DNA of 39,343 nt, from IMG/VR virus record IMGVR_UViG_3300036846_001161, positions 1-39,343 of that record; one strand, given 5' to 3'. A program made the translations under genes and the position numbers. Numbering within the stretch: position 1 is the stretch's first letter; each line of letters begins with the position of its first letter. Shown in pieces: positions 1 to 39,343 of the stretch. The stretch comes from a virus. Below the pieces are notes generated by a model that did not search any database, was not told the origin of the DNA, and was given only the letters and a program-made list of their open reading frames with translations.

Positions 1-300
1 GAGCGTCTGCGCCCCGTAGGATCGCGCCTTAAGGACTTCCCGTATGCGCTTGACGACTATCTCGGCGGACAAGTTGATCCACTCACCCCTTATCAAGTGT
101 GCGCGGAAGTGGTCGAGGATCGCTCGTTCCAGGCCCATCGCATTGAAGCAGGGGAATGTGGCGTACAACCCCAGTTCCACCCAGTTGGCAACTTGCAGTC
201 CTATCAGGCGCTTAGTGGCATCCGTCGCCACCCCGACCTTGCACGGGATCAGTTCCTGGGTAGTGATGACGTAGAGCTTTCGCGGCCTGTACGACAACAA
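1..300 (-). CDS. GIY-YIG (T5orf172-like) nuclease, C-terminus cut by window edge
   Basis: This frame is open from a TTG at 300 to base 1, giving 100 codons with no stop; the C-terminus lies outside the window. The start is supported by a perfect AGGAGG (308-313 on the complement) seven bases upstream; a second TTG follows at once. Visible motifs are KLYVITT near the start, KVGVATDATKRLIGLQ in the middle, then LERAILDHF and RGEWINLS. This order (short GIY-like strand, KIG-like strand with RL..LQ, catalytic-Glu helix, RGEW) is that of the T5orf172/MUG113 branch of GIY-YIG endonucleases, common in phages. It runs divergently from the MoxR operon. The family call is by recognition of motifs; the target is unknown. 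Confidence 0.75.
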   Translation of the reverse strand, partial: MLSYRPRKLYVITTQELIPCKVGVATDATKRLIGLQVANWVELGLYATFPCFNAMGLERAILDHFRAHLIRGEWINLSAEIVVKRIREVLKARSYGAQTL

Positions 301-451
301 TGGGGCACCTCCTGTGCGACAGGTTGCACCATAGAGCAAACGGTCGCAGGCAAAAACTCAAGCCTGCGTCGATTTGCCGCACCCAGTTTTGCTCAACTTT
401 TGCCAAGTAACCAAGTAAACTACCAATCACTCGCTGAGAAGGAAAAACACC
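301..451. promoter_or_regulatory. Divergent intergenic region with hairpin and tandem 8-mers
   Basis: This 151-base gap separates the minus-strand GIY-YIG gene from the plus-strand MoxR gene, so it should hold divergent promoters, although no textbook -35/-10 pair stands out. It contains a perfect 7-bp stem (CGCAGGC 345-351 with GCCTGCG 362-368, ten-base A-rich loop). It also holds a tandem CCAAGTAA repeat (403-410, 411-418); the same 8-mer recurs at 9296-9303 just upstream of another gene. Confidence 0.4.
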
Positions 452-1486
452 ATGATCTTCAACCAGGTAGTCGATCACATCGCCAAGCTCTACATGGCTG
501 GCCTGCGCCAGACCACCTACCTCTCCGGCCCCCCCGGCATCGGCAAGTCGGCCTGTGCGAAGGCAGCCGCCGCTGCCATCCGCGAACAGGTGCCCGACTT
601 CGGGTTCCGCGCCATCCAGATGACGGTGGTGGACCCGCTCGACTTCGGCGGCCTCCCGGCCATCATCGACGGGGAAGCACGGCGCATAGCCTTCTCGGAC
701 CTCGTGCCCAAGACCGGCGCTGGCATCATCCTCTTCGACGACCTCCCCACCGCCCCCCCGCTGACCCAGGCGGCGGCCTATCGAACGGTCTACGAGCGGG
801 ACAACATCGGTGCCGACTGGATGATCGTCGGCACCGGCAACCGCGCCGAGGACCGCTCCGCCGTCCAACAGATGCCAAAGCCCCTCGTGTCGAAGATGGG
901 CTGGATCGAGTTCGAGCCCGACAGGGACGGCTGGACCCAGCACATGGCGGCGACCAACGGCTCTGTCCTCGTCCGCGCCTTCATGCAACACGCTCCCATG
1001 AACTTCGTGAACTTCAAGCCCGAGGTTCCCGGCCCCTTTGCCTGCCCCCGCACCTGGGAGGAAGCCTCAAAGGTCTGCAACGCCTACAGCCCCTCTCTTC
1101 CTCCCTTCGAGGCGATCAAGGGATGGGTGGGCGAGGGGCCGGCCACCGAGTTCGTCGCCTTCGCCAGCATGGCCTCCGAGCTTGTCTCCGTCGCCCAAAT
1201 CCTCGCCAATCCCGACACGGCGCGTGTCCCAACCAACCCCGGCGCGCTCTACGTGGTCACCACGGCCCTCTCCTCTGCGGCCACCAACAACAACTTCGAC
1301 CGCATCGTCCGTTACCTGGACCGCGTGGAGCCGGAGTTCGCGGTCTACACCGTCCGCTCCGCCCTCGCCGTCGATGCCGCCCGCCTCAAGGCCCTCCCTC
1401 CCCTGGAACAGAACCGCTACCAGCGGCTCCAGAAGAGCGGTGCTTTCATCCGGTTCTGCGCCAAGTTCCAAGACCTGCTCTCTTAA
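452..1486 (+). CDS. MoxR-like AAA+ ATPase
   Basis: 344 aa. Walker A GPPGIGKS is at residues 26-33, a Walker B-type IILFDD at 92-97, and a sensor-1-like strand ending in GTGN near 127. Together these place it in the MoxR branch of AAA+ ATPases, which act as chaperones that remodel metal-binding or VWA-domain partners. The gene starts at ATG with a weak GGA-type ribosome site (441). A DUF3150-like gene and a VWA/metallopeptidase gene follow, the usual company of MoxR ATPases in phages. Walker B ends in DD rather than DE, which may slow hydrolysis. The ATPase call is firm; the substrate is unknown. Confidence 0.85.
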   Translation: MIFNQVVDHIAKLYMAGLRQTTYLSGPPGIGKSACAKAAAAAIREQVPDFGFRAIQMTVVDPLDFGGLPAIIDGEARRIAFSDLVPKTGAGIILFDDLPTAPPLTQAAAYRTVYERDNIGADWMIVGTGNRAEDRSAVQQMPKPLVSKMGWIEFEPDRDGWTQHMAATNGSVLVRAFMQHAPMNFVNFKPEVPGPFACPRTWEEASKVCNAYSPSLPPFEAIKGWVGEGPATEFVAFASMASELVSVAQILANPDTARVPTNPGALYVVTTALSSAATNNNFDRIVRYLDRVEPEFAVYTVRSALAVDAARLKALPPLEQNRYQRLQKSGAFIRFCAKFQDLLS

Positions 1487-1500
1487 CACAGGAGGTAGCC

Positions 1501-2385
1501 ATGTCATTGCTCACAGAACGCGCCATGCTCGTCCGCCCCTCGATCTCCGTTTGGCGAGGGGAGGTCCTCGACCGCGCGGCCTCTAAGGACACCGCCGAGC
1601 GTCACAAGGCCGACCGTCATCAGGTCAAGACCACCAAGTACCTGATCGCCAAGGCGGCCGTCGATCCCATCCACACGGCGGCCAACGGGCTGCGCTCCTT
1701 CGTCCGCCATGAAACCCTGCCGTGGCGCTGGGATGGTGTCGGCCTCCTGCCGGTCGAGAACTTCTTCCCCTTCACCGAAGGCTGGCGTATCCGCCGGATG
1801 GAGTTCGAGGCCGCCGTCAACGCCCTCACCCTGCGTTGGTCCCAGCACGTTGCCAACGGCCAGCGCGCCCTGGGCGACCTCGCCCGCGAGTTCGACTACC
1901 CGACCCGCGAACAGGTCCAGGCCCGCTTCAGCGTCAACGTGGAGATGTTCCCGGTCCCCGATGCCGAGGACTTCCGCGCCGGCGTCGCCGAGGACGAGGC
2001 CGAGGCGATCCGCCTCACCCTGGTCGAACAGAACAACCAGGACATCCTCCGTATGCAGTCCTTCATGTGGCAGGAGATGACCGATGCCGTCACCCGCATC
2101 GTCGACCGCCTCTCCGAGTACGAGAAGGACGCCGACGGCAAGGTCATCAAGGGCCGCATCCACGACAGCCTGATCGGCAACCTCAGCGAACTGACCGACC
2201 GCCTGTCACGCTTGAACGTCACCAAGGACCCGGCCCTCGAAGCCATGCGGCAACAGTTGTCCACCAAGCTCTGCGGCTACACGCCGGACGACCTCAAGAA
2301 GGACGACTACCTTCGCGAGCAAGTGAAAGACGAGGCGGTCGACCTCCTCGACCAGCTCCGCTCTGTCCTCAACCCACAGGAGTAG
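1501..2385 (+). CDS. DUF3150-like protein, partner of the MoxR ATPase
   Basis: 294 aa. The ATG at 1501 is chosen because AGGAGG lies at 1491-1496; the frame stays open far upstream but that part overlaps the MoxR gene out of frame. The N-terminus (SVWRGEVLDRAASKD), a central LPW segment, a (FDYP) stretch and a helical C-terminus resemble DUF3150 proteins, which sit beside MoxR ATPases in many phages and have no proven function. The C-terminal half is rich in charged helices and may form a coiled coil. By position it could be an adaptor between the ATPase and the VWA protein; that is inference. Confidence 0.75.
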   Translation: MSLLTERAMLVRPSISVWRGEVLDRAASKDTAERHKADRHQVKTTKYLIAKAAVDPIHTAANGLRSFVRHETLPWRWDGVGLLPVENFFPFTEGWRIRRMEFEAAVNALTLRWSQHVANGQRALGDLAREFDYPTREQVQARFSVNVEMFPVPDAEDFRAGVAEDEAEAIRLTLVEQNNQDILRMQSFMWQEMTDAVTRIVDRLSEYEKDADGKVIKGRIHDSLIGNLSELTDRLSRLNVTKDPALEAMRQQLSTKLCGYTPDDLKKDDYLREQVKDEAVDLLDQLRSVLNPQE

Positions 2386-2391
2386 CCAGCC

Positions 2392-2943
2392 ATGGAAAGA
2401 GTCCACAAGACCCCTCTCACCGCCGCCGCTCGCAAGGACCTCCGCCTAACGCTTGTTGGCAAGGCCCGCCGCGAAGCCTGGGTCCCCCTCATGAACCAGG
2501 AAGACGCCCTGGCCCGTGCAGTCCTGGCCGAGAACTTCGGCCCCGACTGGCAGGAAAAGTTCGCCGCCGTCCCGGAGGGCTGGCTGCACACCCAGTGCCA
2601 TCTCTATACCCAGCTGCCCCATTGGGTGACGCTCCGCTTCCTGGAGCCGCTGCCGCTGCCCGCCACCGTCATGCACAAGGTGGCAGTGTCGGATGCCTTG
2701 GCCGACCGGATCACCGCACACACCGCCGTTCTCCAGAAGCACCACGCGGACCTGGAGGAGCTGGACCGCAAGCTGACGGCCACCCTCGGCTCCATCCGCT
2801 CTGTGGAAGCCCTCAAGACCTCGTGGCCGGAAGCCTACGACCTCCTCGACGAGAAGTGGAAGGGAGGCACCTACCCGTGCCCGGCCTTTCCTTTGGAAGC
2901 CACCCTCGCCCTCTACACCATGCTCACCCAGGGAGTTCGCTAG
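2392..2943 (+). CDS. Phage protein of unknown function, possibly Nmad5-like
   Basis: 183 aa. ATG at 2392 with AGGAG at 2378-2382. The N-terminus (LTAAARKDLRLTLVGKA, then a helix and a PEGWL segment) recalls phage proteins grouped as putative nucleotide-modification-associated domain 5, but the likeness is from memory and weak. The middle is helical with a heptad-like EELDRKL run; a late KWKGGTYPCP segment is distinctive. It lies between the DUF3150-like gene and a small secreted protein, six bases after the former stop, so it is in the same operon. No catalytic motif is evident. Confidence 0.6.
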   Translation: MERVHKTPLTAAARKDLRLTLVGKARREAWVPLMNQEDALARAVLAENFGPDWQEKFAAVPEGWLHTQCHLYTQLPHWVTLRFLEPLPLPATVMHKVAVSDALADRITAHTAVLQKHHADLEELDRKLTATLGSIRSVEALKTSWPEAYDLLDEKWKGGTYPCPAFPLEATLALYTMLTQGVR

Positions 2944-3105
2944 ATGAAGTACATCATCACAATACTGCTCGTCATCGCCTACACCACTCCGGCAAAGGCA
3001 ACGTGGGTCTGCCAGCGGGTTGGTAACACAACGGTCTGCTCCGACGCCATGAGCGGCCAGCGGCAGACATGCCAACGCATCGGCAACACCACCGTCTGCA
3101 ACTAG
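2944..3105 (+). CDS. Small secreted protein with duplicated CQR-GNTTVC motif
   Basis: 53 aa. The ATG follows the previous stop with no gap (TAG then ATG), implying translational coupling. Residues 1-18 form a short Sec-type signal peptide (hydrophobic core YIITILLVIAY, ending AKA before TW). The mature part is about 34 residues and consists of two copies of CQR(V/I)GNTTVC separated by a ten-residue linker, so it has four regularly spaced cysteines, likely two disulfides. The stop codon lies in the left arm of a palindromic element (3102-3126). I do not recognise the family; a periplasmic role is inferred. Confidence 0.6.
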   Translation: MKYIITILLVIAYTTPAKATWVCQRVGNTTVCSDAMSGQRQTCQRIGNTTVCN

Positions 3106-3126
3106 ACCTCGCTTCGCTCGGTCTAG
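3102..3126 (+). repeat. GNA-hairpin element 1
   Basis: Arms CTAGACC (3102-3108) and GGTCTAG (3120-3126) are perfectly complementary and flank the core TCGCTTCGCTC (complement GAGCGAAGCGA). The left arm contains the TAG stop (3103-3105) of the upstream gene. Confidence 0.8.
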
Positions 3127-3134
3127 GGGCGAAA

Positions 3135-3176
3135 TGCCGCGCGGCAAAGTGTCACATCGACCTTGGCCGCGCGGCC
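3135..3176. repeat. Twin 12-bp palindromes
   Basis: TGCCGCGCGGCA (3135-3146) and GGCCGCGCGGCC (3165-3176) are perfect 12-bp palindromes sharing the inner ten bases, with centres 30 bp apart (about three helical turns). They lie in the leader of the VWA gene and could be a paired operator; no protein is assigned. Confidence 0.5.
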
Positions 3177-3180
3177 TAAC

Positions 3181-3209
3181 ATACTGCGATTGCTGCTGGT
3201 TTTGTGCAG
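3181..3209 (+). repeat. 29-bp inverted repeat, copy A
   Basis: This 29-base stretch (ATACTGCGATTG...TTTTGTGCAG) reappears exactly, in reverse complement, at 13479-13507. Both copies are intergenic, both follow a GNA-hairpin element, and both precede a gene start. Copy A ends 13 bases before the ATG of the VWA gene. Confidence 0.85.
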
Positions 3210-3222
3210 GAAGGACCCTACC

Positions 3223-4443
3223 ATGAACCTCGATGAAGCCATTGCCATCGCCGACCGCCGCATCCGTCGCGCACGGTCCCACATGCTCACCACGCACGAC
3301 GCCAACGGGAAATGCACCTTCGCTTTCTGGGCGACGGCGGCCCTTCACCTACAGCTCAAGCCCATGCCCCACCTGTCCCAGATGGCCGCCGGCAACATCG
3401 GCACCGACGGCACCTACATCATCTACGACCCCCTGGTCTACTGCGACAAGGCCCAGGTCAGCGACAGCCAACTGATCGCTACCATCGCCCACGAAACCTC
3501 GCACTGCACCAAGGGCGACGGCTGGCGTCGTGGTTCCCGTGATCCCCTCGGCTGGAACATTGCCGCCGACATGCGGATCGACCCGGAGCTTATCTTCCAT
3601 GGCTTTGAGCCTCCCGACCACGGTTCGCCGGAGGCCAACGCCATCTTCCATAACCCTCAAAACAAGGGCAAGGCCGCAGAGCAACTCTACGAGGAGCATA
3701 AAACCAACCCACCCAAGCTCCCCCGCTGCGGCCTCGACGGCGACATCCACGACCCCACCGACCCGACCAGCGGAGCCGCTACCGCCCAAGAGAAGCGGGC
3801 GATCCTCGAAGACCTCGAACGGAAGTGGACGATCATCGCCCGTCAGGCCGCCGAGATCGCCAAGTCGCAGGGCCACTTGCCCGGCTCCTATGAGCACCTG
3901 GTGCGGCCGGTCAAGCCCCGCCTCAACCCGTGGGACCTGATCCGCTACTACGTCAGCATGTGCCGCAAGGACGACTACAGCTGGTCCCGGCCCAATCGCC
4001 GCGCCATCCACAGCAACCTCATCCTCCCCTCGCTCCACAGCCAGGGCATCGGTGAGATCGTCATCGGCATCGATACCAGCGGCTCCTGCCGCACCCTTGT
4101 CCCCCGCTTCCTCGGCTTCCTCTCCCTCATCCTCTCGGAGGTCAAGCCGGAGCGCACGATCTTCATCCAGTGCGACACCCGCGTCCACAACGTCACCGAA
4201 TACACACCGGACGACGAGTTGCCCCAGGAGGTTCCCGTCAAGGGCTACGGCGGCACCTCGATGCGGCCCATCTGGCAAGCGGTCCACGACGGCAACTACC
4301 AACCGCGCTGCGCCATCGTCCTTTCCGACATGGAGATGACCAAGGCCGACTTCGGCGACCCCCAGCCCTATCCAGTCTTGTGGATCAGCGGAGAGCGCGG
4401 CAGCGAAGCCCCCTGGGGGGAGAACGTCCAGCTGGGCGACTGA
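3223..4443 (+). CDS. VWA-domain protein with N-terminal metallopeptidase-like domain (DUF2201-type)
   Basis: 406 aa. ATG at 3223 is preceded by an AGGAAGGA ribosome site; an upstream ATG at 3163 would run through the intergenic repeats and is rejected. The N-terminal half carries HETSH at residues 90-94, a zinc-peptidase HExxH motif. The C-terminal half is a von Willebrand A fold with a MIDAS signature DTSGS (284-288), GGTS near 335 and an LSDME strand near 362. This architecture is that of DUF2201 proteins, which pair with MoxR ATPases, here encoded about 2 kb upstream. Together with the DUF3150-like gene it forms an ATPase/adaptor/VWA cassette of unknown phage function. Confidence 0.85.
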   Translation: MNLDEAIAIADRRIRRARSHMLTTHDANGKCTFAFWATAALHLQLKPMPHLSQMAAGNIGTDGTYIIYDPLVYCDKAQVSDSQLIATIAHETSHCTKGDGWRRGSRDPLGWNIAADMRIDPELIFHGFEPPDHGSPEANAIFHNPQNKGKAAEQLYEEHKTNPPKLPRCGLDGDIHDPTDPTSGAATAQEKRAILEDLERKWTIIARQAAEIAKSQGHLPGSYEHLVRPVKPRLNPWDLIRYYVSMCRKDDYSWSRPNRRAIHSNLILPSLHSQGIGEIVIGIDTSGSCRTLVPRFLGFLSLILSEVKPERTIFIQCDTRVHNVTEYTPDDELPQEVPVKGYGGTSMRPIWQAVHDGNYQPRCAIVLSDMEMTKADFGDPQPYPVLWISGERGSEAPWGENVQLGD

Positions 4444-4444
4444 C

Positions 4445-4681
4445 ATGGACCTCCCCAACGCTGCCGTCGATCTGTTCCTCATGCTGTGGGGCAGCAGTCC
4501 ACACCGGGCGATCCGGTGGGACTACCCCCACTCGTCGGAGTTCATCGCCCTGCACAAGGCCGGCCTCATCGAGAACACCGGCTTTGGCAGCGACGGCGGC
4601 AGGGCACCCGGCTACGGGTTGTATAAGCCTACCACCGCAGGCCGCGCCTACCTCCGTCTCAACAGTGGAGGCAAACGATGA
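4445..4681 (+). CDS. Small winged-helix-like protein
   Basis: 78 aa. It starts one base after the VWA stop and its own stop overlaps the next ATG, so it is within the operon. The pattern of a hydrophobic helix (VDLFLMLW), a helix around SSEFIALHKAGLIEN and an ending TTAGRAYLRL looks like a small wHTH domain with a terminal strand, as in many short phage DNA-binding proteins. There is no firm family match. Confidence 0.55.
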   Translation: MDLPNAAVDLFLMLWGSSPHRAIRWDYPHSSEFIALHKAGLIENTGFGSDGGRAPGYGLYKPTTAGRAYLRLNSGGKR

Positions 4682-5340
4682 AAGGCAGCCCCGGGCGCAA
4701 CGCCAGCACACCACGCCGCCGCCCCTCGTCCTACACCATCGAGCGGGTCTTCAAGGACGGCGCATACCACCACTTTGTCGACACCCAATGCAGCAAGTGC
4801 GGCAAGGACAGTCACTTCACCTGCCCCAACGAAGAACACCCCGGCAGGATCGCCCGCCACTTCCACGACCTCGGTTGGGACTTCGACCCCTACAAGCCAC
4901 GCTCCTGCATCTGCCCCGACTGTAAGAAGAAGCCCACTACACAGGTAGCCAGCGTCACAACCGTGGAGGAGAAGCTAATGGCAACCATCACCCCCCTAAC
5001 AACCATCACCCCCGCCCTGACCACTGCGGCAAAGGCCAGGGTCCGCCGCCTTCTTGACGAGCACTTTGATGACGAGGCGGGCCGTTACATCGAAGGCTAC
5101 TCCGACCAGCGCATCGGCCAGGAGGCCGATGTTCCTTGGGCCGCTGTCGCCGCCATGCGCGAGGCCGCCTACGGACCCCTCCGCGCCGATCCCCGGATCG
5201 ACCGGCTGGAGCAGACCCTGCTCGACCTCAAGACCCGCGTCTCCGGTGCCGTCGCCCAGATGGAGAAGGCCCAGGCAGATCTCAACCAGCGCATCCAAGA
5301 AGCCGAGAAGGTCCTCGCCACCATCAAGGCCAGCCAATGA
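4678..5340 (+). CDS. Zinc-ribbon / HTH / coiled-coil protein with probable internal start
   Basis: 220 aa. ATG overlaps the previous stop (ATGA). Residues 35-90 hold paired cysteines (CSKCG, then CP, then CICPDC), typical of a zinc ribbon. After residue 100 comes a separate-looking module: a helix-turn-helix-like stretch (QRIGQEADVPWAAVAAM) and a C-terminal coiled coil. The in-frame ATG at 4978 is preceded by a strong GGAGGAG, so a shorter 120-residue product is likely made too, or two genes have fused by loss of a stop. DNA binding is inferred. Confidence 0.6.
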   Translation: MKGSPGRNASTPRRRPSSYTIERVFKDGAYHHFVDTQCSKCGKDSHFTCPNEEHPGRIARHFHDLGWDFDPYKPRSCICPDCKKKPTTQVASVTTVEEKLMATITPLTTITPALTTAAKARVRRLLDEHFDDEAGRYIEGYSDQRIGQEADVPWAAVAAMREAAYGPLRADPRIDRLEQTLLDLKTRVSGAVAQMEKAQADLNQRIQEAEKVLATIKASQ

Positions 5341-5344
5341 AGGA

Positions 5345-5363
5345 CCCCTCGCTTTGCTCGGGG
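5345..5363 (+). repeat. GNA-hairpin element 2 (variant core)
   Basis: Arms CCCC (5345-5348) and GGGG (5360-5363) flank TCGCTTTGCTC, a core variant with loop AAA on the complement. A 9-bp direct repeat ATGAAGGAC (5337-5345 and 5372-5380) brackets it; the first copy includes the upstream stop and the second starts the next gene. Confidence 0.65.
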
Positions 5364-5371
5364 ACACGGCC

Positions 5372-5473
5372 ATGAAGGACTACCTCTGGGCCGCCGGCCT
5401 CGTCTTCTCCCTGATCGCCGCCGGCATCACCGTCGCCGCCATCAACTTCCTCTTCTATCATTGGATACACTAA
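5372..5473 (+). CDS. 33-aa single-pass membrane protein
   Basis: The ORF encodes 33 residues with one hydrophobic helix (about residues 5-27, YLWAAGLVFSLIAAGITVAA) and an aromatic C-terminus. Its stop overlaps the next ATG (TAATG), so translation is coupled. The ATG lies in the second copy of a 9-bp direct repeat. Similar tiny one-helix proteins are encoded at 7681-7782, 10040-10141 and 11921-12040. Function unknown; perhaps membrane-associated early proteins. Confidence 0.5.
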   Translation: MKDYLWAAGLVFSLIAAGITVAAINFLFYHWIH

Positions 5474-6393
5474 TGAAACTCAACCACACCAAACGGGTAG
5501 CCATCCTCAACGAGGTGCTCCGCATCCACAACATGCTCACGTCGAGCCGGCGTGACATAGACAGCTTTGCCACCTTCCGCCGCGAGCATCTGGACGAGAT
5601 GCTCGTCACCGTCGCCTCCCACCTGACCCCTCCACCCAAGCCCCGGCACCGGCTCTGGCAGGACCTCCGCTCTCAGGACCAGGAGCGCCTCATCAGGAAG
5701 CTTGCCCGCAAGGCCGACGGCTACACGACCCCCGTCAAGCTGCGGGACATGGGGATCGTGGGCAACGTCGAAGCGCTTCCCACCAACCAGATCATCGCGG
5801 CCCAACCCAACGCCCGGCCTTGGCGCAGCCGCTACGCTGCCTCCCCCACACCCCACCTGCCCAAGTACCTCGGCCGGGGCAGCCCCATCCTCCTGCCGGA
5901 GCGCACCCCCGCCGAGCGTGTGCAGGAGAGGCGGTACCAGCTCCTGCGAGACTTCCGCATCCGCATCACCCCTCGCCCCAAGGCGCAGGTCCTGCTGCCG
6001 GAGTTCGTCGCCGGCCTCCACCCCGACGATGTTTGCTGGGAAGAGGTCGAGAACAGCTCTCTTGACGCCGGCTCCTACTTCCGTGTCATCGCCGCCCGCG
6101 ACATCTGCCGGCTCAACAGGTACTTCGCCGGCCAGCATTCCCTCCTTGCCGGCAACCTCTACCTCGCGGACCCGGAGGTGAACACAGAGGTCTGGTACTG
6201 CGCCCGGCTCCACTTCCCCCGCAAGGGCCTCCCCACCCTCGACCGCTGTTACCTGGGCCGCACGGTCCTCCCGCGCACCAACCAGGTGGTGGTCACCCAG
6301 CCGTACAAGACCGGGACCGCCCCCTTCATCGCCGCCCGCGACACCTTCGCCGGCGCAATGTCGAGCATCCTCTACCAGGAGGAGAAGATATGA
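5473..6393 (+). CDS. Hypothetical phage protein, 306 aa
   Basis: The ATG at 5473 overlaps the stop of the preceding membrane peptide; a methionine four codons upstream would overlap that gene more. The first 60 residues are helical (NEVLRIHNMLTSSRRDID). The centre is proline- and arginine-rich (PPPKPRHRLWQDLRSQDQERL; RPWRSRY; TPHLPKYLG). The C-terminal part looks like a folded alpha/beta domain. The stop overlaps the next ATG. I recognise no family, and there is no signal peptide or membrane segment. Confidence 0.6.
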   Translation: MKLNHTKRVAILNEVLRIHNMLTSSRRDIDSFATFRREHLDEMLVTVASHLTPPPKPRHRLWQDLRSQDQERLIRKLARKADGYTTPVKLRDMGIVGNVEALPTNQIIAAQPNARPWRSRYAASPTPHLPKYLGRGSPILLPERTPAERVQERRYQLLRDFRIRITPRPKAQVLLPEFVAGLHPDDVCWEEVENSSLDAGSYFRVIAARDICRLNRYFAGQHSLLAGNLYLADPEVNTEVWYCARLHFPRKGLPTLDRCYLGRTVLPRTNQVVVTQPYKTGTAPFIAARDTFAGAMSSILYQEEKI

Positions 6394-6581
6394 AGACCCG
6401 CAACGTCGGCCCCGACTTCTCGGCCTTTCTCACCAAGGAACTGGGCCTCGGCTGCAAGGAGTGTGCATGGCGCTGGCGCGAGGATGGCTCCGTCGGCTGC
6501 GGGACCTGTGGCTCCGGCTACCCGCTCACTGCCGTCTACTACCTGCGGCGCATCTTCAAGCTGCTCCAGGAGGTCAGATGA
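6390..6581 (+). CDS. Small zinc-ribbon-like protein
   Basis: 63 aa. ATG at 6390 overlaps the previous stop (ATGA). Two CxxC pairs (CKEC and CGTC) about 14 residues apart suggest one zinc-bound knuckle, followed by a C-terminal helix (LRRIFKLLQEV). The TGA stop lies in the left arm of a GNA-hairpin element and overlaps the next ATG. It could be a small nucleic-acid or protein-binding factor; no family is recognised. Confidence 0.55.
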   Translation: MKTRNVGPDFSAFLTKELGLGCKECAWRWREDGSVGCGTCGSGYPLTAVYYLRRIFKLLQEVR

Positions 6582-6601
6582 CCTCGCTTCGCTCGGTCAT
6601 C
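6577..6601 (+). repeat. GNA-hairpin element 3
   Basis: Arms GATGACC (6577-6583) and GGTCATC (6595-6601) flank TCGCTTCGCTC. The left arm holds both the TGA of the upstream gene and the ATG of the next, so the hairpin would sequester a coupled stop/start. Confidence 0.8.
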
Positions 6602-6799
6602 AGCGGTCCCCTCACCTGGCCCCTGCGGCACGGCGACACGATGGTGGTCATGATCCTCCACGGCCCCACTGATGACCAGGGCGAGGCCGAGATCGCCGGT
6701 GCCTGCTACCACGCCCATTGGTGCGACCTACACATGCGGCTCGAACTGATCTTCTCTCCAGCCAACTTTAGCGAGGAGTCCCTCGATGCAGACTTCTAA
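6578..6799 (+). CDS. Small hypothetical protein with N-terminus encoded by a hairpin element
   Basis: 73 aa from ATG 6578, which has AGGAGG six bases upstream and overlaps the previous stop. The first eight codons are supplied by the palindromic element, so the original start may have been the ATG at 6642 and the N-terminus may be an acquired tag. The rest (MVVMILHGP..., then a Cys/His segment CYHAHWCDLH) looks like a small folded domain. The end overlaps the following gene by 14 bases. Function unknown. Confidence 0.5.
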   Translation: MTSLRSVISGPLTWPLRHGDTMVVMILHGPTDDQGEAEIAGACYHAHWCDLHMRLELIFSPANFSEESLDADF

Positions 6800-7178
6800 G
6801 CCCTTAACCGTCGGCCCCATGCTGCTCAACAAGGCCAAGTGGACCGGCCCCGATACGGTCACGATACCCCGGCCACGGGGCCGCCCGACGACGCCCGTGC
6901 GGCGTGACTGGCGTGAGTTCCCCATCGCCTACGCCGACCACCTCCGCGAGACACAGCGCACGCTGCCCCTCCAGCTAGGCCCCATGTCGTGGAACGATGC
7001 CCGCTTCGCCCAGCGCGAGCTGCGCTACTTCTTCCGCGCCCTCGCCGCCCGCCGCCACGACCCCGAGGCAAGCGTGTTGTATAGCCTATCTCAACGACTG
7101 CGCATCTCGTGCCCACGGGTGGATGGCAACCCCACCCAGCACTGGGTGGTCCTCAAGCTCAACCCCCTCACCCCATGA
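6786..7178 (+). CDS. Hypothetical phage protein, 130 aa
   Basis: ATG at 6786 has a GAGGAG site eight bases upstream. The N-terminus contains a basic, AT-hook-like stretch (PRPRGRPTTPVRR). The middle is a helix rich in Arg and aromatic residues (ARFAQRELRYFFRALAARR). The C-terminus forms a beta-like ending (QHWVVLKLN). The basic character suggests nucleic-acid binding. The stop overlaps the next ATG. Confidence 0.55.
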   Translation: MQTSKPLTVGPMLLNKAKWTGPDTVTIPRPRGRPTTPVRRDWREFPIAYADHLRETQRTLPLQLGPMSWNDARFAQRELRYFFRALAARRHDPEASVLYSLSQRLRISCPRVDGNPTQHWVVLKLNPLTP

Positions 7179-7465
7179 GGCTCGGCATGACTGATTGGGA
7201 CTTGGCCGACCACGCCCTCCGCAAGCTGGCCGTCTTCAACGCGTGTACCGAAGAGCGCAAGAACGCCTTCCGGCTGGCAGTCTCCGAGGCCATCGCCGAA
7301 GGACGCATGACCGGCTCGCCGAGTGAGGCGGACGCCATTGTGGCTGCGTGTGAAGCGTGGCCGACCGTAAACGGCTATGTGCCCTGTCATTACAAGCAGG
7401 GCTGCGGCTGCGAAATGGTGCCCGCCCGAGTCCGCGCCGCCCTCGAACAGAGAGGCCCCAAATGA
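7175..7465 (+). CDS. Hypothetical phage protein, 96 aa
   Basis: ATG at 7175 overlaps the previous stop; a second ATG lies at 7187. The protein is mostly helical for 65 residues (DHALRKLAVFNACTEERKN; FRLAVSEAIAEGRM). It ends with a cysteine cluster (CHYKQGCGCEMV) that could bind a metal. The last codon overlaps the next ATG. No family recognised. Confidence 0.55.
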   Translation: MRLGMTDWDLADHALRKLAVFNACTEERKNAFRLAVSEAIAEGRMTGSPSEADAIVAACEAWPTVNGYVPCHYKQGCGCEMVPARVRAALEQRGPK

Positions 7466-7668
7466 AGACCCTCGCCCGCATCACCGACCGGCTGATCCAC
7501 GCCCCCCGCCGTCAGGCCGACCTCGACATCCTGTGGCCCGCCCTCAAGGAACAGGCCCGCAACGTCGCCCAGGCCCGTGCCGCCTTCACGGCCCATGCCC
7601 TCCAGGACCCCGCCTGGCTCGCTCTCGGTCGCGAAGAACTCATGGTCCGCATGGAGTCCCTGTGTTGA
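7462..7668 (+). CDS. Small helical hypothetical protein, last gene of the plus operon
   Basis: 68 aa. ATG overlaps the previous stop (ATGA). The sequence is basic at the start (RITDRLIHAPRRQ) then helical. The gene ends at 7668, 12 bases before the stop of a convergent minus-strand gene. The spacer includes a small dyad (GTTGA/TCAAC around 7665-7682) that could help end transcription from both sides, although it lacks a clear T tract. Function unknown. Confidence 0.5.
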   Translation: MKTLARITDRLIHAPRRQADLDILWPALKEQARNVAQARAAFTAHALQDPAWLALGREELMVRMESLC

Positions 7669-7680
7669 CTTATAAATCAA

Positions 7681-7782
7681 CTACCAGCCGCAGCTAACGC
7701 CCCGCCACACCTCCCACAGGACGAGCCACAGAAGCAGGACCATCGCGATGATAAACCCCCAGCGTTGGCCCATCGTCTTCAT
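7681..7782 (-). CDS. 33-aa single-pass membrane protein
   Basis: ATG at 7782 overlaps the stop of the upstream minus-strand gene (ATGA). The peptide is basic at the N-terminus (KTMGQRW) followed by one hydrophobic helix (GFIIAMVLLLWLVLWEVW). It is coupled to the membrane/coiled-coil gene 7779-7991 and may act with it at the inner membrane. Too short for a family call. Confidence 0.45.
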   Translation of the reverse strand: MKTMGQRWGFIIAMVLLLWLVLWEVWRGVSCGW

Positions 7783-7991
7783 GGGCCGCCCAGCGCGCGT
7801 GCGAGATGCTGGATGAGGTCGCTGTTCGCCTGGGTCTTTGCAGAGGTGTCGTCCACCCGGCTGTCCAACGTGCCCAGCTGGCGCTCTATGCTGGCGAGCC
7901 GCTGCTCCACCATGTAGCCAATGGTGGAGAGCAGCACCCCGACGATCACGATAGCAGCCCGCCATATGTGCCTCCAGGCATCGTCGGGCAT
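7779..7991 (-). CDS. Membrane-anchored coiled-coil protein
   Basis: 70 aa. AAGGAGG lies seven bases before ATG 7991. A basic N-terminus (DDAWRHIWR) leads into one membrane helix (AAIVIVGVLLSTIGYMV) and then a heptad-rich segment (QRLASIERQLGTLDSRVDDT). This layout resembles small phage membrane proteins of the DUF2746 or haemolysin-XhlA kind, some linked to lysis. Its place in the minus early operon rather than the lysis region argues for another membrane role. Confidence 0.55.
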   Translation of the reverse strand: MPDDAWRHIWRAAIVIVGVLLSTIGYMVEQRLASIERQLGTLDSRVDDTSAKTQANSDLIQHLARALGGP

Positions 7992-8000
7992 GCTGCCTCC

Positions 8001-8201
8001 TTACTTCCAGCGCGTCACCTGCATAAACCCGTGGGTCCCGACCACGCGCCACCGCCGGTCCTTGTACCTCTTGCGGTTGGTTATCAGAACCTGCTCGGCC
8101 TGATCGAACAGTGCTGGATCATACACTGTCCTCACTTCTCCGACCTCCATCTTGGTGAAGCCCCAGCTGATCCTTGTCCGCTTCTCTTTCTCTTCCGTCA
8201 T
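8001..8201 (-). CDS. Small protein, paralogue of its upstream neighbour
   Basis: 66 aa. ATG at 8201 overlaps the stop of 8198-8452. It shares a layout with that neighbour: an aromatic start (WGFTKMEVGEV against WPFDQMVVGET), a V(Y/E)DP...F segment, a helix with N..R, then a beta ending with QV.R. The pair therefore looks like a tandem duplication. This fold type (short strand, helix, basic strand) recurs in small phage proteins thought to bind DNA; I cannot name a defined family. Confidence 0.55.
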   Translation of the reverse strand: MTEEKEKRTRISWGFTKMEVGEVRTVYDPALFDQAEQVLITNRKRYKDRRWRVVGTHGFMQVTRWK

Positions 8202-8452
8202 GCGACACGCTGAACCCGCAGCCCGGCTGGGCACCGGCCCAACGTGAACCGCTTGTCGCTCCTGCGGTGGATGTTGGCCGCCGAGTTGTACGCGGACTGG
8301 AAGCGTTTGGGGTCCTCCACATAAAGCGTCTCCCCCACCACCATCTGGTCGAAGGGCCAGACCGGGCGAGGCCCTTTCCTCCGTGACAGTATGATCTCCA
8401 CCGGCTCCATGCCGAGGGCGAAGCCATTGAGAGTACGAGTGTTTCCGTCCAT
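8198..8452 (-). CDS. Small protein, first gene of the divergent minus operon
   Basis: 84 aa. AAGGAG sits nine bases before ATG 8452, and the outward promoter in the left arm of the 8486-8734 palindrome points at it. The C-terminal 50 residues (WPFDQMVVGETLYVEDPKRF...GLRVQRV) align with the downstream paralogue. The C-terminal end is basic. As the first gene behind a divergent control region it is a candidate regulator; this is inference. Confidence 0.55.
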   Translation of the reverse strand: MDGNTRTLNGFALGMEPVEIILSRRKGPRPVWPFDQMVVGETLYVEDPKRFQSAYNSAANIHRRSDKRFTLGRCPAGLRVQRVA

Positions 8453-8485
8453 TCCGAGTCGCTCCTTGAAGTTTCTACATGTGCT

Positions 8486-8514
8486 ATTAAAGACTCTTGG
8501 ATCTGCGTAATCAA
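8486..8514 (-). promoter_or_regulatory. Outward sigma70-type promoter, left arm
   Basis: On the complement, TTGATT (8514-8509), a 17-base spacer and TTTAAT (8491-8486) form a good sigma70-type promoter. It points leftward to the 8452-7681 operon, with the start codon of the first gene about 35 bases downstream. Confidence 0.6.
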
Positions 8515-8517
8515 GTG
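8486..8517 (+). repeat. 32-bp inverted repeat, left arm
   Basis: Reverse complement of 8703-8734 with one mismatch in 32. It is the outermost arm of a nested palindrome centred on 8610. Confidence 0.85.
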
Positions 8518-8702
8518 GTCCGACCCCCTACGTGGGTCAAAAGTGTGCGTGTGTGCGCGGTAGAGAATAGAGAGTTCTCTGTATATGTATGTGAATTACT
8601 ATTATATAGTAGTCTACATACATACACATTACTTCACAATTTCTCGATCATGTCAAGCGAAACATGCACACACCTTCATTTGACCCTTGGGGGGGCAAGA
8701 AA
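8518..8702. other. Core of a 250-bp nested palindrome, gene-free and AT-rich
   Basis: Between the arms lie further symmetric pairs on the same centre: GGGTCAAA (8534-8541) with TTTGACCC (8679-8686), and GTGTGTGC (8549-8556) with GCACACAC (8666-8673). In the middle TATGTATGT (8584-8592) pairs with ACATACATA (8616-8624) around TACTAT...ATAGTA (8597-8611). The central 70 bases are strongly AT-rich in an otherwise GC-rich genome. No credible gene is present. A divergent operator or a replication origin fits best. Confidence 0.6.
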
Positions 8703-8734
8703 CACTTGATTACGCAAATCCAAGAGTCTTTAAT
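8703..8734 (-). repeat. 32-bp inverted repeat, right arm
   Basis: Matches the complement of 8486-8517 at 31 of 32 positions. It contains the rightward promoter 8706-8734. Confidence 0.85.
8706..8734 (+). promoter_or_regulatory. Outward sigma70-type promoter, right arm
   Basis: TTGATT (8706-8711), a 17-base spacer and TTTAAT (8729-8734). It is the mirror copy of the leftward promoter and points to the gene at 8800. Confidence 0.6.
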
Positions 8735-8740
8735 CGAAGG

Positions 8741-8769
8741 TTGACAATCTTCAAAGTCAACTTCAGAAT
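8741..8769 (+). promoter_or_regulatory. Second rightward promoter
   Basis: Consensus TTGACA (8741-8746), a 17-base spacer and CAGAAT (8764-8769), just outside the right arm. Its -35 box begins seven bases after the -10 of the arm promoter, so the two would compete or act in tandem. The ATG at 8800 lies 31 bases after the -10 box. Confidence 0.55.
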
Positions 8770-8799
8770 GTAAAACTCCACCCCAAACAGGAGACGCGC

Positions 8800-9159
8800 A
8801 TGACTAACAAGAGACACTGGGGCGACTTCCCAGTGATCATGATCGACCTAGTCCAGAAGTTCGAGGAAGCTCCCTCAGGCCGGCTCGTCCTCAACGGCCT
8901 CTCCAAGTCAGATGCCTACTCTATGAGGAACGAGTTCCATCGCTTCCGCCGGGCCATCATCGATGCGGTCCACAGGGGGGAAGACAACCTGACCCTCAAC
9001 GAACTCTACGCATCCACACGGGACATGGGGTTGTCTATCCGCCCCATTGGTACCTCTAACCTCTACCAGTTGGCGTATACCAAGCACATCGCCATCAGGT
9101 ACTTCGACAAGTGGGAACTCCCCGAGCCACTTGTTGTGATAGAGGACGAGGAAGTTTGA
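8800..9159 (+). CDS. Early hypothetical protein behind the divergent control region
   Basis: 119 aa. AGGAGA lies nine bases upstream of ATG 8800, and two promoters (8706, 8741) drive it. The centre (SKSDAYSMRNEFHRFRRAIID) is a charged helix. A later beta-like part (MGLSIRPIGTSNLYQLAYT) recalls small phage proteins with a helix and a basic sheet. Codons are less GC-biased than the neighbours. As the first rightward gene it may be a regulator of the adjacent palindrome; not demonstrated. Confidence 0.6.
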   Translation: MTNKRHWGDFPVIMIDLVQKFEEAPSGRLVLNGLSKSDAYSMRNEFHRFRRAIIDAVHRGEDNLTLNELYASTRDMGLSIRPIGTSNLYQLAYTKHIAIRYFDKWELPEPLVVIEDEEV

Positions 9160-9160
9160 C

Positions 9161-9189
9161 TTGAATTTCACAAACATATTCACTACAAT
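9161..9189 (+). promoter_or_regulatory. Sigma70-type promoter before a terminator
   Basis: TTGAAT (9161-9166), a 17-base spacer and TACAAT (9184-9189), immediately after the stop of the 8800 gene. A rho-independent terminator lies about 70 bases downstream, so this promoter may make a short RNA or an attenuated leader for the gene at 9320. Confidence 0.55.
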
Positions 9190-9260
9190 ATCGATGTTGG
9201 GTTTTCGCCTTTCTTCCATGTAGAGCGCGGCGATGACCTGGCTACCTGTGTAAACTTAGG

Positions 9261-9292
9261 GGGGCCGCCCTCGTGGCGGCCCCTCCCTTTTC
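9261..9292 (+). terminator. Rho-independent terminator
   Basis: GGGGCCGCC (9261-9269), loop CTCGT, GGCGGCCCC (9275-9283), followed by TCCCTTTTCC. A 9-bp GC stem and pyrimidine tract form a good intrinsic terminator between the 9161 promoter and the 9320 gene. Confidence 0.7.
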
Positions 9293-9319
9293 CAACCAAG
9301 TAAGAGGAGCACCCCCTAG

Positions 9320-9883
9320 ATGACCGACGCGCAAGTAGTAGACCTCCCGACCGCTCCGGCCCCCTCCGGCAAGCGCAAGATCGCCAACGCGACCATCAAT
9401 GGTTCCCATGTCGAGATACAGTTCTCCGATCTTTACGGCGGTGCCAAGCTCGCCATCGACACAGCCAAGACCGGCGACAACACGCGCGCGCTCCTGGCCG
9501 CGCAGGGTGCTGCCTCCGTCATCCAGACGGCCTACTCGGCAGCCGAGGACCCCGTGGCTGCCGCTACCTCCGCCATTGACCGGATGATGTCGGGTGACTG
9601 GCGGCCGGGTCCGCCGCGTGGCGAGCCTCCCCTCGACCCGTTGGTCCAGGCCATCGCCGAGCACCTCGCCCACGAGACAAAGAAACCCTACTCCCCCGAA
9701 CGTGTCCTGGAGGAGTTCATCCCCGCCTATCAGGCCCGCCACGCCCTGACCAATGTCTCCGTGGCCCGCCGCCGCCTGCGCGCGCACCCCGACATTGCGG
9801 CGCGCGTCGCCCACATCGAGGCCGCCCGAGCCAAGGCCGCCTCCGACCGGGTCAAGGGCACCTCCGCCGAGTCCCTCCTCTAA
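9320..9883 (+). CDS. Hypothetical phage protein, 187 aa
   Basis: ATG at 9320 with GAGGAG about 11 bases upstream. The first 20 residues are low-complexity (VVDLPTAPAPSGKRK). Residues 20-90 look like a small mixed domain (ATINGSHVEIQFSDLYGG...). The last 80 are helical and basic (ERVLEEFIPAYQARHALT; SVARRRLRAHPDIAARVAHIEAARAKA), compatible with DNA binding. It sits behind a promoter-terminator pair that could attenuate it. I do not recognise a named family. Confidence 0.6.
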   Translation: MTDAQVVDLPTAPAPSGKRKIANATINGSHVEIQFSDLYGGAKLAIDTAKTGDNTRALLAAQGAASVIQTAYSAAEDPVAAATSAIDRMMSGDWRPGPPRGEPPLDPLVQAIAEHLAHETKKPYSPERVLEEFIPAYQARHALTNVSVARRRLRAHPDIAARVAHIEAARAKAASDRVKGTSAESLL

Positions 9884-9884
9884 G

Positions 9885-10043
9885 ATGAAGCGCTGGCCCG
9901 TCATCCGCCACATCCGCTACTGGCTGGCCTCCTACCGGGTCCATCGCTGGGCGCAGTTGTGGGGACAGGGTGGCGTCGGCCTCGGCTGGCCCAACCCTAG
10001 CGACCTCGCCCATCTCGACCGCATCTGGACCGGCCGGGAATGA
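9885..10043 (+). CDS. Small basic Trp-rich protein
   Basis: 52 aa. ATG is one base after the previous stop, and its own stop overlaps the next ATG. The peptide is basic and unusually rich in Trp, Arg and His (KRWPVIRHIRYWLASYRVHRW), forming a likely amphipathic helix, followed by a Gly-rich tail. It could associate with membrane or nucleic acid. No family is known to me. Confidence 0.45.
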   Translation: MKRWPVIRHIRYWLASYRVHRWAQLWGQGGVGLGWPNPSDLAHLDRIWTGRE

Positions 10044-10141
10044 GGGACATAGCCCTGCTGGTTCTCCTCGGAGCAATAGGCGGGGCTATGCTCGGGTTCG
10101 CTCTTGGCAGCGGCCTCATCCGTATCCACATACCCGCGTAG
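10040..10141 (+). CDS. 33-aa hydrophobic membrane peptide
   Basis: ATG at 10040 overlaps the stop of the previous gene (ATGA); 33 codons end with TAG at 10139-10141. Almost the entire peptide is one glycine-containing hydrophobic helix (IALLVLLGAIGGAMLGFALG). It is the last gene before a terminator region. The coupling and the repeated occurrence of such peptides in this genome support it being real. Confidence 0.45.
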   Translation: MRDIALLVLLGAIGGAMLGFALGSGLIRIHIPA

Positions 10142-10142
10142 C

Positions 10143-10180
10143 GGCACCCATTACTGCCCCCCAGTAAACCCCCGGGTGCC
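10143..10180 (+). other. Nested hairpin before the terminator
   Basis: GGCACCC (10143-10149) pairs with GGGTGCC (10174-10180), enclosing a second stem TTACTG (10151-10156) / CAGTAA (10162-10167). It directly follows the last stop codon and may protect the 3' end or help termination. Confidence 0.5.
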
Positions 10181-10182
10181 CA

Positions 10183-10218
10183 GGCCCGCCATCCCCCCGA
10201 TGGCGGGCCTTCTTCTTT
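10183..10218 (+). terminator. Strong rho-independent terminator, plus direction
   Basis: An 11-bp perfect stem GGCCCGCCATC (10183-10193) / GATGGCGGGCC (10199-10209), loop CCCCC, followed by TTCTTCTTT. It ends the 8800-10141 operon. Confidence 0.85.
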
Positions 10219-10226
10219 GCGCGCGC

Positions 10227-10254
10227 AAAAAGATGGCGGCCCCATAGGCCGCCA
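10227..10254 (-). terminator. Rho-independent terminator, minus direction
   Basis: TGGCGGCC / GGCCGCCA (10234-10241, 10247-10254) followed, on the complement, by TCTTTTT. It would stop leftward transcription from the 10.3-10.6 kb region, although no leftward gene is seen there. Confidence 0.65.
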
Positions 10255-10566
10255 AGTTTATGCTACCCACTCACCCGCCAATCCAGGCTACGCCTTTCAT
10301 GGCAAAGGTTAGCAGGACGGCCAGGTTAGCACGCGCCGCCCCCCGGCACCCGCCCTCTCTTTTAGAGTCCTTCTAAATCCCCGACTAGATGTGGACCGGG
10401 TAGACCTGTCATGTCCACCTGTAGACCCGTGCGCTAACTTCCCAACCACCGTTCAATGGAAGGACTTCGCCGCCTGATCCGTCGGCCGGGCCTCTCCAAC
10501 ATCTCCCGCCAACCTTTCGATGTTAGCATCCTCTTGATAATCTTCGACAACAACCAAACAAATCCC
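10255..10566. other. Gene-free region with GTTAGC repeats and dyads
   Basis: No convincing gene. AGGTTAGCA occurs twice at a 17-bp period (10306-10314, 10323-10331). GCTAAC appears inverted at 10433-10438, and GTTAGC again within the dyad GATGTTAGCATC (10519-10530). GTGGAC (10391-10396) pairs with GTCCAC (10413-10418), and TAGACC is repeated at 10401 and 10422. The short repeats, the dyads and an AT-richer right end upstream of a strong promoter would suit an origin or operator region. Confidence 0.45.
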
Positions 10567-10594
10567 TTGACACCCGAAATCAAAGTTGTATGAT
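10567..10594 (+). promoter_or_regulatory. Strong sigma70-type promoter for the replication operon
   Basis: Consensus TTGACA (10567-10572), a 16-base spacer and TATGAT (10589-10594), 56 bases before the ATG at 10651. It is the best promoter in the window and should drive the 10651-20061 operon. Confidence 0.75.
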
Positions 10595-10650
10595 CCGAGG
10601 TTCAAACACCGGCATAAGCCGGCATCGGTTAACTAGCCGAGGCGCTCTAC

Positions 10651-10938
10651 ATGGATAACCTTTCACACGCTATCTTGCGTGCATCCCTTACTCTCTCTGG
10701 AGCCAGCGATGGCTCCGCAGGAGCCATGACCATGCCCTCACATGAGGATCGCTCCTCTATGTTGCGCCTACGTGTACTCAATGGCGAGGACCTCACTGCC
10801 GAGGAGATGCTCTACGAGGTCAACAAGATACGCGAGGGCCGCCGCACCGCCGAACCCCGCGCGAAAGCACCCGCCCGCGTCAAGAAGTCCCCCGCTCCCA
10901 AGGAGAACCTCCTCGACCTCTTGGACCAATCGCTATGA
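10651..10938 (+). CDS. Small hypothetical protein, first gene of replication operon
   Basis: 95 aa. GAGG lies about nine bases upstream of ATG 10651. The N-terminal third is Ser/Ala-rich; residues 38-65 form a charged helix (LRVLNGEDLTAEEMLYEVNKIREGRR). A basic Pro/Ala linker follows, then a short acidic ending (NLLDLLDQSL) of the kind used as a docking peptide. The stop overlaps the start of the nuclease gene (ATGA). Unknown function; possibly an accessory factor for the nuclease or SSB. Confidence 0.6.
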   Translation: MDNLSHAILRASLTLSGASDGSAGAMTMPSHEDRSSMLRLRVLNGEDLTAEEMLYEVNKIREGRRTAEPRAKAPARVKKSPAPKENLLDLLDQSL

Positions 10939-11921
10939 GCCGGGTCATCGAGCATCCGTCGGGCACCCTCGAACTCCTGCCCCCCTTCCCGGAAGTGTGG
11001 GACAGCAGCATGCGCTCGGCCTGGGTGGCCTGTCCCCGTCAGTGGTACTACGGCTACCTGCTGGGCCTGCGCAAGTCGGCCTTCTCCATCCACCTGCACT
11101 TCGGCGGAGCCTTTGCCCACGGCCTGGAGGCCACCCGCAAGGCCTTCTATGTCGACGGCATGGACGAAGTGAACTCCGTCAACCAGGGCTTCCACGCACT
11201 CATCAAGTTCTGGGGGGACTTCGAGCTGACCGACGAACTCCGCCGGTCGCGTGCCGGCGTCAAGGACCTCAGCGCCTGTCTCGACGCCCTCCTCTCCTAC
11301 TTCGAGACATACCCTCTCTCCGACGACCAAGTGATCCCCCTGGTCATCAATGGCGAGGCCATCATAGAGAAGAGCTTCGCCCTCCCCATCCCCGGCACCG
11401 TCCACCCTGTAACCGGCCAGCCCATTGTCTATGCGGGCCGCTGCGACATGGTGGCCCAGCACCGTGGCGGCAGCAGCCTCTTCATTGTGGACGAGAAGAC
11501 CGCCTCCTCCCTTGGCACCACTTGGTTAGCTAACTGGCCGCTGCGGGGACAGCTCTCCGGCTACGTGTGGGGGATGCGCTCCTACGGCATCGAACCCGAC
11601 GGCTGCGTCATAAGAGGGGTGGGCATCCTCAAGCAGGACATCACTCACATGCAGAGCATCCTGACCAGGCCGCCGTGGCAGATCGACCAGTGGCTCGAAC
11701 AGCTGCGCCGCGATGTGACCCGTGCCGGCGACATGTGGATCATGGCCGCCAACCTCAACAACCCGCACATCGCCTTCGATCAGGCCTTCGACAGCGCCTG
11801 TAGCTCTTACGGGGGCTGCGGCTACCTCGACCTCTGCAACGCCCCCTCACCGATCCCCTGGTACGAGAACTTCGAGATACGCCATTGGGACCCCCTCCAA
11901 CGCGAGGGCGACATCCCCTGA
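10935..11921 (+). CDS. PD-(D/E)XK nuclease, Cas4/RecB-like with Fe-S cysteines
   Basis: 328 aa. Catalytic motifs of the RecB-type nuclease fold are visible: GRCD with D171, VDEKT with D186, E187 and K188, and a following QLSGY (206-210). A lone N-terminal Cys (C33 in WVACPRQW) plus C289, C295 and C301 match the four-cysteine [4Fe-4S] layout of Cas4/AddB-like nucleases. It likely trims DNA ends for the recombination proteins next to it (Sak4-like, SSB-like). Start and stop overlap neighbours, so expression is coupled. There is no CRISPR array here, so a Cas role is not implied. Confidence 0.85.
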   Translation: MSRVIEHPSGTLELLPPFPEVWDSSMRSAWVACPRQWYYGYLLGLRKSAFSIHLHFGGAFAHGLEATRKAFYVDGMDEVNSVNQGFHALIKFWGDFELTDELRRSRAGVKDLSACLDALLSYFETYPLSDDQVIPLVINGEAIIEKSFALPIPGTVHPVTGQPIVYAGRCDMVAQHRGGSSLFIVDEKTASSLGTTWLANWPLRGQLSGYVWGMRSYGIEPDGCVIRGVGILKQDITHMQSILTRPPWQIDQWLEQLRRDVTRAGDMWIMAANLNNPHIAFDQAFDSACSSYGGCGYLDLCNAPSPIPWYENFEIRHWDPLQREGDIP

Positions 11922-12040
11922 TGCTGACCTCGGAAGAAACACTCGTCATAGGGCTGGCCTGCGGCCTGATCATGGGGCTGTTCTCCGGCCTGATCATCGG
12001 TTGGGCCATTGCAACACTGTTCTGGAGGAAGCGTCTATGA
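11921..12040 (+). CDS. 39-aa single-pass membrane protein
   Basis: ATG overlaps the nuclease stop (TGATG) and the TGA stop overlaps the ATG of the Sak4-like gene, so it is fully embedded in the operon. The peptide starts acidic (LTSEET), continues as one long helix (VIGLACGLIMGLFSGLIIGW) and ends basic (WRKRL), giving a clear orientation in a membrane. A membrane peptide between two recombination genes is unexpected. Function unknown. Confidence 0.5.
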   Translation: MLTSEETLVIGLACGLIMGLFSGLIIGWAIATLFWRKRL

Positions 12041-12849
12041 GCAACAGAACCAATGCCCTCGTCATGGGACCCATCCAGACCGGCAAGACCTGGAGTACCC
12101 GCACCCTCTTGCCCGAGTACCCCGACATCAACGGCAAGATATGCAAGGGCGCCGGCAAGGTGGTCTGCACCGTCAGCCTGGAGCCGGGCTGGGAGGACAC
12201 CAACGGCGACGTGACCTGCGGCATGGGGATGCACATGGTCTACATCCCGCCTCTCGATGTCGAGTGGGCCGACCTAGAAGCCATGACCAAGCTGGTGAAT
12301 GCGGCCACCGATGTGACCAAGGTCAACGACCCCAACCGGCGCTACTACACCCAGCTCCTGGATACCTATTCCGCCCTCAAGAAGTTCGTCTGCCAGCGCT
12401 GTGGCCAAGAGTTTGGCGACTGCGCCAAGCTGGACGAGCACCACGCCGTGGTGATGGATGGTCTTACGGGCCTCAGCCGCAGCGCCATGACAGCAACCGT
12501 CGGCCTCAAACCGGCCAAGACCTGGCCCGAGTTCGATGCCGCCGGCCAACAGGTCGAGAACCTCCTGCGCAAGTGCGCGTCCATCGACGCGACCTTTGTC
12601 CTCATTGCCCATGTTGACCGGGAACCAGACAAGGAGACACAGAAGACCAAGCTGACCATGCACACCATCGGCAACAAGTTGGCCCCCCGCCTGACCAAGG
12701 ACATCTTCAGCGAGATCATCCTCGCCCGCCGCGACGACCGGGGCAACTTCTGGTGGTCGACCAGCGAGCCAGACATGGACCTCAAGGCCCGCCGGCTCCC
12801 CTTCAACGACAAGATCACCCCCGACTTCCACCAGATACTAGCAGACTAA
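12037..12849 (+). CDS. Sak4-like RecA-fold recombinase with inserted zinc finger
   Basis: 270 aa. GGAGGA precedes ATG 12037. Walker A GPIQTGKT is at residues 11-18 and a Walker B-like strand VVMDG ends at D141, followed by a LSRS-type segment. This is the short AAA_24/Sak4 class of phage RecA-like annealases, typically encoded with an SSB, as here. Directly before Walker B are CQRC (119-122) and DEHH (133-136), a C2H2-type zinc-binding pair that I infer to be an insertion. Late motifs (IAHVDRE, then TIGNKLAPRLTKDIFSEI) fit the family. Confidence 0.8.
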   Translation: MSNRTNALVMGPIQTGKTWSTRTLLPEYPDINGKICKGAGKVVCTVSLEPGWEDTNGDVTCGMGMHMVYIPPLDVEWADLEAMTKLVNAATDVTKVNDPNRRYYTQLLDTYSALKKFVCQRCGQEFGDCAKLDEHHAVVMDGLTGLSRSAMTATVGLKPAKTWPEFDAAGQQVENLLRKCASIDATFVLIAHVDREPDKETQKTKLTMHTIGNKLAPRLTKDIFSEIILARRDDRGNFWWSTSEPDMDLKARRLPFNDKITPDFHQILAD

Positions 12850-12901
12850 CCCACGGCCCGGCCGGCAGGGCCTCTACCAACGCCGGCAGAAAGGACTACT
12901 G

Positions 12902-13423
12902 ATGGCACAGGACGACACGTTTGACACCAGCGCACTCATCGAAACCGAGAACACCGGCGACCTCAACCGCTACATGGAGCCGGTCCCCGAAGGCGAGATG
13001 ATGGCGCGGGTCAATGCCGACAGCGTCAAGGTCGAGCGCTTCACCTCCAAAGCGGGGAACCTCGTCACGCTCTGCCGCATGGTCTTCACGGTGGAAGATG
13101 AGGACGTGAAGGCGGCGATGCAAATGGACAAGCCGACCATCAACGCCAGCATCTTCCTCGACATGGAGAACGGGCGGCTCCAGACCAAGGACGACAACCC
13201 CAACGCCAACGTCGCCCTGGGCAAGCTCAAGTACGCTCTGCGCATCCCGGAGGGCAAGCCCTGGTCGCTGCGCCAGTTCGAGGGCCTCTCCTGCTTTATC
13301 AAGGTGGCCCACGATCCCAACCCCGAGGACATCGAGCACCCCTACTCTCGTGTCACCGGCTTCTACCGCGACCGCAAGGACGCCGGCGCAGCCCCGGCCA
13401 CCAACAACCGGGGCCGCCGCTAG
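12902..13423 (+). CDS. DUF669-like single-stranded DNA-binding protein
   Basis: 173 aa. AAAGGA upstream supports ATG 12902. The sequence pattern (VPEGEMMARVNADSVKVERFTSKAGN..., a beta-rich core, LRQFEGLSCFIKVAHDP, then a disordered GAAPATNNRGRR tail) is that of DUF669-type phage proteins, which function as single-stranded DNA-binding partners of Sak/Erf recombinases. Its place right after the Sak4-like gene supports this. The stop TAG is embedded in a GNA-hairpin element. Confidence 0.7.
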   Translation: MAQDDTFDTSALIETENTGDLNRYMEPVPEGEMMARVNADSVKVERFTSKAGNLVTLCRMVFTVEDEDVKAAMQMDKPTINASIFLDMENGRLQTKDDNPNANVALGKLKYALRIPEGKPWSLRQFEGLSCFIKVAHDPNPEDIEHPYSRVTGFYRDRKDAGAAPATNNRGRR

Positions 13424-13442
13424 CCTCGCTACGCTCGGCTAG
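13420..13442 (+). repeat. GNA-hairpin element 4
   Basis: Arms CTAGCC (13420-13425) and GGCTAG (13437-13442) flank TCGCTACGCTC. The left arm contains the TAG (13421-13423) of the SSB-like gene. Confidence 0.8.
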
Positions 13443-13470
13443 TCCCTACACTCTAACCGGGGTGTAGGGA
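13443..13470 (+). other. 9-bp hairpin after the SSB-like gene
   Basis: TCCCTACAC (13443-13451) pairs perfectly with GTGTAGGGA (13462-13470), ten-base loop. It abuts the GNA-hairpin element and has no T tract, so an RNA-processing or stability role is as likely as termination. Confidence 0.6.
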
Positions 13471-13478
13471 CGGTCGCG

Positions 13479-13507
13479 CTGCACAAAACCAGCAGCAATC
13501 GCAGTAT
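13479..13507 (-). repeat. 29-bp inverted repeat, copy B
   Basis: Exact reverse complement of 3181-3209. It lies in the 181-base spacer between the SSB-like gene and the small gene at 13605. Confidence 0.85.
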
Positions 13508-13509
13508 CC

Positions 13510-13569
13510 CGGCCAGCGCAGCGGCCTCAAGCAGCACTAAGCAACTCGGCCAGCGCAGCGGCCTCAAGC
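13510..13569 (+). repeat. Two 23-bp direct repeats at 37-bp period
   Basis: The 23-mer CGGCCAGCGCAGCGG...CAAGC occurs identically at 13510-13532 and 13547-13569. Each unit contains GCGCAGC, a GNA-type minihairpin core. A separate hairpin GCCCC/GGGGC follows at 13568-13583. Confidence 0.75.
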
Positions 13570-13604
13570 CCCACCAAAGGGGCACAAGCACACAGGAGCC
13601 TACC

Positions 13605-13817
13605 ATGTTGGAAAAGCTTATCCGTGGCCACCACGCCCCCCGCTGCCTCCTCGCGGCCCAGCCTCGCCGGCTCAAGCGGCCCAAGAACTGGACCTCCCCC
13701 ATCGAGGAGGAGTGGCCCCTTGAGATCGCCCAACCCCTGCCCTGGTCATGTGTGCCGGAGGACCCCCCGCCTCGGCCTGTCGGCCTCGGCGGTCCACTAC
13801 GTCGCTACCCCGTTTAG
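13605..13817 (+). CDS. Small basic Pro-rich hypothetical protein
   Basis: 70 aa. AGGAG lies seven bases upstream of ATG 13605. The peptide is basic in its first half (RGHHAPRCLLAAQPRRLKRPKN) and proline-rich at the end (PEDPPPRP). The gene fills the gap before the deoxynucleotide kinase and ends ten bases before its ATG. Sequence complexity is low and there is no family match, so this rests mainly on its ribosome site and its position. Confidence 0.45.
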   Translation: MLEKLIRGHHAPRCLLAAQPRRLKRPKNWTSPIEEEWPLEIAQPLPWSCVPEDPPPRPVGLGGPLRRYPV

Positions 13818-13827
13818 GAGACAAGCC

Positions 13828-14439
13828 ATGCCCCAGATCATCGCCTTTATCGGTCCCCGTGGCGTGGGCAAGTCCACCGCCGCCACAATCCTCACCCACA
13901 CCTGCGGCTTCCTCCCGCTGCCCTTTGCGGCCCCGATCAAGGAGATGGTCGCCGCCCTCCTGCACTACCAGGGCGTCCCTCCCTACAGCATCCAGGCCAT
14001 GCTCCTCGGCAGCCGCAAGGACGCCCCCTCGGTCTACCTCGCCGGCCAATCCCCCCGCCACGTCATGCAGACCCTCGGCACCGAGTGGCGCGACCTGATC
14101 GACCGCACCCTCTGGAGTGGCATCTGGCAGTCCCGCCTCAAGCTGATCGGCTCCCGCAACATCGTCGTCGACGACATGCGCTTCTTGCACGAAGCGGCAG
14201 CGGTGCGGGCGGCGGGGGGCAAAATCTTCACCATCAGCCGGCCCGGCCACCGCACCTGCGACAAGCACATCTCCGAACAGGAGTGGAAGGAGATCGAACC
14301 CGACGGCGTCCTGGTCAACGACGAGGGCCAACAGGACGCGATGTTCGACCAACTCAGCGCCCTCGGTGTCGTCCCCCTCGCCACCCTGCCGCACGACGTT
14401 CCCCTCCCCCTGGATATTCCCATGGGAAAGCGCCACTGA
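13828..14439 (+). CDS. Deoxynucleoside monophosphate kinase
   Basis: 203 aa. ATG at 13828 begins the P-loop protein (IIAFIGPRGVGKST, Walker A at residues 8-15). A later VVDDMRFLHEA strand and helix and the LGTEWRD segment match phage dNMP kinases of the T4 gp1-like group, which phosphorylate dNMPs to feed DNA synthesis. The frame is open upstream but those codons overlap the previous gene. A GGAG site precedes the start. It sits directly before the UDG-polymerase gene, consistent with a nucleotide and replication role. Confidence 0.8.
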   Translation: MPQIIAFIGPRGVGKSTAATILTHTCGFLPLPFAAPIKEMVAALLHYQGVPPYSIQAMLLGSRKDAPSVYLAGQSPRHVMQTLGTEWRDLIDRTLWSGIWQSRLKLIGSRNIVVDDMRFLHEAAAVRAAGGKIFTISRPGHRTCDKHISEQEWKEIEPDGVLVNDEGQQDAMFDQLSALGVVPLATLPHDVPLPLDIPMGKRH

Positions 14440-14440
14440 C

Positions 14441-16213
14441 ATGCGCCTGATCCAAGAGGGACCCCGCACCCCCGGCGGCCTGATGTTGGTGGGCGAAGCG
14501 CCTGGCGCGGAGGAGGATCGCTCCGGGCGGCCCTTCTCCGGCACCAGCGGGTGGGAGCTGGACAAAGAGTTGAGCGCGGCGGGCCTCCTCCGCTCACAGC
14601 TCTTTATCACCAACGTCTGCCACGAGCGGCCGCCGGGTAACGAGATCGAGAAGTTCTTCGCCACCAAGACCGAAGCCAAGAATGCACCCAAGCTCGACAC
14701 CCTAAGTCTTGCCAATGCAGCCTCGCGCTTAGCTGCCGACATCACCGTCATCGCGGGCCGGTGTGCCCGCCGCCCGGTGATCGAGGGCCTCGTCCAGTTA
14801 CAGGCCGACATCGACGCCCTCCGGCCCCGCCTGATCATCGCCATGGGCAACACCGCCCTCTGGGCCTTGACCGGCCACACGGGCATACGATCATGGCGTG
14901 GTAGCATCCTGGAGGCTTCGGGAGGCCCAGTCGACGGAAAGGGGATCAAACTTATCCCCACTGTTCACACTGCCTCGGTCCTCCGTGAATACCAGTGGAA
15001 GGGGATCGTCATCCATGACCTCAAGCGTGCCCTCCGCGAGTCCATGTTCCCCGAAGTGCGACGGCCCACCTGGAGCTTCACGGTTCCGGGTTCACTCCGC
15101 GAGCTACGGGACTGGCTGGGAGACAACTTCGCGACGCTCCCCGAAGACGCCTACGTCACGGCGGATGTCGAAAACGACTACTCCACAGAGCGTGTTCATG
15201 ACGCTCGCATCTATTGTCTTGGGCTGGCTGTTGATAGTCATACTGCTTGCTGCGTGCCTTTTGCTCATCGAGCCGGTGATACGCCCCATTGGTGGGACAC
15301 CCCAGCTGAGGAGCGGGACGCCGTGCTCCTCCTCCGCGATTACCTGCGACGCCGGCCCGTCCTCTTCCACAACGGCCTCCACGACTGTCAGGTCATAGCC
15401 CACAACTGGGGCTGGATGCCGCGCTTCACCCACGACTCGATGGTCGCCCAGCACACCCTTTTCCCAGCCCAGCTCGGCGGCAAGATCGACCCCATCACCG
15501 GCAAGACCAGCAAGAGCGGCAGCTCCTACAGCCTCCTCTTCTGCTCCTCGATCTACTGCAAGTACCACCGTTACTGGAAGGACGACGGCAAAGGCTGGGA
15601 CCCAGCGATCCACGACGAACTCCAATACTGGCACTACAACTGCGAGGACCTTGTCCGCACCCACGAAGTCTTTGCGGTGCAAAGACATATGCTTCACAGC
15701 AACAAGTTGTGGGAGCAGTACCAATTCCTGATGAGCCTTTTCCCCTCTGTGTTCGAGATGATGTTCTCCGGCCTCGCCTTTGACGACACCGCCCGCCGCA
15801 CCTACCGGGCCGATGTCGAGCGCCAGATCGAGGAGGCCCAGGCCTGGATCAATGAGGCCGTTGGACACCCGCTCAATGTCGAGTCCTCGCAACAGATGCA
15901 GCGGCTCTTCTACGAGGACCTGCGGCTCAAACCGATCCTCCACCGCAAGACCCGCCAGCCGACCGTCAACGACCACGCCCTTGAACGCTTCAAGGTGGTC
16001 AGACCCATCCTGCGGCCCCTGGTCGAGCGCATCCAGGCCGTGCGCTCCTTGGCCGTCTACAAGGAGAACTTCCTCGACATGCGGCTCAGTCGCGACGGCC
16101 GCCTACGCCCCGCGATCAATGTCGCCGGCCCCGAAACCTACCGCTTCTCGATGAACCACACCGCCTTAGCAGAAGGCGCGAATTTGCAGAACCTACCTAG
16201 AATGGAGGACTGA
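14441..16213 (+). CDS. Uracil-DNA glycosylase fused to exonuclease/thumb half of a family A DNA polymerase
   Basis: 590 aa. Residues 1-200 form a family 4/5-like UDG (GEAPG at 19-22, EDRSGRPFSG, ITNV, and a PTVHTASVLR C-terminal motif); the usual N-terminal CxxC of Fe-S UDGs is missing. Residues 235-410 are a DnaQ-type 3'-5' exonuclease with intact motifs DVE (D242, E244), NGLHD (D315) and YNCED (Y399, D403). The rest is thumb, ending at the conserved NLQNLPR followed by MED and stop. The palm is encoded separately at 16591-17346. The ATG is one base after the previous stop. Confidence 0.85.
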   Translation: MRLIQEGPRTPGGLMLVGEAPGAEEDRSGRPFSGTSGWELDKELSAAGLLRSQLFITNVCHERPPGNEIEKFFATKTEAKNAPKLDTLSLANAASRLAADITVIAGRCARRPVIEGLVQLQADIDALRPRLIIAMGNTALWALTGHTGIRSWRGSILEASGGPVDGKGIKLIPTVHTASVLREYQWKGIVIHDLKRALRESMFPEVRRPTWSFTVPGSLRELRDWLGDNFATLPEDAYVTADVENDYSTERVHDARIYCLGLAVDSHTACCVPFAHRAGDTPHWWDTPAEERDAVLLLRDYLRRRPVLFHNGLHDCQVIAHNWGWMPRFTHDSMVAQHTLFPAQLGGKIDPITGKTSKSGSSYSLLFCSSIYCKYHRYWKDDGKGWDPAIHDELQYWHYNCEDLVRTHEVFAVQRHMLHSNKLWEQYQFLMSLFPSVFEMMFSGLAFDDTARRTYRADVERQIEEAQAWINEAVGHPLNVESSQQMQRLFYEDLRLKPILHRKTRQPTVNDHALERFKVVRPILRPLVERIQAVRSLAVYKENFLDMRLSRDGRLRPAINVAGPETYRFSMNHTALAEGANLQNLPRMED

Positions 16214-16214
16214 C

Positions 16215-16607
16215 ATGCCTGACAGCTACCCGCTCTGCGCCGACTGCCGCTGGTGCGTCATCGAAGAGGCCACCTACGAGGAGCCGCAGTGCACCTCCCC
16301 CAAGCAACCGATGTCCGTGGTCGACGGCAAGCCCCGCTGGCCCGAGTGCTACATCCAGCGCGGCGAGAACGACGAGCTTCCCATCCACCACCACGACCTC
16401 TGCCGCACCGACGGCCGCTACTTTGAGCCGCGCGAAGGCGAACCCACAAAGACCCACGACGAGCAGATACGGGACGCCACCATCGAAGAGTGCCAGGAAA
16501 TGATCCTTGGGGGCAGCTTCCTGCACGACGCTGCCCCTGCCAAGCAGTTCGCCAAGGAAGTCGTGGAGGCCCTCGACGGGATCAAGTCCGATGCCCTTCG
16601 AGCCTGA
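16215..16607 (+). CDS. Cys/His-rich zinc-binding-type protein inserted between polymerase halves
   Basis: 130 aa. GGAGG (16203-16207), inside the last codons of the upstream polymerase half, serves its ATG at 16215. The first 85 residues hold regularly spaced cysteines (CADCRWC, CTSP, CYIQRG, LCRTDGRYFEP), the pattern of small bacterial zinc-binding proteins with a C..C...P...C..GRYFEP arrangement; the remainder is helical. It shows no HNH, GIY-YIG or LAGLIDADG motif, so it is not an obvious homing nuclease. Its 3' end overlaps the palm-half ATG by 17 bases. Confidence 0.7.
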   Translation: MPDSYPLCADCRWCVIEEATYEEPQCTSPKQPMSVVDGKPRWPECYIQRGENDELPIHHHDLCRTDGRYFEPREGEPTKTHDEQIRDATIEECQEMILGGSFLHDAAPAKQFAKEVVEALDGIKSDALRA

Positions 16608-17346
16608 CCTCCCCCCTATAAGGTCGCTCATCAAGCCCGACCCCGGCTGGGTCTTGGTAGACAGCGACTTCGACAGGGCCGACGCCCAGATCGTCGCGTG
16701 GAGCGCCAACGAGCCGGCCCTCAAGGTGATCTTCCAGGAGGGTCACGATGTTCACACCGAGAACGCCGCCCTGGTATCGGGCTGGGCCAAGAAGCCCGTG
16801 TCACGTCAGGCGCTCAAGGCCGGCCTCCACCTCACCAACTACGGCGGCAAGGCCCGCACCCTCGCGGCCACCCTCGGCACCACCATCGCCATCGCCGAGG
16901 ATTTCCAAGCGTATTGGATGGGCAAGTACCCCGGCATCCACCAGTGGCACTACAGCACCCTCGTCGCCCTTCGGCTCCAGCACTACATCCGCAATGTTTG
17001 GGGCTTCCGCCGCTTCTACTTCGAGCGGCTCGACGGCCACAATGCCGAGGCCCTCCTCCCACAGGCCCTTGCGTGGCTCGGCCAATCGGGTGTCGCCATC
17101 GCCATCAACCACGCCATGCTCCAAGTTCGCTCGCGCTTCGCGCGAGACGAACTTCGGCTGAAGTTGCAGGTCCACGACAGCCTCTTGTTAGAGGTGCGGG
17201 CCGACCTCTGCCCCGGCATCTTCCCCGAGATCATCCAGGCGATGCAGGTCCGCATCCCCTTCGATGACCCGCTCTACATCCCTGTGAGCCTCAAGTATTC
17301 CGAGAGCAGCTGGGGCGAGGTCCACAAATGGAGCCAAGCAGCATGA
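16591..17346 (+). CDS. Palm/fingers half of split family A DNA polymerase
   Basis: 251 aa. All three polymerase motifs are present: motif A VLVDSDFDRADAQ (D26 the likely catalytic Asp), motif B R72...K76...NYGG (84-86) and motif C LQVHDS (H195, D196). The style (DRADAQIVAW, HLTNYGG) is that of phage mitochondrial-like polymerases. ATG 16591 has only a weak GGG upstream and lies inside the previous ORF, so coupling is likely. With the product of 14441-16213 it would make a complete exonuclease-polymerase. The stop overlaps the helicase ATG. Confidence 0.85.
   Translation: MPFEPDLPPIRSLIKPDPGWVLVDSDFDRADAQIVAWSANEPALKVIFQEGHDVHTENAALVSGWAKKPVSRQALKAGLHLTNYGGKARTLAATLGTTIAIAEDFQAYWMGKYPGIHQWHYSTLVALRLQHYIRNVWGFRRFYFERLDGHNAEALLPQALAWLGQSGVAIAINHAMLQVRSRFARDELRLKLQVHDSLLLEVRADLCPGIFPEIIQAMQVRIPFDDPLYIPVSLKYSESSWGEVHKWSQAA
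17123..17154 (+). repeat. Hairpin inside the polymerase palm gene
   Basis: AAGTTCG (17123-17129) / CGAACTT (17148-17154) encloses CTCGCGC TTC GCGCGAG (17130-17146), a 14-bp interrupted stem with a GAA loop on the complement. It resembles the GNA-hairpin elements but lies within codons just before motif C. Confidence 0.55.
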
Positions 17347-18572
17347 TCGAACTGAGCGAACAACAACAAGCCGCCCTAGCCGCCATCAAGGATTGGTGGA
17401 CAGGCCTGCGGCCGGCTCCCTTGTCAAGCGAGCAACGCCCAAATCCCATAGACGATTGGCATCTTCCCCAACCCGAGGTCACCGAAGGTGGCCGAGGGCG
17501 GTTCTTCCTGCTTGACGGTGGAGCGGGGACCGGCAAGACCACCCTTGCCTACCATGCCGTCCAGGCCCTCGACCCCAAACCCATCCAACGCTGCTACGCC
17601 GCCTACACGGCCAAGGCCGCTCGCGTCATGCAGGAGAAGGGGATGGAAGGTGCCCGCACCCTCTTCTCCGCGATGTACTACCCACGGCACGATGAGAAGG
17701 GCAAGCTGACCGGCGTCTTCGAGCCGGCCTTGCTCGAGTCCCTTGACCTCCTCGTCATCGACGAGTCCAGCATGGTGCCCGACCGCATGGTCGAACACAT
17801 CACCTCTACGGGTGTCCCCACCATCGTCCTCGGCGACCTCGACGGCCAACTGCCGCCGGTCAAGGGCGACCCCGGCTTCTTCAATTGGAAGCCCGACTTC
17901 CGCCTGACCGAACCCCACCGCAGTGTTTTGAACTCGCCCGTGGATAGATTGGCTTGGCTCGTCCGCCAAGGCTCTCCCATCAAGCCGCACATGGGCGACG
18001 GCGATATGGTCCGTGTCATGCCGTTGATGGGCGATGCCGTCTGGGACATCATCACCGACCCCGACAACATGGTGATCTGCGGCCGCCACACCAGCCGCTC
18101 CGCCGTGACCCGCCGCTGCCGCGTCAAGTTCTCCTACGGTGGTCACACCCCCTGCCCCGGCGAACCCCTCATCTGTTGCCGCAACAACTATGGCGAAGGC
18201 TTCATCAACGGCCAGATGGTCAACGTCTGGCGCATCCACCTGGACCGCCCCGGCCTCCCCTACTTCACCGCCGACCTCCTGGTAGACGGCACCGTCCGCC
18301 CCAATGTCAAGATCGCCCGCTACCACTTCGAGTGCCACTTCAACCCCGACCTCCTCAAGGAGACTAACCAGGTCTGGAAGAACAAGGACCAGGTCGAGTT
18401 CGACTGGGCCTACGCCATCACCGCGCACAAGGCCCAAGGATCGGAGTGGCCGCGTGTTGTCGTCATCGACGACCGGCTCATGGCCTATGACCGGGACTTC
18501 CGCCGGCGCTGGCTCTACACCGCCGTCACCCGCTCCTCCTCTCACCTCACCATCCTCCAGACCGGCCAGTGA
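17343..18572 (+). CDS. SF1B (RecD/Dda-like) DNA helicase
   Basis: 409 aa. Walker A GGAGTGKT (59-66), Walker B VIDESS (D140, E141), motif III GDLDGQLPPV (one residue longer than the usual GDxxQLPPV), a late YAITAHKAQGSEW motif and RRWLYTAVTRS (motif VI) define a 5'-3' SF1B helicase. ATG 17343 is preferred because GGAG lies nine bases upstream and the ATG overlaps the polymerase stop (ATGA); ATG 17328 is an alternative. It probably unwinds DNA at the fork or in recombination. Confidence 0.85.
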   Translation: MIELSEQQQAALAAIKDWWTGLRPAPLSSEQRPNPIDDWHLPQPEVTEGGRGRFFLLDGGAGTGKTTLAYHAVQALDPKPIQRCYAAYTAKAARVMQEKGMEGARTLFSAMYYPRHDEKGKLTGVFEPALLESLDLLVIDESSMVPDRMVEHITSTGVPTIVLGDLDGQLPPVKGDPGFFNWKPDFRLTEPHRSVLNSPVDRLAWLVRQGSPIKPHMGDGDMVRVMPLMGDAVWDIITDPDNMVICGRHTSRSAVTRRCRVKFSYGGHTPCPGEPLICCRNNYGEGFINGQMVNVWRIHLDRPGLPYFTADLLVDGTVRPNVKIARYHFECHFNPDLLKETNQVWKNKDQVEFDWAYAITAHKAQGSEWPRVVVIDDRLMAYDRDFRRRWLYTAVTRSSSHLTILQTGQ

Positions 18573-18826
18573 AGCTCCTGACCCACCAACATCTGACCGA
18601 CGAGTGCCTGGAAGTACTCAGAGCGCTATGCCGGAGCTTCCCCAACACTAGGACCATATGGTCCAACAGGAAGAACGTAGAGTGTCTACACCATCTGGCT
18701 AGTCTAGATATGGTGGAGATAGAAGAAGCCTACACACTGCGTCGTGAGGATGGCCAAGTGGAAACATTTATACGAGTGTTGAACATCCTACCGCGCGGCC
18801 GGGCCACCGGCAGGATGTTGGTATGA
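18569..18826 (+). CDS. Small hypothetical protein, GTG start
   Basis: 85 aa from a GTG that overlaps the helicase stop (GTGA); its own stop overlaps the next ATG (ATGA). It is markedly less GC-rich than its neighbours, suggesting recent acquisition or different selection. The sequence begins helical (LLTHQHLTDECLEVLRALC) and has a possible winged-helix beta ending (EEAYTLRREDGQVETFIRVL). No family recognised. Confidence 0.55.
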   Translation: MKLLTHQHLTDECLEVLRALCRSFPNTRTIWSNRKNVECLHHLASLDMVEIEEAYTLRREDGQVETFIRVLNILPRGRATGRMLV

Positions 18827-20061
18827 AACGCAGACACTTCGGGGACTGGATCAAGGCCTTCGTGTCCACCTTCGATGCGAAGACCGAAGCCCCGGCTAGA
18901 TTACTCTTCTGGACCGCCGTCGCCACCATCGGCGGCGCGGTCACCCGGCGTGCCTACATCGACGAGGTGATCTTCAAACTCTATCCCAACTTCTACATCG
19001 TCTTTGTGGCTCCGCCCGGCGCACTCACCAAGTCCACCACCATCAGCTTCGGCATCAACATCCTCCGCGAACTCGATCATGTCTTCCTCGCTGCCGACAA
19101 CACCACCTACCCGGCCTTCATCAAGGACCTCGCCTCGCGCTACGTCGAGCTACGCACCACCCTGGGTGACGACGTAGAGGACGACCAGTGGATACGTCAG
19201 TGCGCGGTCACGGCGGGCATCTCCGAACTGGGCACCTTCTTCAAGCCGGAGGACGAGGAGATGGTCAACGGCCTGACCGACCTGTGGGATTGTAGGCCGC
19301 TCATCATCAAGGATACCAAGTATGGGGGCACCGACACCCTAGAACACCCGTTCTTCAATCTGATCGCCGGGACCACCACCAAGTGGATCAAGGACAAGAT
19401 CAAGAGCCAGCTGGGCGGCTGGGGCCTCTCCTCCCGCATCATCTTCGTCTACGAGAGCAAGAAGACCAAGTACGTGGCTAGGCCCTCACGCTTGTGGTCC
19501 GCCGGCGAGTTCGAGCGTCTGAGCCAACGGTTGGTGGAAGACCTTCAGTGGATCTCCGACCTGGAGGGTCCAGTCACCTTCTCTCCGGCCGCCGACGCCC
19601 TGGTGACATCGTGGTACGAGGCGCACTCCAGGAAGATGGCCGCCCATGCCGACCTGCCCGACGCCGATCCGTGGCTCGGCTACTTCTTCGCCCGCAAGCA
19701 GGCCCACATCCACAAGCTGGCGATGGTCCTCTCGCTCTCGCGAAGGGACACCCTCGTCATCGAGAAGGTCGACTACGTAGACGCTTGCAAGCATGTCGAC
19801 GCAGTCGAGGTGGAGGTTCCCTACATCTTCAAGCATGCGCCGGAGCCGACGGCCCTGGCCCTCCTTGAACAGGATGCCCTCGAAAAGGTCAGCAAGCTGC
19901 TAGTGGCGTCGCCAGGTAACATGATCCCGCGCACGTCTGCCTTTGCGACCGTGGCCCGCACGGTGGACAGCGCCACCGCCAACCGCATCCTTGACGCCGC
20001 CATCGGGCGTGGCGACCTCCGCCAACGGGTGGACAAGGGGAAGACTTACCTTCTCCCCTGA
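18823..20061 (+). CDS. DUF3987-like replicative ATPase with atypical P-loop
   Basis: 412 aa. The opening (RLLFWTAVATIGGAVTRRAYI then LYPNFYIVFVAPPGALTKST) matches DUF3987-type phage proteins, thought to be primase-associated helicases. The P-loop at 65-72 reads PGALTKST, lacking the usual Gly before Lys. Later segments (AGISELGTFF as a possible Walker B/sensor; LIAGTTTKWI; SSRIIFVYESKK) fit a RecA/AAA-like core. The C-terminal 60 residues look like a winged helix (FATVARTVDSATANRILDAAIGRGDL). It is the last plus-strand gene and converges with the late genes. Confidence 0.7.
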   Translation: MKRRHFGDWIKAFVSTFDAKTEAPARLLFWTAVATIGGAVTRRAYIDEVIFKLYPNFYIVFVAPPGALTKSTTISFGINILRELDHVFLAADNTTYPAFIKDLASRYVELRTTLGDDVEDDQWIRQCAVTAGISELGTFFKPEDEEMVNGLTDLWDCRPLIIKDTKYGGTDTLEHPFFNLIAGTTTKWIKDKIKSQLGGWGLSSRIIFVYESKKTKYVARPSRLWSAGEFERLSQRLVEDLQWISDLEGPVTFSPAADALVTSWYEAHSRKMAAHADLPDADPWLGYFFARKQAHIHKLAMVLSLSRRDTLVIEKVDYVDACKHVDAVEVEVPYIFKHAPEPTALALLEQDALEKVSKLLVASPGNMIPRTSAFATVARTVDSATANRILDAAIGRGDLRQRVDKGKTYLLP

Positions 20062-20120
20062 CATGATGGACTTTACGTCCTCGCGCACCTGGGCACGCAT
20101 CTCCTCCGTCACCTGGAACA

Positions 20121-20429
20121 TCAGCGTGGCAGCGAGCTGTTGGGTGGCGAAGAGGCCGGCACCGATCCAGCCGGTTCCCCCGAATGATGCCGGGTCACAT
20201 GCCGCCGGAGGTTGACCCGGTAGTAGTGGCGGGACCTGTAGTGGTGCACCCTGTGCCGGTGGTAGACCGGCGGCTCCACATACTCTGCCGGGGCCGCCGG
20301 CGCATAGGCCCCCACCGGAGCCACCACGGGCGGCGGCACCTGCGCAGGAGCAGGAGGGACCGGAGTACAAGCAGCCAAAGCGAGCAGGCTAGGCGGCGCG
20401 AGGCTTCTTGACACCTTCCACCAAAGCAT
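20121..20429 (-). CDS. Pro/His-rich lipoprotein, o-spanin candidate
   Basis: 102 aa. AAGGAG lies eight bases before ATG 20429. A lipobox LALAAC ends at C21, followed by a proline-rich stretch (TPVPPAPAQVPPPV) and a His/Arg/Tyr-rich segment (YHRHRVHHYRSRHYY). Small outer-membrane lipoproteins rich in proline at the end of a late operon are often Rz1-type spanins, but no clear Rz partner is seen. The last 20 codons look less coding-like than an alternative frame there. It overlaps the upstream gene by 41 bases. Confidence 0.55.
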   Translation of the reverse strand: MLWWKVSRSLAPPSLLALAACTPVPPAPAQVPPPVVAPVGAYAPAAPAEYVEPPVYHRHRVHHYRSRHYYRVNLRRHVTRHHSGEPAGSVPASSPPNSSLPR

Positions 20430-20598
20430 CTCCCCGGCTCCTTATGTTTGACATCAGAGCGTCGCGCTCTTCCCGCAGGCTCTCGCCCACAATGTTGGCT
20501 CCATAACCGAGGGCCGCCGCATTTTGTCTAAGATGCACCATCGCCATCTCAATCTGCCAGAGGCGGATCGCGGCGTCGTTCAGGCTGTCGTCGGCCAT
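20389..20598 (-). CDS. Small helical protein in lysis-region cluster
   Basis: 69 aa. A strong GGAGGAG precedes ATG 20598. The peptide is helical (DDSLNDAAIRLWQIEMAMVHLRQN, then a long acidic/basic helix LREERDALMSNIRSR) and has no signal or membrane segment. It overlaps both neighbours, a compact arrangement usual for lysis clusters. I do not recognise the family; its position would suit an accessory virion or lysis factor. Confidence 0.55.
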   Translation of the reverse strand: MADDSLNDAAIRLWQIEMAMVHLRQNAAALGYGANIVGESLREERDALMSNIRSRGDALVEGVKKPRAA

Positions 20599-20692
20599 TT
20601 TCAGGCTCCTCCTTCGGGGTTAGCAGCTTGGCCCGCTCCGGCAGCAACCGCGCCAGATCGCTCCTCCTCACAAGCTGCTCGACCCTGTCCAT
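20549..20692 (-). CDS. 47-aa coupled small ORF
   Basis: The stop of the secreted-protein gene overlaps this ATG (TAATG), and AGAGG lies just upstream. The peptide is highly charged (DRVEQLVRRSDLARLLPERAKLL, then a basic tail). It overlaps the 20389-20598 gene by 50 bases in another frame. Coupling argues for translation; the short length leaves doubt. Function unknown. Confidence 0.35.
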   Translation of the reverse strand: MDRVEQLVRRSDLARLLPERAKLLTPKEEPENGRRQPERRRDPPLAD

Positions 20693-21174
20693 TACCTCTC
20701 CAACATAGGCATCAGCGCGGCGACCACCGACTGCGGGATGTGGTTCTCGTCGATGCGCAGCGCCGCTATCGGCACCCTCGTGATCTTTGCCGTGCAGGGC
20801 CGTGCCACATCCTCCTCGAACTCTGCCTGGAGGATGCGCCCGACGTTGCTGTCCGGGTCCACCTTGCTCTCTTCGGGGGCCTCCTTGGCCATCCGCGCCT
20901 TCACCCCCGCTGTAATATCTTCCACAATCTTGCTTAGTTCCACCTCGTTGTCGGCCAGCTTGAGGACCGTCCCCGGCGCAAAGGTATAAGGGACAGTAAC
21001 AGTCTGGGTCTTCCCGGCCTGGTTTGTGGTCGTGACGGGGTTGCCCTCCTTGTCTATCGCGATGTGCCCGTCCAGCGCTTTGATCGCGACATTGAGCGCA
21101 GCGCACTCAGACCGCTTAAGCTCGTCGGCCCAAGCCGGCGTCACCAGGAGCAACAAGACCGCGAACCACCGCAC
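20692..21174 (-). CDS. Secreted protein of unknown function
   Basis: 160 aa from GTG 21174, four bases downstream of the first base of the fibre gene stop; an ATG at 21228 would add 18 basic residues and overlap the fibre gene. The N-terminus is a clear Sec signal peptide (RWFAVLLLLVTPAWA before DEL). The mature part has a single Cys near each end (RSEC and RPC) that could form a disulfide, and repeats of Thr/Gln around residue 50. Its place after the fibre suggests a periplasmic lysis role; no lytic motif is seen. Confidence 0.6.
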   Translation of the reverse strand: MRWFAVLLLLVTPAWADELKRSECAALNVAIKALDGHIAIDKEGNPVTTTNQAGKTQTVTVPYTFAPGTVLKLADNEVELSKIVEDITAGVKARMAKEAPEESKVDPDSNVGRILQAEFEEDVARPCTAKITRVPIAALRIDENHIPQSVVAALMPMLER

Positions 21175-21175
21175 C

Positions 21176-22699
21176 TCAGCACGCCGCCGTCTGAACGACG
21201 ACGACGCCGGACGAGTCGACACAGACATACTTGGAAGCAGCGCCGGTGCTGTTGCCGATCCCGAGTGTCAATGTGGCAGTACCGTTGCCAAGGATCACAC
21301 TAGCGATCCCAGGGTCGTTCCCCGAATTTAAGATGTGCGAGGTGGTATTATATTCGAGCACGGTCATGCCGCCCATTTGAAATATACCCGTCACGGACGG
21401 CGAGAACGGCGTTATGTTGACGCTGCCATTAAGACCGATGCTATGAGTGCCGGCGGGGCTGGTGGGGATGATGTCGAAGTTGCCGCCGCCGTCAGTGGCC
21501 AGCTGCCAGCCGACGCCAGCCCCGGTGGCATCGGTGGATTGAAAGACAAGGTTCTGGCTTGGCTGGCTGTGAGCCGGGGCAGCAGCTAAGCCGCCGACGA
21601 TAAATGCAGCCTGGCTGCAACATCCGGGTGACGCGACAAAGCCATTAATCCATTTGCCTGTGGTGCTGTTGGCCCCGGCAGCGATCTGGAACGCATTGGC
21701 ATTCGTCGGCTGAACATTGAAGTTACCTTCCAGACCAATACCCTCGACCGTCGTCGTCGTGCTCCGCGTCGAGAAGTCGATCTCAATCCCGACTTCGATT
21801 GCGCCGGTGACCCCGGTCGTCGGCCCCGCTGGACCATCCGCCAGTATGTAGTTGGCTCCCCAGACATTCGCCCCGTTAGCGCCGGCAGTCGAGATCGCGT
21901 AATAGCCGACACCGTTCCCGTTGGAGCCGCCCGCAGCATTGCTGATGACGTAGGCACCAAAGGCTTCGCTGTTGGAGAGTGTCGAACCTGACGGGACGTT
22001 CACAACGCTCCTGACAACATCGTAAGTCGGCGGCACACCAAGCATATAGCCCGAGGACCCCTGGATGTTCGGTGCCGTCGTCGCCGAGTTCTGGATCGTC
22101 AGCTGAGCGCCGTCGGCAGTGATCGGCGCAACGTTGCCGCCAATGCTGTGCAGCGGCGAGGTGGCGGCATCCTTGAGGTTGGTCCCGCCATTCCAGAGTG
22201 CGAAGTTCCCCGCCGTCGGAAAGGGACTCGTCGGCCCGCTCACATTGCCATTGCCCGCTCCCGGGAAGGAATACGCAGTACCGTTGATGGTAATCTGAAA
22301 GCTGGCGGGCGCAGCACCTCCTATCGAACCCATGTTGAGGGCGGCCACCCCTCCACCGATATTGGGTGACAGACAGATGTAGTGCCCCGGCGTCCCCAAT
22401 GGACTATCGTAATCACAGATATTCTCGCCGTTGGGGCCGGTCCCGCTCGCCGTGGCCGGGAATGGGTTGCCGGTCTTGTTGGGCAGGGCAACGATGCCGA
22501 TCTCGTGCGGCTGCAATCCTTGCGGCTTCAAGGCCGCGCCGCCGGCATCCATCACCGTGTTGTTGGTCGACCACATGGTCATGTGCTGCGGCGTGATGCC
22601 GCCTTGCTGAAACACCTGTGCGCTGGCGCTTCGCGCCAGCTCAACGACCACGAGTCCGCCGAAGCCTAGCCACCCAACAATGGCGCGAAGCGAGATCAT
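21176..22699 (-). CDS. Fibre or tailspike-like protein with Sec signal peptide
   Basis: 507 aa. ATG 22699 is chosen because it overlaps the stop of the upstream gene (ATGA) and begins a signal peptide (ISLRAIVGWLGFGGLVVVELARSASA before QV). The mature start (GGITPQHMTMWSTNNTVMDAGG) resembles a module of phage and bacterial surface proteins with a TPGH..W..N....D pattern. The rest is Gly/Ala/Thr/Asn-rich with beta repeats, typical of fibres. It lies where T7 has gene 17. A signal peptide on a virion fibre is odd; alternatively it is displayed on the host. Confidence 0.65.
   Translation of the reverse strand: MISLRAIVGWLGFGGLVVVELARSASAQVFQQGGITPQHMTMWSTNNTVMDAGGAALKPQGLQPHEIGIVALPNKTGNPFPATASGTGPNGENICDYDSPLGTPGHYICLSPNIGGGVAALNMGSIGGAAPASFQITINGTAYSFPGAGNGNVSGPTSPFPTAGNFALWNGGTNLKDAATSPLHSIGGNVAPITADGAQLTIQNSATTAPNIQGSSGYMLGVPPTYDVVRSVVNVPSGSTLSNSEAFGAYVISNAAGGSNGNGVGYYAISTAGANGANVWGANYILADGPAGPTTGVTGAIEVGIEIDFSTRSTTTTVEGIGLEGNFNVQPTNANAFQIAAGANSTTGKWINGFVASPGCCSQAAFIVGGLAAAPAHSQPSQNLVFQSTDATGAGVGWQLATDGGGNFDIIPTSPAGTHSIGLNGSVNITPFSPSVTGIFQMGGMTVLEYNTTSHILNSGNDPGIASVILGNGTATLTLGIGNSTGAASKYVCVDSSGVVVVQTAAC
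22622..22640 (-). repeat. 8-bp hairpin with GAA loop in the fibre signal-peptide codons
   Basis: GCTGGCGC (22622-22629) and GCGCCAGC (22633-22640) pair perfectly around TTC (GAA on the coding strand). A degenerate GNA-core copy (GCGAAGC at 22685-22691) lies at the start codon of the same gene. Confidence 0.55.
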
Positions 22700-23073
22700 G
22701 GTCTTAGCCTGTATTCCAAGAGGATCATGGGCAGGACCACGCCCACCGAGAAGACACCAAACACTCCCGCACTCCACAGATCAGTGACCTTCCAGCCCAG
22801 CGCGAAGGCCCCCACCACCGCCATCATCATAAAGAAGCGCACGGCCAATATGCGGCTGATCACCTCGAAGACCGCCGCGACCCTGACATCCCTAGGCGTG
22901 GCCCGGACGGGTGGCGGTGGAGGAGACCCCTGGTCTATCGTGGGGGGCGGCCCCAATTGGTCGCCTTCGCTGGGGTCTTTTGATGAGCGACGCCTCTGCC
23001 GGTCCGGCGCTATCCTCTCGCTCACCACTTCCAGCCGGCGCGGCTCCTCCGGAAAGCTGTTCTCGGAACTCAT
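22696..23073 (-). CDS. Two-helix membrane protein, holin candidate
   Basis: 125 aa. ATG 23073 has GAGAGG about ten bases upstream. The first 60 residues are charged and proline-rich. The C-terminus has two hydrophobic segments (ILAVRFFMMMAVVGAFALGW and GVFGVFSVGVVLPMILL) split by a short turn, ending LEYRLRP. Two helices next to the fibre gene match the position of the T7 class II holin (gene 17.5). The unusually long soluble N-terminus overlaps the upstream gene by 182 bases. Confidence 0.6.
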   Translation of the reverse strand: MSSENSFPEEPRRLEVVSERIAPDRQRRRSSKDPSEGDQLGPPPTIDQGSPPPPPVRATPRDVRVAAVFEVISRILAVRFFMMMAVVGAFALGWKVTDLWSAGVFGVFSVGVVLPMILLEYRLRP

Positions 23074-23254
23074 CGAAGCCGTTCCTCTCGTCGGGCATGT
23101 TGAGCCGGTTCTTGACCGCAACCCACCGCGTCGCAGCCTGCATGACCGCCAACCTCTTGTCGAGCGGCAGCTTCTCCGCTTCCTCGATGATGCTCCGCAT
23201 CATCTCATCGGCGCTGTTCACCACATCGCTGCGCTGCCCCAAGCTATTGGCCAT
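22892..23254 (-). CDS. Small helical protein, possible small terminase or virion factor
   Basis: 120 aa. AGGA lies nine bases before ATG 23254, directly after the stop of the large internal virion protein. Residues 1-70 are helical (ADEMMRSIIEEAEKLPLDKRL; VMQAATRWVAVKNRL). The last 50 residues are low-complexity because they are encoded opposite in frame to the holin-candidate N-terminus. T7 encodes its small terminase near the holin, so that role is possible, but no HTH is clear. Confidence 0.5.
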   Translation of the reverse strand: MANSLGQRSDVVNSADEMMRSIIEEAEKLPLDKRLAVMQAATRWVAVKNRLNMPDERNGFDEFREQLSGGAAPAGSGEREDSAGPAEASLIKRPQRRRPIGAAPHDRPGVSSTATRPGHA

Positions 23255-23256
23255 GC

Positions 23257-26200
23257 TTATCTATCCTGCAATCGTACACCCCGGCGGTGCGCTTTGATGT
23301 CCTGCAAGGTCTGATACCGCTGTAGCTTCCCTGGATTAGTAATGCTCGTCGGGGCCGGGACAAAGCCGAACTCGTTCATGATGATAGCAAAGGGGTCGGC
23401 CCCTTCCTTGATCTGCCGTTGTATACCCCTAAAACCAAAGGGCATGAATTGGTTGAGCGCGTACTCCAGCAGCTGAACAGGCTGCGGCGTCGTCCTCAGC
23501 GGGTCCCTTATTGGCCTTCCCCAATAGTCCGCGTTCTTCCACAACAACTCGTTCGCGCTCGACCACAGAGGGTGCAGCTTATTGAGGACCGTGCCCGCCG
23601 GATCATAGTTATAGGCGAACACATCCTTGACATATGTTGGCAAGGAGACTCGCTCCGGTAGTCCATCAGGAGTGTTCCTGCCGGTCTTCGGATAGAAGTA
23701 GTCCAGCAGCTCCGTCGGCCCATGTCCCGTGTACAGATAGTTCCACACGGCCCCCTGCAAGGCCACGTAAATGGGCAGGGCCGCACTGTACCTCATCCTT
23801 TCAGTAACCTCGGCCGGCGCAGTTAACGTTACCACATTGTGGGTGGCCTTAATCGCGTCGAGCAGGCCTCCACCCAACTCTCGCTGGGTGCCCAGGTTCC
23901 ACCCAACCGCCCTTACCAAGATGAAGCTCAGGTCCTTCACGGTCTTCGACCAGAACAGATTGTCGTAGACCATCTCGCCCAGCCTGTTATCCACGCTGTC
24001 CGAGGCCTTTTGCATCCCGGCCACGAACTCTTCCTGCGTGGCGTGAGGATGGCTCTTAATAAACTCGCTCGCCATGTCCTGGAAGACGCCCATCTTCACT
24101 CGGGGCACAAACGAAACCATCAGCGGCTCAACGCTAGTCTCCAGGGTCCGCAACGCCAGCTTGGTCCCCTGTACGATCTGCCGTGCCACCGGCGTCTTCA
24201 CCAGCGTCGAGTTCAGCGTGTCCCTAATGCTCGATCCTAGATAGCCTCCCTTAATGGCCCGCAGGAAGCCGCCCATTCCATTGGACCGATACATCATGTC
24301 CATGGTGACCCGGCTACCGCTGGCCTCGAAGGCCCGGATCATCGCGGCCAGTTCCGGTGTTGCCTTGCTGGGGTCAAGAAGAGCCGCCTCCAGCTTCTTC
24401 CCCCGCACCAGCTGCCTGACCCCCGAAAAGAGTGGCCCCACAACAGGCGGAGCGGCGGCCAACAACGTCGCGGCCCGGCCAAACTCGCCCCGCGCCACTG
24501 CCCGGGGTGCCTGGGCCAGGGCCGACACGCCGCTATCCATGCTAACCATCGACAGATGGAAGGCACTCAGCGACAGCTGCGCCATGTTGAGCACATTACC
24601 CACATGCCGCAGGAGGTCGCCTAACTGAGACGGCACCAGGCCCGGCGACACATAGTTGTTAAACACCCGCGCCACCGGCTCCGGCGCATACCATCGCCCC
24701 AGATACCTCACGCCGGGGAAGAACTTGTGGAACTGCTCTTCCAACTTCTCCAACCGCTGCGTCTCGGAGATACGCACGCTTGGCTTGACGCTATCGATGA
24801 CACCCTTCAACCCCCTATTGGTGGGCAGGTTCAACCAGTCCCGCACGAACTTCTCGGCATCAGGTGCGATCTGCCGCAACAAATGGGGGGCGTGCCAATA
24901 AGCGTGGAAGAAGTTGGCGATCCGCTCCTCGTCATTGATCAGGTAGGCATAGTGTCCCGGTAACTTGGCCTTCAGCACATCCGCCGGGATCGCTTCCCGC
25001 GCCAGTCCAAGATCCTTCAACTGGTCCCAGGCCTTGGGGTTCTGGTTCTTCATCAAGTCGCTGATGTGGAAGTTGTAGTTCATGTGATGGCCGATCTCGT
25101 GCAGCAACACAAGATCACCGTGCCCATATCTCGTCACCAGCTTCTTGCTGTAACGGTTGGCGTAGCCGAATGCGCCTCCCTTGGGGTTGGCTGGGTTCAG
25201 GGTCCAGTCCTCATGGGCAAAGAGACGCTCAGGCTTGATCCCCAGGAACCTGGCTACGTCTTCGACACCCTGCCGTAGGCCAGCGTCAAAACCCTCCCGG
25301 TGGCGGGCCTCCAGCGTGAAGGTCTTGTTGACCTCCGCCGGCGGCAACCGGGCCTCGAAAAACTTGTCGTCGAGAGGGACCAGCCCCTCCTTCCTGGCAA
25401 AGGCCTCCTGCCCGCCCCACCGGGCAAATCGCAGGTAGGGCAGCCTCTTCAGCTCTCTTCCTATAAGGGTCCCATAATAGTAGTGGTCCATCCCTTGCAT
25501 CCGCAGGAGGGCCATCTCGATAGGGTTGTCGGTAACCAGTTCCATGCCCTTGTCGATGCTCTCCCGCATCGTCGGCACAGTCTTCTTGAGGAGGCCGGCA
25601 GCCCCCTTCGACCCCTGGAGGGGCCTCCTGGACGTAGCGCCGGCCTGGGCCGCCTGGAAGGCATTGACCTCCTTCTCGGCTGCATCCGGGTCCCGGAACA
25701 TGCGTGGCCAGTAGGTGCCGCTGGCGCTTCTCAAGGCCCCGATGCTGGTCAGACGCCCCTCGGCATCATCGATCAGCCGCCTCAACTCCTTGACCAGAGG
25801 CTGCAATCCCGTCGGCAACGGGGCCGCCGCCGGATCGGCGTCCATGTGATAGTTGAAGTTCATCCGGTCATCGTGACTCAAGCCCCCCACAACCTTCTGG
25901 AACTTCTCTAGCGCCTCCCTCTGCCTAAATCCTTCCAGCCCCCGCAGCGTCAGGTTCCTTGAAATGATCCGCCCTGTCTCAGCGGCCCTCCCCACTCTCT
26001 GTGTAATGATGGGAGGCAACCCTGTCACCGGGTCCACCTTGCCCGGTGTTACGTTCCCGAACCTGTCAACCTTGCCGCGCAAGGGTATTCGCTCGCCGGT
26101 CGCCGGGTCCGTGACCAGCCTGGGTACCTTCTCGGTCCGCGTCGTCGCCGAGAAGGTCTTCTCCGCGAACTGGCCGACAGGCCCCTCCCTCAGCGCAGTG

Positions 26201-26784
26201 GCGGCCTTACCGAGTCCGGTCAGCGGCCCCACCGCCATCAACGGGTCCATCGCAAACTGTGTGGCAATGCTGCCCGCCGACCCCAGGCTGGAGGCCAGCC
26301 CCCGCACCGGATTAGCTTTCAACCCTGCCGCCTGTGCTGCCTTCCCCCCATACGTCTCGAACGGCTCGGCGGCCATCTCGATGAGGGACTCGACCGGGGA
26401 CATCACATACGCCGCCCCCTCACCCACTGTCTTCAAGGCGTGCCAGGCGTGCCCCAACACGGTGTCGTGCTTCCAGAAGTCCTTGGCCGCCTGCGTCATG
26501 CTGTCGAAGTGCTCGGTGGCGTGTTGACGTTCCAGCCTTGGAAACTCGGCAAGCTCCTCGCCAAGCGTCTGTGGGAACCGCCGCTCCGGCATGTTCCCCG
26601 TAATCAAATCATTAAGGCCAGGCCCACTTCTTGGAGCCGTTTCGCCCCGCCGTCTCGCGCCAAGCTGCTGAAGCGTCAAACCTTGAGTTGGTTGCCGGGA
26701 AACATCCGCCGGAGCTGCCGGACCAGGTGGAGCAGCTTCTCTTCTCTGCCGCCGTTGCTCGGCAAGTTCTTCGAGCGTAGGCAT
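23257..26784 (-). CDS. Very large internal virion (ejection) protein with metallopeptidase motif
   Basis: 1175 aa, the size and operon position of T7 gp16, which is ejected into the cell and spans the envelope. HEIGHH at residues 562-567 is a zinc-metallopeptidase motif followed by MNYNFH. Several hydrophobic helices occur in the C-terminal half (SLSAFHLSMVSMDSG; ATLLAAAPPVVGPLF; PIYVALQGAVWNYLY), and the end (LWSSANELLWKNADYWGRP) resembles large polyvalent virion proteins. The N-terminus is basic and disordered. The peptidase domain may open a path through periplasm or act on host protein; inference. Confidence 0.75.
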   Translation of the reverse strand: MPTLEELAEQRRQRREAAPPGPAAPADVSRQPTQGLTLQQLGARRRGETAPRSGPGLNDLITGNMPERRFPQTLGEELAEFPRLERQHATEHFDSMTQAAKDFWKHDTVLGHAWHALKTVGEGAAYVMSPVESLIEMAAEPFETYGGKAAQAAGLKANPVRGLASSLGSAGSIATQFAMDPLMAVGPLTGLGKAATALREGPVGQFAEKTFSATTRTEKVPRLVTDPATGERIPLRGKVDRFGNVTPGKVDPVTGLPPIITQRVGRAAETGRIISRNLTLRGLEGFRQREALEKFQKVVGGLSHDDRMNFNYHMDADPAAAPLPTGLQPLVKELRRLIDDAEGRLTSIGALRSASGTYWPRMFRDPDAAEKEVNAFQAAQAGATSRRPLQGSKGAAGLLKKTVPTMRESIDKGMELVTDNPIEMALLRMQGMDHYYYGTLIGRELKRLPYLRFARWGGQEAFARKEGLVPLDDKFFEARLPPAEVNKTFTLEARHREGFDAGLRQGVEDVARFLGIKPERLFAHEDWTLNPANPKGGAFGYANRYSKKLVTRYGHGDLVLLHEIGHHMNYNFHISDLMKNQNPKAWDQLKDLGLAREAIPADVLKAKLPGHYAYLINDEERIANFFHAYWHAPHLLRQIAPDAEKFVRDWLNLPTNRGLKGVIDSVKPSVRISETQRLEKLEEQFHKFFPGVRYLGRWYAPEPVARVFNNYVSPGLVPSQLGDLLRHVGNVLNMAQLSLSAFHLSMVSMDSGVSALAQAPRAVARGEFGRAATLLAAAPPVVGPLFSGVRQLVRGKKLEAALLDPSKATPELAAMIRAFEASGSRVTMDMMYRSNGMGGFLRAIKGGYLGSSIRDTLNSTLVKTPVARQIVQGTKLALRTLETSVEPLMVSFVPRVKMGVFQDMASEFIKSHPHATQEEFVAGMQKASDSVDNRLGEMVYDNLFWSKTVKDLSFILVRAVGWNLGTQRELGGGLLDAIKATHNVVTLTAPAEVTERMRYSAALPIYVALQGAVWNYLYTGHGPTELLDYFYPKTGRNTPDGLPERVSLPTYVKDVFAYNYDPAGTVLNKLHPLWSSANELLWKNADYWGRPIRDPLRTTPQPVQLLEYALNQFMPFGFRGIQRQIKEGADPFAIIMNEFGFVPAPTSITNPGKLQRYQTLQDIKAHRRGVRLQDR

Positions 26785-26787
26785 GTC

Positions 26788-28968
26788 TTACATCCCATAC
26801 TGCGGAGAGAGGCCGATGGCCTCCGGCAGGGACTGCTCGCCAACAGCTCCCGTCGGCGTCTCTACAGTCGGCGGCCACAGGGCATCAAAGTCCTCCGCCG
26901 CCCCACCAAGCTCTATGTACAGTGCCTTGGACTGCTCGCGATCAGCGCCGGCAGCCCTCGACTGCTGGACACCTCTATCCAGTTCCGCCTTGCCCGCGTC
27001 CTGCTCCAGCTGTACCGGCCCCGTCGTCGTCGTCCCCTCGGGTAGGGTGTATGTGGGGGCCACAAACTTCGGCTTGATCGCCTTCTCGTACCGCTTGTAG
27101 AGCGGCGTGCTCCGGTTGGGATCCATGCTCGACTTGATCAGGTTCTTGTAGTCGTCAGCCGCCCGCTTGTTGTAACCGCGATCCGCCAGTTCCTTGTCCG
27201 TCAACGGAGTCTCGGGGTGGCTTTGGCCGTCGAGCACATCTTGCTCGAAGGTCGCCGGCCAATCGTCGGCCCCAAACGCTTTGCGGGCCGCATCGATCTG
27301 GGCGTTCTCCTCCTCCTGTGCCGCCGTCAAGCTCCGGGTGCCGGTCCGCCCAACAGCCGCCGCCTTCCGATGCATATCGGCTATCTCGGCGGGACTGGGA
27401 TCGTGACCCAGCTGCCGCACCAAATCCTTGTAGAAGACCTTGGTGTTGCCGGTCAGCCCATAGGAACCATCCTTCTTGTCCTGGGCATCCTCGACAAAGC
27501 CATCCATGTCGCGCTGGTATTTCAGACGCAACTCCTCCCGTCTCAACTGGGTCAGGTCGTTCTTCTCGATCCGCTCGTAGACCTCCTTCCACTGGTTGCT
27601 CTGTGCCAACCTCAGGTCCTGGTCCATCTGCCACAGCCTGAAGTAATCCGTCAGCTTGTGTTGCTTCTCGGCATCCGTCAGCGTCATGTCCCGCACGATG
27701 TTCTGGATGCCTTGGTTCTGCATCTCGAAGGCCGTGTGGGCCATGTTGGTCTGGGTCTTCCACAGATCGACATTGTTGGCGAACTGAGCGTCGTTGCCCT
27801 CCTTCAACCCCTGGAGCGCGCCCGACATCGCGTTGATCGCACCCAAGCCAGGCCGCCTCGTGGCGAAGCCGCCCATCGCCACCAGGAATGTAAGAAGAGG
27901 TGTGATCCCGCTGGCGGCCTCCATCGGCGTTCTTGATGTCGGCATCTTCGTAGACAGCTGCTGATACTGCTTGGCCAGCCGGTCGGACTCGTCCATCGCC
28001 TCATGCAGCCGCTTGTGCATCTCCTCCGACGCTGGGTCACTGGCCCGGATGATCTTCTCCAGCTCAGTCATTCTGACGCGGCCCGCGTCAATAGCTTCCT
28101 GATTGGTCCGCTGCATGTTGGCGAAGGCTTCATCGGACCGCGCCTGACCGGCGCTCCCCTGTCCCAACGTCGGCCACAGGCTGTGCAGGACATTGTCGAT
28201 GCTGGCGTACTGCCCGGCCTTGAAGTCGGCTAACAGGTCCCGGCCCGTGTGAGCCTTGTAGGCCTGGGCCGCCATCATCAGGTTGCCCTTGACCTGGTTC
28301 TCCGGCGTCATCCGGGTGTCGCCATTCAAGAACTTCGGCGCAATCGTGTTCACCCAGGTGTCGTACTCGTCCTGGAAGTAACCGTAGGCCGAGGTCGGCC
28401 TGCCATCCCGCCCTACATCACCCGGCCAGCCCAGCGCCTTAGGGTGATTGGTGTTGGCTCCCTCCCATGGCTTGCCATTATAGAGTTCGGTGAAGGCACC
28501 GGGACCTAGACTGGAGTGCTCCCCCTTGACGATGTAGTTAGCCAGGGAGGCCCAGTCGGCGGCCGTCTCCTTGGGGAACCCGGACCTCACCGCCAGATCG
28601 GGCGTGACCGCCCCCGGCCAGGCCCCTCCCATCGGCGGCTGCACACTCGGGTAGAGCGACGAGGCCGGCGGCCGGACCCCAGGCGCGTCGGTCGAGAAGG
28701 TGGCCGGCGCTTGCTCGTGGGGTCGCAGGTTGCTGACATCGTCCTTGTTGGCCGGGGTCTTCCCTTCGGGGTCGGGCCGTTCAACTTCCTTGCCCTCCGC
28801 TTCTGGAGGGGGGACCGGCTTGACCGGCACGATAGGTTTGTAGTCCGTAAACTCCTTCGCCGGCTTGACAGCAGGCAATCCTGACAACAGACCACTCGAC
28901 TTCACCGCCGGCGTGTTGAAGCCAAACATGCCGGGGATGGCCCCTAGGGGATCGGCGTACCCGGTCAT
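26788..28968 (-). CDS. Internal virion protein with GH104-like muramidase domain
   Basis: 726 aa. Residues about 137-270 resemble the lysozyme-like fold of phage GH104 enzymes: YIVKGE (putative catalytic E150), ELYNGKP, NHP, then TSAYGYFQDEYDTWV, and DNVLHSLWPTLG at the end. The N-terminal 130 residues are Pro-rich and disordered; the C-terminal 450 are long charged helices. This combination matches virion-associated peptidoglycan hydrolases carried by ejection proteins (T7 gp15/gp16 region). It is flanked by the other two ejection-protein candidates, three bases from each. Confidence 0.75.
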   Translation of the reverse strand: MTGYADPLGAIPGMFGFNTPAVKSSGLLSGLPAVKPAKEFTDYKPIVPVKPVPPPEAEGKEVERPDPEGKTPANKDDVSNLRPHEQAPATFSTDAPGVRPPASSLYPSVQPPMGGAWPGAVTPDLAVRSGFPKETAADWASLANYIVKGEHSSLGPGAFTELYNGKPWEGANTNHPKALGWPGDVGRDGRPTSAYGYFQDEYDTWVNTIAPKFLNGDTRMTPENQVKGNLMMAAQAYKAHTGRDLLADFKAGQYASIDNVLHSLWPTLGQGSAGQARSDEAFANMQRTNQEAIDAGRVRMTELEKIIRASDPASEEMHKRLHEAMDESDRLAKQYQQLSTKMPTSRTPMEAASGITPLLTFLVAMGGFATRRPGLGAINAMSGALQGLKEGNDAQFANNVDLWKTQTNMAHTAFEMQNQGIQNIVRDMTLTDAEKQHKLTDYFRLWQMDQDLRLAQSNQWKEVYERIEKNDLTQLRREELRLKYQRDMDGFVEDAQDKKDGSYGLTGNTKVFYKDLVRQLGHDPSPAEIADMHRKAAAVGRTGTRSLTAAQEEENAQIDAARKAFGADDWPATFEQDVLDGQSHPETPLTDKELADRGYNKRAADDYKNLIKSSMDPNRSTPLYKRYEKAIKPKFVAPTYTLPEGTTTTGPVQLEQDAGKAELDRGVQQSRAAGADREQSKALYIELGGAAEDFDALWPPTVETPTGAVGEQSLPEAIGLSPQYGM

Positions 28969-28971
28969 GGC

Positions 28972-30996
28972 CTAGGCCGTCACGTTGACCGAAGAGGGAC
29001 TGATCTGTGACAGCGCCAGGTTCTTGCTCAGGGCCGCTAGGGCCGTGTTCAACTCGTTGTCCGCCTCAAGCTGCAACTTGGCCACACCCAGATCGGCCTG
29101 GCTGATCGTCTGGGCCGCATTGGTCACGGCGTTGGCTGCATTGGTGACGCCGCCGGCCGCCCCTGTCTCGGTGCTCACCGCCTGGTTGAGGCCCTGAATA
29201 CCGTTCAAGATAGAGGTTACGCCGGCCAAGGCATTGCCACTCGCCGTGCCGGACCCCTGCGCTTCCTGGATGCCCTGGGTGACCAGACTACTCAAGATGC
29301 CCGGTATCTGAGCGATGATGTTCCCGCTCACCGCCCCGACATCGGCACCTTCGGTCGAGGACCCCGACAGCCCTAGGTTTGCATACCTGTTCGTGACGCC
29401 TCCCCGGGCCGTGCTAAGCGCCGCCCGAATGGAGTCGGCGATGCCAGGCGGCAACTGCCCGGTTGTCTCTGCCGACAACAGCGGTATGGCGGCCTGACCC
29501 TCCCGCGCCGATAGATCGCTCTGTTGCTGAATGATCGGCGACGCACTCTGGATCGCCGTCGCCAGCCCGGTCTGCGCCGCCGGGATCAGCTGCTGGGCCG
29601 CCGTCTGGAAGCTCTGGTTGGCCGGTCCTTGTGCCGCGAAAGCATTGGCCCCGGCCTGCGTCGGCGCATTGGTCGCCTGCCCAGGCACCGTCGGCTTGTT
29701 GAGGAAGTTCATCCCCAGCCCGCCGACTAGGCCAGCCAAAGACAACAGCCCCTGGTTCTCGTTGGCCCAAGCCTTGAGGTTGCCGAACAACCCCTTGTCC
29801 GCTCCTGCCTCGTCGGCCGTCACACTGCTTGACAAATCCGTCCCGCTTACGGTGCCCTTGGTTGCCCCCGGGAAGAACTCCCCACCACTCGTGCCTGCGG
29901 CACTCGTGGTCGGCGTCGCTGTTGGTGTAGGTGTGGCCGGGGGCGTCGTTGTAGGTGGTGTCAAGGTCGAGGTGTTGACTGGGCCGGTTGCGGTCGTCGT
30001 GGTAGGTGGAGTCGTCGGCGGCGGGGCAGCGGTCGTGCCTGCGGTCGACCCTGACACATCGGTAGTGGTGTCCAGCCCCAAGCCGCTGGGGGTCTGAAGC
30101 TCAATGGGAGCGCCACCCGGAGCAGGCGGGGCCGTTGCCGCCCCACCCGTCACCAGGTTGCTGGTCGCCCCTGGGGTCGCAGCCGGAGCCGCCGCCGTCC
30201 CGGCTCCTGCTGTGGTCCCCGTCCCCTCCGGTGTGGCAATCGTCGGCGTGTTGATGGCCGGCACTCTACCCAATCCCGGCAGGGTGACCATGGGTTGCTC
30301 AGCCGCCGCTGCCGTCCCGATGGGGTTGATCGCACTGAGTATCCCACTTGGGCTTGGCAAGGGGATACCAAAGAGGCTCGGTCCGGCCCCACCCGCTGCT
30401 GCTTCGGGGGCAGCCGCCGCGACATTGACATCCGGCAGGGCAATCCCCGTTGCCGTCGCATCCGTCGCCGGTAGATAGCCAAAGGCCTGGAGGAACTGTG
30501 CCGCCTCAGCCGGGGTAGCAAAGCTACCCGACGCGAACGCCTCGCCGATCAACTGCGGCGCGAACTGCTCCCCCACCGCTGCTGTCTCGGCTCCCAGCTG
30601 ACCGGACCCCAGCACCTCCCCCAGTGCCTGCGTCTGACCCAGCTCTCCTGCCCCGCCCGGCTCTTGCAGCAACCCTGCGGCCCTGCTCAGGTTAGGCTGG
30701 ATTTTACCGGCGATCTCCTCAGGACTCATAGTAAAGCTGGCGTCGGCCCCCAAGCCGGCCACATCACCGACGCCACTAGCGGCTCCAAAGATACCCGGTA
30801 TGGCTCCGCCAAGCGCCAACCCCCCCGCGCCTAGCCCCGCCGCGATGTCGCCTAACCCAAAAGTAGCGGCCCCGATAGCTTCTGGTGCAATCGCGCTGAC
30901 GGCCACCTCCGGCAGGATAACCTCCGGCAGGATGGCGGCCGAAAAGATGTGACACCGAAAATGTGCGTCGGGATCAGTCCACGGAAAGCTTTTCAT
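28972..30996 (-). CDS. Gly/Ala/Thr-rich internal virion protein
   Basis: 674 aa. The first 110 residues are hydrophobic and Gly-rich (AAGLGAGGLALGGAIPGIFG). A long Ala/Pro/Thr linker of low complexity follows (TTTTATGPVNTSTLTPPTTT). Residues around 420-435 (GLLSLAGLVGGLGM) could cross a membrane. The C-terminal 200 are Gln/Ala-rich helices. First of three large proteins in T7 gp14-15-16 order, it is a candidate for the outer-membrane channel (gp14 role), from position and composition only. Confidence 0.65.
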   Translation of the reverse strand: MKSFPWTDPDAHFRCHIFSAAILPEVILPEVAVSAIAPEAIGAATFGLGDIAAGLGAGGLALGGAIPGIFGAASGVGDVAGLGADASFTMSPEEIAGKIQPNLSRAAGLLQEPGGAGELGQTQALGEVLGSGQLGAETAAVGEQFAPQLIGEAFASGSFATPAEAAQFLQAFGYLPATDATATGIALPDVNVAAAAPEAAAGGAGPSLFGIPLPSPSGILSAINPIGTAAAAEQPMVTLPGLGRVPAINTPTIATPEGTGTTAGAGTAAAPAATPGATSNLVTGGAATAPPAPGGAPIELQTPSGLGLDTTTDVSGSTAGTTAAPPPTTPPTTTTATGPVNTSTLTPPTTTPPATPTPTATPTTSAAGTSGGEFFPGATKGTVSGTDLSSSVTADEAGADKGLFGNLKAWANENQGLLSLAGLVGGLGMNFLNKPTVPGQATNAPTQAGANAFAAQGPANQSFQTAAQQLIPAAQTGLATAIQSASPIIQQQSDLSAREGQAAIPLLSAETTGQLPPGIADSIRAALSTARGGVTNRYANLGLSGSSTEGADVGAVSGNIIAQIPGILSSLVTQGIQEAQGSGTASGNALAGVTSILNGIQGLNQAVSTETGAAGGVTNAANAVTNAAQTISQADLGVAKLQLEADNELNTALAALSKNLALSQISPSSVNVTA

Positions 30997-31492
30997 CCGA
31001 GGCTTCCCCTATCAAGCGAGTGTAGTTGACCTCACTAATCCTATAGCCCAAAAGCGTGAGGAAGGCATCCGCCGCATTGGCTTCCGTCTTCACCCGGATG
31101 TTGATGATCTGCGCGCCATACCGCTCTACGGCGTATCGCTCGACAAAACGGATCAGCGTCCGTGCATGTCCACGATACTCGGGCCGCATGTAATAGACAA
31201 GTGCACCAAGGGTGACAACCCGCTCTTCCGGTTTCATCAGACTGTTTCGGTGCAAGTCTCGCCCGAGAACACCTATGAAATATCCTGCAAATCCCCCTGC
31301 TTCATTACTTGCCATCACCGTCAACAGGCGGCCCGCTGCGGCGAGCATCCGGTACTCTTCATAATGTATACATCGGGTGAACTGGTCGCGGTAACTGCCG
31401 ACCTCTTGCCAATGAGCGTCCAGCACTCCCGCGATCTCAGGGAGCGCCTCGTCGAATGTCGTGACCCTACAGCGGATCATCGGGGAAGACAT
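30974..31492 (-). CDS. GNAT-family N-acyltransferase, T7 gp13-like position
   Basis: 172 aa. The acetyl-CoA binding motif is visible as LGALVYYMRPEYRGHARTLIRF, with a preceding FAGYFIG strand and a C-terminal LGYRISEVNYTRL, as in GNAT enzymes. In T7-like phages a GNAT-like protein (gene 13 group) sits just before the internal virion proteins, exactly as here. ATG 31492 overlaps the oxygenase gene; ATG 31480 is possible. Both ends overlap neighbours by more than 20 bases. It may modify a virion protein or be structural. Confidence 0.75.
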   Translation of the reverse strand: MSSPMIRCRVTTFDEALPEIAGVLDAHWQEVGSYRDQFTRCIHYEEYRMLAAAGRLLTVMASNEAGGFAGYFIGVLGRDLHRNSLMKPEERVVTLGALVYYMRPEYRGHARTLIRFVERYAVERYGAQIINIRVKTEANAADAFLTLLGYRISEVNYTRLIGEASDEKLSVD

Positions 31493-31991
31493 CGATGATC
31501 AGGTGCACCCGGCCCTCTGCCCCATCATTGCCCGCCGAGTGCTCAGTGTGCTTGTCAAAGGCTCCGATCATCCCCGCCGGCAGATGGCAGCGCCGCTCTC
31601 CCCAAGCGAGCCACGCCCCAGGGTTGGTCAGCAGCGCCAAGTGGTAACGCTCGGTCGCCTCAGCGTAAGCCCCAATATCAATGTGGGGTGTCACCCGGCC
31701 ACCAGGAGCCAGACGCACCAGCATCGCCCGGCCCGGCTGGCCCTCGGCTCGCAAGGCAATAACTGCAACAGCCTCGGCCAACACACCTTGACAATGACGC
31801 GTGCCTACCACTTCAAGTTGGTGCAGCACATCCCGTGGCCGGTCACCCGGTTGCCGCCTCAAGAAGATCGTCTCGCTGTCCCGGTGCGGCGTGTAAGGCA
31901 ACCTTTGTCGCCATTGCTCCTCCTGCCACACTTCCTCCAGCTTGGGCAGCGCACCCAGGATCGCCTTGATGTCATAGTGGAAGCCACGCAT
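31467..31991 (-). CDS. Aspartyl/asparaginyl beta-hydroxylase-like 2OG-Fe(II) oxygenase
   Basis: 174 aa. The ATG overlaps the stop of the upstream membrane-protein gene (TGATG). The iron-binding triad is visible as HID (H103, D105) and H151, with R161 placed to bind 2-oxoglutarate (EGRVHLIIDVFPDD). The PGGRVTPHID and DKHTEHSAGN segments are typical of the aspartyl/asparaginyl hydroxylase family. It would hydroxylate a protein side chain. Between tail and ejection genes, its substrate may be a virion protein; unproven. Confidence 0.8.
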   Translation of the reverse strand: MRGFHYDIKAILGALPKLEEVWQEEQWRQRLPYTPHRDSETIFLRRQPGDRPRDVLHQLEVVGTRHCQGVLAEAVAVIALRAEGQPGRAMLVRLAPGGRVTPHIDIGAYAEATERYHLALLTNPGAWLAWGERRCHLPAGMIGAFDKHTEHSAGNDGAEGRVHLIIDVFPDDPL

Positions 31992-32149
31992 CACCGCAGA
32001 CCAGGCATAAAGAGGACAATCGTGATCAGCAGCGCGGCGATCCAAGCAAACCAGCTTGAGGCCCAAGTAAACGTTGCCACCTGTGGAATAGGAAGCAGGG
32101 CCAGGAACCACAAGAACAGATCGACCACCAACAGTATCTCGACAACCAT
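31991..32149 (-). CDS. 52-aa two-helix membrane protein
   Basis: GGAGG lies seven bases before ATG 32149, and its stop overlaps the oxygenase ATG. Nearly all residues are hydrophobic: VVEILLVVDLFLWFLALLPI, a short turn, then WASSWFAWIAALLITIVLFM, giving two membrane helices. An upstream in-frame methionine is rejected because it overlaps the previous gene. It could be a second holin-like protein or a membrane anchor for the oxygenase or GNAT. Confidence 0.6.
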   Translation of the reverse strand: MVVEILLVVDLFLWFLALLPIPQVATFTWASSWFAWIAALLITIVLFMPGLR

Positions 32150-32150
32150 C

Positions 32151-32507
32151 TCACCCTCCGACGAGGACGCCCTGTGCCGCAAACACTTGGTAGACGCTGG
32201 TGTGCTCCGAATAGTTGACGCCGACAAAGGCGTCGAGGTTTTCTTTGTTGGTGAAGTCGTACTTGGTCAGGTCGTCGCCGGTCAGGCCAAAGGCGGCGTT
32301 CATCGCATTGTGTTTCTGCTGGTGATTAATCAACCAAAAGAAGGCGTTGTCGAGCGCCGGCAAAGGATCGAGCGGGATCGTCGGCTGCGGGAAACCGGCA
32401 GCGGCAAGCGCCGCGTCGATGTCGTCATGGTCACGAGCATGAGCGAACGACCACGCCGACAGTTGCTGCGGCGTATTACCTGCTGATAGAATGCCAACCA
32501 GCGTCAT
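32151..32507 (-). CDS. Small His-rich phage protein
   Basis: 118 aa from ATG 32507, with only a weak ribosome site, following a gene-free GC-rich spacer. A central motif (FFWLINHQQKHNAMNAAFGLTGDDLTKYDF) recalls short phage virion-region proteins with an HQ..HN.MN..L...G.DL...DF pattern; I know no function. It ends two bases before the next ATG. The conserved-looking His pair might bind metal. Confidence 0.6.
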   Translation of the reverse strand: MTLVGILSAGNTPQQLSAWSFAHARDHDDIDAALAAAGFPQPTIPLDPLPALDNAFFWLINHQQKHNAMNAAFGLTGDDLTKYDFTNKENLDAFVGVNYSEHTSVYQVFAAQGVLVGG

Positions 32508-32852
32508 GGGGAGCGCAGGCCCTGTGCGCTTTGGTAGCCCCGGGGGAACATCCCGTCCCCCCGGGGTTCTTTGCCTGTGCTCAGTTCAACCAAGCGCGGA
32601 TGCGGCGGCCCTTGTACGCGAACACTGTCGTGTTCCTCACTACGGACCTGCGGCACAGGACTCCACAGTGAGACGCGGCGCTCCCGTCGCCATAGGCAGT
32701 GGGCGGCTCTCGCCACCTCGGGTTGGCACCCTCCTCGGGGTGGTCGGACGGGACAGCCCCGCGAAGAGCGGACGTACCGGGCCTCGTTCAGTCCCGGTCC
32801 CAAGCCGCGTACCCGTCCGTACACGTTAGAGAGCGCAAGGTTCATCAACAAC
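32508..32852 (-). other. Gene-free hairpin-rich spacer, candidate structured RNA
   Basis: 345 bases within the late operon without a convincing ORF. Perfect or near-perfect stems follow each other: GAACAC/GTGTTC (32620-32635), CTCACT/AGTGAG (32636-32672) around CCTG/CAGG, GGCGGC/GCCACC (32702-32717) with loop GAGA on the complement, CACCC/GGGTG (32727-32742), ACCGGG/CCCGGT (32776-32798) inside CGGACG/CGTCCG (32769-32819), and a 9-bp GC stem at 32538-32566. GC richness alone favours stems, so this is tentative. A short leftward reading frame ending near 32582 lacks a good start. Confidence 0.3.
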
Positions 32853-33059
32853 TTACAGCTTGTCGAGCAAGTTGGCAAGTTCGTCCCGCCGCTCCCTGAT
32901 GTAGGTCCTGACCGCTGCCATCTTCTCCGGGTCCTCCCGGATAGCGGCGGCCTCGGTCAACACCCGCGTCCACTGCTCGATATGGAAGCGGTGCATCTCT
33001 GCTTCGGGCACGGCCGTCGGCTGAAGTTGGGCCGCCCCGTTTGCTTCACATTCTCCCAT
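32853..33059 (-). CDS. Small helical hypothetical protein
   Basis: 68 aa. ATG 33059 overlaps the stop of the previous gene (TGATG). The C-terminal 45 residues form one long charged helix (IEQWTRVLTEAAAIREDPEKMAAVRTYI, ending RDELANLLDKL), possibly a coiled coil. It is the last gene before the hairpin-rich spacer. No family; a virion assembly or chaperone role would fit the position. Confidence 0.5.
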   Translation of the reverse strand: MGECEANGAAQLQPTAVPEAEMHRFHIEQWTRVLTEAAAIREDPEKMAAVRTYIRERRDELANLLDKL

Positions 33060-33280
33060 CAGAAGCCTCCTCCCCGGCTCTCGCCCGAACGGTTGGTGTT
33101 GGCCACCGGCCGCTCGATGGTCTTGGTCCCCACTTGTGTAGTATCCATGCAGCCTCTTCCGAGAAAGCCATTTGCGAAAGGAGATTGCGACCCTTGCTCG
33201 TAGGTCTTCCCATTGGGCGTCACGTTGCACACATGGCCCTGCGGCCACTGAGCCTCGTCGGGCTTGTTCCACCTCGGCAT
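33059..33280 (-). CDS. Small hypothetical protein
   Basis: 73 aa. AGGAGG stands five bases before the ATG at 33280 (an ATG at 33283 is too close to it). The first 25 residues (PRWNKPDEAQWPQGHVCNVTPNGK) carry a Cys, and another occurs mid-protein (GRGCMD). The C-terminus is Gly/Ser/Arg-rich and probably disordered. Its stop overlaps the next ATG. Not recognised. Confidence 0.5.
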   Translation of the reverse strand: MPRWNKPDEAQWPQGHVCNVTPNGKTYEQGSQSPFANGFLGRGCMDTTQVGTKTIERPVANTNRSGESRGGGF

Positions 33281-33507
33281 CATCTCCTCCTCTTAAACCA
33301 ACTCTTCAGCCACTCCCACCAGGTCATCCGCTGGGGGCTGAGGACCTTGACCAGGACGGGTGCCCACCCCGCCAATATCTCCAGCAGATCGATCCCCATG
33401 ATCTGGCCCAGCTCGATCAGCTTGTCGGGGTCGTAGCCGGCCTCACGCAGCTTCCACCCCAATTCGATAGGGGTGATGCGGTCGGGGTCGTAGACCTGGA
33501 CGGCCAT
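33280..33507 (-). CDS. Small hypothetical protein with amphipathic C-terminus
   Basis: 75 aa. The ATG overlaps the stop of the upstream gene. The body is helical (LGWKLREAGYDPDKLIELGQIMGIDLLEILAG), followed by a hydrophobic segment (WAPVLVKVL) and a Trp-rich basic tail (TWWEWLKSWFKRRR) likely to bind membrane. It belongs to the run of four small genes between the tail hub and the oxygenase. Function unknown. Confidence 0.5.
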   Translation of the reverse strand: MAVQVYDPDRITPIELGWKLREAGYDPDKLIELGQIMGIDLLEILAGWAPVLVKVLSPQRMTWWEWLKSWFKRRR

Positions 33508-33695
33508 CAGGCCATCCCTGTCTTAACGGCCAGCCACTCCGGGACGCGCATCGTGCCGGCCTCATCCCACTCGCACCGGCTCTTAGGTAGCCAGACTGCC
33601 CGGCGGCCGTCGGCGAATTTCCAGGCAAGCTCCGTCTCGGCAAGGACCTCGCCGTGGAACTCGTGCATCTCGTCATCATCAGAAGGCTGGGGCAT
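33507..33695 (-). CDS. Small hypothetical protein
   Basis: 62 aa from ATG 33695, which lies within the last codons of the hub gene; a TTG at 33710 is less likely. The pattern HGEVLAETELAWKF...AVWLPKSRCEW...VPEWLAVKTGM is a small beta-barrel-like fold seen in short phage and bacterial proteins ending with a P.WLA..KG segment. No function is known to me. The stop overlaps the next ATG (TGATG). Confidence 0.5.
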   Translation of the reverse strand: MPQPSDDDEMHEFHGEVLAETELAWKFADGRRAVWLPKSRCEWDEAGTMRVPEWLAVKTGMA

Positions 33696-35949
33696 CGGGG
33701 AGCCAAGCAAGAGCCATGTAATTGATATTATTCGCCGCCACCATCGAGGTCAATGTCCAGCCCAGATAGTGCCCCCAGGTGCCGTTGGCGTCTTGGTACT
33801 GGACCGCGAAGCTTCTCCCATAGGCACCGGGCGGGTTAGGCATAATGACGCCTGGGTTGGGATAGCCTAGTGGCCCCAGCGGCACATCCCCGAACTCCGA
33901 GTGGATCGTCAGCTCGTAGCTCATCGGCTGCTCAGCCGTCAGATAAAACCGCATGGCCCGCTTGGCCTTCAGGGCCGACGTAGCCCCGTAGAACTTGCTG
34001 ATCATGGTCTTCTGCAAGGTCACGCTCGGCCGGCTGAACATCTCCCAGATATGTTGGTGGTCGGCCCCATAACCAATAAACTGGCCGCCGACACCAACAG
34101 TGGCCAGGTAGAGCATCAGCTGTTCCTGGGTAGCACTAAACCACTTGAACCCGTCCCACAGCAGCAGCAGGTTGCGGACCAGGTTCTTATAGGGATCAAT
34201 TACCTGCATCGATATACAATAACATTTGATGCCAAAGAGGTGCACCGTGCAGGCCGTCGGCAGGATGCCCGACTGGTCCGGCAGGTTATTGAAGAGGTCG
34301 TCAAGGTCGGTGCTGATCTTTCTTATCGAGGACCCGTAAAGGCCGTAGATGCCAGTCGGGTTGGCGAAGATGATCGCCTCGCCAAAGTTCTGGATGGTCT
34401 GCGGCCAAATACAGCCTACCTGCGGGTCCACATTGGTGACCGTGAAGGTGGTGCTGGTCACGCCCGGCGAAGTGCTTGTCGCCCCCACGGTTGTCGTGGT
34501 CGGGTTGCTGATGGCATTCACCGAACTATCGCCGAACTCGTAGAGGAACCCCGACGACTGGGCCAGCCCCAGCAGGTGGTAGATCAGGAAGTTGTCGTTG
34601 TTCTCGCTTATGATACCACCGGCGGCCGCCGAGAAGTCGGACACGCTACCACCAGCCGTCGTATAGCGGAAGGTGTTGTTGACCATCCACACCCGGTTCT
34701 TGAACACTTGGATGGCAGCGCCGCTGACCGGGTGGGCACCGCCCTGCGGCATCAGGTCGACGGTCGCCGTGGCTACGTTGGGGTTGCCGCCGACAAAGGT
34801 CACCACCGCATCGTGGTAGTCCTGCCCGGGATTGATCACCGTCACGCTGGTGACGACGCCGGCCCCCATGTTGGCCGTCGCCACCGCCCCGAAGCCAAAC
34901 CCGAACGGGTCGGTGATCTGTACTGTGGGAGTGCTGGTGTAGCCGGCCCCTCCATCGGTCACCGCTATCGAGTTGATCCCGTTGAGGCTGACGACCGCAA
35001 TACCTGTAGCCGTGTTGCCGCCACCGGCCGGAGCACCGAACGTCACCGTCGGTGCACTCGTGTAGCCCAAGCCCGGAGTCACGATGCTAACCTGGGTAAT
35101 GCTGTTGGCGGCCCCTGCCGCTACGGCTGTCGCCCCCGAACCTCCCCCTCCCGAGAAGGTCACCGTCGGCTGATTGGTGTAGCCCGTCCCTCCATCCACT
35201 ATCTGTACGCTGATCACGCCGCCGCCGCCGATGGTCGCTGTGCCTGTCGCCAGCCTGTCGGCATTGCCGCCGCCGGTGATCAGCACTTGCAGTGAGCCGC
35301 CGTCATGAGGGCCGTAGCCGGTGCCGGGATTGGTGATGGTGATGTTCGTCACCGAGCCGTTGACGATCTGAGATACCGCTGTCGCCCCCGTCCCACTACC
35401 CCCCACAATGGTGACCGTCGGCGGAGACGTATAGTTCTGGCCGGCGCTTGTCACCGTCACCTGTGGTGCCAAGCTCCCCGGCCCATAAAGTACACTTCCG
35501 TCCCAGATGTGATAGCTGTCGGCGCTCCCGATGCAGAGATACTTGGCACCATAAGTGGCGCTGACCGGCAAGGTCGGGCTCAACGTAAACGTGCCCGGCC
35601 CGGCAATCGTCGTCATCGCCCCGCCAGGTATCGCTACCTGGACCGCTGAGCCATCGCTCAGAAAGACACAGAAGAACTCGTTGCCGCCCAGCACAAAGAA
35701 CTGGTAGGCGGCAATGCTAAGGGGCGCGCTAACATAGATCGGGTTGGAGGCACTGCTGGCCAGGAAGGCCATCTGCCCGTTGCCGATCCACATGACGTTC
35801 TCAAGCCACGCGAAGTCGGCATCATCGATCGCCGTCGGCGACCCCTTGACCTCCATCCCCTTGAAGGGAAAGGGGCTGAACAGCTCAAGCTCGCCGGGCA
35901 GCCCCGTCGCCAGGCCGGCTCCCCTCGCCGCCTGTTGACCCTGGGCCAC
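33679..35949 (-). CDS. Tail hub / nozzle protein (T7 gp12 / P22 gp10-like) with GYTS repeats
   Basis: 756 aa from GTG 35949, the first bases of which lie in a GNA-hairpin arm. N-terminal (AWLENVMWIGNGQMAFL) and C-terminal regions look like the beta-propeller hub of podovirus tails. Residues about 160-360 consist of roughly six copies of a GxGYTSxPxVxF ... GGGxGA repeat, a beta-rich insertion module. It follows the two adaptor paralogues as gp12 follows gp11 in T7. The call rests on gene order and fold-level resemblance. It overlaps the next small gene by 17 bases. Confidence 0.65.
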   Translation of the reverse strand: MAQGQQAARGAGLATGLPGELELFSPFPFKGMEVKGSPTAIDDADFAWLENVMWIGNGQMAFLASSASNPIYVSAPLSIAAYQFFVLGGNEFFCVFLSDGSAVQVAIPGGAMTTIAGPGTFTLSPTLPVSATYGAKYLCIGSADSYHIWDGSVLYGPGSLAPQVTVTSAGQNYTSPPTVTIVGGSGTGATAVSQIVNGSVTNITITNPGTGYGPHDGGSLQVLITGGGNADRLATGTATIGGGGVISVQIVDGGTGYTNQPTVTFSGGGGSGATAVAAGAANSITQVSIVTPGLGYTSAPTVTFGAPAGGGNTATGIAVVSLNGINSIAVTDGGAGYTSTPTVQITDPFGFGFGAVATANMGAGVVTSVTVINPGQDYHDAVVTFVGGNPNVATATVDLMPQGGAHPVSGAAIQVFKNRVWMVNNTFRYTTAGGSVSDFSAAAGGIISENNDNFLIYHLLGLAQSSGFLYEFGDSSVNAISNPTTTTVGATSTSPGVTSTTFTVTNVDPQVGCIWPQTIQNFGEAIIFANPTGIYGLYGSSIRKISTDLDDLFNNLPDQSGILPTACTVHLFGIKCYCISMQVIDPYKNLVRNLLLLWDGFKWFSATQEQLMLYLATVGVGGQFIGYGADHQHIWEMFSRPSVTLQKTMISKFYGATSALKAKRAMRFYLTAEQPMSYELTIHSEFGDVPLGPLGYPNPGVIMPNPPGAYGRSFAVQYQDANGTWGHYLGWTLTSMVAANNINYMALAWLPDAPAF

Positions 35950-35968
35950 GGCTCGCTACGCTCGCCGT
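35948..35968 (-). repeat. GNA-hairpin element 5 (at a start codon)
   Basis: Arms ACGGC (35948-35952) / GCCGT (35964-35968) around TCGCTACGCTC. On the coding strand the core is GAGCGTAGCGA and the arm runs into the GTG start of the tail hub gene. Confidence 0.75.
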
Positions 35969-35977
35969 CTGGCACAG

Positions 35978-36002
35978 TGATGGCGAGCGCAGCGAGCCAT
36001 CA
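35978..36002 (-). repeat. GNA-hairpin element 6 (at a stop codon)
   Basis: Arms TGATGGC (35978-35984) / GCCATCA (35996-36002) around GAGCGCAGCGA. On the coding strand the arm begins with the TGA stop of the upstream adaptor gene. Confidence 0.8.
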
Positions 36003-36944
36003 GGCCATGCCAGCTGAATTATAGTAGTCCGGTATGATAGTTCTTCCAGAGGCCGTCATCGAGGCAAAGCGCATCCGCATTATGTACTGGGCGTCGAACT
36101 GAGGGGCCTTGGCCGCAAGGTCGGGCGTCCCCAGGCAAGCTATCTCGGCCGCCTTATATGCCACCGCAAGGTCGAAGGGCCGAGGGATGGCGTCGTATAT
36201 CTCGTCGTTGAACATGTCCAGATCGATGGGAGTGCAGGTGCAGTCCAGGTCCATCTGAGCGTTCTGGGCAGGGATGGGCCACAGGTAGAAGCTTCCATTC
36301 GTGCCAAGCTGGTAGGGTGACCACACACGGGGGAAGCCCTGTGCAGCGACGTTGTACGACCTGAGGTAGGCCTGGAAGTCGCCCCATGTCATGTACCTCA
36401 TCATCGGCTTCATCGACCCCCACGACACCGCGCAGTTCTTGATGTTCACGATCTCGTTGAGCCCCGGACTGGCCGCGCTCCCCCGCAGAATAGGGTTCAA
36501 GCTCTGGTGTGTGTAGACCTCCTGCCCAAAGATGGCCTGGGCAAAGGGCATCAGTGTAAAGGTGGCCGTCGCCCCGGTCCCGCCTCCCCCGACGAAGTTG
36601 ATCGCCGGCGTATTGAAGGTCGAGTAGCCGTCGCCTGGTGTTAAAAGCTGGATAAACGTAACTTGCCCCCCACCTATGAAAGCCTGGGCGGTGGCAGCCG
36701 TGCCCAGCTGTGGAGGCGAGACAACAACCTGCGGGACACTTGTGTAGCCAGAGCCGCCGCTCACCATGGTCAGATCACTGATCCCCGCCGTGCTGGGCAC
36801 CAACCCTCGGCAGCACTCGCCCTCCAGGGCCACAAAGACCCTGGCCTCGTTGACATACTGGACCAGATCATCGATGTTGAAGCGCTGAAAGGTCTGGTCA
36901 GTCAGCACCCTCTGGAGCCGCTGGAGGTACTCACTCAGCCGCAT
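36000..36944 (-). CDS. Tail adaptor (T7 gp11 / P22 gp4-like) with inserted GYTS repeats
   Basis: 314 aa. ATG 36944 overlaps the stop of the upstream gene (TGATG); a TTG one codon earlier is possible. The opening (LSEYLQRLQRVLTDQTF...FNIDDLVQYVNEARVFVALE) matches the head-tail adaptor family and its neighbour at 36944-37756. After RGLVPSTAG two GYTS-type beta repeats are inserted (SGYTSVP; DGYSTFN), which the neighbour lacks. The C-terminal half (FPRVWSPYQLGTNGSFYLWP; AVAYKAAEIACLG) is the usual adaptor domain. Confidence 0.7.
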   Translation of the reverse strand: MRLSEYLQRLQRVLTDQTFQRFNIDDLVQYVNEARVFVALEGECCRGLVPSTAGISDLTMVSGGSGYTSVPQVVVSPPQLGTAATAQAFIGGGQVTFIQLLTPGDGYSTFNTPAINFVGGGGTGATATFTLMPFAQAIFGQEVYTHQSLNPILRGSAASPGLNEIVNIKNCAVSWGSMKPMMRYMTWGDFQAYLRSYNVAAQGFPRVWSPYQLGTNGSFYLWPIPAQNAQMDLDCTCTPIDLDMFNDEIYDAIPRPFDLAVAYKAAEIACLGTPDLAAKAPQFDAQYIMRMRFASMTASGRTIIPDYYNSAGMA

Positions 36945-37756
36945 CAACCACCACCCTGCTGCTGACCTTGAGCAGGGGTCGGCCCCGCCCCAGCACCCCT
37001 CTGAGGCGGGGCCTGCCCTGGCAGCCGACGCGCACCAAACCCGCCAGGGTAGGCATCCTGCTCCGGTAGCGGCGTGACGATGCCGCGCGCCCGGGTCATG
37101 AACAGCTCGTAGGCTTGCAACGCCTGCTGGGCCAGCTCGTTGAGCCGGGCATCCATAAAGCCCAGGTACAACCCGTAGAGGGGGACGGCATTGTTAAAGG
37201 GCGCGGGTATCGCCTCGGGATCGCTCTCCACCTCCAGATCGATTGGCCCCCAAGTCCCGTCCACGATCAGCAGGTAGGCAGCATTCGGCGGGTTAGTAAA
37301 GAAACTCCCGACGGCCACCGGCCCCCCCGACGCACCACCCTGCGGCAAGGTCGGCGACCCCATCCCAAAGGGTGCCCAGACCCTCGGCGGCCCCGGGCTT
37401 CTCTGCGCCATCCCCAGCTCGTAGAAGTTGAACCAGTCCCAGTTCCTCTTAACAAGGGTGACCAGCGGTGTCCTCCCATCCGCCAGGACAAGGCCGGGGT
37501 CATACTGGAGCGTCCTGGGGGTGATAAGGCTGGCGATGCCCGCCGGCACCGCCGGCACCACCACGCTGTCATGCAGGATGGCCGTCTGGTTGGGGACAGT
37601 CTGAACAGCGCCAAGGCCCCGGATGCTCTCGCTCTCCAGAGCAACCTGCTGTCTCGCCTCGTTGATGAAGCCGGTCAGGACCGACTGCGGATACGCTAAG
37701 CCGGCCTGGTCGTGCAGGAGTATCTGTAGCGCATTAAGGTAGGCATTGATGGCCAT
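36944..37756 (-). CDS. Tail adaptor paralogue (T7 gp11 / P22 gp4-like)
   Basis: 270 aa. The N-terminus (YLNALQILLHDQAG...SVLTGFINEARQQVALESESIRGL) aligns with the next gene, indicating a tandem duplication of the adaptor. The middle (PPRVWAPFGMG; PNAAYLLIVDGTWGPIDLEV) and C-terminus (ARLNELAQQALQAYELFMTR) fit the family. The tail after residue 240 is Gly/Pro/Gln-rich and disordered. The ATG lies next to a GNA-hairpin element (37755-37775). Two adaptors suggest a two-layer neck. Confidence 0.7.
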   Translation of the reverse strand: MAINAYLNALQILLHDQAGLAYPQSVLTGFINEARQQVALESESIRGLGAVQTVPNQTAILHDSVVVPAVPAGIASLITPRTLQYDPGLVLADGRTPLVTLVKRNWDWFNFYELGMAQRSPGPPRVWAPFGMGSPTLPQGGASGGPVAVGSFFTNPPNAAYLLIVDGTWGPIDLEVESDPEAIPAPFNNAVPLYGLYLGFMDARLNELAQQALQAYELFMTRARGIVTPLPEQDAYPGGFGARRLPGQAPPQRGAGAGPTPAQGQQQGGG

Positions 37757-37775
37757 GGCTCGCTTCGCTCGCCAT
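37755..37775 (-). repeat. GNA-hairpin element 7 (at a start codon)
   Basis: Arms ATGGC (37755-37759) / GCCAT (37771-37775) around TCGCTTCGCTC. On the coding strand the core is GAGCGAAGCGA and the second arm contains the first bases of the ATG start. Confidence 0.75.
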
Positions 37776-37788
37776 CGCTATCACCGGG

Positions 37789-37813
37789 ATGATCCGAGCG
37801 CAGCGAGGATCAT
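37789..37813 (-). repeat. GNA-hairpin element 8 (at a stop codon)
   Basis: Arms ATGATCC (37789-37795) / GGATCAT (37807-37813) around GAGCGCAGCGA. The arm holds the TGA stop (37812-37810) of the upstream gene. Confidence 0.8.
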
Positions 37814-38280
37814 GAGTAATTGCCTGTGCCGATGCTGAGCAGGTTCGCCGTCGTCGGCGACGTGATCTGCACAAGGAAGTCCCGAGTGGTATTGCTGGGC
37901 GCGGTGAGGAGGCCGCCGCTAAATGTCCAGCCGCCGGCCGCCGGTGCCACTATGGTAACCGTCTGCGTGGTGCCGACGTTGACAACCCGTAGCATGTACT
38001 GCCAGAAGACAATGTCCTGCTGGGCATAAGGGGCCGACTGCGCCGCCACGATAGATGCCACGCTTGGCAGTGTGTAGGTGAACACCCCCACCTGCGCGCC
38101 CGTCAGCAACAGGATTTGGATGGCGGCTCCGTTGATCGGGCTGCCGGCGACATCCGATGGGACCCCGACGATGTTCCCCACCGTCGGGTTGACGTTGGAT
38201 ACGGCAAGCGCCCCAAAGAGGGGGCCGGTGAAGACCCCCTCGGTAAAGGCCAGCGTCCCGCTGATCCCAGGCGTTCTCAT
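37810..38280 (-). CDS. Beta-rich virion protein of unknown role
   Basis: 156 aa from ATG 38280, five bases after the upstream stop. The composition is Gly/Val/Thr/Ala-rich with alternating hydrophobic strands (QTVTIVAPAAGGWTFSGGLL; LVQITSPTTANLLSIGTG). A segment GSPINGAAIQILLL resembles short pieces of the hub (VSGAAIQV) and of the upstream protein. It probably belongs to the tail or capsid decoration. The stop is within a GNA-hairpin arm. No family named. Confidence 0.55.
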   Translation of the reverse strand: MRTPGISGTLAFTEGVFTGPLFGALAVSNVNPTVGNIVGVPSDVAGSPINGAAIQILLLTGAQVGVFTYTLPSVASIVAAQSAPYAQQDIVFWQYMLRVVNVGTTQTVTIVAPAAGGWTFSGGLLTAPSNTTRDFLVQITSPTTANLLSIGTGNYS

Positions 38281-38284
38281 CGGA

Positions 38285-39343
38285 TCAACCCGTCATGGAC
38301 TGAATGTAGATGATGTCGAGGTTGCCGCCGACGGTCGCGGCGACAGTCGCGCCGGTCGTCTCTGTGCCGGACCCCGACAGGATCGCCAGGTTGGGGATGG
38401 CCGAGAAGCCGATGCCCCAGTCCTCAACGGCGAGCGGCGGCGTCGTGCCGCTTGGCACGATAGCTCCGCCTGACAGCGCCGGCACGATCTTGGCCTGCCG
38501 AGGCAGGATCAGACCTTGCTCGATACTCGGGTTCACATGGATTGGCGTGGCAGCCACGATGCCGCCGGTGGAGATAAGGGCAGTGCCCGCCGGGACGCCG
38601 GTGCCGCCAGACGATACAGTGTAGCCGGTGACGGAGAAGTTCATCACCGCCGTGGCCGCAGCCGCCGTGCCGCCACCGCCAGCAAACGCCAACGTCGGCA
38701 CCGCCGTCTGTGGCAGGCCAGGGTTGGTCATGACGACGGCCGCAATCGTGCCGGCCCCCGTCAGGCTCAACGTCATCGAGTTAAGCGTGTTCTGGACCGA
38801 CGCGCCGGCCCCATTGATGGCCGATCCGGTGTCGTTGGGGTCGGTCACGAAGGTGGCAAGCGGAGGACTCGTGTAGCCGGCACCTTGGTTGTCGACAACG
38901 ATGGTGTTAACCACGCCTCCCGACAACGTTGTGTGGGCGGTCGCTTGCACTCCACCCGGAGGCGGAGCACTGACCAGCAACCTCGGAGGAATGGTGTAGC
39001 CGGAGCCTGGGTTCGCCGGCAGCGCCTGGACCGTATTCACCAAGCCGCCGACAATCGCGCTGAACTGAGCGCCGCCCGCACTCGCGGTCACAAGTGGCGG
39101 GCTGGTATACCCACTTCCAGCAGCGGTCACCAACGCCCCTAGGACACACCCGCTCAGGTTGGCGACCCGCAGGTTGACGCCGTCGCTCTCGACATAGATC
39201 CAACCGTTCCAGGGCCGGGGACAGGTCTTCCACTCGCCCGTCGGCCCAGCATTCGACGCGGTGTTCACATTCCACACCGGGTCGAAATACTGGACGAAGC
39301 TGTACTGCCCCAGATGGACGGCAGTGGCACCCGCCGGCAGAAC
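38285..39343 (-). CDS. GYTS-repeat virion protein, N-terminus outside the window
   Basis: The frame is open from the stop at 38285 through the right edge (352 residues visible); the true start lies beyond 39343, so the in-frame GTG at 39277 is internal. The first part (YSFVQYFDPVWNVNTASN then WNGWIYVESDGVN) looks like a folded N-terminal domain. About four or five copies of the GxGYTSPPxV...GG repeat follow, the same module as in the tail hub and one adaptor. It is likely a tail or head-surface protein; the specific role is unknown. Confidence 0.65.
   Translation of the reverse strand, partial: VLPAGATAVHLGQYSFVQYFDPVWNVNTASNAGPTGEWKTCPRPWNGWIYVESDGVNLRVANLSGCVLGALVTAAGSGYTSPPLVTASAGGAQFSAIVGGLVNTVQALPANPGSGYTIPPRLLVSAPPPGGVQATAHTTLSGGVVNTIVVDNQGAGYTSPPLATFVTDPNDTGSAINGAGASVQNTLNSMTLSLTGAGTIAAVVMTNPGLPQTAVPTLAFAGGGGTAAAATAVMNFSVTGYTVSSGGTGVPAGTALISTGGIVAATPIHVNPSIEQGLILPRQAKIVPALSGGAIVPSGTTPPLAVEDWGIGFSAIPNLAILSGSGTETTGATVAATVGGNLDIIYIQSMTG

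Follow-up and report, generated by a model that had tools for sequence, protein, structure and literature searches.

Family A DNA polymerases are textbook single-chain enzymes and workhorses of enzyme engineering. Outside this family, the family B polymerase of the archaeon Nanoarchaeum equitans is naturally split and works as an active heterodimer. Among phages, 44RR and 25 of Aeromonas encode their replicative polymerase by two genes (gp43A/43B), which may or may not be accompanied by a gene for a homing nuclease (PMC2988022), but this polymerase is a T4-type family B enzyme with another split point than the polymerase described herein. In phage Aeh1, the mobE insertion leaves nrdA in pieces and an active enzyme is formed from separate polypeptides (PMC2988022); this is, however, another enzyme and a single homing-nuclease insertion. 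For the split DNA polymerase III alpha of jumbo phages, the catalytic module is predicted to reassemble from two proteins (PMC7824862), although that polymerase belongs to family C and is found beside a family B polymerase. Two-gene polymerases are already known for families B and C; a split family A polymerase is unreported in the literature found. The literature searched, with partial coverage and few subscription journals, yielded no report of one, and a search for relevant words in two PolA surveys (PMC6302109, PMC9069017) met no mention of a split.

Unsplit polymerases with the same UDG–exonuclease–PolA order of domains are encoded by MW202489 from Manatee Spring and by Microcystis phage Mel-JY34 (PP438425), at 33-37% identity. 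Each is one polypeptide with a 12-18-aa linker, where the locus studied here has instead a stop codon, a gene, and a start codon. The identical split site occurs in Vibrio phage vB_VspS_VS-ABTNL-3 (PVS_29/28/27, MF497422), whose gap holds a 184-aa ORF unrelated to the gap gene of the present locus; no remark on this split was found in the literature searched. In addition, PDB entry 9qhs, a single chain of 1142 aa named 'putative DNA-directed DNA polymerase I', has an N-terminal stretch that matches the UDG-like domain.

Anatomy of the split polymerase

The window, i.e., the whole 39,343-nt stretch of an IMG/VR virus record, was examined throughout for family A polymerase. It holds one, solely as two pieces, an N gene and a C gene (Table 1). 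The record, which may be incomplete, showed no family B or PolIII-alpha gene, and another polymerase is not fully excluded. The original prediction had placed the break between the NLQN motif and motif A, with a UDG in front and an intact exonuclease and thumb in the upstream gene. The Pfam matches of the two halves bear this out: the N gene covers DNA_pol_A profile positions 6-132 and the C gene positions 141-371 (E 8e-28), and the break loses only about 8 profile positions between them. The domain content of the upstream gene likewise holds on the evidence of Pfam, invariant residues, and fold, and its product, expected to end at NLQNLPR, has the C-terminus GANLQNLPRMED, i.e., NLQNLPRMED before the stop codon. 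For the downstream gene, motifs A, B, and C had been assigned correctly, but the start had to be moved from about 16618 to ATG 16591. The protein opens with MPFEPDLPPIRSLIKPDPG (longer stretch, MPFEPDLPPIRSLIKPDPGWVLVDSD), and this start is kept in three close relatives (MPFEP/MPFQP/MTFKPDLPP). The gap is indeed filled by a cysteine-rich ORF without recognisable intron or homing nuclease. This ORF begins 1 nt past the N-gene stop and shares 17 nt with the C gene, and no Rfam, Pfam, or PHROG match was obtained for it.

Table 1. Features of the split polymerase locus and its neighbours in the window.
Feature	Position (nt)	Strand	Basis
dNMP kinase, upstream, same gene cluster	13828..14439	+	phrog_139, 1.7e-41
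N gene, 590 aa: UDG, 3'-5' exonuclease, thumb, first palm segment	14441..16213	+	Pfam/PHROG
UDG domain of N gene	about 14441-15055	+	PF03167, E 2e-20
3'-5' exonuclease of N gene	about 15071-15700	+	D242xE244, N311xxxD315, Y399xxxD403
Split point: NLQN codons 16181-16192, N-gene stop 16211-16213	16181..16213	+	
GGAGG Shine-Dalgarno (SD) within last N-gene codons, 6 nt before ATG 16215	16204..16208	+	sequence
Gap ORF, 130 aa, Cys-rich, cargo	16215..16607	+	between N and C genes
C gene, 251 aa, motifs A, B, C	16591..17346	+	Pfam
Motif A D26 of C gene	16666	+	
Motif B R72-K76-H80-Y84 of C gene	16804-16842	+	
Motif C H195-D196 of C gene	17173-17178	+	
Dda-like helicase, downstream, overlapping C gene	17328..18572	+	phrog_325, 3e-70

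AF2 models were obtained for the N protein (pLDDT 91.4) and the C protein (pLDDT 94.8, pTM 0.89), each predicted alone and not as a complex. Against solved structures, the first 205 residues of the N model match a family 4 UDG (Tth UDG 1ui0: Z 22.7, 33% identity), while the N model matches Klenow 324-684 (Z 20.0) and Bst 296-631, and the C model Bst 632-876 (Z 23.6) and Klenow 684-928 (Z 20.8). The predicted folds of the two halves are complementary in coverage and tile Klenow and Bst, and sequence profiles agree (N = 14-357 and C = 366-596 of Klenow chain 1d9d). Since the N and C coverage meet there, the break is placed at Klenow about 681-688, in a loop that is 0 to 62 residues long in fused relatives.

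That both halves keep their key residues, as had been read from the window alone, extends to the relatives. The exonuclease residues D242, E244, N311, D315, Y399, and D403 are invariant in all 66 N halves, as is R568, the R668 equivalent, in the thumb/first palm segment. The catalytic D26 and D196 are invariant in all 73 C halves, and K76 and Y84 are present in 71 of them. Relatives with destroyed catalytic residues, which would have refuted the prediction, were looked for and none was found. With dN/dS among close relatives of 0.06-0.10 for N and 0.08-0.17 for C, both halves are under purifying selection. The locus has what is expected of family A (right-hand fold, motifs A/B/C, the two Asp, and the exonuclease motifs), and only the usual single-polypeptide form, which lies outside the homology definition, is absent, with two ORFs in the window and in 85 other loci. 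The family 4-like UDG fold and the GE.PG...HP motifs are also present, E19 being found in 56 and H176 in 54 of the 66 N halves; the window itself has HT in place of HP. The iron-sulphur motif KCRPP of the solved enzymes reads HERPP in the window, according to a phmmer alignment without full Cys mapping.

Recurrence of the split at one site

Relatives were collected from IMG/VR scans with the C half and from one GTDB genome scan, and loci were counted as distinct by their C protein. Among the 180 distinct loci, 91 are fused, 86 are split, and 3 have no N half in reach. The sampling was steered by split sequences, so the ratio 86:91 does not represent a natural frequency. The search for unsplit UDG-polymerases was successful and returned, besides MW202489 and PP438425, about 90 IMG/VR loci. 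The N-gene stop lies 9-45 nt (3-15 codons) past the end of the NLQN profile in every one of the 86 splits. Because 86 distinct loci are broken at one and the same position, the split is neither a chance event nor an assembly error. Gaps measure between -4 nt and 2.9 kb (median 423 nt), and 15 split loci have a gap of <30 nt and no gap gene, mostly with ATGA or TGATG overlaps. In bacterial genomes, the GTDB scan gave a single match, on a 50.7-kb contig of a Dokdonella MAG that may be a phage.

At least 14 changes between the split and fused labels are required by a FastTree phylogeny of 162 rows, compared with about 54 for shuffled labels, and 11 of the 14 are forced by well-supported branches. 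Distant outgroups are fused at the split site; thus, the fused state is inferred to be the likely ancestral one. The clade of 12 to which the window belongs is entirely split, with different gap contents. Exceptions to their surroundings are also found: L160 is split without an insert and nested in a fused clade, and L226 is fused and nested in the VS-ABTNL-3 clade. The linker of L226 (..YMHRVYGFDCEIPNIK) is similar to the C heads found in its split relatives (MSYMEKTYGFDCKLPNIK), pointing to either a re-fusion or a shared ancestral linker.

The placement of all splits in a single clade was rejected by the AU test (p-AU 3e-30, 47-row IQ-TREE subset), a test that cannot apportion the events between splits and re-fusions.

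Some variant architectures were encountered in the same collection. Two fused polymerases (L071, L127) have linkers of 51-62 residues at the split site, resembling a small extra domain. In L208 (6007-7632), the C half continues into a 541-aa ORF and is perhaps fused to a downstream domain. In Caulobacter phage Kuura (L009, 3471-6875), PolA is split elsewhere, in the exonuclease domain between motifs II and III, and two small ORFs separate the halves.

Gene content of the junction

In total, 122 gap ORFs of at least 50 aa were scanned. They match dUTPase in 17 cases, the ribonucleotide reductase (RNR) large chain in 5, HNH nuclease in about 4, DUF3310/nucleotide kinase and DnaQ-type exonuclease in 3 each, methyltransferase and a Lon-type protease domain in 2 each, and ThyX in 1, with many others unknown. 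Across the clade, these genes are mutually unrelated. The five RNR-gap loci form one clade and dUTPase-sized ORFs recur inside another; these gene orders are therefore considered old. Cargo can also differ between close sisters. L043 (no cargo) and L132 (HNH) share 86-90% nucleotide identity and are both split, and further sisters differ in the presence of cargo (L308/L179, L219/(L006, L210), L128/L130, L306/L276). The gap gene is an interchangeable cargo. For the cysteine-rich ORF of the window, homologues were sought and none was found beyond the close relatives L003-L005, and it is shortened or rearranged in L004 and L005. Between the window and L003, its dS is 0.14, far below the 0.40-0.52 of the flanking halves, from which it was probably exchanged separately.

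Two further gap contents deserve mention. In L005 (4838-5004), a short ORF with a zinc-finger-like stretch, GHEYTVENTYVNGGKRNCRICHNDKTKGR, which we take to resemble the start of some phage HNH proteins, shares the gap with the cysteine-rich ORF. In L091 (4480-5979) and L012 (3492-4991), the polymerase halves are separated by a di-haem oxidoreductase-like gene (PF06537), either a host gene or an assembly chimera.

These contents bear on how the split arose, which is a separate matter from two-subunit function. A homing endonuclease could have split the gene lineage by lineage, the cargo being its remnants or successors (as in Aeh1 nrdA) and the product remaining a two-subunit enzyme. Such an origin has the precedent of free-standing HNH genes (PMC2988022), and it is in line with the HNH genes in the gaps of L030/L296, L132, L102, and L125 and with the HNH-like fragment of L005. 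However, L132 has the nuclease and L043 does not, yet both are split, so that in this pair the nuclease gene could be a later arrival at a junction already present. Within a fused clade, L160 shows a split that contains no insert at all; the bulk of the cargo does not resemble nucleases, and the gap ORF of the window has no nuclease match. Homing nucleases may have caused some splits, but most gaps are without them, and as the general origin they remain an unlikely, though not negligible, explanation.

Expression of the two genes and inferred assembly of the enzyme

In 71 of the 85 split loci considered, the next gene starts between -10 and +30 nt from the N-gene stop, most often at -4 nt (30 loci) or -1 nt (16 loci). 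An SD match of at least 4 nt precedes 83% of these close starts vs 15% of control ATGs; the gene that follows N has its ribosome-binding site within the N-gene tail. Within the 18 nt after NLQN, an SD match of at least 4 nt occurs in 92% of split loci, 53% of fused loci, and 25% of control windows. Because about half of the fused loci also match, the PKG[DE] codons of fused genes appear already to resemble a ribosome-binding site. As a hypothesis, this may make the site easy to split.

Elsewhere in the window, an exact 29-bp inverted repeat is located at 3181-3209 (+) and 13479-13507 (-). L003-L005 also have the second copy upstream of their dNMP kinase, which raises the question of whether the repeat is a regulatory or a recombination site.

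Group I introns with HNH ORFs are known from PolA genes elsewhere among phages, as described for cyanophage Pf-WMP3 (PMC3428280) and for Shewanella phage KASIA, where the intron is spliced in vivo (PMC8541194). By analogy, and given the HNH genes in a few gaps, the gap could be or contain a self-splicing intron, with a mature mRNA that encodes one polymerase. This is very unlikely: Rfam searches of the window and of 25 relatives, with gathering and relaxed cut-offs, matched no intron, the HNH-bearing relatives being included at the relaxed threshold, even if an undescribed intron is not excluded. Moreover, a single ORF preceded by its own SD takes up nearly the whole gap of the window, other gaps are occupied by complete genes for dUTPase or RNR, and 15 relatives are split without a gap gene.

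Programmed frameshifting or stop readthrough could instead yield a certain amount of fused polymerase, at least from abutting genes. Relative to N, all three frames are used by C across split loci (31/28/26), although the -1 frame predominates among abutting genes. A slippery-type heptamer is present in 3 of the 15 abutting loci, but a conserved one was not found; -4/-1 overlaps also occur where the next gene is unrelated cargo, and most gaps contain whole genes. The single in-frame TAA between the halves of L096 would be compatible with readthrough, for which, as for frameshifting, only a very small chance is left. Splicing and frameshifting are not general explanations of the split.

That the halves are decaying remnants in a phage using the host polymerase has no direct support and is extremely improbable in view of the purifying selection on both, their invariant catalytic residues, and their confident folds. 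Genes fractured around split inteins are known, such as DnaE. Despite this precedent and a putative split-intein PolB in phage MIJ3 (PMC6892783), protein trans-splicing of the two products can be set aside almost completely, because N tails of 3-15 residues past NLQN and C heads beginning a few residues before LPNIR leave no room for intein halves.

The two genes thus very probably encode two subunits of one family A DNA polymerase, whose association and activity are inferred. This reading starts from what is observed, namely the anatomy, the conserved and recurrent split site, the diversity of cargo, the selection, and separate ORFs with their own start signals. The two-subunit polymerase that the original prediction had held likely gains support from the lack of any intron found, the residues kept, and the purifying selection. 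What weighs against the pair is that there is no direct evidence of binding or activity and that transcript and proteome data are lacking.

In the proposed mechanism, one operon mRNA, itself inferred, would be translated with coupling through the SD in the N-gene tail. Besides the family-4-like UDG and the proofreading exonuclease, the N subunit would contribute the thumb and the first segment of the palm, which includes the primer-template Arg. Fingers and catalytic palm, including the two metal-binding Asp, would come from the C subunit. The subunits are inferred to associate without covalent joining, in the absence of binding data, and the assembled pair would synthesize DNA with a polymerase active site shared between two polypeptides. 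Judging from what is known of the Klenow active site, activity should require the two proteins together, because the primer-template Arg and the catalytic Asp are on different polypeptides. The break falls in a loop of variable length (Klenow about 681-688), where an interruption is tolerated. This loop has been split repeatedly, perhaps with re-fusions as well, and the junction would then have gathered unrelated cargo, often genes that serve dNTP supply. A benefit of the split, if there is one, is inferred only.

Taken further, a large phage lineage may have obligate two-subunit family A replicases with a shared active site, in which the split recurs at one loop because the PKG[DE] codons resemble a ribosome-binding site, and the junction serves as a reusable slot that couples the expression of dNTP-supply genes to the polymerase. 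This combined proposal is tentative and falls a little short of an even chance.

A recurrent natural split through the palm provides a map of where the enzyme can be cut, and it supplies polymerases that come in two parts already, for making DNA synthesis controllable or switchable. Likewise, many fused/split comparisons become available for studying why genes split and fuse. For annotation, the split is a hazard: the halves can be labelled 'DNA polymerase' and something else, and PolA surveys that demand full-length proteins will miss them.

The C halves show one more peculiarity. The equivalent of E. coli F762 is His in 73 of 73, split and fused (H80 in the window, 16828-16830), that of E710 is Asp in 73 of 73, and that of R712 is Gln in 71 of 73. 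In one survey, phage PolA are grouped by Phe, Tyr, or Leu at position 762 (PMC6302109), and His at this position may represent an undescribed PolA type.
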